A stretch of 48,338 bases of DNA from Planctomycetota bacterium (GTDB lineage Bacteria > Planctomycetota > Planctomycetia > Gemmatales > Gemmataceae). Below the pieces are notes generated by a model, which saw only the letters and a program-made list of their open reading frames with translations, did no database searches and was not told the DNA's origin. The position numbers and the translations under genes were made by a program. Shown here piece after piece: positions 1-48,338 of this stretch; position 1 is the first letter of the stretch; each line of letters begins with the position of its first letter. The stretch lies in contig JACPPF010000096.1 in the NCBI GenBank assembly GCA_016191165.1, forward strand, positions 1 to 48,338. Reading direction: 5' to 3'.

Positions 1-183
1 CGTCGGCATCCATGGCAAGTCCCTTTGCGCACGACAAAATAGAGAAGCTAGGGAATTATCATGGCGAAAACGATTACGAACGCCCACACGCAGGCTTCCT
101 GAAAATGACGCGGTATTACCAGCTGCCGGGAACTGCTGGTCAATCACGATTTCTTCGCCGACGCGCCGAGTGAGTACCAACAT
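1..183 (-). CDS. CsrA-like protein, 5' part (runs off left edge; possibly decayed)
   Basis: The minus strand from 183 reads MLVLTRRVGEEIVID, which is the textbook N-terminus (first beta strands) of the RNA-binding translational regulator CsrA. The start is preceded by a strong Shine-Dalgarno GGAGG seven bases upstream of ATG (complement of about 184-196). The frame stays open to the window edge (61 codons). After residue 15 the similarity fades: a weak SGSLRVGV at residues 28-35 could correspond to the usual GxxVRLGI strand, but the usual APxxV segment is not recognisable. I therefore see a genuine CsrA start whose remainder is either divergent, frameshifted or a remnant. CsrA normally binds GGA motifs in mRNA leaders as a dimer. 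Confidence is high for the N-terminal identity and low for function. Confidence 0.5.
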   Translation of the reverse strand, partial: MLVLTRRVGEEIVIDQQFPAAGNTASFSGSLRVGVRNRFRHDNSLASLFCRAQRDLPWMPT

Positions 184-511
184 GAGCATTCCTCCGTGGG
201 GTGTTTGGCTCCGTTTGTCACGGACTTGACCAATTGGGATGGACCATTTATCATCTCAAACCGTTTCGAGCGTCCAGCCATCAGACGGCGCGGAAACGAA
301 AAAAGACTCCGCCGGGTCCACAGGTCGTGGTCCAGGGGGAGCCTTCATGGCTTGCGTGAAATCTGCCCGTCGCGAGCAAATCCAACGGGAGGAGTGTAAA
401 ACGAAAGGGGCGATCGTGTCAAGGTGAGATTTTATTTTTCTTCTCTTCGCATGGGACATAGGATGAAGGTTAGCAAACAACTCGTGACGGGTTGTCTTGA
501 GCCGGGTTGCG
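184..511. other. Intergenic region without recognised gene
   Basis: Divergent intergenic region between the CsrA-like start on the minus strand and the signalling operon on the plus strand. Short open frames here show no recognisable protein family and no convincing start. Two near-identical GGGTTG hexamers at 489-494 and 504-509 lie just before the terminator hairpin. The first can pair with ACAACTC in a small stem-loop at about 478-496, and the second can pair with the GCCC of the terminator's 5' arm, so alternative leader folds are possible. Confidence 0.4.
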
Positions 512-558
512 AAAGCCCACATGACCGATGTGAAGCGGTCGTGTGGGCTTTTGTTTTT
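512..558 (+). terminator. Strong rho-independent terminator in the operon leader
   Basis: A 16-bp stem, 512-527 against 536-551, with one G-U pair and an 8-nt loop, is followed by a T-rich run (549-558). It ends only 20 bases before the ATG at 579 and nine bases before that gene's ribosome binding site. Its position makes it a leader terminator of the signalling operon unless it terminates an unseen upstream transcript. The last gene of the operon encodes an ANTAR-type RNA-binding antiterminator. Confidence 0.8.
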
Positions 559-578
559 GGAGCCACGGAGAATCTCCC

Positions 579-1760
579 ATGGACGCCGAGAAACTGTACC
601 AGCGATACCAAGAACTGCAGCGCTACGTGGGCTGGACCGCCGAGGACGCGAAAAGGATCCAGGCCATCGCGGTCATGCTTGAGCCGCGCCTGCCAGCCCT
701 GGTGGACGATTTCTATGCGGAGATCGAGCGCCATCCGGATGCGATGAAAGTGATCACCGGTGGCCAGCAACAGATCGCTCGGCTGAAAGGGACGCTTTTG
801 AATTGGCTTCAGGAGCTGCTGGCCGGGCCTTACGAAGGCGAATATGTCATGCGCCGCTGGAAGGTGGGTTTGCGGCATGTCGAGATTGGCCTCGATCAGG
901 TTTTCACCAACGTCGCCCTGTCGCGTCTGCGCAAGGGCTTACAGGCCGGCCTCGTGGAGGTTTGGAGCGGCACGCCGCAGGGACTTCTGGAAACGCGCAC
1001 TTCCTTGAATTCCCTGGTGGACCTCGACTTGACCATAATCGAAGACGCCTATCAGGCGGAGCAGGTGGCCCGGCAGCAGCGGTCAGAACGCCTGGCCGCG
1101 ATTGGCCAGGTCGCGGGCGGCATCGCACACGAATTGCGAAATCCCTTGAATGTCGTGAAAACCTCCGTTTACTACCTGCTCCATGCCAAGAACCCAACCG
1201 CAGCCAAACAGGCCGAGCACCTTGCCCGTATCGACCGGCACGTCACCCTGGCGGACGGCGTCATCACCGCCCTGTCGAGTTTCGCCAAAATGCCGGTCCC
1301 GGACTTGCAACCGTTCCCGGTCGAACAGTGTGTGCAGGAAGCCCTGGAGACGAATCCAGGGAACGATAACCTTCGAGTAACCCTCGATTTCCCATCGTCC
1401 CTGCCGCCGGTGCTGGGCGACCTCAATCAGCTGCGAATCGTCTTCGCCAATTTGATTCGCAATGCCCGCGAAGCCATGCCGCAAGGAGGCTCCCTTTCGA
1501 TCCAGGGACGCCTGGTGAACGATGCCGTGGAAGTCACCGTCACCGATACGGGCGTGGGTATTTCCGCGGATGACCTCCATCGAATCATGGAACCTCTGTA
1601 CTCCACCAAGGCGCGCGGCCTGGGGCTCGGTCTTGCCATCGCGCGGGCCATCCTGGATAAAAATAAAGGAACCATGCTGCTCACGAGCGAGCTCGGGAAA
1701 GGGAGCTCGTTCAGCGTGCGACTCACCGCATTATTGCCGGAGGAACCCAATCGATCATGA
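579..1760 (+). CDS. Globin-coupled sensor histidine kinase
   Basis: This 393-residue protein begins with a protoglobin-type sensor domain (about residues 1-155). It has a candidate proximal haem ligand His100 in the pattern VGLRHVEIGLD, as in globin-coupled sensors for O2/NO/CO. A histidine kinase core follows: H-box with His184 in AHELRNPL, N-box NLIRNAREAM (291-300), G1 DTGVG (323-327) and G2 GLGLGLA (347-353). There are no membrane segments, so it is a cytosolic kinase. I chose ATG 579 because GGAG sits at 567-570; an in-frame earlier start at 543 would lie inside the terminator hairpin. It overlaps the next gene by ATGA, indicating translational coupling. Phosphotransfer to the receivers encoded downstream is inferred. 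Confidence 0.85.
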   Translation: MDAEKLYQRYQELQRYVGWTAEDAKRIQAIAVMLEPRLPALVDDFYAEIERHPDAMKVITGGQQQIARLKGTLLNWLQELLAGPYEGEYVMRRWKVGLRHVEIGLDQVFTNVALSRLRKGLQAGLVEVWSGTPQGLLETRTSLNSLVDLDLTIIEDAYQAEQVARQQRSERLAAIGQVAGGIAHELRNPLNVVKTSVYYLLHAKNPTAAKQAEHLARIDRHVTLADGVITALSSFAKMPVPDLQPFPVEQCVQEALETNPGNDNLRVTLDFPSSLPPVLGDLNQLRIVFANLIRNAREAMPQGGSLSIQGRLVNDAVEVTVTDTGVGISADDLHRIMEPLYSTKARGLGLGLAIARAILDKNKGTMLLTSELGKGSSFSVRLTALLPEEPNRS

Positions 1761-2530
1761 CCGCCGGAACTCCTTCCATTCTCGTCGTGGATGATGAGGT
1801 AGACACCTGCCGAAACCTGTCGGACATTCTCACGGACCTGGGCTACCACGTTGACATTGCGCATGAGGGCCTGACGGCGCTGGAAATGGTGCGTCAGAAA
1901 ACTTATGACGTGGCCTTGCTCGATCTGAAAATGCCCGGCATGGACGGCTTGACCCTCTATCGAGAAATCAAAAAGCTAAGCGCCGGCACCGTGGCGATCG
2001 TGGTCACGGCGTATGCCGGCGGCGACACTCGTTCCGAGGCGTTGGCCGCCGGCGCCTGGCAGGTTTTGTCCAAACCCGTGGATTTTCCCACGTTACTCGG
2101 CTTCGTGGACGAAACCCTGGGGCAACCGCTAGTCATGGTGGTCGATGACGATCACGATCTGTGCGAAAACCTGTGGGATCTGCTGCGCGAGCGGGGATTT
2201 CGGGTCTGTCTGGCCCACGATGAAAAGGAAGCAGCCACACGTCTTTGCAGCCGAGATTACAAGGTCGTATTGATCGACATGAAACTCCCTGAAGGGGACG
2301 GCGCCTCCGTGTTTCGCATGGTGCGTCAGGCCAACCCGCGGACACGCACCCTGGTCATTACGGGACATCGCCCGGAAATGGACCTGCTCATCCAGAAAGT
2401 CGTGGATGAGGGCGCCGACGCGGTATGCTACAAGCCGTTTGATGTGGCAGGCCTGTTGTCCACGCTGGAGCGCCTGAGTCAGGATTCCTCAGCCAAGAAA
2501 TACCTCGCAGCCTGTGGGAAGCCAGGGTGA
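1757..2530 (+). CDS. Double-receiver response regulator (REC-REC)
   Basis: This 257-residue protein consists of two CheY-like receiver domains with no output domain. REC1 (about 5-120) has the acidic pair in ILVVDDE, phospho-acceptor Asp56 in LLDLKMPGMDG and a conserved Lys in LSKPVD. REC2 (about 125-245) has VMVVDDD, Asp174 in LIDMKLPEGDG and YKPFD. Such stand-alone tandem receivers usually act as phosphorelay intermediates or phosphate sinks. The start overlaps the stop of the globin-kinase gene (ATGA), and the next gene begins seven bases after the stop, so all are probably on one transcript. Confidence 0.85.
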   Translation: MTAGTPSILVVDDEVDTCRNLSDILTDLGYHVDIAHEGLTALEMVRQKTYDVALLDLKMPGMDGLTLYREIKKLSAGTVAIVVTAYAGGDTRSEALAAGAWQVLSKPVDFPTLLGFVDETLGQPLVMVVDDDHDLCENLWDLLRERGFRVCLAHDEKEAATRLCSRDYKVVLIDMKLPEGDGASVFRMVRQANPRTRTLVITGHRPEMDLLIQKVVDEGADAVCYKPFDVAGLLSTLERLSQDSSAKKYLAACGKPG

Positions 2531-2536
2531 TTGCCA

Positions 2537-3994
2537 ATGGCGGTGCCGCCTCCACTTCATGTTCTCGTGGTTGAAGATGATCCGGATGCGCGGGCCAACC
2601 TGTGCGACATTCTGGAGCTGGATGGCTACCGGGTGGAGACCGCTGGCACCGTTGCCGAGGCGCTCGATCGGGAGAATTGGTCCGTAATCACAACGGTCAT
2701 CCTGGATTATCGGCTCCCCGATGGTAGCGCCCAGGATTTGCTCCCCCGGCTCCGCGAACTGGCGCCCAAGGCAGCCATTATCGTCTCGACCGGCGTGGCC
2801 GGGCTTGACGGGGCGATCCTTGCCTTGCAGCACGGCGCGGTCGATTACATATTGAAGCCGGTCAACGCGGACGCTTTGCGTGCCAGCCTGATGCGGATCG
2901 CCGAGCGGCAAAAGCTGGCGTGGGCGAAGGAGCGCACCGAGACTGCCTTTCGCACCCTGGTGGAAGCCGCTCCGAGCATGATTGTGATTCTGCGCCTCGA
3001 TCAGAAAATCCTCTACCTTAGCTCGTTCGCGGAACAAATGACCGGGTACAAGGCCAGGGAAGTGGTGGGCAAGGATTACTTCGAAGTCTTCGTGAAAGAT
3101 CCCGGGCTGCGCGAAGCATTCTCTCAAAAACTGAATTGCCTCGTTGCCGATGCGCCCTTGCATGGGTTCGACAATCCCGTGGTATGTAAGGACGGCACCC
3201 GTCGCTGGATCGTCTGGAACGCTCAACTCCTGGCCGATTACGACGACGGCCCCGCGATTTTGGCCATCGGACAGGATATCACCTCCTTGAAGCAGGCCCA
3301 GGAACAAGCCCTGCAATCCGAACGATTGGCAGCCATCGGGCAGATGATGACCGGCCTGGCCCACGAGAGCGGCAATGCCCTGGCCCGCAGCCAGGCCTGC
3401 CTGGAAATGTTGGCCTTCGAGTGCGAAGATCGACCGAAAGCGCTCAACTTGATCACCCGCATTCAGGCGGCACAGGATCACCTCAAGCAGTTGTACGACG
3501 AGGTGCGCAACTACGCCGCGCCCGTGAAACTTCAGCTGGAACCCTGGAATCTGGCGCTCATCTGGCGGCAGGCCTGGGACAACCTCCATCACCTTCGTCA
3601 GGGTAAGACGGCCGACCTTCGCGAAGAAACCTCCGGACTCGACCTGCGCTGTCTGGTCGATCAGTTTCGGCTCGGACAGGTATTCCGCAATATCCTGGAA
3701 AACTCCCTGGCCGCCTGTCAGGAAGATGTCGAGATCCAGGTCCTCGCCAGCCGTGCCGACCTCGAAGGACATCCGGCGATGGAAATCGCCTTCCGGGACA
3801 ACGGCCCAGGGTTGAACGCGGAGCAGCGGCAGCGCGTCTTCGATCCTTTCTTTACCACGAAAACAAAAGGCACGGGTTTGGGCATGGCAATTGCAAAGAG
3901 AATTGTGGAAGCGCACGGCGGCCGAATTACCGTCGGTTCGGGTTTGCATCGTGGCGCAGAAATCCTCATCACCCTTCCCTACAAGAAACCATGA
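2537..3994 (+). CDS. Hybrid REC-PAS-histidine kinase
   Basis: This 485-residue cytosolic hybrid kinase has an N-terminal receiver (about 5-125, phospho-acceptor Asp57 in ILDYRLPDG) and a PAS domain (about 136-250). It then has a HisKA-like region with His276 in LAHESGNAL, and a HATPase_c domain with NILENS, DNGPG and GTGLGMAIAK. The H-box has ESGNAL where ELRNPL is usual, which is a noticeable divergence. The N-terminal receiver probably takes phosphate from the globin kinase and alters the C-terminal kinase. ATG 2537 is preferred because AGGG lies about nine bases upstream; TTG at 2531 is an alternative. The stop overlaps the next start by ATGA. Confidence 0.82.
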   Translation: MAVPPPLHVLVVEDDPDARANLCDILELDGYRVETAGTVAEALDRENWSVITTVILDYRLPDGSAQDLLPRLRELAPKAAIIVSTGVAGLDGAILALQHGAVDYILKPVNADALRASLMRIAERQKLAWAKERTETAFRTLVEAAPSMIVILRLDQKILYLSSFAEQMTGYKAREVVGKDYFEVFVKDPGLREAFSQKLNCLVADAPLHGFDNPVVCKDGTRRWIVWNAQLLADYDDGPAILAIGQDITSLKQAQEQALQSERLAAIGQMMTGLAHESGNALARSQACLEMLAFECEDRPKALNLITRIQAAQDHLKQLYDEVRNYAAPVKLQLEPWNLALIWRQAWDNLHHLRQGKTADLREETSGLDLRCLVDQFRLGQVFRNILENSLAACQEDVEIQVLASRADLEGHPAMEIAFRDNGPGLNAEQRQRVFDPFFTTKTKGTGLGMAIAKRIVEAHGGRITVGSGLHRGAEILITLPYKKP

Positions 3995-4581
3995 AACAGT
4001 CTCTCCATATTGCCATCGCCGACGATGAACCCGATATGCGGGAGTATTTCCAGCAAGTGCTCCCGCGATTGGGCCACACCGTGGTCGCGGCGGCCCGGGA
4101 TGGCCGCGAACTCGTGGAGGTGTGCCGCGCCACCGAACCCGACCTCGTTATCACCGATATCAGGATGCCGGAGTTGGATGGCATCGACGCCGCAGTCCAG
4201 ATCTATCAAGACAGGCCGATTCCGGTGATTCTCGTTTCCGCACACCAGGACACAAATTTGATCGAACGTGCGGATTTGGACCACATCATGGCGTATTTGG
4301 TCAAACCCATCAAACAAGGAGACCTGGCGCCGAGCATCGCCGTCGCCATTCGTCGCTTCGATCAATTCAAGTCGATGCGCCAGGAAGCTGCTGATTTGCG
4401 GCAAGCGCTGGCGGATCGCAAAGTGATTGAGAAGGCCAAGGGCATCCTCATGAAAAAAACCGGGCTGGATGAACCCGAAGCCTTCCGCCGTCTGCAGAAG
4501 CTGGCATCCGAGAAAAACCGCAAATTGGTGGAGATCGCGTCCACGATCCTGACGGCCGAGGAAGCTTTCCAAATCCTGTAA
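3991..4581 (+). CDS. Receiver-ANTAR antiterminator response regulator
   Basis: This 196-residue protein has a receiver domain (1-120; Asp56 in ITDIRMPELDG, Lys in VKPIK) joined through a coiled-coil stretch to a C-terminal ANTAR domain (about 135-196). The ANTAR signature reads RKVIEKAKGILMKK followed by EAFRRLQKLA. ANTAR proteins such as AmiR, EutV and NasR bind paired stem-loops in mRNA leaders and prevent transcription termination. The protein is therefore the likely output of the four-gene pathway, acting on RNA rather than DNA. The gene overlaps the kinase gene by ATGA. The strong leader terminator at 512-558 is a candidate target, although canonical hexaloops are not evident there. Confidence 0.88.
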   Translation: MKQSLHIAIADDEPDMREYFQQVLPRLGHTVVAAARDGRELVEVCRATEPDLVITDIRMPELDGIDAAVQIYQDRPIPVILVSAHQDTNLIERADLDHIMAYLVKPIKQGDLAPSIAVAIRRFDQFKSMRQEAADLRQALADRKVIEKAKGILMKKTGLDEPEAFRRLQKLASEKNRKLVEIASTILTAEEAFQIL

Positions 4582-4759
4582 AACCCATCACCGGCAATTT
4601 GTTCGACCGCACACGCTGTCCCGTTTCCGCCCATTCCGGCTTTGGCCCTGGCCCAAAAAGGCTGGAAACCTTGCCCGAGGGAAGCTCCAATCGAATTGGC
4701 TTGAAAATTGCGTGGACGGAACGCGGTCACGCTATCTTCAAAGCCTTCAGGAGACGGTC

Positions 4760-5221
4760 ATGAAAAGAATCATTTGCGCCGCCACGGCGCTCGCCTTGAT
4801 CACCATCCCCTTCAACGTTTCCGGCCAGGACAAGAAAAAGGACCGGGACGAAATCCTGGCCCAGATGATGCAGAAAAAACTCAAGAGCGCTCACCTGGTG
4901 CTGGACGGGGTTGCTATTGGCGATTTCAAGAAGATCGCAAACGGCGGCGAGGAGTTGATCCGGTTGGCCAAGTCGGAAACCTGGCAGTTGATTCGTTCGC
5001 CGCATTATGAGCGGCACAGTGCCGACTTTATCCGTGCGACGGGCAATCTGGTCAAGAAGGCTCGGGACAAGAACATGGATGGCGCCGCGTTGGCCTACGT
5101 CGAAATGACGCTGAGCTGCGTGCGCTGCCATCAATACGTGCGCGAACACCGCCGCGATGCCCGACTCGATGCGGAGTCCTTGTCCAGGGTTCTTGCCAAG
5201 GTTCGCCAACCGTCGAAATGA
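4760..5221 (+). CDS. Secreted cytochrome c, class II-like
   Basis: This 153-residue protein has a Sec signal peptide (MKRIICAATALALITIPFNVSG, cleavage about residue 22), a mostly helical body and a single haem-attachment motif CVRCH at 120-124 near the C-terminus. That layout resembles cytochrome c'/c-556 four-helix proteins. ATG 4760 is chosen because AGGAGA sits at about 4748-4754 and because the signal peptide begins there; an in-frame start at 4712 would spoil the signal. It follows the signalling operon by 178 bases and may have its own promoter. Being next to a gas-sensing globin kinase, it might deal with O2 or NO in the periplasm, but that is inference. Confidence 0.75.
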   Translation: MKRIICAATALALITIPFNVSGQDKKKDRDEILAQMMQKKLKSAHLVLDGVAIGDFKKIANGGEELIRLAKSETWQLIRSPHYERHSADFIRATGNLVKKARDKNMDGAALAYVEMTLSCVRCHQYVREHRRDARLDAESLSRVLAKVRQPSK

Positions 5222-5664
5222 AGCCCACCCCGCAACACGGGTTCCCGCGCAAATAGCCCGACCATTCTGGCCCCGTTCGAATCCATCGATTTCATACCGC
5301 GCGCTCGAGATTAGCACAATTGTCACGAGCCGCGACCGTGAGGGAGCGGAACCAGGCCCAACGCTGCCTTGCGGTCGCGTCTCCGGCGGCTCGCTGGAGG
5401 CCTCAGTGAACCAGGCCATTTTTTGAACATCGGTCGGTACCCCCATTCGGCATTCGCCGCAAAGAATAGCCCTGCCAATCCGACAGGTCCGGCGGGCAAA
5501 ACCGATCGAATTGGCAGGCCAAACCGGCGGCGCTCAATCCCGTGATTTCTCAATAACCTGTTTGCTATCAGGTAATTACGTCGCTTATTGGTTCGGGCAT
5601 AGGACTTGCTGTCCGACCACCACGCCAAATTGTTTCCGAATTGACCTAGTTTGAGGAACACACC
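5222..5664. other. Intergenic region with two palindromic repeats
   Basis: No coding gene is supported here. The region carries one copy of the dispersed repeat starting ACGAGCCGCGACCGTGAGGGAGCG (about 5325-5349, with a degenerate inverted half at about 5381-5400). It also holds an inverted repeat 5471-5483 / 5506-5518 (12 of 13 bases pair) and a small hairpin at about 5552-5569. No CIRCE-type heat-shock operator could be found upstream of groES. Confidence 0.5.
5325..5349 (+). repeat. Dispersed palindromic repeat (GAGCCGCGACC family)
   Basis: This copy of a 24-25 bp motif recurs at 8413, 32456 and 40284 and, in altered form, inside the gene at 38821. Here the partner arm is degenerate. Confidence 0.65.
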
Positions 5665-5958
5665 ATGAAGGTCCGACCGCTTGGAGATCGAATCGTCGTT
5701 CGTCGTCAGGAAGCGGAAGAAAAGACCGCCGGCGGTATCTTGCTGCCCGACAACGCCAAGGACAAGCCGCAAAAAGGAAAGGTCCTCGCCATCGGCGCCG
5801 GCCGGTTGCTCAAGGATGGCACGCGCCAGGGCGTGCAGGTGAAGGTCGGCGACCACGTAATCTTCACCGCCTGGGCCGGCGATGAATATAAAGACGGGCA
5901 GGGGGGTAACATCCTCCTCATGCGTGAAGACGACATCCTCGCCGTCGTGGATGAGTAG
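5665..5958 (+). CDS. groES: Co-chaperonin GroES
   Basis: This 97-residue protein matches GroES over its full length. It has the N-terminal MKVRPLGDRIVVRR, the mobile loop EKTAGGILLPDNAKDKPQ (the IVL-type contact with GroEL is GGILLP), the strand KGKVLAIGAG and the C-terminal end DDILAVVDE. It forms the heptameric lid on GroEL. GAGGAA about ten bases before the ATG is a good ribosome binding site. The groEL gene follows 503 bases downstream with a protease gene in between, which is unusual because groES and groEL are normally adjacent. No CIRCE palindrome was seen, so control by HrcA is not supported. Confidence 0.97.
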   Translation: MKVRPLGDRIVVRRQEAEEKTAGGILLPDNAKDKPQKGKVLAIGAGRLLKDGTRQGVQVKVGDHVIFTAWAGDEYKDGQGGNILLMREDDILAVVDE

Positions 5959-5969
5959 AGGAACCAGCC

Positions 5970-6407
5970 ATGCCTGCTACGCGGGAGAAGAGGATGGGCC
6001 GATTCCAGGTCGAACTTGAATTGGCGAACAACGACGACCTGGCTTCCGTGCGTCGCGGACACTTGACGGCGGACCAGGTGCGCCGCGTGAAAATCCAGGG
6101 GCTCGTGGACTCCGGCGCTTCCGGTTTGGTTTTGCCGACAAAAGTTGCCAAACAACTGGAAATCCCGGTCACCGGCAAGGTGAAAGTCACGTATGCCAAC
6201 CGCCAATCCAGCCAGCGCGATAAAGTGGAGGGCGTCTATTTGGACCTGCTCGGTCGCCATGGCATTTTCACCGCCCATCTGGAGCCCAGGCGCGAAACAG
6301 CCTTGATCGGTGCGATTGTCCTGGAGGAACTTGATTTGTTGATTGATTCGCGCCAGGAACGACTCTTCCCCCGTGACCCGGACATGGTTACCACCGAAGC
6401 GGAATAA
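5970..6407 (+). CDS. Retropepsin-like aspartic protease between groES and groEL
   Basis: This 145-residue single-domain protein has the aspartic-protease signature LVDSGASGLVLP (catalytic Asp47), followed by a second glycine-rich strand region (ETALIGAIVLEELDLLID) typical of clan AA retropepsin-like proteins. Such proteins act as dimers, each subunit giving one Asp. There is no signal peptide, so it is cytosolic. The start has AGGAACC eight bases upstream and lies 11 bases after the groES stop, so the gene is transcribed with groES and very probably with groEL. A role in protein quality control alongside the chaperonin is an inference from position only. Two further members of this fold are found at 33496 and 34265. 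Confidence 0.78.
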   Translation: MPATREKRMGRFQVELELANNDDLASVRRGHLTADQVRRVKIQGLVDSGASGLVLPTKVAKQLEIPVTGKVKVTYANRQSSQRDKVEGVYLDLLGRHGIFTAHLEPRRETALIGAIVLEELDLLIDSRQERLFPRDPDMVTTEAE

Positions 6408-6461
6408 GACGTATCCATTTGTCAAAACGACACCGACTTTTCAACATAACGGAGAAAAAGA

Positions 6462-8084
6462 ATGGCAGCCAAGCAAATCGCGTACGATCAAGAAGCCTTC
6501 GAAGCCATGCGCCGCGGCGTCACCAAGCTCGCCCGCGCCGTCAAGGTGACCCTGGGCCCCAAGGGGCGCAACGTCATCCTTCAGAAAAGCTTCGGATCGC
6601 CGACCGTCACCAAGGACGGCGTCACCGTCGCCAAGGAAATTGAGCTCGAAGACCACTACGAAAACATGGCCGCCCAGATGGTCAAGGAAGTTGCGTCCAA
6701 GACCAACGACGTCGCCGGCGATGGCACCACCACCGCCACCGTCCTGGCCGAGGCCATCTTCACCGAAGGCCTCCGCGCCGTCGTCTCGGGCGTCAACCCC
6801 GTCATGATGAAACGCGGCATCGAGAAGGCCGTGGACGATGTCGTCGAGCGTCTCAAGAAGATGAGCATCCCCGTCAAGGGCAAGAAGGACCTCGAAAACG
6901 TCGCCATCATCGCCGCCAACAACGATCCCTCCATCGGCGCCATCATCGCCGATTCAATGGACAAAGTCGGCAAGGACGGCGTCATCACCGTCGAGGAATC
7001 CAAGACGGCCGAGACCCACAACGAGTTCGTCGAGGGCATGTCCTTCGACCGCGGCTACCTCTCGCCCTACTTCGTCACCGATCCGCAAAAAATGGAGTGC
7101 GAGCTCGAAGACCCGTTCATCCTCATCTACGAAAAGAAAATCTCCAACAACAAGGACCTCGTCCCGGTCCTCGAAAAGGTCCTCCAGCAAGGCAAGCCCA
7201 TCGTCATCATCTGCGAGGAAGTCGAAGGCGAAGCCCTCGCCACCCTCGTCATCAACAAGCTGCGCGGCACATTCAAGTGTTGTGCGGTCAAGGCTCCGGG
7301 CTACGGCGATCGCCGCAAGGCCATGCTCGAAGACATCGCCGTCCTCACCGGCGGCCGGGCCATCTTTGAAGACCTCGGCATCCAGCTTGAAAACGTCCAG
7401 ATCAAGGACCTCGGCAAGTGCAAGAAGGTCAAGATAGACAAGGACAACTGCGTCATCATCGAAGGCTCAGGCAAGAAGGCCGACATCCAGGGCCGGGTCG
7501 CCTTGATCCAGCGCGAACTCGAAAAATCGACCAGCGACTACGACAAGGAAAAACTGTCCGAACGCATCGCGAAGCTTTCCGGCGGCGTTGCCAAGATCAA
7601 CGTCGGGGCCGCGACCGAAAGCGAGATGAAGGAAAAGAAGATGCGCGTCGAGGACGCCATGAATGCGACGCGGGCCGCCTACCAAGAGGGCATCCTTCCC
7701 GGCGGTGGCGTGGCCTTGCTTCGCGCGGCCGCGGGCCTCAAGACCGAGGGCCTGCACCCTGACGAGGAAACCGGCTACAAGATCGTCGTCCGCGCCTGCC
7801 GGGCGCCCTTGATCCAGATCGTCGCCAATGCGGGCGAGAACGGTGATGTCGTCGCCAATGCCGTGCTTGATAACAAAAACACCAACTACGGCTACGACGC
7901 CCGCCTGTCCACCTACGGCGACCTGGTCAAGGAAGGGATCATCGATCCAACGAAGGTCGTCCGCTTCGCGTTGCAAAACGCGGCCAGCGTCTCGACGCTC
8001 CTCCTGACCAGCGACGCTCTGGTTGCCGACCTGCCCAAGGAAGAAAAGAAACCCAAGGGCGGCGGCGGCGAAGATATGTATTAA
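6462..8084 (+). CDS. groEL: Chaperonin GroEL
   Basis: This 540-residue protein aligns with GroEL throughout: the equatorial ATP site motifs TLGPKGRNV and [18 protein letters not shown], the apical domain, and the C-terminal equatorial segment [12 protein letters not shown]. It folds proteins as a double heptameric ring with GroES. The C-terminus is [11 protein letters not shown] rather than the repeated GGM tail of the housekeeping chaperonin in many bacteria. Planctomycetes often carry several groEL genes, so this may be one of several paralogues. The ribosome binding site is GGAGAAAAAG before the ATG, and a clear terminator follows at 8132-8159. Confidence 0.97.
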
Positions 8085-8131
8085 TTCCCCCACGCCCGCA
8101 GCCGACAGGCTGCGGGATCGAACCAACCAAA

Positions 8132-8159
8132 CCCCGGCCAAACACGGCCGGGGTTTTTT
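8132..8159 (+). terminator. Rho-independent terminator after groEL
   Basis: The stem CCCCGGCC (8132-8139) pairs perfectly with GGCCGGGG (8146-8153) across a six-base loop and is followed by six T. A second perfect hairpin, CCGCAGCC/GGCTGCGG, lies just upstream at about 8097-8116. Confidence 0.92.
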
Positions 8160-8656
8160 GTCGCCATGATGCGACCCTTGCTTACTGCGTGCTCAAATCG
8201 CGCGCGCCATTTGCGCGGGCATCGGTAATCTCGCCCGATGTGGCCTACGTGCGCCGATTCCGGTCGGATTGACCTGGCAAAGCGAGCCCAGGCTCCTGAT
8301 GGATTCCATCGCCGCTTCCTGGGCGAAAAGCTCCACGGTGAGAAAAACACTCCCAGCAAATTCCACAGCTTTGGATATACTGCACGCGTGACGAAATGAC
8401 ACATCCTTATTAACGAGCCGCGACCGTCAGGGAGCGCCGGGCTTGTTCTCGCTCCGTTACGGTTGCGACTCGTAACAATTGTGCCCATATCGAGCGCGTA
8501 CAGCATAAATAGCCAACACAGTCACAATAGACGAGCAGTGGAGCATGGTCAGGCAAAATATCCAGATTTCGCTTGACTCTCGAAAACTTGCCCTGTTACG
8601 ATCCATCCATCAGCTTACGGCCTCTTCATATTTCAGAGATCCGAAGGAATCGCACC
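8160..8656. other. Intergenic region, non-coding apart from one palindromic repeat
   Basis: No coding gene is supported. The palindrome at 8413-8475 belongs to the GAGCCGCGACC family, with arms about 24 bp long on either side of a short spacer. The remainder shows no recognisable feature. Confidence 0.45.
8413..8475. repeat. Palindromic repeat, GAGCCGCGACC family (both arms)
   Basis: The left arm ACGAGCCGCGACCGTCAGGG is followed after about 25 bases by the imperfect complementary arm ending GCGACTCGT. Together they would form a long imperfect hairpin. It shares the motif with 5325, 32456 and 40284. Confidence 0.7.
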
Positions 8657-8925
8657 ATGCATAGTCCACTCTCCTGGATAGGTAAACTTCTGCACAGGCG
8701 AGGGGCGAGCTAATACCAGTCCCCCCGCGCAAGCCGGGGATCGTTACGCCGCGCTGACCATCGAACGCCTGGAGGATCGCGTCGTGCCCAATGCCGCGCC
8801 GATGATCAACAGCGCCATGCTCGATTCGTTTTCCCCAAAAACGAACGACATCCTCACCGTCAACGTCTCCGTCAGCGATGCCGATAGCGATCCCATCCCG
8901 TTCGATTATGTTTGGAAAGTCAGGA
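8657..8925 (+). pseudogene. Broken N-terminus of a planctomycete surface protein (LEDR motif)
   Basis: ATG 8657 has AAGGAA as ribosome binding site and gives MHSPLSWIGKLLHRRGAS, then a stop inside a repeat (about 8713-8742). In another frame the sequence continues ALTIERLEDRVVPN, the characteristic segment near the N-terminus of very large planctomycete surface proteins. This is followed by a cadherin/PKD-like stretch with SVSDADSDPIPFDYVWKV. Similarity then stops at a REP-type repeat near 8925. The repeat insertion and frameshift near the start, and the truncation at the right, show that this is a remnant of a much longer gene. Confidence 0.6.
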
Positions 8926-9015
8926 AAAGGGAAAAGGTGTCAGATACAGGGTCCCGACCCCTTTCTTTTCTTTCGCCCCTCTCCCTTCTGGAGAGGGGCC
9001 GGGGGTGAGGGCCGG
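8925..9015. repeat. Compound REP-type repeat
   Basis: It begins with AAAAGGTGTCAGATACAGGGTCCCGACC and continues into CCCCTCTCC...GGAGAGGGGCCGGGGGTGAGGG (about 8976-9012), a hairpin of the same family as those at 27609 and around the DUF559 gene. It marks the point where the surface-protein remnant ends. Confidence 0.6.
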
Positions 9016-9191
9016 AACGCCGCAGCACGAACCATCCCGGCGTGGACATCGACGACTTGCAAACGTGCGAAACAAAATCGCTAGTAACGATAAGGGCGTG
9101 AAAAACCAAAAGAAACGCCGGCGTGGAAGGTCCGCGCCTTCAGCTTGAGGGGCAAGATAACTGTTCGGCGGCTGAGCCCTGCAGGAGCCGG

Positions 9192-9626
9192 CTAAATCCA
9201 ACCAACTTCCCTGAACAAATCGCCGGTCTTGAGCGCGCCGACAAATTGATCGAGTGCGTACCTTTTCGTAAATGGATTTCCCGTCGAATCGAACTTGGTG
9301 AGCCAAGGTGAATTCGTCTGCATCTCACGTTCCGTATAGTATCGGATCGCTTCGGCAAACTCTTCGCCCAGGAAGTTACTCTTGCCGGTCTCCGTGATTT
9401 TTTCATGCAGACCATGACCCATCTCGTGAGCGAGCGATTCGGGCTCGTTATTATATCCTACCTCTACCCTTCCACCGAACCAAGTCGGGCAAGGTTTGTA
9501 GTCTGCGAGGTCCACAAAAACAACGTCCTTGAACGGATACCCGGCCTCTCCATGAATACGCTTGAGGACGCAAATGGTCGCGGAGTAGCATCGGAGGAAT
9601 CGGGCCATCCACTCGCCGCGCTGCAT
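9192..9626 (-). CDS. Putative zinc metallopeptidase (HExxH), probably 5'-truncated
   Basis: The protein of about 144 residues contains SLAHEMGHGLHEKI, a zinc-binding HExxH motif, followed about 20 residues later by GEEFAEAIRYYTE. That segment could supply the third, glutamate ligand as in gluzincins. The C-terminus is FREVGWI. I used ATG 9626 (MQRGEWMARF); the open frame extends upstream to 9755 without clear homology, so the original N-terminus may be lost. The gene lies among REP repeats and remnants, with no coupled neighbour. Its substrate is unknown. Confidence 0.5.
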   Translation of the reverse strand: MQRGEWMARFLRCYSATICVLKRIHGEAGYPFKDVVFVDLADYKPCPTWFGGRVEVGYNNEPESLAHEMGHGLHEKITETGKSNFLGEEFAEAIRYYTEREMQTNSPWLTKFDSTGNPFTKRYALDQFVGALKTGDLFREVGWI

Positions 9627-9989
9627 CGTGGTTCTCCTATGTCCCAAGCGGCCAACGCCAGCCCCGGATCCTGCCGCGATGGTTTGCGATCGATTCGGCC
9701 CGCGCGTTGGCTCGTGGCAGGATTGGGGGCCGTTGAACGGAACCGGATGCCACATTCAGTTGCTTCGAGCAGACGAATGGGGCAACCTATTTTTGCTTGG
9801 GGTAATGTATCGCGATTTGCCATGCCATCGCAACGTTCGATATCCTTTTTCCACATGCAACCTTGGGAGCCATTGGATCGCTCCATTCTCCTCGCAAACA
9901 CTTTTGGTTGCTGCGCCGCTTTGCCTGGCCCGCGCGTGGCCCGGAGCGGTTTCTGAGGCGCGACGTCCAAATTTCTCTGGAAAGAGAAA
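9627..9989. other. Region with no supported gene
   Basis: Several frames are open but none shows family similarity or a credible start. A stretch at about 9757-9779 resembles 12133-12155 (19 of 23 bases), so the two may be copies of an old repeat or gene remnant. Confidence 0.35.
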
Positions 9990-10112
9990 AGGAAAGAAAA
10001 AGGGTCGGGGGTCATTGAGGAAAGAAAAAGGGTCGGGGGTCATTGATTTTTCTAGAACTGGCGACATACGAAAATCGTTGAATAATAATTGACCCCCGAC
10101 CCCTTTGTCCCT
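9990..10112. repeat. REP cluster: two direct copies and one inverted copy
   Basis: AAAGGGTCGGGGGTCATTGA occurs twice in direct orientation (about 10000-10020 and 10027-10048). An inverted counterpart AATTGACCCCCGACCCCTTT follows at about 10087-10106. REP units in inverted pairs of this type are typical of sequences mobilised by REP-associated transposases, none of which is encoded in the window. The inverted copy forms the 3' end of the coding sequence at 10052-11104. Confidence 0.7.
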
Positions 10113-11104
10113 TTGTTTCCTCGGCGAGGCTCCTCCTTCTTTTCAAGGCGCGCCAACCTGATGTCCACCAGACCGAGGCCGTTGGTCTCTGGGTGGTAAC
10201 TGAAATCTACGAGATACTTTTTTTCGAGACGATATCGATCCCATTCCTTGAATTTGAGAGGACCGAAGGCGCCGCCGCCGCCTGACTCCTCTGGTTTTCC
10301 CATCACCTTGCGCACATCGGCTCGTGTGGTTCCAAAGGCCAGCTTGTTAGGCAGCTCTCCGACAAACTGCTTGTAGCCAGACTCACCATCGGCGTAGACG
10401 CCGGCCTGAGTGAGCACGTACGGACCTTTGTGAGCACCAGGATCACCGTCCAGCACGCTTTTCTTGGTGAAGGCCAACTCGACGCCCGCTTTCTTGATTG
10501 ACACGAAGCCGCGCTCATCGCTGGGCTTGACGCGAGCCGTGCCGCCCAGCGCTTTGATCGCGGCGATCAACACCGGATCGTCCGCCGTGCGCGCCAACAA
10601 CGGACCGAAGGAGAGCAGGCCGCGGGACGGCGACCCCTTTTGCGCCGGTTTCTTTGCGGCCGGCGCGGCCTTGGGTTTGACATCATGATGCTCGAGAATG
10701 TCGTGGATTTCCTCACGAACGCCGTCTGGCGTATCACCGCGGCTGGCGGTTTCTTGCAACAGCGCCATCAGCTTGACCTTGCCGACCGTTTTGGTCCCGG
10801 CGTTGAGCATGCGATTGAACATCCGCGCGGCATACACCGACGGGGCCCGCTTCATCGAGGCGATCAGACGAGGCTCATAACCGGCCATCTTTTCCAGGGC
10901 ATGAACAACACTTTTGAGTTCCTCGCCGTCAACCTCAGGGCAGCGCTCGAAGACGCGCAAGAGCGCATCCATGCGCGCGGCCGACGGTTTTTTCTTGCTC
11001 AAGGCGTCCACGCATTCGTCCAGGCCGTCCCATGCGTCGTCACCGTCATAGGCGTCCAGCGCAGCGATTTCGCGTTCCGCAGGGTCTTTAGATTTCATAG
11101 CCAT
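10052..11104 (-). CDS. Hypothetical protein with helical-repeat N-terminus and repeat-derived C-terminal tail
   Basis: This 350-residue cytosolic protein is not recognised with certainty. Residues 1-140 are helical and acidic (ALDAYDGDDAWDGLDECVDALS and following) and resemble HEAT-like immunity proteins of polymorphic toxin systems. Residues 145-165 form an AK-rich linker. The C-terminal half is globular and beta-rich (KEWDRYRLEKKYLVDFSYHPET). The last about 22 residues, from GNKGTKGSGVNYY, are translated from the REP repeat at 10087-10112, so the native stop was probably lost when the repeat arrived. The start MAMKSKDPAER is taken at 11104. An immunity role is only a guess, with no toxin gene adjacent. 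Confidence 0.6.
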   Translation of the reverse strand: MAMKSKDPAEREIAALDAYDGDDAWDGLDECVDALSKKKPSAARMDALLRVFERCPEVDGEELKSVVHALEKMAGYEPRLIASMKRAPSVYAARMFNRMLNAGTKTVGKVKLMALLQETASRGDTPDGVREEIHDILEHHDVKPKAAPAAKKPAQKGSPSRGLLSFGPLLARTADDPVLIAAIKALGGTARVKPSDERGFVSIKKAGVELAFTKKSVLDGDPGAHKGPYVLTQAGVYADGESGYKQFVGELPNKLAFGTTRADVRKVMGKPEESGGGGAFGPLKFKEWDRYRLEKKYLVDFSYHPETNGLGLVDIRLARLEKKEEPRRGNKGTKGSGVNYYSTIFVCRQF

Positions 11105-11254
11105 GAACTCGCAGGTTTGTTAGCCGAACGAACGCACACGCTAACTTCCCGGGCCGGCTGCAAGGAACGTGATGTCTCGAAAAACCGCAATGCCGGCCCG
11201 GGCAAGTGAAACGCCCTGGTTCGGGGTTTTCTACTCAAGCGGGCAACGGAATCA

Positions 11255-11746
11255 TCAGAAAGTATACTGCCCCTCGTTGATTGCCTGACGCGCCTTCTTG
11301 GTGATTCGGCGATTCTTCCACACAACCGTGTTGTCGCGAATCACCTTGCACACCTTGTCGCCCCACTTCAGGAAATCCTTGTCAGCGTATACCCATTCCA
11401 TTTTGTCGTTCACATAGCTCGTTTCAAACTCCAACCAATTGTACTCCAGGCGTGATTCCTTCAGAACGCGTCCTATCCAGTACGTCAGGATTTGCGACCT
11501 CGACGCCAAGATCCTGCAGCGACGCGGCGATCGCTGAAAGTAGATCTTCGCCTTTGGCTGCGCCAGCGCGAGCGCGGTTCCAACCTTCCGCCTCGGAATG
11601 AAGTCTTCGAGGGGAATCGCCACGAGTTTCTTGCGCGTGGCCGCTTCGAATTTCGGAAACACGACCGTCTCGCGCACGGAGGCGATGAGGCGAAGAAAAA
11701 ACTCCCCTTCCTCCGGAAGCCGAAAGAAGCTCACGTGCCTTGCCAT
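11255..11746 (-). CDS. Hypothetical protein (163 aa)
   Basis: The family is not recognised. The protein starts MARHVSFFRLPEEGEFFLRLIASV and is basic in its middle (residues 70-90, QRSPRRCRILASR). It contains an aromatic-rich segment LEYNWLEFETSYVNDKMEWVYADKDFLKWGDKV and ends ARQAINEGQYTF. It has no signal peptide or membrane segment. It lies 150 bases after the start of the gene at 10052-11104 on the same strand and could be co-transcribed with it. Five GCCGGC palindromes at about 20-bp spacing lie just upstream of the start (11797-11882) and may regulate it. Confidence 0.6.
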   Translation of the reverse strand: MARHVSFFRLPEEGEFFLRLIASVRETVVFPKFEAATRKKLVAIPLEDFIPRRKVGTALALAQPKAKIYFQRSPRRCRILASRSQILTYWIGRVLKESRLEYNWLEFETSYVNDKMEWVYADKDFLKWGDKVCKVIRDNTVVWKNRRITKKARQAINEGQYTF

Positions 11747-11796
11747 TGTCGCACCATCTGTCTCGCCAAGCCGAACGGGTGATTAGACCTCCCGGC

Positions 11797-11882
11797 GCCG
11801 GCAGACTATGGAAATGCCGGCACGCTATTTCGCGGCGCCGGCTCGCTTTTTCAGGTTGCCGGCACGATATCACCTCGCCGGC
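11797..11882. promoter_or_regulatory. Array of five GCCGGC palindromes spaced 19-21-21-19 bp
   Basis: GCCGGC occurs at 11797, 11816, 11837, 11858 and 11877. Bases after each site are partly conserved (consensus GCCGGCACGCTAT), so these are degenerate direct repeats of about 20 bp. They lie 50-135 bases upstream of the minus-strand gene starting at 11746. Regular two-helical-turn spacing suggests cooperative protein binding; the protein is unknown. Confidence 0.4.
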
Positions 11883-12264
11883 GGCCGATTTCAGGGCTAT
11901 TGGAATCCTACCGAACGGAGATGTCAAGGATTTTTTTTCCTGTTTCCCCTGCGCGTAATCGTAAGCTTTTGTGCACTGGAATCGAGTTCTTCCATTCAGC
12001 GGTTGCGAATCGAACTTGCCTCAAGGTGACTGCACGCCCCACGAGGTTCCTTTGGGCGCGAACAACGCGCCGACACTGGATCAATTCGACAAGTCGCCAC
12101 GTTTATTCTGGTACAACGGGCGCATGGATGCAATGTCGGTTGCTCGAAGCCGACGAATGGGCCCATACCCCCCGTTCCGTGAGAAGTCCTCAAGAAAATC
12201 GCGGCAAACAACGACTCCGCACGGACTTGCGACGCGATTACGACTTTTCACTTATTCCAGGCCG
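11883..12264. other. Intergenic region without recognised gene
   Basis: No supported gene. A segment at about 12133-12155 partly matches 9757-9779. The open frames here have unusual composition and no known domain. Confidence 0.35.
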
Positions 12265-13506
12265 TTATTCGTAGCGTAGCGCTTCGATCGGGTCGAGACG
12301 GCTGGCGCGGCGGGCGGGGTAGTAGCCGAAGAAGATGCCCACCGACGCGGCGAAGCCGAGGGCGACCAGGGCGGCGGGGAGCGAGACGACGAAGGGCCAT
12401 TTCGAGCTGGGCAGGAGAACGTTGATGAGCCAGGTGATGCCGGCGGACGCCCCGTAGCCCAGGGCGATGCCGATGATGCCGCCGATGGAAGATAGCACGA
12501 CCGATTCGACGAGGAACTGGCGCAGGATGTCGCGTGGCCTGGCGCCGAGGGCCATGCGGATGCCGATCTCGCGGGTGCGCTCGGTGACGGAGACGAGCAT
12601 GATGTTCATGATGCCGACGCCGCCGACGACCAGCGAGATGGCGGCGATGGCGGACAGCATCGCGGTGAGGGTGCCGGTGATGATGTTGAGCACGTTGGCG
12701 ACCTCGGCGGTGTTGCGGACCTCGAAGTCCGCGGGTTCGCCGGGCAAGATGCGGTGGCGCTGCATGAGCAGGGTGCGGATCTCGCGTTCCGCCTGGCTGG
12801 AGAGCGCCTCGCTGCGCGCGGACACCAGGATCAAGCCGACGTTTTTGAAAGCGGAGCCTTGCAGACGCTTGCGGACCGTGGTGAAGGGCATCAGGAGGAT
12901 GTTATCTTGATCCTGTCCGACGAGGTTCGCGCCCTTGGGGATCAAGACGCCGATGACGCGGAACGGGATGTTCTTGACGCGAATCTGCTGACCAATCGGG
13001 TCAGCGTCCGCGAAAAGCTGATTGGCGAGGGTGTTGCCAATGACGCAGACGCGCGCGGCACTGGTGACATCGCGCTGGGAGAAGAAGTCGCCGCGCGCCA
13101 TCGGCCAGGCACGGACGATGGGGTAGTCGGCGCCGACGCCGACCATTTCGTTGGGTTTCCAGTTGATATTCCCGCCGATGACCTGGCCGCTGGTGCCGAT
13201 GAGCGGCGAAACGGCGAGCACGGACGGACATTCCTCGGCAATGGCGGTCGTGTCTTCCTCGGTCAACGTCATCGCGATATTCTGCCGAACCCCGCCGCTC
13301 TGGCTGGTGGCGGGCAAAACCACGATCACGTTGGAGCCGAGGTTCTGGAATTGATTGCGCACCAGTTGCGACGCGCCCTGTCCAATCGACACCATCGTGG
13401 TCACGGCGGCGATGCCGATGACGACGCCGAGGATGGTCAGACCGGAACGCATCTTGTTCTTGGCGAGCGTTCGCAGGGAGATGAGGATCAGGTCGTAGAG
13501 GTTCAT
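12265..13506 (-). CDS. ABC transporter permease, MacB/FtsX type
   Basis: This 413-residue membrane protein has the MacB-type topology: an N-terminal transmembrane helix (about 20-42, SGLTILGVVIGIAAVTTMVSIG) and a large periplasmic domain (about 45-280). Three C-terminal helices follow (about 285-310, 335-360, 375-400) within an FtsX domain containing TERTREIGIRMALGARPRDIL. It ends YYPARRASRLDPIEALRYE, the usual C-terminus. It lacks the ATPase domain that is fused in true MacB, so a separate ATP-binding subunit is needed, and none is encoded nearby. The downstream-oriented pair with the adaptor gene at 13584-14819 suggests a tripartite-like exporter of peptides, lipids or drugs. Confidence 0.9.
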   Translation of the reverse strand: MNLYDLILISLRTLAKNKMRSGLTILGVVIGIAAVTTMVSIGQGASQLVRNQFQNLGSNVIVVLPATSQSGGVRQNIAMTLTEEDTTAIAEECPSVLAVSPLIGTSGQVIGGNINWKPNEMVGVGADYPIVRAWPMARGDFFSQRDVTSAARVCVIGNTLANQLFADADPIGQQIRVKNIPFRVIGVLIPKGANLVGQDQDNILLMPFTTVRKRLQGSAFKNVGLILVSARSEALSSQAEREIRTLLMQRHRILPGEPADFEVRNTAEVANVLNIITGTLTAMLSAIAAISLVVGGVGIMNIMLVSVTERTREIGIRMALGARPRDILRQFLVESVVLSSIGGIIGIALGYGASAGITWLINVLLPSSKWPFVVSLPAALVALGFAASVGIFFGYYPARRASRLDPIEALRYE

Positions 13507-13515
13507 AGGGATTAC

Positions 13516-13583
13516 GCGTTACCAGCCCGCAGCGCAAGGGTTGGCCTTGGCGCCCCCCGTCGCTGGCGCTCCGGGCTCGTTGG
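13516..13583. repeat. Dispersed ACCAGCCC-type palindromic repeat
   Basis: It begins GTTACCAGCCCGCAGCGCAAGG and ends GGCGCTCCGGGCTCGTTGG, an imperfect inverted repeat between the adaptor and permease genes. Related copies lie at 17230, 24004 (inside a gene), 42454 and, shortened, at 8713. Confidence 0.6.
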
Positions 13584-14819
13584 CTATTTCCTCGCTTCCA
13601 TGCCAGTCACGATCAACTGGCCTTCAGTCAACTCGCTTTCCAGGATCTCGGCGTACTGGCTTTCCATCAAGCCGAGCTTGACGGGGACGGCGCGAAGGAA
13701 GCGTTCCTCCTGGGCCCAAACGACGCGATTGAATCGGCTGCGGGCGGCGTTTGCCTTGTCCTTGGCGCTACGGCGCGTGCCGGTTTCGGTCGGGGTGATG
13801 ACGGCCTCGACGTAGTGGCGATCCTCGGGCCGAACCTGGGCCGGCTGGGGTTGAAACCGCAACGCGATGGCGGGCAGGCGAAGCACATCGTCCTTGGCCT
13901 CGATCTGAAACGAGATGTTCGCGGTCATGCCAGGCCGCAGTTTCAGGCCGGGGTTTGGCGTCTCGATGACGACGGGGTAGGTCACGACGTTCTGGGTGGT
14001 CGTCGAACTGTTGCGGATCTGGTAGATCTTGCCCTCGAAAAGGTCGTTCGGATAGGCATCGACCGTGAACTTGACGGCCATGCCTTTTTCGGTGGCCGAG
14101 CGGATCATGCCGATGTCGGCCTCGTCCACGGAAGCGAAGATGTGCATGTGCTTTTCCATGTCAGGCGCGACGACGAAGAGTTCCGCGGTCTGAAACGAAG
14201 AGACGACGGTTTGCCCGGGATCGACCTTGCGCTCGATGATAAGACCGGAGACGGGCGAACGTATTTCCGTGAAAATCAGGTTGGTCTCGGAGTTCGTGAG
14301 CGTCGCCTTGGCCTGAGCGATGGAGGCCACGGCCAGGTCTTTCTGGGCCTCGAGCGCCATCCTGGAAAAGCGAAACTGGTCCATTTCCTGATCGGAAAGG
14401 TAGTCGGGGTTGATGGCCACGAGCTTCCTGGCCCGGCCCTCATTGTTCTTGGCCTGTTGCAGGAGAGCCTCGATCCGGGCGAGGTCTGCTTTTTGGACCT
14501 TGAGGAAGGCCTCGTCGCGCCGCACGGCTGCCTGAAAAAGACGCGGGTCGATCCGGGCCAGCAGTTCGTTCTTCTTGACCACGCTGTTGAAATCGACGAG
14601 GACCTCCAGCATCGGGCCGGACGTGAATGCGCCGACCGAGACGGATCGCACGGGCTTGACAGTGCCCGTGGAATTGACCATCGTCTCGACGCGGCCACGG
14701 GAAACCGCGACGGTGAGGAATTTGGGCCCCGGGCGTTCGAGCCAACCGCGTTGGTACGCCACGGTGGAGCCGCCAACCAGAACCAAGACGATGATGAATG
14801 CGATGAGCCAAAAACGCAT
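13584..14819 (-). CDS. Membrane-fusion (HlyD/MacA-like) efflux adaptor
   Basis: This 411-residue protein has one N-terminal membrane anchor (about 2-25, RFWLIAFIIVLVLVGGSTVAY) and a biotinyl-lipoyl-like half motif (SVGAFTSGPMLEVLVDFNSVVKKNELLARID). A long helical hairpin (about 95-165) follows, then the second lipoyl half IRSPVSGLIIERKVDPGQTV and a beta-barrel with KLRPGMTANISFQIEA. It links an inner-membrane transporter to the envelope. ATG 14819 is chosen over the longer frame to 14882 because GGGAG precedes it and the anchor begins there. A repeat of 68 bases separates it from the permease gene on the same strand, and the two were probably one operon. Confidence 0.88.
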   Translation of the reverse strand: MRFWLIAFIIVLVLVGGSTVAYQRGWLERPGPKFLTVAVSRGRVETMVNSTGTVKPVRSVSVGAFTSGPMLEVLVDFNSVVKKNELLARIDPRLFQAAVRRDEAFLKVQKADLARIEALLQQAKNNEGRARKLVAINPDYLSDQEMDQFRFSRMALEAQKDLAVASIAQAKATLTNSETNLIFTEIRSPVSGLIIERKVDPGQTVVSSFQTAELFVVAPDMEKHMHIFASVDEADIGMIRSATEKGMAVKFTVDAYPNDLFEGKIYQIRNSSTTTQNVVTYPVVIETPNPGLKLRPGMTANISFQIEAKDDVLRLPAIALRFQPQPAQVRPEDRHYVEAVITPTETGTRRSAKDKANAARSRFNRVVWAQEERFLRAVPVKLGLMESQYAEILESELTEGQLIVTGMEARK

Positions 14820-15001
14820 GAAGCTCCCTCGGAAAAAGGCTCGTGGGATTCCCTCAGCATAGGCGACCGATTCGCCGCGCACAAGGCCAGGGTCAGGTTT
14901 GCGTGAAACTCACTCGGCAGCCTCTTGCCAGCGACGGGCAAGGTTGGCTATGATCGTTTTTGGGACAACTTCGGTCGATCTCGTGGCCACGGGGCAATCG
15001 C

Positions 15002-17221
15002 ATGGCAAAAGCCTCACTGTATCCGCCGAACCCAGTGGACGTTCCCGAGGAACTCACCCAGCCAACGTCGCAATACAAGACGCAGACGCTGATGGTGCTG
15101 CTTGCGCTGGGGCTGTTCTTTTTCCTTTACTTCGGCCTGATGTTCTTCTGCGTCCTTTTTGCGTTGTGGGCGGTGTTCCTTTGTCCTTTTGAACAGCGCC
15201 CGGGCGGATTTCCCTGGCCATTGGTCAAGGTGTTTTCCCTGGTCATGTGCGTGCCCTTCGGCATTCTCTTCATTTATCTGTTGAAAAACTTGTTCAAATT
15301 CGAACGCGCCAAGAAAGAATTCTTGATCGAGGTTTTCGAGGACGAACACCCGAAGCTTTTTCAATTCATCACCCAGGTGTGCGCCGATGTCGGCGCCCCG
15401 ATTCCGAAACACGTTTATGTCGATTACGCCGTCAACGCCGCCGCCATGCCGGACACGACCTCGCTGTTTCACATGTTCATGCCGACGGGGAAGAGTCTGT
15501 TGATCGGCCTGGGGTTGCTCAACTGCATCAACCTGACCGAATTCAAGGCGATGCTGGCCCATGAGTTTGGCCACTTTTCGCAGAAGACGATGAAGATTGG
15601 CACCTACGTCTACACGGTCCACCGCATCCTTTACCAGATCGTCTACGGCGAAGATTTTTTTGATCGGTTCATCATCGGCTGGTCGCATGTCGATCCGCGC
15701 ATTGCCTGGCCCGCCTACATCGTCCGGGCGGTGTTGTGGTGCTTGCGAAAGGTGCTCGGGCTGCTCTGGTATGTCGTTGTTTTTTTTGATCGCGCCCTGA
15801 GCCGGCAGATGGAATTCAACGCCGACTTGATCGCCGTCAGCCTCACCGGGAGCGACGCCCCGGTGCACCTGCTCTATCGTTGCCATTTCGCGGATGCCTG
15901 TTTTGGCCAGGCGATTGACGACCTGCGCATTGCGATGTCGCATCACCTTTACACGAGCGACCTCTTCTATCATCAAAGTGCCGCCGCCGGCATCCTGCGG
16001 ACCAAGAACAAAGATCCGCGCCTGGGCGAACCGCCCATCCTGCCGGCAAACGCCAAGGACACCACCGAGGTTTTTGAGGAGGACGACGACAAGGTTGCGC
16101 AAATGTGGCAAACCCACCCATCTGGCTACGACCGCGAGCAAAACGCCAAAGCGCATTACATTCGCACGGAATTCGACGAGCGTTCGCCGTGGCTTCTTTT
16201 TGACAACGTCGAAGACCTGCGCGAGCGAGTCACCTACAAGTTTTATCGCTTCTACTTCAAAATTCCCAAGGACGTCGTCCTCGCCGACCCGGAAGAAGTC
16301 CAGGGATTCATCGACGACGAACACGCGGACCGCACCTATGATCCGCGCTACCAGGGGTTGTACGACAATCGCAATCTCCTCATCACCGACCTTAACGACC
16401 TTGCCAAGGACGGCGCGAAGCAGCCCTGGAGCATCACCGAACTTGGCCAAACTCACGCGACGCTCTACAACGCGGAGGTCAAGCATCGTTCGCAGCTCTA
16501 CTACAAACGCCTGGAGGAGTTTCATTTCCTCAACGCGGTCCAGAATGACTGGATTCGCGTCAAGGACGACGAGCTGGAGTTCCGCGGCGAAATCTACGAG
16601 CCCGACGACGCCAAGCGACTCTTCAAAAAGGTTGACAAGGAGCTCAAAAAAGACAACCGCTGGATCGAGGAGCAAGATTGCCGAGTTTTCATGACCTATT
16701 TCCAGATGGCGCTGCACATCAATCAGGAGGTCGCCAACGAACTCTACCGGCGTTACGATTTCCACCTCAAGCTGCAAGACATCTGGTTCGAGCTGCAAAA
16801 ACAAAAGCCCCCCATCGATGCGGCGATCGCGTTTTTGAATTCGCAGGAATCCAGCCAGATGCAACCGCATCACTTTCAGGAATTGCTGGACATCTTCCGC
16901 GAGGCCCACAAAACCATGAAGGGCATGTTGCGCACCGCCAAGGACATGGACCTACCTGCCCTGAAGAACCTGCCCGCCGGACAACCTCTGCGGCCATTCC
17001 TTCTCGAGAAGAATCTGATCGACGGCCTGAGCAAGTACGAGCGTTCCATCACCGTGCGGTGGGTTAACCGGTTATTGGACCAATATCACGAGATGAAGGG
17101 TAAGGTGGATCGGATCCATTTCAAGAGCCTGGCCGGCATCCTGGCCCTGCAAGAAAAAATTGGCAGCGAATGTACGCGCCGGTGGTCCAGCCTGCCCGCA
17201 GTCAAGCCGGTCGAGCGTTAG
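15002..17221 (+). CDS. Membrane-bound M48-family metallopeptidase, long form
   Basis: This 739-residue protein has two N-terminal transmembrane segments (about residues 28-60 and 75-100). The M48 peptidase domain follows, with the zinc motif HEFGH at 187-191 in AMLAHEFGHFSQKTM and the third ligand Glu271 in QMEFNADLIAV. A further hydrophobic stretch around 245-262 precedes that glutamate. A C-terminal region of more than 400 residues, not part of ordinary HtpX/Ste24 proteases, has many Asp/Glu/Lys residues. It probably acts in envelope protein quality control. ATG 15002 is preferred; TTG 14960 would extend the N-terminus by 14 residues without improving it. Confidence 0.8.
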   Translation: MAKASLYPPNPVDVPEELTQPTSQYKTQTLMVLLALGLFFFLYFGLMFFCVLFALWAVFLCPFEQRPGGFPWPLVKVFSLVMCVPFGILFIYLLKNLFKFERAKKEFLIEVFEDEHPKLFQFITQVCADVGAPIPKHVYVDYAVNAAAMPDTTSLFHMFMPTGKSLLIGLGLLNCINLTEFKAMLAHEFGHFSQKTMKIGTYVYTVHRILYQIVYGEDFFDRFIIGWSHVDPRIAWPAYIVRAVLWCLRKVLGLLWYVVVFFDRALSRQMEFNADLIAVSLTGSDAPVHLLYRCHFADACFGQAIDDLRIAMSHHLYTSDLFYHQSAAAGILRTKNKDPRLGEPPILPANAKDTTEVFEEDDDKVAQMWQTHPSGYDREQNAKAHYIRTEFDERSPWLLFDNVEDLRERVTYKFYRFYFKIPKDVVLADPEEVQGFIDDEHADRTYDPRYQGLYDNRNLLITDLNDLAKDGAKQPWSITELGQTHATLYNAEVKHRSQLYYKRLEEFHFLNAVQNDWIRVKDDELEFRGEIYEPDDAKRLFKKVDKELKKDNRWIEEQDCRVFMTYFQMALHINQEVANELYRRYDFHLKLQDIWFELQKQKPPIDAAIAFLNSQESSQMQPHHFQELLDIFREAHKTMKGMLRTAKDMDLPALKNLPAGQPLRPFLLEKNLIDGLSKYERSITVRWVNRLLDQYHEMKGKVDRIHFKSLAGILALQEKIGSECTRRWSSLPAVKPVER

Positions 17222-17229
17222 GGAGTCAA

Positions 17230-17287
17230 TACCAGCCCCACACGCAAGCGTGGGGGCGGTCCCCGAGCTTGCGCTCGGGGCTGGTGC
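17230..17287. repeat. Double-hairpin palindromic repeat (ACCAGCCCCAC family)
   Basis: CCCCACACGCAAGCGTGGGG and CCCCGAGCTTGCGCTCGGGG are two back-to-back hairpins enclosed by ACCAGCC / GGCTGGT. The same design occurs in frame inside the DUF1553 gene at 24004-24063. It may also serve as a transcription end point for the M48 gene. Confidence 0.75.
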
Positions 17288-17469
17288 CACTTCACTCTTG
17301 TACGATTTTTTCTGGAACCTTTTTTGTGCCATTTCCGTCAAAGCCTCAACAGGCAGGGAAAAAAAGAGATAAGCTAAACCTTGACACGCTCGGAGAATTC
17401 GGCAAAACTAATCCTGTCACCAGGTTCGGTCGGGCCGGGTGAAGTTCTACCAAGAAAGCGGGTGTTTAG

Positions 17470-18858
17470 ATGTCCATGAATCGTCGGCATTTCTTGAAAC
17501 ACGTCGCAGCGGCCTCGGCACTGGCCCTGCCCGGCATGGAGTTTGTCCGGACCATTCAGGCAAACGCCCAGCAGCTTCGCCGTAACAACAAGAGCGTCAT
17601 CATCTTCTGGATGGCGGGCGGCCCCGCTACCATCGACATCTGGGACCTGAAACCAGGTCGCCCGACCGGCGGCCAGTTCCGCGAAATCAACACCACCGCT
17701 CAGGGCGTGCGAATCTCCGAACACATGCCGCGCGTGGCAGCCCAGATGCGAAACCTCGCCATCATCCGCTCCCTGGCCACTACCGAAGGCGATCATAATC
17801 GCGGCACCCAGCTGATGCATACCTCCTATCGGCCCAATCCCGCCATCGCTTTTCCCGACCTGGGGTCCATCGCTTCCCACGAAATCCCGAAGTTGGCCGG
17901 CTATCGCGATATCTCGCTGCCCAACTACATCACCGTCGGCGGCGGCGCACGCGGCGGCCCGGGCTTTCTGGGCATGAACTATGCCCCGTTCAACATTCAA
18001 AACCCGGGCACTCCTCCCGAAAACATCCGCGCCCCACAATCACTCGGCTCTGGCGATGACCTGACCGATCGCATCCGCCGCCGCCAGCGCCTTTTCTACA
18101 CACTCGAAGACCAGTTCATGTTCGGCCGCGTGCCTCACCTCGGTGCAGGCATGCCCTATTCCAACCAGGAAGAGCGCGAAGCGAAGCTGGCCCAGCGCGC
18201 CCGTTTCTCGGATGCTTCGAAGGCCCATCGGGACATCTACTACAAAGGCTTTAGCCTGGTCGCGTCCAAAGAAGGCCAGGTATTCAGCCTCAAGAACGAG
18301 AATCCCAAGCTGATGGAACGCTACGGCGCTGCCGGCATGGGCGCCAACAATTTCGGCCGCTCCGCCATCATGGCCCGGCGTCTCGTCGAGGCGGGTGTGT
18401 CCGCCGTTGAAATCTCGCTGGGCGGTTGGGATACCCACAATCAAACCTTCAACGCCCACGCCACCCGTTTGCAGCCCACGCTCGATCGCGCCATGGGCGG
18501 GCTCGTTGAGGACCTTGTTCAACGCGGCATGTGGCAGAACACCGTCCTCGTCTGGATGGGCGAGTTTGGCCGTACGCCACGCATCAATCAAAACACCGGG
18601 CGCGATCACTGGGCTCGTTGCTGGTCGGTTGTGGTTGGCGGCGGCGCCATCCGCGGTGGCCAGGCCTTCGGCGCCACGGACCAGGACGGCATGGCCGTGG
18701 CCCGCGACCGCGTCACGGTCGGCGATGTCTTCGCCACCATCTACCGCGGTCTAGGCATCGACCCGACCACCCAGGTTCGAGATAACATCGGCCGCCCCTT
18801 TGCCATCGCGGGCCAAAACGGCCGCCCGATCGAGGCGTTGTTCCGCGGCAACGGGTAA
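17470..18858 (+). CDS. DUF1501 protein, Tat-type signal
   Basis: This 462-residue protein begins with NRRHFLKHVAAASALALPG, a twin-arginine-like export signal in which the second arginine is followed by HFLK. The body carries DUF1501 hallmarks: IIFWMAGGPATIDIWDLKP (about 40-58), SEHMPRVAAQMRNLAIIRS, GGWDTHNQTF and LVWMGEFGRTPRIN. DUF1501 belongs to the alkaline-phosphatase/sulfatase-like superfamily and is hugely expanded in planctomycetes; substrates are unknown. The gene stands alone here. A DUF1549/DUF1553 partner is usually adjacent but is absent on this side. Confidence 0.92.
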   Translation: MSMNRRHFLKHVAAASALALPGMEFVRTIQANAQQLRRNNKSVIIFWMAGGPATIDIWDLKPGRPTGGQFREINTTAQGVRISEHMPRVAAQMRNLAIIRSLATTEGDHNRGTQLMHTSYRPNPAIAFPDLGSIASHEIPKLAGYRDISLPNYITVGGGARGGPGFLGMNYAPFNIQNPGTPPENIRAPQSLGSGDDLTDRIRRRQRLFYTLEDQFMFGRVPHLGAGMPYSNQEEREAKLAQRARFSDASKAHRDIYYKGFSLVASKEGQVFSLKNENPKLMERYGAAGMGANNFGRSAIMARRLVEAGVSAVEISLGGWDTHNQTFNAHATRLQPTLDRAMGGLVEDLVQRGMWQNTVLVWMGEFGRTPRINQNTGRDHWARCWSVVVGGGAIRGGQAFGATDQDGMAVARDRVTVGDVFATIYRGLGIDPTTQVRDNIGRPFAIAGQNGRPIEALFRGNG

Positions 18859-19209
18859 TTCAGAGGCAAACAGCCTGCCGGGGTACTTCTTCGACCGGAC
18901 GGGTTTTTTCGAAACGAACCGTGCCGCCGTCGAGGCGCGGCAGGCTGATATCCGTCAAGCGCGCGACCCGGTCGGTGGCTTGCGCGCCATTTACCTGAAT
19001 GGTGCCGCCCTAATCGAGGCGAAATCTACAGGTTCAGGGTCAAGCCATATTTAGCCGAGCTGGAAAAATCGACGGGCGAATACCGCTAACGCGCGACGCC
19101 GGTTCGCTGTCCGCCGGTCAGGCAAATCTCCAAACATAACGTGGCTCCGTGAGTCTTGTTTTCTTCAAAGTCCTTATACGCCCACATGGGACCGGTCGTC
19201 CGGACTCGC
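18859..19209. other. Intergenic region with a long-range inverted repeat
   Basis: The only clear structure is CAGCCTGCCG (18871-18880) with its complement CGGCAGGCTG (18938-18947), which may be a terminator or repeat. No supported coding gene. Confidence 0.4.
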
Positions 19210-19341
19210 GGTACCGGCGGTTTTCACGCCAACACCGGCGCCACTACCTCGCCAAGCACATCCGTCAGCCAATACTGCCGCCCCTGGAAGCGATTCGTTA
19301 ACCGGGTGTGGTCGATCCCTGGCAATTGCAGGTCGTCGCCA
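19210..19341 (-). repeat. Decayed copy of the 3' end of the DUF1501 gene
   Basis: The segment repeats 20223-20345, which is the end of the DUF1501 gene and about ten bases beyond its stop. It shares TCACGCCAACACCGGCG at the stop and CGCCCCTGGAAGCGAT further in. Several substitutions show that it is no longer under selection. It lies on the far side of the VapBC module, so the module is bracketed by two copies of the gene end in direct orientation. Confidence 0.75.
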
Positions 19342-19373
19342 TGAAACCGGACCGGCAGGAATGACGCCGCCCG

Positions 19374-19787
19374 TCAGAATTCGATCAGCAACTCGAAAGG
19401 CCGATTCTTGCCCCAGCGATAGATCTTGAAGTCGCCGTCCAACGTGAGGATTCGCCCTGTGCCCATTTGGGTCGCCAGATCGACGAGGCACGCGTCCGCC
19501 AAATCCATCGGCACGTCAGCGTATTTCTTCATTAACCGACTCACCTCGGCAGCGCGCGCTGCCAGGACATACGGCAACTGGTAGAGTCCCTTGGCCACAT
19601 CTTCAAGAATTGCCTCCGCCGCGCCGTCAAGATGACGAAGCAAGTACAAGCACTCGACAATGACAGCTTCGCACGTGATGGGCGGCTCGGAAAGGGCGGT
19701 CATTGCCTTGACGCATTGCGGGTGGTATTGCTCCCGGCGATCTACCAACGCGACGATGCAGCCAGTGTCCAAGATTACCGCCGCCAT
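19374..19787 (-). CDS. PIN-domain ribonuclease toxin (VapC-type)
   Basis: This 137-residue PIN domain retains all expected acidic residues: Asp7 in VILDTGCIVALVD, a Glu in CEAVIVECLYLL, Asp in DLADACLVDLA, and Asp in ILTLDGDF. VapC toxins cleave RNA, often tRNA or rRNA, using Mg2+ or Mn2+. The gene overlaps its antitoxin-like partner by 13 bases (19775-19787), a typical toxin-antitoxin layout with the antitoxin first. The pair lies directly after the DUF1501 gene on the same strand and is followed by a decayed copy of that gene's end. Confidence 0.88.
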   Translation of the reverse strand: MAAVILDTGCIVALVDRREQYHPQCVKAMTALSEPPITCEAVIVECLYLLRHLDGAAEAILEDVAKGLYQLPYVLAARAAEVSRLMKKYADVPMDLADACLVDLATQMGTGRILTLDGDFKIYRWGKNRPFELLIEF

Positions 19788-20014
19788 TTCTTGCCCAGCC
19801 CTGCCAGATGCTTCTTGTTCGAACCCAAGTCCGGAATGCCGGAGTCAAATTCGCCCACGCCTGTAAACTTGAGAGGCTTTCCGCGTTTCTTCTTCCCGTT
19901 GGATATCGGCACTAGCGTGACTTGAATCCGCAGCGGTTTCCCGACCGGGAGTTTCAGCGGCTTATCCGGAATGATGACTTTGCCGTCGAAGTGGCCCGTT
20001 ATTGTTTTGCTCAT
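19775..20014 (-). CDS. AF2212/VapB-like antitoxin
   Basis: This 79-residue protein starts MSKTITGHFDGKVIIPDKPLKLPVGKPLRIQVTL, the short beta-strand pattern (xFDGKVIxPDxPLxLPxG) of AF2212-type antitoxins found upstream of PIN toxins. The C-terminal half is basic and probably wraps the toxin. A second member of the family is at 31677-31892. Such antitoxins usually bind their toxin and repress their own promoter. The start ATG is at 20014; the TGA of an upstream remnant overlaps it. Confidence 0.8.
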   Translation of the reverse strand: MSKTITGHFDGKVIIPDKPLKLPVGKPLRIQVTLVPISNGKKKRGKPLKFTGVGEFDSGIPDLGSNKKHLAGLGKKWRR

Positions 20015-20231
20015 GGTTTTTGGCTCCCCACCACCCGCGTATGCACAAATGGTAAATGGAAACTATTTTTATTATCGGCAATTGGTTCGAAAAGTGCATA
20101 GTCGGTTGTGGTAATTAAAAATGTCTTTGTCTCCGCCGTTCGTGAGTAAGTGGGGTGCGGATGGCTGAAAAAGCCCGCGTTTTTGATGGTTTTTAAGAAT
20201 TCGAGCTGCTCATCGGGCCGTGAGTACCGGC
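20011..20231 (-). pseudogene. C-terminal fragment of an unknown protein
   Basis: Between the DUF1501 stop and the antitoxin start the minus strand keeps an open frame of about 73 codons. It reads RPDEQLEFLKTIKNAGFF and later FLITTTDYALFEPIADNKN and ends VVGSQKP. The segment is clearly richer in A and T than its surroundings and has no start codon of its own. I take it as the tail of a gene brought in with the VapBC cassette and cut by the junction. Family unknown. Confidence 0.35.
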
Positions 20232-20234
20232 CTC

Positions 20235-21689
20235 TCACGCCAACACCGGCGTCACCACCTCGCCATGCACATCCGTCAGCCGATACTGCCGCCCCTGGAA
20301 GCGATACGTCAGCCGCGTGTGATCGATGCCTAACAGGTGCAGGATCGTCGCCTGGAAGTCGTACGCGCTCACCGGGTTCTCGACGACGTTGTAGCAGAAG
20401 TCGTCCGTTTGGCCGTAACTCATGCCGGGCTTTATGCCGCCGCCGGCCATCCAGATCGAGAAGCACCGGCCATGATGATCGCGGCCATATCTTGGCGCGT
20501 TGACATCCCCTTGCACGAAGACCGTGCGGCCGAACTCGCCGCCCCAGATGACCAGCGTGTCGTCGAGCATGCCGCGTTCCTTCAGGTCCTTGACGAGGGC
20601 GGCGGACGGCTGATCGGTGTCGCGGCACTGCACGGCGAGCTGCGTCGGCAGATTGTTGTGCTGGTCCCAGCCGGCGTGCATCAGGTGCACGAAGCGAACG
20701 CCGCGCTCCGCCATGCGGCGGGCCATCAGGCAGTTCCAGGCAAAGCTGCCGCGGCGCTGCACGTCGGGGCCGTACATGTCGAGAATGCGGCGCGGCTCAC
20801 GCGAGAAATCGGTCAGCTCCGGCACTGACGTTTGCATGCGATAGGCCATCTCGTACTGCTCGATGCGCGTCTGGATTTCGGGATCGCCGACTTCCCGATG
20901 GCGAATGCGATTGAGCTCCGCGAGATCGTCGAGCTGGCTGCGCCGCACCGGTGCGGGAACGCCTTGCGGGTTGGAGAGGTAGAGCACCGGATCGCCGTTG
21001 GAGCGCAGCTTGACGCCCTGATAGCTCGACGGCAAGAAGCCGGAGCCCCAGTAGTAGTCGTAGAAGATCTGCCCGCACGAGAGTTCGCGGTCCTGCGAGG
21101 TCATGACGACGAAGGTCGGCAGATCGCGATTCATGCTGCCCAGGCCATAGCTGAGCCAGGCCCCCATGCTCGGCCGGCCGGGTTGCTCGGCGCCGGTGAG
21201 GAAGAGCGTGACGGCCGGGGCGTGATTGATCGCGTCGGTGTGCATCGAGCGGATCATGCAGATGTCGTCGGCGATCGACCCGGTGTGCGGCAACAGCTCG
21301 CTCAGCCATTGCCCATTGCGTCCCCACTGGCGAAACGGCGCGATGCCGGGCAGGACGGCGAGGTTCTGTTGCCCCGCGGTCATGGTGGTGAGACGTTGGC
21401 CCATGCGCACGCTGTCGGGGAGTTGGGTCCCGCGAAAGCGATAGATGTTGGGCTTGTAGTCGAAGAGATCGACGTGCGTGGGAGCGCCGGTCTGCATGAG
21501 ATAGATGACGCGCCGGGCCTTGGGCGTAAAGTGCGGCAGCGAGCCGAGCCCCGTAAGGGGCCGGGTTGCGTCCTGGGCGGCGCCGTCGTTCACGAGCGAC
21601 GACAGCGCCGCGAGGCCGAGAGTGCCGCTGACGCCGGTGAGGAACTGGCGGCGGGTTTGGCGGATGGCGTGTTCGAGGGTGGGGTGCAT
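20235..21689 (-). CDS. DUF1501 protein (PSD-type operon partner)
   Basis: This 484-residue protein has an N-terminal twin-arginine motif, RQTRRQFLTGVSGTLGLAALSSLV. It shows DUF1501 features: VIYLMQTGAPTHVDLFDYKP, HAGWDQHNN, LVIWGGEFGRTVFVQ and GRDHHGRCFSIWMAGGG, ending YRFQGRQYRLTDVHGEVVTPVLA. It belongs to the alkaline-phosphatase-like superfamily, is exported and has unknown substrate. ATG 21689 (MHPTLEHA) follows AAGGTACATC; a longer frame to 21728 is less likely. In planctomycetes this gene normally follows a DUF1549/DUF1553 gene directly; here 1.6 kb of other genes has come between them. Its 3' end is duplicated at 19210-19341. Confidence 0.92.
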   Translation of the reverse strand: MHPTLEHAIRQTRRQFLTGVSGTLGLAALSSLVNDGAAQDATRPLTGLGSLPHFTPKARRVIYLMQTGAPTHVDLFDYKPNIYRFRGTQLPDSVRMGQRLTTMTAGQQNLAVLPGIAPFRQWGRNGQWLSELLPHTGSIADDICMIRSMHTDAINHAPAVTLFLTGAEQPGRPSMGAWLSYGLGSMNRDLPTFVVMTSQDRELSCGQIFYDYYWGSGFLPSSYQGVKLRSNGDPVLYLSNPQGVPAPVRRSQLDDLAELNRIRHREVGDPEIQTRIEQYEMAYRMQTSVPELTDFSREPRRILDMYGPDVQRRGSFAWNCLMARRMAERGVRFVHLMHAGWDQHNNLPTQLAVQCRDTDQPSAALVKDLKERGMLDDTLVIWGGEFGRTVFVQGDVNAPRYGRDHHGRCFSIWMAGGGIKPGMSYGQTDDFCYNVVENPVSAYDFQATILHLLGIDHTRLTYRFQGRQYRLTDVHGEVVTPVLA

Positions 21690-21734
21690 GATGTACCTTT
21701 GATGTTCAAGAATCTTTCGCTCTATCATCGGCCC

Positions 21735-22166
21735 TCAATCGTCATGGTTCCCGCCGATGATGAACACGACGACAGCTGCCACTACGGCCGCGAGGATACC
21801 GCCGACCCAACCGCCAATCTCCTTACCGATGGCAGCAGCGGCCGCAACCACTACTGTCTTTATCAGCCCTCTGATGAACTTACCCCGAGCTGATTTCGGT
21901 CGTTCGTCTCGCCGTAGGCCGCCCTTCGGTACTTCTTCAATCTGAATGTCGGCATCGAGCTCGGCGAAGTCGCTCGATTCCTCCTCGACCTCGACGTCGT
22001 CGACGACGGCAGCGCCTTCGCTGTCTTCCTCTTCTTCATCGAAGGCGACAGCTTCCTCGGCCAATTCGGAATCGTCTAGTGCAAGATCGAAATCGGAATC
22101 AGCGGCGCTCGCCGCTTGACTCTCGCGCTCACGCTTTCTTTCCTCAACCGTTTTTTTTCTGGCCAT
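21735..22166 (-). CDS. Acidic protein with C-terminal glycine-rich membrane segment
   Basis: The 143-residue protein has three parts: a basic N-terminus (MARKKTVEERKRERESQ), a very acidic middle (residues 24-78 with EEEEDSEG and VEVEEESSDF) and a C-terminal membrane segment (about 105-139). The membrane segment has repeated Gly and Ala (GKEIGGWVGGILAAVVAAVVVFIIGG) resembling a glycine zipper, followed by NHDD. The family is not recognised. It sits between the DUF1553-tail copy and the DUF1501 gene, all on one strand, so it may be part of the cassette insertion. Confidence 0.6.
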   Translation of the reverse strand: MARKKTVEERKRERESQAASAADSDFDLALDDSELAEEAVAFDEEEEDSEGAAVVDDVEVEEESSDFAELDADIQIEEVPKGGLRRDERPKSARGKFIRGLIKTVVVAAAAAIGKEIGGWVGGILAAVVAAVVVFIIGGNHDD

Positions 22167-22235
22167 GGCAGATACCCCAGATGAATGGAAAAAGCTCAGT
22201 TTGCCCTCGTGGCGCGATCGCCCGCGTTCGCCACA

Positions 22236-22258
22236 AGACCATCATGCGGAGCGTGATG
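22236..22258 (+). repeat. GCGGAGCGTGA(G/T)GTCTACG repeat, single arm
   Basis: This matches an arm of the palindrome at 42588-42639. It lies immediately beside the DUF1553-tail copy. Confidence 0.5.
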
Positions 22259-22267
22259 TCTACGGTA

Positions 22268-22362
22268 TCACTCCTACGTAATCACCTCATCCAGATTCAA
22301 AATCATGTTCGCCATCGCCGCCAGCGCCGCATTTTCCGAAACGTCCAGCAGCTTCTAGCGCG
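22268..22362 (-). repeat. Partial copy of the 3' end of the DUF1553 gene
   Basis: From TCA at 22268 the sequence repeats the last about 95 bases of the gene ending at 23266 (common stretches include AATCACCTCATCCA and AATCATGTTCGCCATCGCCG). The first half is nearly identical and the inner end is diverged. The Rpn-like gene at 22369-23256 lies exactly between the true gene end and this copy. Confidence 0.82.
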
Positions 22363-22368
22363 GATCGG

Positions 22369-23256
22369 TTAGTCTTGCGGCGCCAGCAGTTCCTTCCATG
22401 TCTCCACATCCAGAATCCGTTCGCTCAATTCCGTCAAGCGCCTTTCGTCGCTGATTCCCATAAACTCCTTCAACACTTCTGCGCTCGGCTCGCCAAATTT
22501 TTTCTTGCCGAGGCGCAGGATCGTCGTGTGAAGGGTCTCAAGGCGGCCTTCCGCCTTACCTGCGGCTTTCCCTTCCGCCTTACCTTTTTCAAGAATCAAC
22601 TGATAGCCATGAGAGTGGCTTAGATCGAGCGAATTCATAACTTTCTCCATCATGAGTTTGGTCATTTCACGGTCATAACGCAAACCGAGCAAGATATCAG
22701 TCGCCACGGCCAAGGTGCCTGCCTCCGTGCGATCTGGATGCTCGCTGACCAGTCGATGCATCATGCGTTCGACCAGGTCGGGCAAGATCGGCGGCGCGTC
22801 GTCGCACAACGGGGCCAGCGGAAACGTGCCCCAGCCGCCTTTGGCCAATTCCTCCGCGTGAAGCTCCCAGGCGCGCACCAACTGATAACGCAGATAACGG
22901 TACGCTGGCTCGCCAGGAAAGCCGCGCACCCATTCGCCCGTCAAACCCGGCGTTTGCGCTTCTTTCGTCAAGAGCACGACCAGGCTGTGAACCAAACATT
23001 TGTGCTTGTATTCCAGGAGGCTATTATACCACGGCACGCGCCATTCCAGCGACGGATCCCGTTTGGATTGAAGCTCCAGATGCAAGATCCACGGCACGGG
23101 ATCCTCAATCAGGAGGACCTTGTCCGCATCGGCAGTGACCGTCGCCAAATCTGCGTCGATGATCCGCACAGGGCCGGTCGGCTTGCGCGGCACCAGCGCC
23201 AGCCAGTCGTCCAAATGCGTCTCAACCAGGACCTTCATGCTGGCATCGTATTTCAT
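22369..23256 (-). CDS. Rpn/YhgA-like PD-(D/E)XK nuclease family protein
   Basis: This 295-residue protein has the N-terminal pattern of the Rpn/transposase-like PD-(D/E)XK group. It has Asp35 in IIDADLATV, a second acid in LLIEDPVPWILHLELQSKRD containing the E-x-Q active-site element, and a helical C-terminal part. Residues 227-243 are a KAEGKAAGKAEGR repeat, a common linker in this family, followed by a DUF4351-like end. Rpn proteins are Ca/Mg-dependent DNA endonucleases that stimulate RecA-independent recombination in E. coli. It starts ten bases after the DUF1553 stop and is followed by a partial copy of that gene's end. Confidence 0.75.
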   Translation of the reverse strand: MKYDASMKVLVETHLDDWLALVPRKPTGPVRIIDADLATVTADADKVLLIEDPVPWILHLELQSKRDPSLEWRVPWYNSLLEYKHKCLVHSLVVLLTKEAQTPGLTGEWVRGFPGEPAYRYLRYQLVRAWELHAEELAKGGWGTFPLAPLCDDAPPILPDLVERMMHRLVSEHPDRTEAGTLAVATDILLGLRYDREMTKLMMEKVMNSLDLSHSHGYQLILEKGKAEGKAAGKAEGRLETLHTTILRLGKKKFGEPSAEVLKEFMGISDERRLTELSERILDVETWKELLAPQD

Positions 23257-23265
23257 GGGCGAACG

Positions 23266-25764
23266 TCACTCCTTCGTAATCACCTCATCCAAATTCAAAA
23301 TCATGTTCGCCATCGCCGCCAGCGCCGCATGTTCAGCGACATCGAGCGTCTTGTCGCGCGGCGATTCGCCCATGCTGACCAGCTTCTCGGCCGCCTTCGG
23401 ATCGGCTTGATATTGCTTCAAGACGCGCTGGTAGCCGGCGAGCAGGACCTTTTGCTCTGTCGCGGTTGGCGGACGTGCCGTCGCCTGGCGCCAGGCGAAC
23501 GCTAAACGGGTTTCCGGGGTTTTGTGGTCTTTCATCAAGCGCTCGGCCCACACGCGCGACGCCTCCACGAACGTCACGTCGTTCATCAGGATCAAGGCGT
23601 GCAGCGGCGTGTTCGTCCGCGCTTGACGCACGGTGCAGACCTGGCGGTTTGGCGTGTCGAACATGTTCGGTGGGCCGATCGAGCGACGCCAGAACGTGTA
23701 CAGGCTGCGGCGATAGAGCTTGTCGCCCTTGTCCTGCACGTACTTGATCTGATTGAAGCTGAAGTCCTCCCACAGGCCCGGCGGCTGATACGGTCGCACC
23801 GGCGGGCCGCCGATTTTTTCGACCAAGAGGCCGCTGAGGGCGAGGGCCTGATCGCGCAATTGGAACGGGCTGTGCCGCAGACGCGGGCTGTGCGCGAGCA
23901 GGCGGTTGTCGGGATCGCGTTCGATCATGACCGGCGTGACCTTCGAGGATTGGCGATACGTCGCACTGGTGACGATGAGGCGATGAATGTGTTTCATATT
24001 CCAACCAGCCCCACGCGCAAGCGTGGGGTTCTCTTCGTCCCCAGGCTTGCGCCTGGGGCTAGTGGGGGCCATGAATTCGACCGCGAGCCAATCAAGCAAC
24101 TCCGGATGGCTCGGCAACTCGCCCTGGACGCCGAAGTCCTCCGACGTCTTGACGAGGCCGATGCCAAAGTATTGCTGCCAGAGGCGATTGACGGTGACTC
24201 TCGCAGTAAGCGGGTTCTCCTTCGAGACGAGCCATTTGGCGAGTCCGAGCCGATTGTTCGGGGCGTCCTTGGGAATCGGCGGAAAGACCTTCGGGATGCC
24301 GGCTTGCACTCTGGCGCCGTACTTGTTGTAGATGCCGCGTTCCAGGATGAAGGTTTCGCGCGGATCCTTGCGTTCCTCCATGATCATGGTGATGAGGATG
24401 CCGTTCTTGGCCGCGGCTAGCTTTTTCCTCTCGGCGTCGAGGGCGGTCTTCAGCTTTTGCAGGTCCTTGAAACGAGGGTGGCGGGCGAGCAACCTGGAGT
24501 ATTCGGGCGACTTCTTGTCGGGGAGTTTCTTGCCGCTGGCTGTGAGATCAGCGAGAAGGACTTTTTCGCGGGCGCTAAACGAAGATTGGCGATCCCTGAT
24601 GTTCTTTTCGATCTTCGCGATTTTCTCCTGCTGTTCCGGCGTGGGCAACTCCAGGATCGGCGCTCCGGTGCCGTTGCGGCGATCGACGCCGCCGACCTCG
24701 GCGATGCTGTTCCAGTAGGCGAAGAGCTGGTAGTACTCCTTCTGGCTGATCGGATCGTACTTGTGGTCATGGCAGCGTCCACAGCCGACGGTCAAACCGA
24801 GCCAGACGGCGCCCGTGGTATCGACGCGATCGACGACGTAATCGACGCGCGATTCCTCGGCGATGCGGCCGCCTTCGCCGTTGAGCATGTGATTGCGATG
24901 AAAGCCGGTCGCGATCTTTTGCGAGATCGTCGGCTTGGGCAGCATGTCGCCGGCGATCTGCTCGATGGTGAACTGGTCGAACGGCATGTTCTTGTTGAGG
25001 GCGTTGATGACCCAGTCGCGCCACGGCCACATGGCGCGGGTGCCATCGGTCTGGTAGCCGTTGGTGTCGGAGTAGCGTGCCGCGTCGAGCCATTCGAGAA
25101 CCATGCGTTCGCCATAGCGCGGTGAGTTCAACAATCGATCGACTACGCCGCCCCAAACTTGTTCCCGTTTAGTGCCCGCCGCATCCCACGCGGTAACAAA
25201 GTCGTCAACCTCTTTCACGGTCGGCGGCAAGCCGGTCAAGTCCTGCGTCACGCGCCGGATTAACGTGCGCGGGTCGGCCTCCGGCGACGGCGTTATCCCT
25301 TCTTTTTCCAGCCGAGCCAGGATGAACCTATCGATTGGGTTCCTCACCCATTTTGCGTTCTTGACATAGGGCAAGTCTGGCCTTTTCGGGGCAATGAACG
25401 CCCAGTGCTCCTGCCAGGGAGCGCCTTGCTCGATCCAGCGTTTGACCAGTTCGATTTGCCGTTCGTTTAGCTTCTTGCCGGTCTTCGCCGGCGGCATGCG
25501 TTCGCGCACGTCGAGCGACGTGATGCGCTGGTAGAGCAGGCTTCCCTTCAATTTGCCCGGCGCGATCACGGTCATGGCGCCGTCCTTGGTGTCGAGGCGC
25601 AGATCGCCCTTGCGCGTCGATTTCGCCGGCCCATGGCAGTTGTAGCAGTATTCCGACAGGATTGGCCGAATATCCCGATTGAACTCAATCCTCTTCGCCG
25701 GTTGCGCGGCAAGTGGGGACGCGGCGCCGAGAATCCCAATCAGAATGCTGAGCTTCTTGATCAT
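23266..25764 (-). CDS. Planctomycete cytochrome/DUF1549/DUF1553 protein
   Basis: The protein of about 832 residues has a signal peptide (MIKKLSILIGILGAASPLAAQ). A cytochrome-like CxxCH (EYCYNCHGP, about residue 40) lies within a PSCyt1-type domain that ends AKTGKKLNERQIELVKRWIEQGA. DUF1549 follows (RNPIDRFILARLEKEG; SDTNGYQTDGTRAMWPWRDWV), then DUF1553 (LAKWLVSKENPLTARVTVNRLWQQYFG). Function is unknown; it is exported and probably haem-bearing. About residues 567-587 (24004-24063) are translated from a double-hairpin repeat, giving TSPRRKPGDEENPTLARG in frame. ATG 25764 is used; GTG 25773 is possible. Its usual DUF1501 partner is displaced by about 1.6 kb of inserted genes. Confidence 0.92.
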   Translation of the reverse strand: MIKKLSILIGILGAASPLAAQPAKRIEFNRDIRPILSEYCYNCHGPAKSTRKGDLRLDTKDGAMTVIAPGKLKGSLLYQRITSLDVRERMPPAKTGKKLNERQIELVKRWIEQGAPWQEHWAFIAPKRPDLPYVKNAKWVRNPIDRFILARLEKEGITPSPEADPRTLIRRVTQDLTGLPPTVKEVDDFVTAWDAAGTKREQVWGGVVDRLLNSPRYGERMVLEWLDAARYSDTNGYQTDGTRAMWPWRDWVINALNKNMPFDQFTIEQIAGDMLPKPTISQKIATGFHRNHMLNGEGGRIAEESRVDYVVDRVDTTGAVWLGLTVGCGRCHDHKYDPISQKEYYQLFAYWNSIAEVGGVDRRNGTGAPILELPTPEQQEKIAKIEKNIRDRQSSFSAREKVLLADLTASGKKLPDKKSPEYSRLLARHPRFKDLQKLKTALDAERKKLAAAKNGILITMIMEERKDPRETFILERGIYNKYGARVQAGIPKVFPPIPKDAPNNRLGLAKWLVSKENPLTARVTVNRLWQQYFGIGLVKTSEDFGVQGELPSHPELLDWLAVEFMAPTSPRRKPGDEENPTLARGAGWNMKHIHRLIVTSATYRQSSKVTPVMIERDPDNRLLAHSPRLRHSPFQLRDQALALSGLLVEKIGGPPVRPYQPPGLWEDFSFNQIKYVQDKGDKLYRRSLYTFWRRSIGPPNMFDTPNRQVCTVRQARTNTPLHALILMNDVTFVEASRVWAERLMKDHKTPETRLAFAWRQATARPPTATEQKVLLAGYQRVLKQYQADPKAAEKLVSMGESPRDKTLDVAEHAALAAMANMILNLDEVITKE
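24004..24063. repeat. Double-hairpin repeat inserted in frame inside the DUF1553 gene
   Basis: CCCCACGCGCAAGCGTGGGG and CCCCAGGCTTGCGCCTGGGG are flanked by ACCAG / CTAGTG. It is the same design as 17230-17287 and is 60 bases long, a multiple of three, so the host frame is kept. Confidence 0.82.
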
Positions 25765-25986
25765 GTTGAGCACCCGGAAGAGCCAGGACCGTAAGGAGCG
25801 GAAGTAGCGGTTCCGTTAGATTACCCGAAGCGGCCCCCGGTTGCAACGCGCCGCAATAGCCAATGGGTCCGATCCGCCGATAACAGATGGCGTCGTCAGA
25901 TTTTGGGGAATGCGCCAGCAATAGCGGTCCTCGACGCCCACCGACATGGGATTCAGAAAAACACCGAGCGCGATTTTTCCGGCTGC

Positions 25987-26017
25987 TTGCGTCTGGAACG
26001 CGCGGATTTGGTATACT
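25987..26017 (+). promoter_or_regulatory. Possible promoter of the DUF1592 gene
   Basis: TTGCGT (25987-25992) and TATACT (26012-26017) are 19 bases apart; the -10 is preceded by TTTGG. About 70 bases of leader follow before the GTG start. Weak prediction. Confidence 0.35.
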
Positions 26018-26086
26018 TTCGAGAGTATCGGTCTTTCCTCCCGCCGTCGCCGTAACTTCAATTTCCCTTCGCTGGAGACAGCCATC

Positions 26087-29000
26087 GTGCGATCACGACA
26101 TTGGAACGCCCCACTCGGATTTTCCGTTCTGTTCGCCCTGGGCGCCGCCGCTCCTGTGGCGCAGGCTGATGTGTTTCAAGAGAAGATTGAACCGTTCGCC
26201 AAGAAATACTGCCATACTTGCCACAACAAGAAGCGGGCCAAGGGCGAGCTGGATCTCACGCGTTACGTTCGGGACGGCGATGTTACCAAGGATTTCCGCC
26301 GCTGGAACAACGTCATCGAGTTCGTTCGCAAAGGAGAGATGCCGCCGAGCGATCACAAGCTTCAGCCGGCGCTGGAGGAGCGCAATGCGGTCGTCGGCGC
26401 CATCAAGGCGATCCTTCTCGTGGAGGCGACGAAACACGCGGGCGATCCCGGCGTCGTCTTGCCGCGCCGGCTTTCCAATACGGAATATGATCTGTCGATT
26501 CGCGATCTCACCGGCGTGGCGATCCAGGCGACCAAGGAGTTCCCTGTCGATCCAGCCGGGGGCGAAGGATTTAACAACACCGGCGAAGTGCTCGCCATGA
26601 CGCCGAGCTTACTCAACAAGTATCTAGGGGCGGCGCAGCTTGTCTCGGACCACCTCGTGCTGAAGCCAAACGGAATCACATTCGCGCCGTTTCCGGTGAC
26701 GTCCTACGCCGAACGCACCAAGCTGACCGAGCAGGCGATCATCGATTTCTACCGCCGACATGAGGTGCGCATTGGCGACTATCTGGAAGCGGCCTGGCGC
26801 TATCGGCATCGCGGTGACGACGAGCGCGGCATCGGTCTCGAAGCGTGGGCGGCCCGGCGCAAGCTGAGCGGCAAGTATCTCGCCGTCGTGTCGAAAACGC
26901 TTGCCGAAGCCAAGACCGGCGCCAGCTATTTGAAACAGCTTGGCGCCCTGTGGGACGCCATTCCAGCGCCCGCGAAAACCGGCGGCGTACCACAAGAGTT
27001 GAGGGAGTGCGAACGATTCATCGCCTTCGCGCGGGCTCGGCTTGGCCAAAAGGAGCCTGCCCTGATCAACGCCAACGCCGGGAACTGGCCGATCAGTCAT
27101 CTCGCTTTGCGCGCCAGGGTGGCAGCCGGACGCGACAAGTTCGATCCCAGTGCCTTCAAGGGTCGGCAAACGCTCAAGCTTGGCCGGTTGCAGGCCAAGA
27201 AGGGAAAAACCCCGTCGGCGACCGTGCTCTATTTGCGCGTCGATCCAGCTTTCGGCTCCCCTCCCGCCGTGGTTGTGTTTCATCGTCCTCTATTCAGCAA
27301 GTCGGATAATCTACCGCGAAACAAAAACGACATCAAGAACCAGGCCGTCGAATCGTTGCGTGCGGTGCTGGAGCGCGACGCCCCCGATGTCGCGCGGCGT
27401 CTCCGCTTCGGCAAACATCCGCGCGGCGGCAAGCTGGATCCCGATTCCTTCGCCGTGCAAGCGCCAGGCGTCGTCGAAATCCCGCTTGGCCCCGCTTCTG
27501 TCACTGCGCTGCATGGCAGGCAGTTGCTCGTCGAATGCGAACTCGACAGCAACTCGACGCCGGAAGCGGCGGCTCAGGTCCAACACGCTGTCGGCACGCG
27601 CCCCGGTCCCTCACCCCTTACCCCTCTTCCCGGGGGAGAGGGGAAAGCGGTGAGGGGCAACGTCGAATTACTCATGCGGTCTGAGAGCAAGGTGGCCAAG
27701 GAACTCACGGCATCGTACCAACGATTCTGCGCCGCGTTTCCCAATCGCTTCTTCTATGTGGACGCCAATCGCGGTTTGGCCGCGGGCTTCCACCTCGTCG
27801 AAGGGTTCTTTCGCGACGATCAGCCGCTCGTCAACAAGGTGTTGACCGACGCGGAACGCAAAGAACTGGACCGCCTCTGGAAGGAACTCGACTTCGTCAC
27901 CCAGAGCGTGGAGACCATGCTGCGCGGCTTCGTCTGGTTCGAACGGGCCGAGCGTCACGTGCTGCATGACAAACGCTTCGATTGGCTGCGTTCGGAAGAT
28001 CCGTCGCTCGTTGAGGAGAAAACGCTGGAAAAATTCGAGCGGCTCTATCACGAAAGGCTCGGCGTCAAACTCATGGCCGACGCGATCAAGCCGCAAAAGA
28101 CGAATGCGCAGTTCGATTTGATTCACGGCTACTTCGAGCAGACTCGCGCTGGACTGGCGGAATACAAACAGACGCTCATGAAGGCCGAGGCGCCGGCGCT
28201 GGCCGAGCTGGAGCGTCTTGCCCAGCGCGCCTACTCCCGGCCATTGCGTCCCGGCGAGGCCAGGTCCTTGCGCGGGCTTTATCAAAGGCTGCGAAAGCAG
28301 GGACAGGGCGTCGAGGCGTCATTGCGCGGCGCCTTCGCGGCGGTGCTGATTTCGCCGCACTTCTTCTATCGCGCCCCCGGCACGCCCGAAGGACGCGGTG
28401 TTCATCCCCTGACGGGCGAAGCGATGGCGCGACGGTTGAGCTATTTCCTCTGGGCGTCGTTACCGGATGACGAATTGCTCAAAGCGGCCGGCGCCGCCAA
28501 GCTGCAAGACGACGCGGTACTGAGGACCCAGGTGCGGCGCATGATGAAGGACCCGAAAATCGAGGCGTTCTCCCGCGAGTTCTTCGGGCAATGGCTGCGC
28601 TATCGCGATTACCTGGCGAAGGATCCGATTCCCCCAAAAACGTTTCCAGGCTACGACGCCGCCTTGCGCCAGGCGATGTTCGAGGAACCGACGCGGCTCA
28701 TCACGCATTTGATTCAGCAGAACGAGCCGGTCGATGAGCTGCTGCACAGCGACGCCACCTTCGTCAACGAAAGGCTCGCCCGGTTCTATGGTGGTTCACT
28801 CGAGCAACAGTTCCGCAAGTTAGCCGGAAGCGCAAGCGACGGATTGCGAGGCTGGCACCGCGTCGAGGGCTTGCGGAGCATCGGCCGCGGCGGGCTGTTC
28901 GGCATGCCGGTGATCCTGGCGGGAAACTCGGTGGGCCAACGCACGAGCCCGGTGAAGCGTGGGTTCTGGGTCGTGCATCATGTGCTCGGCCAGCACTTTC

Positions 29001-29485
29001 CGCCGCCGCCGCCCGCCGTGCCGGAGTTGCCGAAGTCGGAGAAGGAAAGCAAGAAGACGATTCGCGAGATGCTCGCCCAGCACACGACGAACAAAAGTTG
29101 CGCGATGTGTCACGTCCATTTCGACGGCCTCGGCCTGACGATGGAGGGCTTCGACGCGGTTGGCCGGGCTCGGACCAAGGACCTTGCGAGTCGCCCGGTT
29201 CAGATCGTGGGGCCAATGCCGGGCGCGAAAGATGCCGAGGGAATTGCGGGACTGATCGACTACGTTGAAAAGCATCGCAAGGAGGAGTTTGAACGAAACC
29301 TGTGCCGCAAGTTCCTGGGCTACGCCCTCGGCCGTTCGGTGGTTTTGTCGGATGAGCCGTTGTTGCAGGAAATGCGAAAGAAGCTGCGAGCGGAACGACG
29401 ATTTTCGGTGTTGTTCGAGACGGTTGTGTTGAGTCCGCAGTTCCGCCGGCAACGTGGGCGGGATTTTGTGGCGGCTGCTCCGTAG
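26087..29485 (+). CDS. Giant DUF1592-type planctomycete cytochrome protein
   Basis: The protein of about 1132 residues begins with signal peptide sequence (SRHWNAPLGFSVLFALGAAAPVAQAD) and a haem-type motif YCHTCHN near residue 45. The planctomycete module order DUF1587, DUF1595, DUF1592, DUF1588 and DUF1585 follows: FNNTGEVLAMTPSLLNKYL, LAQRAYSRPLRPGEARSL, MARRLSYFLWASLPDDELL, RTSPVKRGFWVVHHVLG, RRFSVLFETVVLSPQFR. A second CxxCH, CAMCHVHFDGLGL, lies near residue 1005. GTG 26087 is preferred, with GGAG at 26074 and the signal peptide starting there; upstream frame lacks a signal. About residues 507-524 come from an inserted repeat. The 3' end is copied three more times downstream. A DUF1552 gene normally follows directly. 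Confidence 0.9.
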   Translation: MRSRHWNAPLGFSVLFALGAAAPVAQADVFQEKIEPFAKKYCHTCHNKKRAKGELDLTRYVRDGDVTKDFRRWNNVIEFVRKGEMPPSDHKLQPALEERNAVVGAIKAILLVEATKHAGDPGVVLPRRLSNTEYDLSIRDLTGVAIQATKEFPVDPAGGEGFNNTGEVLAMTPSLLNKYLGAAQLVSDHLVLKPNGITFAPFPVTSYAERTKLTEQAIIDFYRRHEVRIGDYLEAAWRYRHRGDDERGIGLEAWAARRKLSGKYLAVVSKTLAEAKTGASYLKQLGALWDAIPAPAKTGGVPQELRECERFIAFARARLGQKEPALINANAGNWPISHLALRARVAAGRDKFDPSAFKGRQTLKLGRLQAKKGKTPSATVLYLRVDPAFGSPPAVVVFHRPLFSKSDNLPRNKNDIKNQAVESLRAVLERDAPDVARRLRFGKHPRGGKLDPDSFAVQAPGVVEIPLGPASVTALHGRQLLVECELDSNSTPEAAAQVQHAVGTRPGPSPLTPLPGGEGKAVRGNVELLMRSESKVAKELTASYQRFCAAFPNRFFYVDANRGLAAGFHLVEGFFRDDQPLVNKVLTDAERKELDRLWKELDFVTQSVETMLRGFVWFERAERHVLHDKRFDWLRSEDPSLVEEKTLEKFERLYHERLGVKLMADAIKPQKTNAQFDLIHGYFEQTRAGLAEYKQTLMKAEAPALAELERLAQRAYSRPLRPGEARSLRGLYQRLRKQGQGVEASLRGAFAAVLISPHFFYRAPGTPEGRGVHPLTGEAMARRLSYFLWASLPDDELLKAAGAAKLQDDAVLRTQVRRMMKDPKIEAFSREFFGQWLRYRDYLAKDPIPPKTFPGYDAALRQAMFEEPTRLITHLIQQNEPVDELLHSDATFVNERLARFYGGSLEQQFRKLAGSASDGLRGWHRVEGLRSIGRGGLFGMPVILAGNSVGQRTSPVKRGFWVVHHVLGQHFPPPPPAVPELPKSEKESKKTIREMLAQHTTNKSCAMCHVHFDGLGLTMEGFDAVGRARTKDLASRPVQIVGPMPGAKDAEGIAGLIDYVEKHRKEEFERNLCRKFLGYALGRSVVLSDEPLLQEMRKKLRAERRFSVLFETVVLSPQFRRQRGRDFVAAAP
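27609..27656. repeat. REP-type hairpin inserted in frame in the DUF1592 gene
   Basis: CTCACCCCTTACCCCTCTTCC pairs imperfectly with GGGAGAGGGGAAAGCGGTGAGG. It encodes PSPLTPLPGGEGKAVRG, typical of proteins read through such repeats. It is the same family as 8976-9012 and the inverted repeats around the DUF559 gene. Confidence 0.8.
29273..29485 (+). repeat. Gene-end repeat, copy A (authentic end of DUF1592 gene)
   Basis: This is the native coding tail (KFLGYALGRSVVLSDEP to the stop). It is the reference for copies B, C and D and its similarity to B continues about 20 bases past the stop. Confidence 0.9.
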
Positions 29486-29562
29486 CGGAAATCGCAAGGC
29501 TTCTGCTACATCCTGTCGTAGCGCTCTTTGATTGAAAAACAGTCGATCCTCCCAGAACTGGC

Positions 29563-29889
29563 ATGAACCCATATCGTGGAACACCTGGTGAGGTAATCGA
29601 TCCGATCAAAATTGATGTTTATCGGGGCGGCACCGATCTGACGGTGCGACCCGGAGACGTCAAAGTGGACAGGCAAACCGGCCTTGTGCAGACCACCCAC
29701 GGATTATCCTTGGATACTGACCCCGCCGGGCTGGGACGTTTCGGCGCGGCACACCGAGTGGCATCAGTTCCCGATGAACTTCAAATTGTTCAGAGGGGAC
29801 AAAGAAAAACCCACTTTGAACTCGTACCGAAACTGCCGATGACGATAGACCGCTTTCAGGAACTTGTGAGCCAGATCGTTTTAGAGTAA
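29563..29889 (+). CDS. Tse2-like ADP-ribosyltransferase-type toxin candidate
   Basis: This 108-residue protein shows IDVYRGGTDLTVR at its start, GLSLDTDP in the middle, then VPDELQIVQRGQRKTHFELVPKLPMTIDRFQEL. The order and spacing resemble the Tse2 type VI effector, whose corresponding part reads PPDLKVKQD...THYTIMPAKPM; this comparison is from memory. Tse2 is a cytoplasmic toxin with an ADP-ribosyltransferase-like fold. The next gene starts 37 bases after the stop and could encode the neutralising partner. The pair fills the space between gene-end copies A and B. Assignment is by visible similarity and remains to be tested. Confidence 0.55.
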   Translation: MNPYRGTPGEVIDPIKIDVYRGGTDLTVRPGDVKVDRQTGLVQTTHGLSLDTDPAGLGRFGAAHRVASVPDELQIVQRGQRKTHFELVPKLPMTIDRFQELVSQIVLE

Positions 29890-29926
29890 ATTGTCTGTAG
29901 CCGATCCTGAGGGTGGAGGACTTCTT

Positions 29927-30289
29927 ATGCCGATTACTTCAAGCAGCACCAGGCTGGTTTTCGCTCAGGGCGTCGACTCGGAACGGTCTATTGTTGAGGC
30001 GCAGAGCCGAGGTTATTTGAGCCACGTCATGGTGGAAATCGATGGCAGCCGTTTTTTTGCCGTTTTCTTCTACGATCCCATACGGCTCCAGCAAGATCTG
30101 CAAGAAAGCGCAAAACACGGCCGGCCTTTTGTCGCCGACCCCGGCATGATCGTGTTACCGGAGATTACGCTGGACGCCATGCAAAGCGCGGTTCAGTGCC
30201 TTTGTCAAGAACGCTACTTCGAGCACCTTGTCGAACTCAGTCCAGAGCAGCTTGAAAGAACCAATTCCCTGCATTGGCCGCCAATTTGA
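29927..30289 (+). CDS. Partner (antitoxin/immunity candidate) of the Tse2-like protein
   Basis: This 120-residue protein starts MPITSSSTRLVFAQGVDSERSIVEAQSRGYLSHVMVEIDGSRFFAVFFYDP, alternating strands and helices without a signal peptide. The start ATG 29927 has GGAGGA nine bases upstream; an earlier in-frame TTG at 29891 is less likely. I do not recognise a named family. Its place directly after the toxin candidate, in the same strand and cassette, suggests it neutralises that protein. Confidence 0.6.
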   Translation: MPITSSSTRLVFAQGVDSERSIVEAQSRGYLSHVMVEIDGSRFFAVFFYDPIRLQQDLQESAKHGRPFVADPGMIVLPEITLDAMQSAVQCLCQERYFEHLVELSPEQLERTNSLHWPPI

Positions 30290-30298
30290 TTCCACACG

Positions 30299-30511
30299 CA
30301 TCGCCAGAAGGAGTTCGAGCGAAACCTGTGCCGCAAGTTCCTGGGCTACGCCCTCGGCCGCTCGGTGGTGTTGTCGGATGAGCCGTTGTTGCAGGAAATG
30401 CGGAAGAAGCTGCGCGCGGAACGACGGTTTTCGGTGTTGTTCGAGACGGTTGTGTTGAGTCCGCAGTTCCGCCGGCAACGCGGACGGGATTTTGCCCAGG
30501 CGTCGCCCTAG
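30299..30511 (+). repeat. Gene-end repeat, copy B
   Basis: The 213 bases repeat the last part of the DUF1592 coding sequence, beginning at GCATCGCC and ending with a TAG. It differs from copy A at scattered positions (for example GGTGTTGTC for GGTTTTGTC, and an end CAGGCGTCGCCCTAG), so it is not an exact recent duplicate. The similarity goes on for about 20 bases after the stop. Confidence 0.9.
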
Positions 30512-30584
30512 CGGCGGTTGCAAGACTTCGGCTATAATGATACCTTACGCGATCCAGTATTCGCAAGGTGGGAGAGAAATCGCC

Positions 30585-31007
30585 ATGTCCAAGCAGCGAA
30601 CTCAATATCTGAAGCGCGTAAAGGCTTTGGTCAAACAGGTCACCGAGTGGGCAGAGTCCCATGAGTGGATCACCAAGCCGTATCCGAAGAAAATGCGGGA
30701 CGTCGATCAACAGATTTTCGAGATCCCGGCCCTCTTTCTCCAGAAAGGCCCGACTCGTGTGCTTCTCGACCCGGTCGCATACGATGTGCCTGGTTCCGAA
30801 GGAGTTGTCGACCTGTATCTGATGCCGACGTACGACGACATGGCCAGCCTTTATTTCGAGAACGGGGAATGGGTGATTCACTACCCATTGCCGCCCGAGT
30901 CGGTCGAGACGCAGTCCATGAATGGGTCGGACACTTTAGCCCTATCCGAACAGACCATTAACCAAGTCCTCGATTCGATAGCCCAGCATGCCACACCATC
31001 GTTTTGA
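30585..31007 (+). CDS. Hypothetical partner of the HEPN-like protein
   Basis: The 140-residue protein begins MSKQRTQYLKRVKALVKQVTEWAESHEW, a helical basic start, followed by a strand-rich part (TRVLLDPVAYDVPGSEGVVDLYLMPTYDDMASLYFENGEWVIHY) and a helical end. ATG 30585 has GGGAGAG upstream at about 30570-30576. A perfect TATAAT lies at 30533-30538, just after gene-end copy B. The gene overlaps the next one by 20 bases, which points to coupled translation. No named family is recognised; an antitoxin role is inferred from position. Confidence 0.65.
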   Translation: MSKQRTQYLKRVKALVKQVTEWAESHEWITKPYPKKMRDVDQQIFEIPALFLQKGPTRVLLDPVAYDVPGSEGVVDLYLMPTYDDMASLYFENGEWVIHYPLPPESVETQSMNGSDTLALSEQTINQVLDSIAQHATPSF

Positions 31008-31455
31008 CTGGCACGAGCACGTCAAGGACGTGGAGGACGAGTATCGCGCCGCCCGCTTCGCCCTGAACGAGTTGAGCGCTGCGCTCGAGCGGCAGTCCGG
31101 ATTGCTGAGGAAGGGGGGCTTGGTGCGCGCTCACTTCCGGAAAGCGCACGCCAACCTTGAAGGGACGTATCTGGTCCGTCTCTTCGCGTCGTTCGAGGCG
31201 GCGCTCCGCTCCTATGACCGGGCACGCCATAATGACCCCGAGCGCCATGAGAATGCCTCCGTCCTGATCGACACGATCGGCGGACGTCGCGGACAGGGGG
31301 TCTCAGACGCCGACCGCAAAGGCGCTCATGCCGTGCGTCGTGTTCGCAACTACTGGGCGCACGAGAGCGACGCGAGTCCGGAGCCGATGACCATCGCCGA
31401 GGCCCGGGGACGACTTCAGAAGTATTTGTCCTGGCTGCCCGAGCAATGGGGTTAA
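30988..31455 (+). CDS. HEPN-like protein with Rx4H motif, toxin candidate
   Basis: This 155-residue all-helical protein has the motif RNYWAH (Arg, four residues, His) about residue 117-122. It is preceded by a helix with FASFEAALRSYDRAR and followed by MTIAEARGRLQKYLSWLP. The Rx4-6H motif is the catalytic signature of HEPN ribonucleases, common in toxin-antitoxin and defence loci. No extra domain or signal peptide is present. It overlaps the preceding gene by 20 bases and ends one base before gene-end copy C begins. RNA cleavage is inferred from the motif. Confidence 0.55.
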   Translation: MPHHRFDWHEHVKDVEDEYRAARFALNELSAALERQSGLLRKGGLVRAHFRKAHANLEGTYLVRLFASFEAALRSYDRARHNDPERHENASVLIDTIGGRRGQGVSDADRKGAHAVRRVRNYWAHESDASPEPMTIAEARGRLQKYLSWLPEQWG

Positions 31456-31456
31456 T

Positions 31457-31638
31457 CCCGCAAGTTCCTGGGCTACGCCCTCGGCCGCTCGGTGGTGTTG
31501 TCGGATGAGCCGTTGTTGCAGGAAATGCAGAAGAAGCTGCGCGCGGAACGACGGTTTTCGGTGTTGTTCGAGACGGTCGTGTTGAGTCCGCAGTTCCGCC
31601 GGCAACGTGGGCGGGATTTTGTGGCGGCAACGCCGTAG
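31457..31638 (+). repeat. Gene-end repeat, copy C
   Basis: The 182 bases start at CGCAAGTTCCTGGGCTACGC and end GTGGCGGCAACGCCGTAG, matching the DUF1592 gene end. The copy is 5'-shorter than B. Its last bases contain TTGTGG, which is exactly 17 bases before a TATAAT in the following cassette. Confidence 0.9.
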
Positions 31639-31647
31639 TATTATAAT
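31619..31647 (+). promoter_or_regulatory. Hybrid promoter: -35 in the copied gene end, -10 in the cassette
   Basis: TTGTGG (31619-31624) and TATAAT (31642-31647) are separated by 17 bases. The first element belongs to gene-end copy C and the second lies just past its stop codon. It would start transcription about 25 bases before the antitoxin gene at 31677. Confidence 0.55.
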
Positions 31648-31676
31648 GCCGTAGACACAAACCTGGGGGGTGTTTT

Positions 31677-31892
31677 ATGGAACTCGAAGGCGTGGTTCAT
31701 GATGGCGTAATCGTGCCCGACGACGCGATGGCGTTAGCCGAGGGAACGCGCGTGCGGATCACCCCGGCTCCCCTCGAAAAGCCGAGACCGTTCGGCGAGC
31801 GTTTCGCCCAGTTCAAGGGGGCCGTCCCCGGATTGCCGGAGGATTTGGCGGAGCAACAAGACCACTATCGCCTGCGGACGCCGAAGCGATGA
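31677..31892 (+). CDS. AF2212/VapB-like antitoxin
   Basis: This 71-residue protein starts MELEGVVHDGVIVPDDAMALAEGTRVRITPA, matching the strand pattern xVxDGVIxPDxxxxLxEGTxVRI of AF2212-type antitoxins. Its C-terminal tail is helical and charged. A run of G before the ATG acts as ribosome binding site. It overlaps the PIN gene by ATGA (31889-31892). It should bind and block that toxin. Confidence 0.82.
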   Translation: MELEGVVHDGVIVPDDAMALAEGTRVRITPAPLEKPRPFGERFAQFKGAVPGLPEDLAEQQDHYRLRTPKR

Positions 31893-32290
31893 CCGTCTTC
31901 GTGGATACGTTCGCGCTGATCGCCTGGCTGAATCCCCGCGATAATGCCCATGGCGCGGTGGCGGCGTACCTCGATGGTTTCAGTGGGCAGCTGGTAACGA
32001 CTGAATGGGTGCTGATGGATTTGGCCGATGCATTAGCTGCGCCGGAGGCACGTTCGACGGCCGTGGCCTTTCTGAAGGCCGTTCGCGCGGACCCGCTGTT
32101 TGAAGTCGTGGGGTATGTTCCAACCGCGTACCAGGCCGGCTTCGACTTGTTCGCGGCCCGCACGGACAAGTCCTGGTCCCTGACAGATTGCCTATCGTTT
32201 GGAGTAATGACGGCGCGTGGCCTGACCGAGGCGTTGACGGCGGACCACCATTTCGAGCAAGCTGGTTTTCGAGCCATTTTCAAAAAGTAG
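31889..32290 (+). CDS. PIN-domain ribonuclease toxin (VapC-type)
   Basis: This 133-residue PIN domain has Asp6 in VFVDTFALIAWL, a Glu in LVTTEWVLMDLADAL, an Asp in WSLTDCLSFGVM and a final acid near ALTADHHFEQAGF, the arrangement of an active PIN nuclease. It is paired with the antitoxin gene upstream by a four-base overlap. It occupies the third cassette, between gene-end copies C and D. It belongs to a different PIN subgroup than the toxin at 19374-19787. Confidence 0.88.
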   Translation: MTVFVDTFALIAWLNPRDNAHGAVAAYLDGFSGQLVTTEWVLMDLADALAAPEARSTAVAFLKAVRADPLFEVVGYVPTAYQAGFDLFAARTDKSWSLTDCLSFGVMTARGLTEALTADHHFEQAGFRAIFKK

Positions 32291-32329
32291 GCCCGGTCAT
32301 CGAGCCGGACCACACGAACGGCGAAACGG

Positions 32330-32449
32330 CAGGAAATGCAGAAGAACCTGCGAGCGGAACGACGGTTTTCGGTGTTGTTCGAGACGGTCGTGTTGAGTCC
32401 GCAGTTCCGCCGGCAACGCGGGCGGGATTTTGTGGCGGCGGCTCCGTAG
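32330..32449 (+). repeat. Gene-end repeat, copy D
   Basis: The 120 bases begin CAGGAAATGCAGAAGAACCTG and end GGCGGCTCCGTAG, the shortest of the four copies. The dispersed repeat ACGAGCCGCGACCGTCAGGG follows within seven bases. Confidence 0.9.
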
Positions 32450-32455
32450 CGAACA

Positions 32456-32480
32456 ACGAGCCGCGACCGTCAGGGAGTGG
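32456..32480 (+). repeat. GAGCCGCGACC-family repeat, single arm
   Basis: One arm only, directly behind gene-end copy D. It is followed by an inverted repeat based on GCGTCAAACCTGACGC at about 32491-32506. Confidence 0.65.
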
Positions 32481-32536
32481 TCTGTAGGACGCGTCAAACC
32501 TGACGCACCCCACGCTAGCTTTTTTGGGAGATATCT

Positions 32537-33016
32537 ATGCGCCGGCTCAAGATCCCCATCCTGTTTGCTCTGCTCCTTCTCCCAACTGCCCACAGTTCAG
32601 GCCAGCCCGGGCCCATTGGGAAGGGCGATGTCGTCGCACCGGCCGTCGCCCCCAAGGTCTACATGGCAACTGCAGCCCAGCGGGGTGGCGAGGTGGTGAT
32701 TCGGGTATCGGCTCCCGGCATGCGGCTCACCAACAAGGACAAGGATGGCAAGGGCTGGGTGTACTGTTGGACGGAAATGGCCGCCATGACTCTGGACAAG
32801 CAGGTGTTAGCGTACAACCCTGCCGGTAAACGGCTGGACAGGAAGGCGGTGGTCAAGGCATTGATAAAGCCGGTGTTAGTGGTCTGCTTCATACGGATGA
32901 CGCCCCACGACCCAAAGAGACCGGACCCAGCATATGCCGGGGTGTTCAAGGACGGAACCGTGCTGCTTGTGTTCGGCCCGTTCGACAATACGAAAGCCAA
33001 GGACCTGCTTCGGTGA
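32537..33016 (+). CDS. Secreted hypothetical protein
   Basis: This 159-residue protein has a Sec signal peptide (MRRLKIPILFALLLLPTAHSSGQ, cleavage about residue 22). A mature part of about 137 residues contains GKGWVYCWTEMAAMTL and AGVFKDGTVLLVFGPFD. I do not recognise the family, though small secreted orphans of this kind are frequent in planctomycetes. GGGAGA precedes ATG 32537. It lies between the gene-end repeat array and the first of the 128-bp elements, on the same strand as the cassettes, so it may itself be cassette cargo. Confidence 0.65.
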   Translation: MRRLKIPILFALLLLPTAHSSGQPGPIGKGDVVAPAVAPKVYMATAAQRGGEVVIRVSAPGMRLTNKDKDGKGWVYCWTEMAAMTLDKQVLAYNPAGKRLDRKAVVKALIKPVLVVCFIRMTPHDPKRPDPAYAGVFKDGTVLLVFGPFDNTKAKDLLR

Positions 33017-33030
33017 TCGGTTACGGGCGG

Positions 33031-33158
33031 GTGGCCGGGGTCAGTACTCCGACCCCGGAGCAAGCCGTCAAACCGCCGCGACCCATGCACCGATTGCGGT
33101 CGCCGAGTCATGCCAGCAAGCGCGGGACATCCGGGGTCGGAGTACCGACCCCGGCCAC
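33031..33158. repeat. 128-bp element R1: inverted REP hairpins around a constant core
   Basis: The ends are 28-bp inverted repeats, GTGGCCGGGGTCAGTACTCC at the left and the complement at 33131-33158, and each end folds by itself (CCGGGGTCGG and CCGACCCCGG around a four-base loop). The core of about 72 bases includes GTCAAACCGCCGCGACCC and an inner GCGACC/GGTCGC pair. It is shared almost unchanged with R2 and R3. Confidence 0.85.
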
Positions 33159-33220
33159 GATCTTGTTATCCTACAGTATGAGGCTCAAAGCCGCGGGACA
33201 GGCAACAAGGGAGTCATGTG

Positions 33221-33493
33221 ATGCCGATTACCAAAAAACCGCAGAAGGACAACGTCGAACAGGCGCTCGCCGCCGAACAGCAAGCCTTTCGCAAGCAACA
33301 CGCACAATTGATGGCGCGCTACGAAGGCGAGTACGTCGCGGTCCATTTGGGGCGCGTGGTTGCGCATGGCCCCGACGACGAAGAACTGGCCCGGAGTCTT
33401 TACGCAAAGCTTGGCGACAAATTGTTCTACATCGCCAAAGTCGAGCGGGAACCGACCATCTGCGAATTACCATCCCCTGAACTGGAGAGCTAG
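33221..33493 (+). CDS. DUF5678-like small protein, retropepsin partner
   Basis: This 90-residue protein starts MPITKKPQKDNVEQALAAEQQAFRKQHAQL (helical) and continues YEGEYVAVHLGRVVAHGPDDEELARSLYAKLGDKLFYIAKVE. That stretch follows the pattern of DUF5678 proteins (YxGxxVAxxxGxVVAxGxD). GTG 33218 is an alternative start. The retropepsin gene begins two bases after its stop. DUF5678-like genes are often found beside such proteases, but I cannot cite a demonstrated function. A regulator or substrate/antitoxin role is inferred. Confidence 0.72.
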   Translation: MPITKKPQKDNVEQALAAEQQAFRKQHAQLMARYEGEYVAVHLGRVVAHGPDDEELARSLYAKLGDKLFYIAKVEREPTICELPSPELES

Positions 33494-33495
33494 CC

Positions 33496-33876
33496 GTGCC
33501 TGTTTACGACAGCAGCTTCAAGCCTCCCGCGCCGGTAGCTGACGTGACCGTCGCACATCCGGTCAGTGGTCTTCGCCGGCGCACCTTGCGCGGCAAGCTG
33601 GATTCCGGCGCCGATACCACGGTCATTCCGGATCGAGTAGTGAAGCAACTCGGCTTGACACCAAGGGGACATATCTGGACGCGCGGCTTCGACGGGACGT
33701 TCTCGCACCGGCCGGTGTTCTATGTGCGGTTTCTGCTGGAAGGCTTTGACCTTCCGAGTGTACGCTGCGTCGCCGCCGACCGAACGACCGTTTTGGTAGG
33801 GCGCAACGTGTTGAATCGCTTCCTTCTGATCCTGGACGGCAAAAACCGGACGTTTGACCTGCAGGATCCTCCTTGA
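33496..33876 (+). CDS. Retropepsin-like aspartic protease (cassette copy 1)
   Basis: This 126-residue protein carries KLDSGADTTVIP with catalytic Asp36 in the DSGA motif. The later strand RTTVLVGRNVLNRFLLILDGKN corresponds to the retropepsin psi-loop region. Such a subunit would be active only as a dimer. The start is GTG with GGAGAG nine bases upstream. It is co-transcribed with the DUF5678-like gene and lies between R1 and R2. Sequence identity to the protease at 34265 is low outside the motif, so the two are not a recent duplication. Confidence 0.8.
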   Translation: MPVYDSSFKPPAPVADVTVAHPVSGLRRRTLRGKLDSGADTTVIPDRVVKQLGLTPRGHIWTRGFDGTFSHRPVFYVRFLLEGFDLPSVRCVAADRTTVLVGRNVLNRFLLILDGKNRTFDLQDPP

Positions 33877-33878
33877 CT

Positions 33879-34010
33879 GTGGCCGCGGTCGGTCGTTACT
33901 CCGACTCCGGAACAACCCGTCAAACCGCCGCGACCCATGCACCGATTGCGGTCGCCGAGTCATGCCAGCAAGCGCGGGACATCCGGGGTCGGAGTACTGA
34001 GTCCGGCCAC
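33879..34010. repeat. 132-bp element R2
   Basis: The same core as R1 is enclosed by ends GTGGCCGCGGTCGG (left, with a short insertion) and AGTCCGGCCAC (right). It begins three bases after the retropepsin stop. Confidence 0.85.
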
Positions 34011-34058
34011 GATCACCGCCGTCGAGTGATTTGTGATTTCAAGCCGGAGGTATAATCA

Positions 34059-34268
34059 ATGTCAATTGCTGAGATCATTCCTGCGGTTCAGGCTCTCAAT
34101 CGCAGCGAGAAATTCCGCCTCGCGCAAATGTTGCTTGAAGATTTGGCCCACGACGAACAGATCGTCTTCAAGGAAGGGCAGAAATATCCCATCTACACGC
34201 CGGAATACGCTCCGGACGCTGCGGCGCAGCTGGCCCAACTCCTCAGGGAGGAGGGGAGCACTTCATGA
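34059..34268 (+). CDS. Small helical protein, retropepsin partner
   Basis: This 69-residue protein starts MSIAEIIPAVQALNRSEKFRLAQMLLEDLAHDEQIVFKEGQKYPIYTPEYAPDAAAQLAQLL. The SEKFRLAQMLLEDL stretch resembles small antitoxin-like proteins seen in cyanobacteria and planctomycetes. A strong GGAGG at 34046-34050 precedes ATG 34059. The stop overlaps the next start by ATGA, so the pair is translationally coupled. No experimental function is known to me. Confidence 0.72.
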   Translation: MSIAEIIPAVQALNRSEKFRLAQMLLEDLAHDEQIVFKEGQKYPIYTPEYAPDAAAQLAQLLREEGSTS

Positions 34269-34696
34269 ACGCTGTCGAGCAATTTCCCTACTGCGATCGT
34301 AACCCGGCTTCCGCAGGATTGGATCTGATGCCGGATTTACCCATTGTCCTTCGTCATCAAACTCACTCCTTGTCGGCAGTAGCGTTGGTTGACAGTGGCG
34401 CCTCGATCAGCGTGCTCCCGTATTCGTTGGGAGTTCAACTTGGGTTGGATTGGAACTCCCAAAAGGCGCACATCACTCTTGCTGGAACTCTCGCACACGT
34501 AGGCGCGCGCGGTATCGTCGTCGAGGCGGTTGTTGGGCAACTCACGCCGGCGCGCCTGGCACTGGCCTGGGCCAACTCGGATCAGGTGCCGTCTCTGCTC
34601 GGACAGTTCAATTTTTTCCAGGTGTTCGATATCTGCTTTTTCCGTACGCGTGGCTTTTTCGAGATCAGGCCACCAGGCGTAGCGCCATTGCCGTGA
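34265..34696 (+). CDS. Retropepsin-like aspartic protease (cassette copy 2)
   Basis: This 143-residue protein contains ALVDSGASISVLPYSLG with catalytic Asp43 and, near the C-terminus, SLLGQFNFFQVFDICFF in place of the second glycine-rich strand. It follows the helical partner gene by a four-base overlap and lies between R2 and R3. It forms the second protease plus small-protein module in this stretch. Its core is shorter than that of cellular pepsins, so it must act as a dimer if active. Confidence 0.78.
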   Translation: MNAVEQFPYCDRNPASAGLDLMPDLPIVLRHQTHSLSAVALVDSGASISVLPYSLGVQLGLDWNSQKAHITLAGTLAHVGARGIVVEAVVGQLTPARLALAWANSDQVPSLLGQFNFFQVFDICFFRTRGFFEIRPPGVAPLP

Positions 34697-34710
34697 TCTG
34701 TTGAACGACC

Positions 34711-34838
34711 GTGGCCGGGGCCTGTACTCCGACTCCGGAACAACCCGTCAAACCGCCGCGACCCATGCACCGATTGCGGTCGCCGAGTTATGCCAGCAAG
34801 CGCGGGACATCCGCGGTCGGAGTGCCGACCCCCAGCCG
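34711..34838. repeat. 128-bp element R3
   Basis: The core is almost identical to R1 and R2 (one substitution, GAGTTATGCC); the ends are more diverged (GTGGCCGGGGCC at left, CCCAGCCGC at right). Confidence 0.82.
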
Positions 34839-34895
34839 CGATCCGGCGATGACATATTGATAGTCGGGGAGAAAATGGCCCTTGCTATGGCGGCC

Positions 34896-34935
34896 CCCTC
34901 CCCCCTTGTGGGGGAGGGTTGGGGTGGGGGGTGAG
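34896..34935. repeat. Left 40-bp inverted repeat of the DUF559 element
   Basis: It starts CCCTCCCCCCTTGTGGGGGA and ends GGGGGGTGAG. It matches the complement of 35262-35301 at 39 of 40 positions and can also fold on itself (CCCTCCCCC / GGGGGAGGG). Confidence 0.88.
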
Positions 34936-34940
34936 AACTC

Positions 34941-35321
34941 ATGAACCATCACTTCGCTCGCCAGCTTCGGAAAAACATGACCGACGAAGAACGCCTGCTC
35001 TGGCGTGAACTTCGTTTTCGTCAACTGAGTAGAAAGTTCCGCCGCCAGGCGCCTATCGGCAACTACATCGTCGATTTTGTCTGCTTCGAGGTCAAGCTGA
35101 TCATCGAGCTGGACGGTAGCCAGCACGCCGGCCAGGTCGAAGACGATTCGCGGCGAACCGAATGGCTGCAAACACAAGGCTTTCGCGTATTGCGGTTTTG
35201 GAATCATCAGATCCGGGAGGATATTGAAACTGTGATGGAGGTGATCTGGAAGGAACTGCAACTCACCCCCCACCCCGACCCTCCCCCACAAGGGGGGAGG
35301 GAGAAAACGGGGCATTCTTGA
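34941..35321 (+). CDS. DUF559 endonuclease-like protein within inverted repeats
   Basis: This 126-residue protein is a complete DUF559 domain (Vsr/MutH-like, PD-(D/E)XK fold). It starts FARQLRKNMTDEERLLWRELRFRQL, then has IGNYIVDFVCFEVKLIIELDGSQHAG (acid Asp in VDFVC, Glu-Leu-Asp-Gly at the active site) and WLQTQGFRVLRFWNHQI with a late helix. The last about 19 residues, from LTPHPDPPPQGG, are translated from the right inverted repeat. The ATG follows the left inverted repeat by five bases. The gene together with its two repeats makes a compact unit of about 406 bp. Enzyme activity is inferred from family residues. Confidence 0.85.
   Translation: MNHHFARQLRKNMTDEERLLWRELRFRQLSRKFRRQAPIGNYIVDFVCFEVKLIIELDGSQHAGQVEDDSRRTEWLQTQGFRVLRFWNHQIREDIETVMEVIWKELQLTPHPDPPPQGGREKTGHS
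35262..35301. repeat. Right 40-bp inverted repeat of the DUF559 element
   Basis: It begins CTCACCCCCCACCCCGACCC and ends in GGGGGGAGGG. It matches the complement of the left repeat except for one base, and forms the 3' coding end of the nuclease gene. Confidence 0.88.
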
Positions 35322-35448
35322 CCTGCCTGTGAAAAGATACCACAATGTTGTGCGTGGGGTTCGACGAAGCCGTGGAGATCGCTGTACGAATGCCATTTGC
35401 CGTGATACAATTGCAGACGCATACCATAAATTCCTGGGGGGGGTCAAA

Positions 35449-36726
35449 ATGAGTGCGCAACATTTATCGCGTCGCGTTGTCCTGAAGGGCCTCGGCGCGA
35501 CGGTCGCTCTGCCCTGGCTTGAATCGCTCAATGCCGTGTCTGGTAACCAACCCGCACGTGCCACGCCGCCCAAGCGATTCGCCTTCATGTTCTTCGGCGA
35601 CGGCATCCATCCCGCCGAATGGTGGTCCCGCGGGAACGGCGCAAACCTCGAGCTCGGCCCGGCATTCGCCTCGCTGAACCGAATCAAGAATAAGGTCAAC
35701 TTCGTCCACGGCCTGCGGCATCCCGGCAACGTCTGCGATGGCCACGCCAAGGGGGCGGCCGGCATCCTCAGCGGCATTCATCCCAACAACGGACGCGAAA
35801 TTCGCGCCGCCGCCAGCCTCGATCAAGTCCTCGCTCGACGGATCGGTGAGTCCACCTCCCTGCCGAGCCTGGTGCTGGCGTGCGAACGGCCTGTCAGCGG
35901 GTTCCACGAATCCGGCTATTCGATGATGTATGCGTCGCACGTCTCGTGGAGTTCGCCGGCGACTCCCGTGCCCGCGGAACTCTATCCGTCGCTCGCCTTC
36001 GACACCCTGTTCGAGAGCCGTGGCAGCCGCATGCAGGCGAGCGTGCTGGATCACGTGCGCGAGCAACTCAATGACGTGTCCCGCAACGTCAACAACTCCG
36101 ATCGGGCCCGAATCGACGAATACACCAACAGCATTCGCGAAGTGGAACGGCGCCTGGCGCGGCTCCAGGCGAACGGCGGCACCGGACCGAGCCCGGCCAT
36201 CCGCGCCCAGCGCCCGGCGAACGGCCTGCCCGCGATGCTCAACGTCCACGCCCGGTTGATGTGCGACATCATCGCGCTGGCGTTCCAGACCGACCGCACC
36301 CGGATCGCAACGATGCTGCTGACGAACAATCTCTCGGGGCAGGTCTATCCGTTCCTCGGCCTGCGCGACGACCACCACAGCTTCTCGCACAATTGCCATG
36401 GCCGCGAATTCGCGGCGATCAGCCGATTCTGGGTGGAGCAGTTCGCTTATCTGCTCAGTCGCCTGGAGGCCACGCGGGAAGGCGACGGCACCGTGCTCGA
36501 CAACTGCTGCATCATGCTGGCCAACGAACAGTGGACCTTCCACAATGCTGAGAAGGTTCCGCTGCTCGTGGGCGGCGGACTCGGCGGCGCCTTTCGCACC
36601 GGTCGCACTCTCGATTTCCATCAGAGCCGAAATCGCAAGTTCTCAAGTCTGCTGATGTCGCTTGCCGACCGCATGGGACTCAGGCTCGATCGCTTCGGCG
36701 ACTCGACCGAGCAACTCGACCTGTAG
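35449..36726 (+). CDS. DUF1552 protein
   Basis: This 425-residue protein has a Tat-like start (HLSRRVVLKGLGATVALPWLESL) and the DUF1552 core: FMFFGDGIHPAEWW, NFVHGLRHPGNVCDGHAKGAAGILSG, SLDQVLARRIG, NVHARLMCDIIALAFQTDRTRIATMLL, HHSFSH and LDNCCIMLANEQW. It belongs to the same broad phosphatase/sulfatase-like export group as DUF1501. ATG 35449 is preceded by a G run (GGGGGGG) as ribosome binding site. It is the usual partner of a DUF1592 protein and normally lies right behind it; here the DUF1592 stop is at 29485, about 6 kb away. Confidence 0.92.
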   Translation: MSAQHLSRRVVLKGLGATVALPWLESLNAVSGNQPARATPPKRFAFMFFGDGIHPAEWWSRGNGANLELGPAFASLNRIKNKVNFVHGLRHPGNVCDGHAKGAAGILSGIHPNNGREIRAAASLDQVLARRIGESTSLPSLVLACERPVSGFHESGYSMMYASHVSWSSPATPVPAELYPSLAFDTLFESRGSRMQASVLDHVREQLNDVSRNVNNSDRARIDEYTNSIREVERRLARLQANGGTGPSPAIRAQRPANGLPAMLNVHARLMCDIIALAFQTDRTRIATMLLTNNLSGQVYPFLGLRDDHHSFSHNCHGREFAAISRFWVEQFAYLLSRLEATREGDGTVLDNCCIMLANEQWTFHNAEKVPLLVGGGLGGAFRTGRTLDFHQSRNRKFSSLLMSLADRMGLRLDRFGDSTEQLDL

Positions 36727-37045
36727 GTTTATCTCGGACAACCGGTTTCTCCACTCACGCAAGGGCCCGTCGATTCAACGTCGGCGGCTTTTGCGTGAAT
36801 CCATCTCGATCAACACCTCTCGTCAAGCCAACTCAAGCCCGTGCTTCGTATTGGTACTCGATGCAAAGCGATCGGCTTCAATTCCGAGGCCGCCCAAAGA
36901 GATGTGGGCCGTGAAAATACGTTGCGACCGCCCTGGCTCAAGGGTACAATCTCTTCGTCCAAGAGCGAGTCCGTAAATCCCACCCCATGCGGCGAGGAGC
37001 ATTCCGGCTTCCATCGTCGTTCTCTCGCACGGAAGGATTTGAGCC
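36727..37045. promoter_or_regulatory. Intergenic region with promoter of the PD40/cytochrome gene
   Basis: TTGCGA (36922-36927) and TACAAT (36945-36950) are 17 bases apart and about 95 bases before the ATG at 37046. Upstream, TCACGCAA and TTGCGTGA at about 36754-36799 form a loose inverted repeat. No other gene is supported. Confidence 0.5.
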
Positions 37046-40000
37046 ATGCTTACAAAGAACCAACTGGTCGTGTCGGTTGCGTTTTTATTGGCATTCGCCG
37101 TTTTGGTCACCTGCCAGAGGGTGTCCGGCCAGGAACGACCGCCCCAGCGGAAGTTGCATGTTGATCCGCCGGCCATTGCGGGTGACAAGGCGGTCAAGTA
37201 CGACTACGACATCGTCTATGTCCGCGCGCCTCGTGTTGTCAAGGGCAAGGGCGGCAAGGACGTTCAGGCGGAGGTCTGGCCCGATGCCGGCGCCCCTCAT
37301 GCCTTGCGCGCTTCGACGGATTTGATGCTCTTGCACCCGGATGGCAAGGAAGAACTTTTGGTCGCGGGAAGCCCAGGCGCGATCGCTGATCCCTATGTTT
37401 CTTTTGACGCCAGGTGGGTTTACTACTCTTACTTTCACGATATCACGGGCCACGGCGGCGCCGACATTTACAAGGTGCACGTGCAAACCCGCAAGATCGT
37501 GCGACTGACGTGGCAGCGTTGGACGCCGAATACCGGCGTGGTCAAGTCGAACACGTCGGTCGCGAAGGGCGTGTATAACATCCACCCCTGTCCCCTGCCG
37601 GGCGGCCGCCTTGCCTTCGTCAGCAACCGCGACGCAATCAAGGCGCCACGCCTCGCACAGAGCGCCTTGCAACTTTTCGTGATGGACGACCCCCCTTTTC
37701 CGGACGGGGCGACTGAGCAAAACGTGGAAAAGATCGGCTACCTGAATGTCGGCCAGGCGCTGCACCCGGTGATTCTCAAGGATGGGCGCCTCATTTTCAG
37801 TTCGCTGGAAGTCCAGGGCAAACACAACACGGGCTGGGGCATCCTCGGCATTCACCCGGATGGCACGAACTGGGACCCCGTCGTCAGCGCCCTATCTCTG
37901 GGCGGCGCTCCCATTCCTTTTCACTTTCAGACGCAACTTTCCGACGGCAGCATCATCGTCGAGAACTACTACATCCCGGCCATGGGCGGCTTCGGCGTGT
38001 ACTTCAAACAACCGGCTTCGCCACCTCCCGGCACCCCGCCGTTCGGGTCCGCAAAGTTACGGCACGATCCCAAGATGGCGATGATGAACTCCTTCTTCCG
38101 CATGCCATTCCAACCCTACGGCATGGAGGTCCTGACGCGCTTCACCCACAATCACGATTCACCGTCTTTGCGCGAAGATCCAAAAGACCGCAAATCGCGC
38201 CATACCGGCTGGGTGACTCATCCGTGCGGCGCGCCGGACAATCATTTGCTCACCGTGTGGACCGGCATGATGCCCCCCAATCAGGGACGAATCACCGACA
38301 ACTATGGCCACGCGCCCATCGACTCCGGCATTTACCTGATCAAGGAGGGCAAATCGTTCTGGGAACCCGGCGCGATGCTGCTGGTCAAGAACGATCCGAG
38401 GTACAACGAACAATGGCCTCGCCCGCTCGTTCCCTACAGGCGCATTTGCGGCGTGGATGAACCGCGCCGACTGCCGAGCCTGCGTAATGACGGAAGGCTA
38501 TCGAAACACCTGCCTGCCGGGACGCCATTCGCGCTGGTCGGCACCTCGATTTTGTACAAGCGGGAAAGTGCCCCGGGCGGCGAAGTGCGCAAAGGGAGCG
38601 TCACCGCGGTGGGACCGCCCTACTCCGCCTTCCCGACGCGCGAACATCGCACCAACTGGGATGGCCAGGGCGCCGATGCCGGCCTTTACTCCAACAGCGA
38701 AATCCACGCCATCCGCATCCTGGCGATGGAGCCGGCCTCGATCCCTGTCGCCGGCAAGTTTTCCAACCTCGCCGGCGAACGCCTGCGCATCCTCGGCGAG
38801 TTTCCAGTACGTCACTTCCAAACGAGCCCCAACCGTAAGGGAGGGGTTGGGAACGCGCTTCCTAACGGGCGCGGCTCGTTTCAACCTCTCGACCCGGACG
38901 GCAATCCTGACACCAGCTTCCTCGCCAAGATCCCGGCCAACATCGCGTGGACCTTCCAGACGCTGGATAAAGATGGCATGGTCCTCAACATGGCTCAAAC
39001 CTGGCACCAACTGCGCCCAGGCGAGGTGCGCAACAACTGCGGCGGCTGCCACGCTCATAGTCAGAAACCAACACGGTTCGAGGATACCGCCGCCGCAAGA
39101 GCCGATTACGTGCCATTCGACCTGACGCGGCAAACCCCGCTTTTGACCACGAAGGAAGGCGACCAGTCCGGCAAGCGATGGGATGTCAAGGACGAAACCG
39201 GCCTGCGCTTCGTCAAAGGCGTCTTGAACGTCGAATATCACCGCGACATCAGGCCGATTCTGCAACGAAGTTGCGTCGCCTGCCACACGGCGAAGGGCCA
39301 GCGCGAGGCGGCCGGTGGCTTGGTCCTCGATGACGACAAGCGCGTACGGGACACATCCATGCCCGGCACCTATCGCACCCTCGTCCATCCCAAGGACTCG
39401 AAAGCAACACGGTATGTCTGGCCCTCTCAGTCGCGCAACAGCCTGTTGACGTGGAAGGTTTTCGGCCGCCGCACGGACGGGTTCCCGGAAAAGTTGATCG
39501 AAAGCGCGAAGGGAGACCACCGGGGCCATCTGGATCGCGGCGGCATTCCCTACGCCCCGTTCAAGGGAAGCATCATGCCGCCCCCCGAGGCCGTGAAGAG
39601 CGGCAAGGTCAAGCCGCTTACCGACGAAGACCGGCGCACGATCGTCCGCTGGATCGACCTCGGTTGCCCCATCGACCACGACTTCGACCCCACGCAACCG
39701 CAACGCCGGGGCAACGGCTGGATGCTCGACGATCAGCGGCCGACTTTGACGTTGACCTATCCGCAAGTCGGCGTCAACGAGCCGCTCGGCCGCATCTTGA
39801 TCGGCATGCACGACTACGACACGGGACTGGACATGGACAGCTTCCGGGTGATCGCCGACTTCTCGATCAACGGAATTGCCGCCGGTGAGAATCTGGCGAA
39901 GCGGTTCAGGCCATCATCCGATGGGGTCTGGCAGCTTTCGCTGAAGGCCCCGCTTGCCAACGTCGCCAGGGGCAAGCTGATTGTTTCGATCAGCGATCGC

Positions 40001-40057
40001 CAGGGCAACGTGAGTCGGCTTGAACGGACATTCTCGGTCGCGGCAAGCAAGCGATAA
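37046..40057 (+). CDS. Large secreted PD40 propeller / multihaem-type protein
   Basis: The 1003-residue protein has a signal peptide (LVVSVAFLLAFAVLVTCQRVSGQ) and, in its first half, TolB/PD40-like propeller repeats (DPYVSFDARWVYYSYF, GGRLAFVSNRD, DGRLIFSS). The second half has CxxCH motifs at about residues 665 (NCGGCH) and 742 (SCVACH) and a C-terminal beta domain. Part of it resembles the middle domain of hydrazine synthase alpha-like proteins; that is a family-level impression. It is probably periplasmic and redox-active. GGAAGGA precedes ATG 37046. Residues about 592-611 come from an inserted palindromic repeat (38821-38880). Confidence 0.8.
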   Translation: MLTKNQLVVSVAFLLAFAVLVTCQRVSGQERPPQRKLHVDPPAIAGDKAVKYDYDIVYVRAPRVVKGKGGKDVQAEVWPDAGAPHALRASTDLMLLHPDGKEELLVAGSPGAIADPYVSFDARWVYYSYFHDITGHGGADIYKVHVQTRKIVRLTWQRWTPNTGVVKSNTSVAKGVYNIHPCPLPGGRLAFVSNRDAIKAPRLAQSALQLFVMDDPPFPDGATEQNVEKIGYLNVGQALHPVILKDGRLIFSSLEVQGKHNTGWGILGIHPDGTNWDPVVSALSLGGAPIPFHFQTQLSDGSIIVENYYIPAMGGFGVYFKQPASPPPGTPPFGSAKLRHDPKMAMMNSFFRMPFQPYGMEVLTRFTHNHDSPSLREDPKDRKSRHTGWVTHPCGAPDNHLLTVWTGMMPPNQGRITDNYGHAPIDSGIYLIKEGKSFWEPGAMLLVKNDPRYNEQWPRPLVPYRRICGVDEPRRLPSLRNDGRLSKHLPAGTPFALVGTSILYKRESAPGGEVRKGSVTAVGPPYSAFPTREHRTNWDGQGADAGLYSNSEIHAIRILAMEPASIPVAGKFSNLAGERLRILGEFPVRHFQTSPNRKGGVGNALPNGRGSFQPLDPDGNPDTSFLAKIPANIAWTFQTLDKDGMVLNMAQTWHQLRPGEVRNNCGGCHAHSQKPTRFEDTAAARADYVPFDLTRQTPLLTTKEGDQSGKRWDVKDETGLRFVKGVLNVEYHRDIRPILQRSCVACHTAKGQREAAGGLVLDDDKRVRDTSMPGTYRTLVHPKDSKATRYVWPSQSRNSLLTWKVFGRRTDGFPEKLIESAKGDHRGHLDRGGIPYAPFKGSIMPPPEAVKSGKVKPLTDEDRRTIVRWIDLGCPIDHDFDPTQPQRRGNGWMLDDQRPTLTLTYPQVGVNEPLGRILIGMHDYDTGLDMDSFRVIADFSINGIAAGENLAKRFRPSSDGVWQLSLKAPLANVARGKLIVSISDRQGNVSRLERTFSVAASKR
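38821..38880. repeat. Palindromic repeat inserted in frame in the PD40 gene
   Basis: The sequence begins AACGAGCCCCAACCGTAAGG and ends CTAACGGGCGCGGCTCGTT, related to the GAGCCGCGACC family. Sixty bases are added without breaking the frame; the encoded peptide is TSPNRKGGVGNALPNGRG. Confidence 0.82.
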
Positions 40058-40392
40058 ACACCGAACTCGGTGGGGTATTTGATGGGCCAAGGGGTGTCGT
40101 ATTCGGCCCGTTCATTTGCTTGCACGCCATGGGTGCTACGCCGCCCATTGGCGTCCGCATGATCGATGCCCCGTGCGGATGATTTGGCGTCGGGTGTCAA
40201 TCCGCTACAATGCCGTTGACGAGCGTCTGCCAGACCAGGAATAAGGAGCCCCGCGTAAATAAACGCTCGGGTTGAGAATCGATACGAGCCGCGACCATTC
40301 GGGAGCGGTCCGGACAAAATGCTCCCTGACGATCGCGGCTCGTGAGGGGTAATTGACGCACCGCGCCTAACGTCGCCAAAGGAGGTCAGTCC
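40058..40392. promoter_or_regulatory. Intergenic region with possible promoter and palindrome
   Basis: TTGGCG (40184-40189) and TACAAT (40206-40211) are 16 bases apart and may be a promoter for the TIGR03067 gene, with the palindrome 40284-40343 in its leader. Confidence 0.4.
40284..40343. repeat. Complete palindromic repeat, GAGCCGCGACC family
   Basis: ACGAGCCGCGACCATTCGGGAGC and GCTCCCTGACGATCGCGGCTCGT are near-perfect complements around a 14-base loop. It lies in the 5' leader of the TIGR03067-like gene and is the best-preserved full copy here. Confidence 0.82.
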
Positions 40393-40857
40393 ATGCGAAC
40401 CCTCGTTGTCCTGGGTTACGTGCTTGCTGGCGTATGCACGCCGTTTGCCCTGGGGGCTGGCGACGCGAAAAGCGATCAGGCCAAACTTCAAGGCACATGG
40501 GTTGCCGTCAGTCTCGTCGAGAAAGGGAAGGCCGAGCCTCCGGATCGGGTGCGCACGTTAAAATTGATCATCATGGGCAACAAGTATATTTATCAACTCG
40601 GCTCAGACGATAAGCGATTCGTTGCGACCTTCAAGATTGACCCGACGACGAAGCCCAAGTCGATGGACGTCGTCTTTGATGCGGGGCCTCTCAAGGGGAA
40701 GACGATGAAGTCGATCTATGCGTTCGATGGCGACGAACTGCGAATCTGCGGCGGCCGGGACAAGCGTCCGAGCGAATTTTCTTCCACGCAAGGGGACGGC
40801 GAGATCGTCTTCACGTTCATCCGCGTCAAAAAACAACGCGCGGAATCGCCGAAGTAG
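40393..40857 (+). CDS. TIGR03067-type secreted protein
   Basis: The 154-residue protein has a signal peptide (MRTLVVLGYVLAGVCTPFALGAG) followed by the TIGR03067 pattern: KLQGTWVAVSLVEKGKA, LKLIIMGNKYIYQL, FKIDPTTKPKSMDVVF, KSIYAFDGDELRICGG and an end VFTFIRVKK. This domain is nearly confined to planctomycetes and is thought to form a small lipocalin-like barrel; its ligand is unknown. The ribosome binding site AAAGGAGG is almost ideal, nine bases before the ATG, suggesting strong translation. A second member is at 46415-46867. Confidence 0.88.
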   Translation: MRTLVVLGYVLAGVCTPFALGAGDAKSDQAKLQGTWVAVSLVEKGKAEPPDRVRTLKLIIMGNKYIYQLGSDDKRFVATFKIDPTTKPKSMDVVFDAGPLKGKTMKSIYAFDGDELRICGGRDKRPSEFSSTQGDGEIVFTFIRVKKQRAESPK

Positions 40858-41131
40858 TCCAACCCTTGCCGCTCGCCACAAGCTTAAGCGGGCATTCCCC
40901 ATCGCGCTTGCTGGCAAACGCGAATGGCGTCTTGAGGTTCATGCCATCGGGTCTGGTGCGCACCGCGGCACTGCGGGACTTGCTGGCAGTTCGCGCGGCC
41001 CACTCGCCCAATTTGATCGTGCCCTTGATCGGCTTTTCGCGGGCAAAGCCAGGTCCATAGGATGAAAACTGGCACGTCGGTCGCTGAGCTGTTTCTGAGC
41101 GTGATCCAAAAGAATTGAGGGAGGTCGTTTC

Positions 41132-42445
41132 ATGGTGTCTCCATTTCGATTCCTGGCGCTATTGGTCGTCGTCGGTATGGCTGCCAGTGAAGCTTGCGAG
41201 GCCCAGGAGAAGGGCTATCATTTTCGCGTCGAGTCGAATTTGCGTGCCGGGGTGGCGAAGGTCGATATCACGCCGCCTCCGGATACTCCCGTGGTTGGGC
41301 ACGTTCGGCCGACGAATGGCGTCCGCGATCCCATCCGCGCCGGTGTGCTCCTTCTGGACAATGGCAACACGCGCGCAGCCATCGTCACGCTCGACTTGAT
41401 CAACGCCCCGAGCGACATGGTCACGCAGCTACGTGAAGCGATTGCCGACCGGACCAAAACGCCCAGCAAGAATATCATGGTCGCGACTTCACACAACCAC
41501 TCGGGCCCAGGCTGGGCACGCGAGCCGGCCTGGGGCCGCGTGATGGTCAACAAAATCGCCGCCGCGTCTGCCGACGCCTTGAAGCAAATGCGCCCCGTGA
41601 CGATCGGCTACGGCGAGGATCGCATCGACTTCAATATCAATCGTCGGAAAGTGATCGATGGCAGAGCCGTGGTTCGCCTCAACCCGGACGGCCCGTGTGA
41701 CCATCGAGTCAAGGTGCTTCGCTTTGACGATGGCAAAACGCTTGAACCGATGGGAGTCCTCATGCATGCCGTCTGTCATCCGTGCGTTTTCACCTGGGGC
41801 GACAAACTGACCCCGCCATTTCCCAAGGGCTTTCCGAAGATCAGTGCTGATTTCCCTGGGGAGGCGCAAAGCTTTGTCGAGAAAGTCTACGGCCCCAGGA
41901 CGCATGCCTTGTTCTTGCAGGGCTGCGCGGGAGATATTCGCCCGAACTTGCCTGGGGTCCCGTATCGTTGTGGCGACGAGGCAGACATCAAGTGGACGGG
42001 GCGAAGCCTGGGCTGCGCAGTTGTACGCGCCCTTGACCGCAGCGTGGTCCGAGAGCAACTTGCGAAACGGAAGTCGATTTACCCGCTTCGCTGCGCGACC
42101 AGCGTGATCAGCCTGCCGGGCAAAAAAGGCAAGCTGGCCTGCGAGATGCAGGCGCTACGGGTCGGCGACTTCTTGCTCTTGACCATGCCGGGCGAGCCGA
42201 TGGTCGAGTACGGCTTCAAGATCGAGAAAGCCATCGCCGACCGCGCCATCCCGATTGTCGTTGGTTACGCCAACGGCCACCTCGGTTACATCTGCACGGC
42301 GGAATCGTACAAGTACGGCGGCTATGAGCCGAACACATCGCCGCTTCTGCCCGAGGCCGAGCCCTTGATACTGGCTGAGCTGGGTCGGCTAGCTGACAGG
42401 GTCCTTGCCGACGTCTTTGAGTCAATCAGACCGAGCGAGAAATGA
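41132..42445 (+). CDS. Neutral/alkaline ceramidase-like hydrolase, secreted
   Basis: The 437-residue protein has a signal peptide (VSPFRFLALLVVVGMAASEACEAQ). Then RAGVAKVDITPPPDTPVVGHV and TRAAIVTLDLI follow, with the motif ATSHNHSGPG carrying zinc-ligand histidines, AVCHPCVF, FPGEAQSFVEKV and LFLQGCAGDIRP. These are the hallmarks of the N-terminal catalytic domain of neutral/alkaline ceramidases, found in bacteria without sphingolipids as enzymes acting on other amides or esters. The C-terminal immunoglobulin-like domain of true ceramidases is absent, so the substrate cannot be stated. GGGAGG precedes the ATG. The gene appears monocistronic. Confidence 0.8.
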   Translation: MVSPFRFLALLVVVGMAASEACEAQEKGYHFRVESNLRAGVAKVDITPPPDTPVVGHVRPTNGVRDPIRAGVLLLDNGNTRAAIVTLDLINAPSDMVTQLREAIADRTKTPSKNIMVATSHNHSGPGWAREPAWGRVMVNKIAAASADALKQMRPVTIGYGEDRIDFNINRRKVIDGRAVVRLNPDGPCDHRVKVLRFDDGKTLEPMGVLMHAVCHPCVFTWGDKLTPPFPKGFPKISADFPGEAQSFVEKVYGPRTHALFLQGCAGDIRPNLPGVPYRCGDEADIKWTGRSLGCAVVRALDRSVVREQLAKRKSIYPLRCATSVISLPGKKGKLACEMQALRVGDFLLLTMPGEPMVEYGFKIEKAIADRAIPIVVGYANGHLGYICTAESYKYGGYEPNTSPLLPEAEPLILAELGRLADRVLADVFESIRPSEK

Positions 42446-42587
42446 AGGATTGGGCGTTACCAGCCCGCGCCGCAAGCAAGGGTAAAGCGAACAGGCCCTT
42501 GCTTGACCTGCGGGGTTGTCGGGACACCTTTTCAGTGACCCGTTCGGCGCGGCCCCGCGGGATTTGGTTGCGTCTCAGTTGGACCGT

Positions 42588-42639
42588 AGGACTCACGCTT
42601 CGCGTGAGGAAATCCTCACGCGGAGCGTGAGGTCTACGA
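42588..42639. repeat. Palindrome built from GCGTGAGG arms
   Basis: GTAGGACTCACGCTTCGCGTGAGG is followed by CCTCACGCGGAGCGTGAGGTCTACG. Both arms fold and the unit recurs in part at 22236. Upstream (42454-42480) lies a short ACCAGCCCGCG-type repeat. Confidence 0.65.
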
Positions 42640-42661
42640 TCCAGAGGCGCATAACCGAAAT

Positions 42662-43591
42662 TCACTTCTTCTTGAGATGCTTATCAAACCAGTCGGCAAT
42701 CACGGGGAAGTCCTTGGCGGCGCCGTTGAAATCGTGGCCGCGCCCCTTTCGGACCACGAGTTCCGCAGCGACACCGGCCTCCTTGTAGCGGGCCATGATC
42801 AACTCGGCTTGCTGGATCGGCACCAGCTTGTCGGCATCGCCGTGAATGATCAGCGCTGGCGCGGACTTGGCATTGACATGCGTCACCGGCGAAACCTTGC
42901 GAGCCAAGTCGCGGGCTTTCGTGGCCGAGATGCGCTCCAACAACTTGGTCTTCGGGTCGAATTCCCGCACGTCCATCACGAGGCGAAAGTTGGCGAGCAG
43001 GCCGTCGGGAGCAAAGGCGTACTTGTCCTTGCCGCCGTAGTTGAGGAAATCGGTGGGCGGGAAAAAGCAGGCGACCGCCTGCACCCGGCTCGAAGCGCGT
43101 TCGACCGGATCAAGCGCCTTGGGGTTGCCCGGGTCGCCGGCCGTCCCTTGCATCAACGATAAGTGCCCGCCCGCCGAGCCGCCGGTGATGCCGATGCGGT
43201 CGGGGTCGATCTTGTAATTCTTGGCGTGGTGGCGAATGAAGCGAATCGAGCGGTTCACGTCGGCAATCGCCTCGGGAATCGTGAAACGCGGCTGGCTGGC
43301 ATGAACCACCGCGAAGACCGTGTAGCCTCGCTTGAGCGGCTCGCCGAAGAGCTGCCGGAAAATCGGCGAATTGATCGAATTCGGATCGGAAAACCAGCCG
43401 CCGCTGACGACCATCACGACCGCGGCGCCGTTGGCGCCCTTCTTCGGCGTGAAGACGTCGAGGGTCAAGGCCGTGCCGAACTTGCGGCCATAGATCACGT
43501 CCTTGGTGCGCGTGAAATCCTGCGCCCGCGACGGGGCTGGCAGGCCAATGCACGCCAAACCAAGCAAGAATGCGAACAACACGCTACGCAT
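42662..43591 (-). CDS. Secreted alpha/beta hydrolase (esterase-like)
   Basis: The 309-residue protein has a signal peptide (MRSVLFAFLLGLACIGLPAPSRAQ), an oxyanion-hole segment VVMVVSGGWFSD, the nucleophile elbow GITGGSAGGHLSL (Ser in GGSAGG), and a conserved Asp and His near HGDADKLVP and GRGHDF. It fits the BD-FAE/acetylesterase group of planctomycetes. ATG 43591 is taken because GGAG lies about eight bases upstream and a signal peptide starts there; a longer frame exists but carries no sensible sequence. It follows purF on the same strand after 34 bases and may be co-transcribed with it. Confidence 0.85.
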   Translation of the reverse strand: MRSVLFAFLLGLACIGLPAPSRAQDFTRTKDVIYGRKFGTALTLDVFTPKKGANGAAVVMVVSGGWFSDPNSINSPIFRQLFGEPLKRGYTVFAVVHASQPRFTIPEAIADVNRSIRFIRHHAKNYKIDPDRIGITGGSAGGHLSLMQGTAGDPGNPKALDPVERASSRVQAVACFFPPTDFLNYGGKDKYAFAPDGLLANFRLVMDVREFDPKTKLLERISATKARDLARKVSPVTHVNAKSAPALIIHGDADKLVPIQQAELIMARYKEAGVAAELVVRKGRGHDFNGAAKDFPVIADWFDKHLKKK

Positions 43592-43625
43592 GATGGACTC
43601 CGATCGGTAACGACGACCTATCCCG

Positions 43626-45317
43626 TCAACTACACCCCTGCCCGGCCGATTCATAAGTGCGGCCATTGCCGTCTCCGTCCTTGTCTTCGTGTTTCCGTAG
43701 GGCCAGTTGATACATCTTTTCGCCGGCCTCGGTGGGGTAATCGCCGGTGATGCACGCCCGGCATAGCCGCTCCTGGGGCAAACGGATACACCGCGCGATG
43801 GCGTCCAGCGGCAGGTAGAAGAGGCTGTCGGCTTCCAGATCGCGGGCCATGGCCTGTTGCTCTTCCATGGTGATGACCTTGCCGCGCATGAACTTCGGGG
43901 CATACAGTTCGCCGACGGTGGACATGTCAATGCCGTAAAAGCAGGGGGCGATGATCGGCGGGCAGGCAACGCGGACGTGAATCTCCTTGGCGCCGCCGCG
44001 CTCACGAATGAGCCGCAGCAGCGACTTCAGCGTCGTGCTGCGAACGATCGAGTCCTCGACGAGCAGGACGCGCCGGCCTTCGAGCACTTCTCTCAACGGG
44101 GAGAATTTCATGCGCACGCGATCGACGCGGTTGTTGCCCTCGATGAAGGTTCGGCCGATATGGCGATTGCGCATCAGGCCTTCAACGGAAGGGACGCCGA
44201 GTTCGAAGGCCATGGCGTCGGCGGCGGCCTTACCGGTGTCGGGGACCGGAACGACGACCGTGTTGTAATCGGGCTTGATGATGCCGAGGCGATGTTCCTG
44301 GATTGCGAGTTCTTTGCCAAGGGCCGAGCGCGACAGGTAGACGCTGCGTTCATCCAGCGTGCTGGCGACGTTGGCGAAATAGATCCACTCGAAGAAGCAA
44401 TGGGAGGTGCGCGCGGCGGGTTGTGGCACGATCTCAGAACCTGGCCGCGGCGCCGGCGTGACTCGGTCGGGGGACTTTGCCATGATGCTGGGCGCCACGA
44501 CGCAGGGCGCGGGTGGCTCGGCGAAACGCTCGATGCGGACCTGATTGTCCTGGATCAGCACCATCTCGCCCGGCTGAAGCGTCTTCACCGTGGTGAATCC
44601 AAGGTTGGAAAGCGCGACGCTCTCGCTGGCGGCGGCGAAGAGCGGGCCGTCGATCGCGTAACACAACGGACGGAAGCCGAGCGGATCGCGCACAACCGCC
44701 ATGTCGCCGTTGCCGTTCATGAACACGAGGTTGTAGGCGCCGTCGAATTTCCGGCTCAGGTTGCGGAAGACCTGAACGAGGTCGGGACGGTCGTCGCCTC
44801 GGAGTTCGTAGCTGAGGTAGTGCATGATGACCTCGGTGTCGAGGTCGCGCATCAGGTAATAGTCTTCCTTGGTTAGCAACTCGTTTTTGAGGTCGCGGTA
44901 GTTGGTCAGCTGGCCGTTGAAGGCCATGGTGTACCACTTCCACTTGCGGCCATGATAGCGTTCGAAGGGCTGGGCGTGGTCCTTGTCGTTCTTGCCGCAG
45001 GTGGCGTAGCGGACGTGGCCGATGGCGGCCCGGCCGGCGTGATCACGCATGATATTGCCGAACTTCGCCGGGTGGTTGAGTCGAAAAGCCTCGATGACGG
45101 TGCCGATTTGCTTGTACGTGCTCAGGACGCTATCGCGCTGCGGGTTGAAGGTGGTCATGCCGGCAGCCAGCTGGCCGCGGTTTTGCAGGTCGAGCAACAT
45201 GCGCGGCATGAGGCGTGAGATTTGCTCGGGGCCTTCCTTGGGCGCGAGCCTGGATGCGGTCGGGCTTTCCAGGTGATAGATCGCCGCGACTCCGCATTCA
45301 TGATGCAATTCACTCAT
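43626..45317 (-). CDS. purF: Amidophosphoribosyltransferase
   Basis: The 563-residue enzyme catalyses the first step of purine synthesis, transferring glutamine amide to PRPP. The N-terminal [13 protein letters not shown] gives catalytic Cys8 once the short propeptide is removed. Ntn-hydrolase motifs include IGHVRYAT and [12 protein letters not shown], and the PRPP-binding motif is [15 protein letters not shown]. Cysteines typical of the iron-sulfur form are present ([23 protein letters not shown]). The protein is longer than the E. coli enzyme through a proline-rich insert about 270-305 ([19 protein letters not shown]). Housekeeping gene of the chromosome, helpful as an anchor. Confidence 0.95.
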
Positions 45318-45576
45318 GATTCAGGCAGCTCGAAGGGAGAAGGACGAAAGCGAAGCCCAGCCACTTGTATTATAGGACAGGCGCTGGCTTCGTACAACCG
45401 GCGCGTTCAGGATGCCGAGCGCTTGGCGCCGCGGCACGACGAAGCCAGGCGCCTGGCGGAATTCCTGGAATTCGGACTGCCCCATTTGTTTCCTTTCCAT
45501 TTACGACCTATATTCGAGTGGAAACTCATCGCTCATGGTGCTCGGCAAATTTGGCTGTGGAAACGGGAGGCTTTTC

Positions 45577-46044
45577 ATGGGTGAAGATCGCAAAACGGTT
45601 TGGGTCGATCCGTTTCAGACCCGGTTGTCGCTTCGCATTGGCGGTTATCTCGCCGTTTTCTTCGTTGTTTTTTGCAATCTCCTGTTTGTCTGGAAGCTTT
45701 GCACCGAAGGCGTGACGGACCCCGTTGGTCAATTCCTGGAAACGCTCCGCGCCAACGTGCCGGTGCTGGTTTGTTTGATCTTCCTGGTGCCGGTGATGGC
45801 GTGGGACATGATCCGTTTTTCCCATCACCTGGTGGGCCCGCTCGTGCGTTTCCGCCATGCCATCAAGGCCATTGCCGACGGCGAACCGATTCGCCCGGTC
45901 AAGCTGCGCGATGGCGATCACCTGACCGAGATGCGCGACGAATTCAACCGGATGCTGGAAGAACTGCAAAAGCGCGGCGTGCCCGTGCTCAAGCCCGCCG
46001 ACCCCGCACGGGAGAACGGCGAGTCCGAAAAGAAATCCGCCTGA
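45577..46044 (+). CDS. HAMP-domain membrane protein without kinase domain
   Basis: The 155-residue protein has two transmembrane helices (about 23-45 and 68-88) and a HAMP domain (HHLVGPLVRFRHAIKAIADGEPIRPVKLRDGDHLTEMRDEFNRMLEEL), then a short charged tail. It has no histidine-kinase or methyl-accepting region. ATG 45577 is chosen with GGGAGG seven bases upstream; longer frames begin in unrelated sequence. It lies upstream of the Flp-type pilin gene (62 bases) on the same strand. Such short HAMP proteins may relay signals to a separate partner. Confidence 0.8.
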   Translation: MGEDRKTVWVDPFQTRLSLRIGGYLAVFFVVFCNLLFVWKLCTEGVTDPVGQFLETLRANVPVLVCLIFLVPVMAWDMIRFSHHLVGPLVRFRHAIKAIADGEPIRPVKLRDGDHLTEMRDEFNRMLEELQKRGVPVLKPADPARENGESEKKSA

Positions 46045-46105
46045 CCCGATCCTGTTTTGCGGCTCGCCTCAGGCGAGCGCGTTGGAAACCCGCCGAGGAG
46101 CCATC

Positions 46106-46321
46106 ATGATGCTGGTGCTGCCGCCGACGAACCCGATCGAATCCCCGGAGGTCTCGACCCAGGCGCGCGCGCGCCGCGGCGCGACGCTGATGGAGTACCT
46201 GATGATGCTGTCGCTCATCATCACGGTGTGCATCATTGGCGTCGGGTACTTCGGCATGAAGACCAACGAGGTTTCGAGCGCCGCGTCGTCGGCGATTTCC
46301 AAGAGCGTCAAGGACAAGTGA
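46106..46321 (+). CDS. Flp/type IVb pilin-like protein
   Basis: The 71-residue protein has a basic leader up to RARRGATLMEYLMMLSLIITVCIIGVGYFG. In place of GxxxxE the site reads GATLMEY, as in Flp family pilins, with the hydrophobic helix behind it. No prepilin peptidase or tad genes lie in the window, so the assembly machinery would be elsewhere. ATG 46106 follows GAGGAG by five bases; TTG 46082 would add eight residues. The terminator at 46359 follows. Confidence 0.72.
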   Translation: MMLVLPPTNPIESPEVSTQARARRGATLMEYLMMLSLIITVCIIGVGYFGMKTNEVSSAASSAISKSVKDK

Positions 46322-46358
46322 ACGAAGGCCGCACACCGATCTGCCGCCTGGAAATGAC

Positions 46359-46393
46359 AAACCCCGCGAGGCACGACCTGCGCGCGGGGTTTT
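46359..46393. terminator. Terminator between convergent genes
   Basis: AACCCCGCG (46360-46368) pairs with CGCGGGGTT (46383-46391), followed by TTT on the plus strand. It separates the pilin gene from the convergent TIGR03067 gene. Confidence 0.8.
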
Positions 46394-46414
46394 GCGTTGA
46401 CCGAACGGGCCATT

Positions 46415-46867
46415 CTATTTCTTGTCCCGCTCGAACGTCAGGTAGAGATGCGTCTTGTCGCCGTCCTCGTTTGGGAAGGCGGCGGGGCGTCCGTCTTTGC
46501 CGGGCTCGTTGGCACACCATTGCAACTTGTCGCCATCGACCTTGTAAATGCCGAGGGAGGTCTTGCCCTTGTATTTTTCGACTTGCCGGCTGGTGCCGTC
46601 GGTGACGGTCATGTCGATGGTGTGCGGAGTCTTGGACGGATCGACCTTGAATGTCCCGTTGATGGTTTCCTTCTTATCATCGCGGGATTTCGTCAACGTG
46701 AACTTGTCGCCGGCGAAAGCGAGCGTAATCTTGGCGGTGCCCTTGGTCTGACTCCAGGAACCCTGCACTGCCTTGGCGCCCTTCGCGCCCTGGGCTACGG
46801 CGTCGAGCAAACAGGCGCCAAAGAGGAAAGTAGACATCAGCGCGACCATCGTGAACATTCTTCGCAT
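46415..46867 (-). CDS. TIGR03067-like secreted protein
   Basis: The 150-residue protein has a signal peptide (MRRMFTMVALMSTFLFGACLLDAVAQG) and the pattern VQGSWSQTKGTAKITLAFAGDKFTL, FKVDPSKTPHTIDMTV, GIYKVDGDKLQWC and a final YLTFERDK, characteristic of TIGR03067. ATG 46867 has GAGGTG just upstream; a longer frame to 46954 runs through a palindrome and is not credible. The gene has a 46-bp palindrome (46893-46948) directly upstream. Ligand and function unknown. Confidence 0.8.
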   Translation of the reverse strand: MRRMFTMVALMSTFLFGACLLDAVAQGAKGAKAVQGSWSQTKGTAKITLAFAGDKFTLTKSRDDKKETINGTFKVDPSKTPHTIDMTVTDGTSRQVEKYKGKTSLGIYKVDGDKLQWCANEPGKDGRPAAFPNEDGDKTHLYLTFERDKK

Positions 46868-46892
46868 GGAAACACCTCGTGGGGTTGAAATC

Positions 46893-46948
46893 GCCGCTTG
46901 CGGCTTAGCGTTCGCAAGGTATTGCGCGAACGCTAAGCCGCAAGCGGC
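46893..46948. repeat. Perfect inverted repeat with 23-bp arms
   Basis: The arms, 46893-46915 and 46926-46948, are complementary over all 23 bases around a ten-base loop. It sits between the DUF1501 stop and the TIGR03067-like gene. It is probably a repeat of the same dispersed type, based on CTAAGCCGCAAGCGGC, and might act as terminator for the DUF1501 gene. Confidence 0.88.
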
Positions 46949-46954
46949 TGACAT

Positions 46955-48338
46955 TTAGAATACCGCGGTAATAGGTTGCCCATCGCAGATTCGGACAGGC
47001 CGGCCCTCGCGGTCATGTACCTCGGCGTCGGGCCGGATGCCCAGGGCGTGATACATCGTCGCCAAAACGTCCTCCGGGCTCACCGGATTCTCGGTCGGGT
47101 AGGCGGCCAATCGATCGCTCCGGCCATATACCTGCCCGCCGCGCACACCGCCGCCGGAAAACGCGACGGTGTAGCACGGGCCCCAATGTTCGCGGCCCTG
47201 GTTCGGGTTGATGCGCGGCGTTCGGCCGAATTCGCCCATGGCGACGACGAGCGTGTCATCCAGAAGCCCGCGCTGGTGCAAATCTTCGAGCAGCGCCGAG
47301 TACGCCTGATCGAGCGGCGGCAAGCAATAAGGGGCACGCAACATGCTCCAGCCGGTCTGGCCATGCGGGATCCCGACGCCGCCGTGCGTGTCCCACACGT
47401 TCGATACCGTGCCCGACGGCGCCACATAAAGCCAGATTACCGAGACAAGCCGCACCTCGGCTTCGATAAGCCGACGCGCCAGCAAAAAGCTCTCGCCATA
47501 TTCATTGCGGCCATATCGATCGCGCAACCACGCAGGCTCCTGATCGACCTGAAAGGCGCGACGCGCCTGGGATGAGGTCAACATGCGGTAGGCTTGTTCG
47601 TGGAACGCGCTCAGCCCGTCGGTCGCGCGGCTGTTCTGGAAGTGGCGTTCGCTTTGCTCGATCAGATTGAGCAGCCCGCGCCGCGCTTGCAGGCGCGTGG
47701 TCGGAAGATCGGCGGGCAGCTCCACCGGCGCGGCATAACGGTCCCGGGCGCTCGGCGCCTCGCGAATCTCCATCGGATCGTGCCGCGGCCCCAACCAGCC
47801 CGAATACGTGCCAGCATAGGTCACGCCGCCATGCCCGATCGGACGCGGGATCGTCACCGACGTCGGCATCGCCCCCGGCGGTGTCAACGCGCTGACCATC
47901 GCCGGGAAGTTCGGGAAATCACGCCGCGAACGCTGATTGCGCGGCACCACCAGCGTGTTGTTCACCTGCCCCGTCAGCGTGCGATAGACCGACGGCTCAT
48001 GCACATTGCTCGGATGCGTCACCGACCGCACCAGCGCTAGCTTGTCGGCATGGCGAGCAAGCATCGGCAGATGATCGCAAAGCTGAATCCCGGGAACATT
48101 GGTCTGAATGGGCTGAAAGAGACTGCGAATCCCCTCGGGGGCATCGGGCTTCATGTCCCACATATCCTGCTGCGGCGGCCCGCCCCACAGGTAGAGCAGG
48201 TAGCCGTCCAATCTCTGCGCAGCATATACGGCCACGGGCGTCTCGGACGGTCGCGGAGTGATCTTTTGGGGCTCGGGGGAATTTGGCGTCGATGCGTTAG
48301 CCGTCGGGGCTGGGGATGAGCTTGTCGAGAATTGGTTC
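46955..48338 (-). CDS. DUF1501 protein, 5' end outside the window
   Basis: The frame is open to the right edge, so the N-terminus is missing. Visible: a low-complexity segment rich in Ser, Pro and Thr near the edge (NQFSTSSSPAPTANASTPNS), then YLLYLWGGPPQQDMWDMKPDAP, CDHLPMLARHADKLALVRSV, VSVIWLY, NVWDTHGGVG, VVAMGEFGRTPRIN and GREHWGPCYTVAFSGGG, all DUF1501 hallmarks. The Ser/Pro/Thr stretch just before YLLYLWGG is unusual for the family and may be a linker. Exported enzyme-like protein of the alkaline-phosphatase superfamily with unknown substrate. Confidence 0.9.
   Translation of the reverse strand, partial: NQFSTSSSPAPTANASTPNSPEPQKITPRPSETPVAVYAAQRLDGYLLYLWGGPPQQDMWDMKPDAPEGIRSLFQPIQTNVPGIQLCDHLPMLARHADKLALVRSVTHPSNVHEPSVYRTLTGQVNNTLVVPRNQRSRRDFPNFPAMVSALTPPGAMPTSVTIPRPIGHGGVTYAGTYSGWLGPRHDPMEIREAPSARDRYAAPVELPADLPTTRLQARRGLLNLIEQSERHFQNSRATDGLSAFHEQAYRMLTSSQARRAFQVDQEPAWLRDRYGRNEYGESFLLARRLIEAEVRLVSVIWLYVAPSGTVSNVWDTHGGVGIPHGQTGWSMLRAPYCLPPLDQAYSALLEDLHQRGLLDDTLVVAMGEFGRTPRINPNQGREHWGPCYTVAFSGGGVRGGQVYGRSDRLAAYPTENPVSPEDVLATMYHALGIRPDAEVHDREGRPVRICDGQPITAVF

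Follow-up and report, generated by a model that had tools for sequence, protein, structure and literature searches.

A DUF559 nuclease gene between inverted triplex-type repeats in a planctomycete genome: candidate for a RAYT-like module built on an unrelated enzyme

In a stretch of 48,338 nucleotides from a planctomycete of the family Gemmataceae (contig JACPPF010000096.1, in the following called the window) a small gene encoding a DUF559 nuclease is enclosed by two inverted copies of a G-rich repeat. This association between nuclease and repeat is strong and widespread and is found across several phyla, and the repeat type tracks the lineage of the nuclease rather than the host genome. With a probability of roughly 0.55 we consider nuclease and repeat pair to be a selfish module comparable with RAYT–REPIN systems, in which a stand-alone PD-(D/E)XK enzyme of Vsr/EDxHD type would be dedicated to its own triplex-type repeat. 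What is new here is that a known repeat class without a mobility gene is now paired with a nuclease, and the kind of system is a repeat population with a dedicated enzyme.

The window unit and its surroundings

The unit has the order repeat, DUF559 gene, inverted repeat and comprises about 406 bp (Table 1). An earlier note on this DNA had described the gene as lying inside inverted repeats of 40 bp with 39 matching positions, and exactly this is found: the arms are 40 nt each, complementary in 39 of 40 positions and 326 nt apart. The DUF559 gene is the sole gene-sized open reading frame with a family match between them. Its product ends with ...QLTPHPDPPPQGGREKTGHS; the right arm overlaps the reading frame and codes for the C-terminal ...LTPHPDPPPQGG, and the stop codon follows past this arm, so that the repeat-encoded C-terminus claimed in the same note was read correctly. 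Calculated hairpin energies correspond to z=-1.1 for the left and z=-2.3 for the right arm. The left arm does not stand out by this measure, so that the three-tract pattern rather than hairpin stability is the informative feature.

Table 1. Positions of the nuclease unit and of related solo repeats in the window
Feature	Position	Strand	Sequence	Remarks
Left repeat	34896..34935	+		Tail faces gene
Left repeat, C stem	34896-34904		CCCTCCCCC	
Left repeat, loop			CTTGT	Between C stem and G stem
Left repeat, G stem	34910-34918		GGGGGAGGG	
Left repeat, linker			TTG	3 nt, between G stem and third G tract
Left repeat, third G tract	34922-34930		GGGTGGGGG	
DUF559 nuclease gene	34941..35321	+		126 aa; conserved E17, D45, E56, D58, H62 (predicted Vsr/EDxHD-like active site)
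Right repeat	35262..35301	-		Inverted left repeat, linker TCG, tail faces gene, encodes protein C-terminus
Solo repeat	8976..9011	+	CCCCTCTCCC variant	Type of L002 repeats
Solo repeat	27608..27643	-	CCCCTCTCCC variant	In frame within 1179-aa ORF

No further match to the arm repeat occurs in the window at up to three mismatches (0 in 100 shuffles), and a sister copy of the unit is not detectable in its genome. According to the earlier note the arm family recurs at two other sites of the window. Both copies do have the architecture of the arms, but they represent a different variant (CCCCTCTCCC/GGAGAGGGG-CC-GGGGGTGAGGG) that resembles the repeats around a second DUF559 gene and not the arms of the window unit; that the copy at 27608 is read in frame within a long reading frame was rightly seen. 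This second gene (L002) is the only further DUF559 gene of the source genome (7.2 Mb, 183 contigs). It is broken by a TGA codon and lies also between inverted repeats, of a variant other than that of the window arms.

Just upstream of the unit a 140-nt repeat is present in three direct copies with 81-89% identity (33013-33152, 33865-34004 and 34693-34832; spacing 852 and 828 nt). These copies contain an internal inverted repeat and are located near two reading frames for retropepsin-like aspartyl proteases (33496-33876 and 34265-34696).

The nuclease

The window protein matches DUF559 (PF04480) with E=2.6e-42 and 143.5 bits against a curated cut-off of 20.6, and DUF559 and MTES_1575 are its only Pfam matches. 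Among 28 diverse relatives the residues R10, E17, L20, W21, Q36, F46, E56, D58, G59, H62, D69 and R85 are invariant, and D45 is nearly so. By comparison with the fold family, the layout E...D...ExD...H is a predicted active site of the Vsr-like PD-(D/E)XK type. A profile of the family retrieves an endonuclease-like protein from Neisseria gonorrhoeae (PDB 3hrl, E=6e-37) and the homing endonuclease I-Bth0305I (PDB 3r3p, E=1e-5). The AlphaFold model of the window protein (mean pLDDT 90.5) has structural matches to the same two proteins (3r3p with a Foldseek E=2.1e-5) and to Vsr (1vsr).

Fold and active-site layout are alike in the Vsr and DUF559 repair nucleases, i.e. Vsr from Escherichia coli, VsrA from Caulobacter and NGO0050 from N. 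gonorrhoeae (PDB 3hrl), the last of which is closely homologous to the family of the window protein. In contrast with these enzymes the window protein reaches only 14.4 bits with the NCBIfam vsr model, far under its cut-off of 97.85, and its gene is flanked by matched repeats. With the EDxHD homing endonuclease I-Bth0305I, a precedent for a selfish nuclease of Vsr-like type, it has the catalytic fold in common together with detectable sequence homology, but the window unit has no intron or intein host and is bounded by repeats. A reading as defence system is unsupported, the best PADLOC match (E=0.0055) being to a model of 1078 positions. For Caulobacter it was described that VsrA (CCNA_02930), which contains a DUF559 domain, causes an SOS response in cells without the methyltransferase ScmA; it was proposed as a TG-mismatch endonuclease, and a likely role in mismatch repair was reported (PMC12907096).

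The repeat class

The third tract of these repeats mirrors the G strand, with T standing in for A, and it follows after a linker of 3 nt. Both window arms, with their 3-nt linkers, fit this code in 9/9 positions. Averaged over 169 repeats, the fit amounts to 0.802, compared to 0.731+-0.005 after redistribution of the tails among loci, and the mirror code with A-to-T exchange describes them better than a direct-copy code. Since the third tract fits the antiparallel purine code of class II triplexes (G.GC, T.AT), the repeats can be assigned to the class known as boxC, PIT or "triplex motif" (TM), and judged by sequence those of the window are members of it. The published motifs comprise a C-tract, a G/A-tract, a third G-tract and a second loop of 3 nt as seen in the window arms (TTG, TCG), form inverted pairs and vary in their presence among strains (PMC4666352). 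The E. coli motif was reported from more than 260 genomes, in inverted pairs and with T-T-A or C-C-G as second loop, and triplex formation in vitro has been published for it (PMC4666352). Triplex-type repeats are known from hundreds of genomes, are abundant in many of them and have been tied to genome instability; the 2015 survey detected no mobility gene close to its triplex motifs and no remnants of transposases or integrases around them, and gave no explanation of how they spread (PMC4666352). The repeats described here differ in that they enclose a DUF559 nuclease gene, which is inherited together with its particular variant of the motif.

A consensus of TM type, typed from the present repeats, is matched in 4314 out of 5426 genomes of E. 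coli. The DUF559 gene of this species, ycjD, is found in 3365 of the 5426 and has sapF and fabI as neighbours in the records examined; a triplex-type motif, CCCCTCTGGGGAGAGGGTTAGGGTGAGGGG, is located downstream of it (L142 2969-3536). Flanking inverted repeats were looked for at E. coli ycjD and at the Klebsiella DUF559 gene and are absent there. Two E. coli strains without ycjD (L230, L231) were considered for an insertion junction and dismissed, as they have efflux genes after sapF instead. In Sinorhizobium meliloti a DUF559 gene (L146) is placed between inverted elements of about 115 bp with two palindromes each (2818-2950 and 3396-3529), which we take to resemble the RIME of Rhizobium and Sinorhizobium. 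A literature search, carried out largely without subscription papers, found no report that links DUF559 to repeats.

Occurrence of matched repeats around DUF559 genes

DUF559 genes were drawn from three sources: 294 genomes of the window's phylum, 148 genomes of a second phylum and the records of a plasmid collection. Two measures were applied. In the first, the best inverted match between the 500-bp flanks was scored with a threshold of >=15. This value is reached by 74% of 70 DUF559 genes (nearly all from the phylum of the window); for this set, random positions of the same loci reach it in 0.2% of cases and flanks combined from different loci in 10%. Among 39 DUF559 loci lying mostly outside of the phylum it is reached by 64%. 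The second measure was a structural definition fixed in one script, namely a C-rich stem, a G-rich stem and a G tail. Repeats with C-hairpin and G-tail, the tail pointing inwards, are present on both sides of 67% of 107 DUF559 genes (Planctomycetes, second phylum, plasmids), but on both sides of none of 27 genes for Y1 (RAYT/IS200) transposases and none of 436 random positions of the same loci, which were mostly coding. Because related genes are frequent in the sample, the genes were collapsed at 60% identity; a tail-in pair then occurs in at least half of the members of 20 out of 38 protein clusters. The rates err on the low side, because variants that contain an additional small hairpin, such as L026 and the Shinella gene L209, escape the pattern.

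The suggestion of the earlier note that DUF559 genes elsewhere may be flanked by inverted matched repeats is borne out, as this is the case far more often than for other positions or Y1 genes. The counter-case it had named, repeats of this type lying equally often around random sites, is at variance with the finding that not a single random position was enclosed. That the whole arrangement is an artefact of common G/C-rich repeats flanking the gene by chance, or of biased sampling, is therefore very improbable: the class is indeed abundant in many genomes (PMC4666352) and many sampled genes are related, but the effect survives clustering, the random positions yield nothing and the arms match within the unit.

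Co-diversification of repeat and nuclease

DUF559 genes that belong to different clades are accompanied by different repeats even in one genome, and genes of the same clade have the same repeat in other genomes. Repeat similarity amounts to 0.44 when similar nucleases of different genomes are compared, versus 0.25 for dissimilar nucleases in the same genome (p=1.4e-4, an indicative value, as the pairs compared are not fully independent). The arms of one unit match each other at 0.57 versus 0.25 with other units of the same genome.

In a tree of 106 proteins the well-supported branches force at least seven label changes for each of the two large phyla, which means that several moves between phyla took place. 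The window protein groups with one protein from a Deinococcus plasmid and one from Myxococcota with moderate support. L139, a clade-D nuclease from the second phylum, is accompanied by the repeat of its clade. One nuclease clade occupies a single conserved locus in about ten genomes and represents vertical descent. In 33 related genomes the copy number of the clade-D repeat shows no significant dependence on whether the matching nuclease is present (medians 13 and 6, p=0.36), and one genome (G088) contains 65 copies with the matching nuclease being absent. Two genomes of different genera (G195 and G153) have a segment of about 1.5 kb with a DUF559 gene in common (L053/L054; 97% DNA identity), owing either to recent transfer or to assembly contamination.

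Signs of mobility

Judged from their sequences, units in other genomes and their gene-less derivatives look mobile. In the units L041 and L052, which come from two genomes, an identity of about 80% sets in with the opening base of the left repeat (TGTCCCC...) and extends up to the final base of the right repeat (...GGGGACA); their flanks are unrelated. As the homology ends exactly at the repeats, the unit in this case is repeat–gene–repeat. The repeat of this clade occurs in 14-39 copies in four carrier genomes, with a reversed control pattern giving 0, and many of the copies are gene-less tail-in pairs of 188-259 bp. In another clade dispersed REPIN-like elements of about 165 bp are found, which consist of two repeats separated by about 20 bp.

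Among ten orthologous loci there are three sites at which repeats are present in most genomes and missing from one. About 8-16 bp of the target were replaced on insertion at these polymorphic sites, and a clear target-site duplication was seen at none of the three. At site 1 the difference in length to the empty site is divisible by three for every insert; the inserts sit in an open, DNA methyltransferase-like frame, where they are translated as ...EPTPNPSQEGN.... Paired repeats within a methyltransferase-like frame beside a clade-A DUF559 gene were noticed in L064, L072, L075, L076, L080, L081, L083, L084 and L086. A Sinorhizobium cassette (repeat pair, DUF559 gene, repeat pair) is missing between the same two genes in Shinella. 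For a gene-bearing unit a clean junction within one species was sought and not found; a supposed empty site for the unit of L040 in G450 had to be rejected, the orthologous site being occupied by another repeat type. A classical insertion sequence or MITE of DDE type does not describe these elements, as a transposase of a known class is lacking and clear target-site duplication is absent at the polymorphic sites.

Some further observations concern the same loci. Gene-less pairs are seen at the centre of longer repeated flanks in two sets (L041, L090, L091 and L093; L089, L092, L099 and L104), and in L104 a single hairpin stands between the flanks known from L092 and L099, as if an insert had been lost or were yet to arrive. 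A clade-C DUF559 gene of G453 is broken by a 412-bp insertion with TA duplication (L174 920-1331). L053 contains, relative to L054, an insertion of 594 bp with a 7-bp duplication, CGCTTCA (4321-4909).

Comparison with RAYT–REPIN systems

The window unit is alike to the systems formed by RAYT (TnpA-REP) and REP/REPIN sequences ("REPtrons") in that a small enzyme gene lies between inverted, lineage-matched, dispersed palindromic repeats, which is one of the features that characterise RAYT systems. Gene-less repeat pairs and repeats that are sometimes located within genes are likewise common to both. But the enzyme belongs to the PD-(D/E)XK type instead of HUH/Y1. No Y1/HUH tyrosine transposase is encoded in the unit, whose protein has the Pfam domains already mentioned and a Vsr-like fold. 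The repeat differs too, being a triplex-type motif of C, G and G tracts: a GTAG-type foot is absent from the window arms, which show C-stem, G-stem and G-tail. The analogy drawn in the earlier note is apt, and units and gene-less derivatives look mobile; the repeats are of the boxC/PIT/triplex-motif class and not REP in the RAYT sense. The unit is best read as a RAYT-like module built on an unrelated enzyme rather than as a genuine RAYT system.

Y1 genes are common in genomes that carry DUF559 units, and many of them (L180-L206) are flanked by inverted repeats whose sequences are quite unlike these, such as AAGCTCCGTAGGAGCGGCCTGT. These Y1 genes with their own repeats serve as positive control for the method and show that two separate repeat–enzyme systems exist side by side, so RAYT and DUF559 systems coexist within one genome with separate repeats. 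It might be argued from the frequency of Y1 genes that RAYT/IS200-type transposases spread the repeats and that DUF559 is an incidental passenger. This explanation is largely refuted and was rejected as having hardly any probability left: C-hairpin/G-tail repeats on both sides are missing from all 27 Y1 loci, many of which carry different inverted repeats, and in G034, a genome of two contigs with a listed completeness of 100%, there is a DUF559 unit (L038) and no Y1 gene.

Proposed mechanism and alternative roles of the nuclease

Beyond the co-inheritance of nuclease and repeat, all steps of the mechanism outlined here are ones that we infer. In single-stranded form, during replication or repair, the C tract, the G tract and the mirrored third G tract of a repeat would fold into a hairpin or triplex. 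The nuclease may recognise its own repeat type and cut within or beside it. Host repair could then copy segments with repeat ends (solo repeat, pair or repeat–gene–repeat) elsewhere in a homing-like manner, and I-Bth0305I is an enzymatic precedent for such a cycle. Host functions must be assumed, because a PD-(D/E)XK enzyme would be able to cut DNA but hardly to rejoin it; neither ligase nor strand-transfer activity is to be expected of this fold. The DUF559 nuclease is a good candidate for the agent that disperses boxC-class repeats. Only tentatively, at odds slightly short of even, we propose a class of minimal mobile modules in which a lone PD-(D/E)XK nuclease would recognise an intrastrand-triplex repeat and disperse it via host repair, as single copies, as pairs or together with the nuclease gene.

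Two other roles of the enzyme have to be weighed. It could be a host nuclease for repair or structure processing, similar to Vsr, and not a spreader of repeats, which would gather at the gene through regulating DUF559 or through being tolerated or processed by the enzyme. Such a role agrees with the proposed TG-mismatch endonuclease activity of the Caulobacter DUF559 protein VsrA (PMC12907096), with the nuclease clade that stays at a single conserved locus, with ycjD, which is frequent in E. coli and adjoins sapF in the examined records, and with repeat copy numbers that are uncorrelated with the nuclease. We nevertheless regard it as unlikely, since it leaves unexplained that the arms match each other and the nuclease clade instead of the host genome, that the homology of units stops at the repeats and gene-less derivatives exist, and that moves between phyla occurred with matched repeats. 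Less likely still appears a transposase-like action, i.e. excision of the unit at its repeat ends by the nuclease followed by re-insertion, as opposed to copying into a break. It would account for the sharp ends of L041 and L052, for the dispersed short derivatives and for insertions at orthologous sites that replace about 8-16 bp of target with clear duplication absent. The fold is not expected to provide the ligase or strand-transfer activity needed, and an excision scar was not identified, the single hairpin of L104 being equally well a product of slippage. The selfish module with repair-dependent copying of its repeats therefore remains the preferred reading.

Implications

If this reading is true, the module would explain several long-known orphan repeats, namely boxC/PIT/TM in E. 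coli and Neisseria, the RIME-like elements of rhizobia and the G-rich repeats of some planctomycetes, in parallel with RAYT–REPIN and yet independently of it. A repeat-matched nuclease that travels with triplex-type repeats is a concrete and testable candidate for their spread. For DUF559, a domain without settled function that is present even in E. coli (ycjD), a role would be suggested in this way. A nuclease that recognises a specific triplex or hairpin would also be a useful laboratory reagent. Finally, populations of REP-like repeats served by a dedicated enzyme would then have evolved at least twice, from unrelated nucleases.
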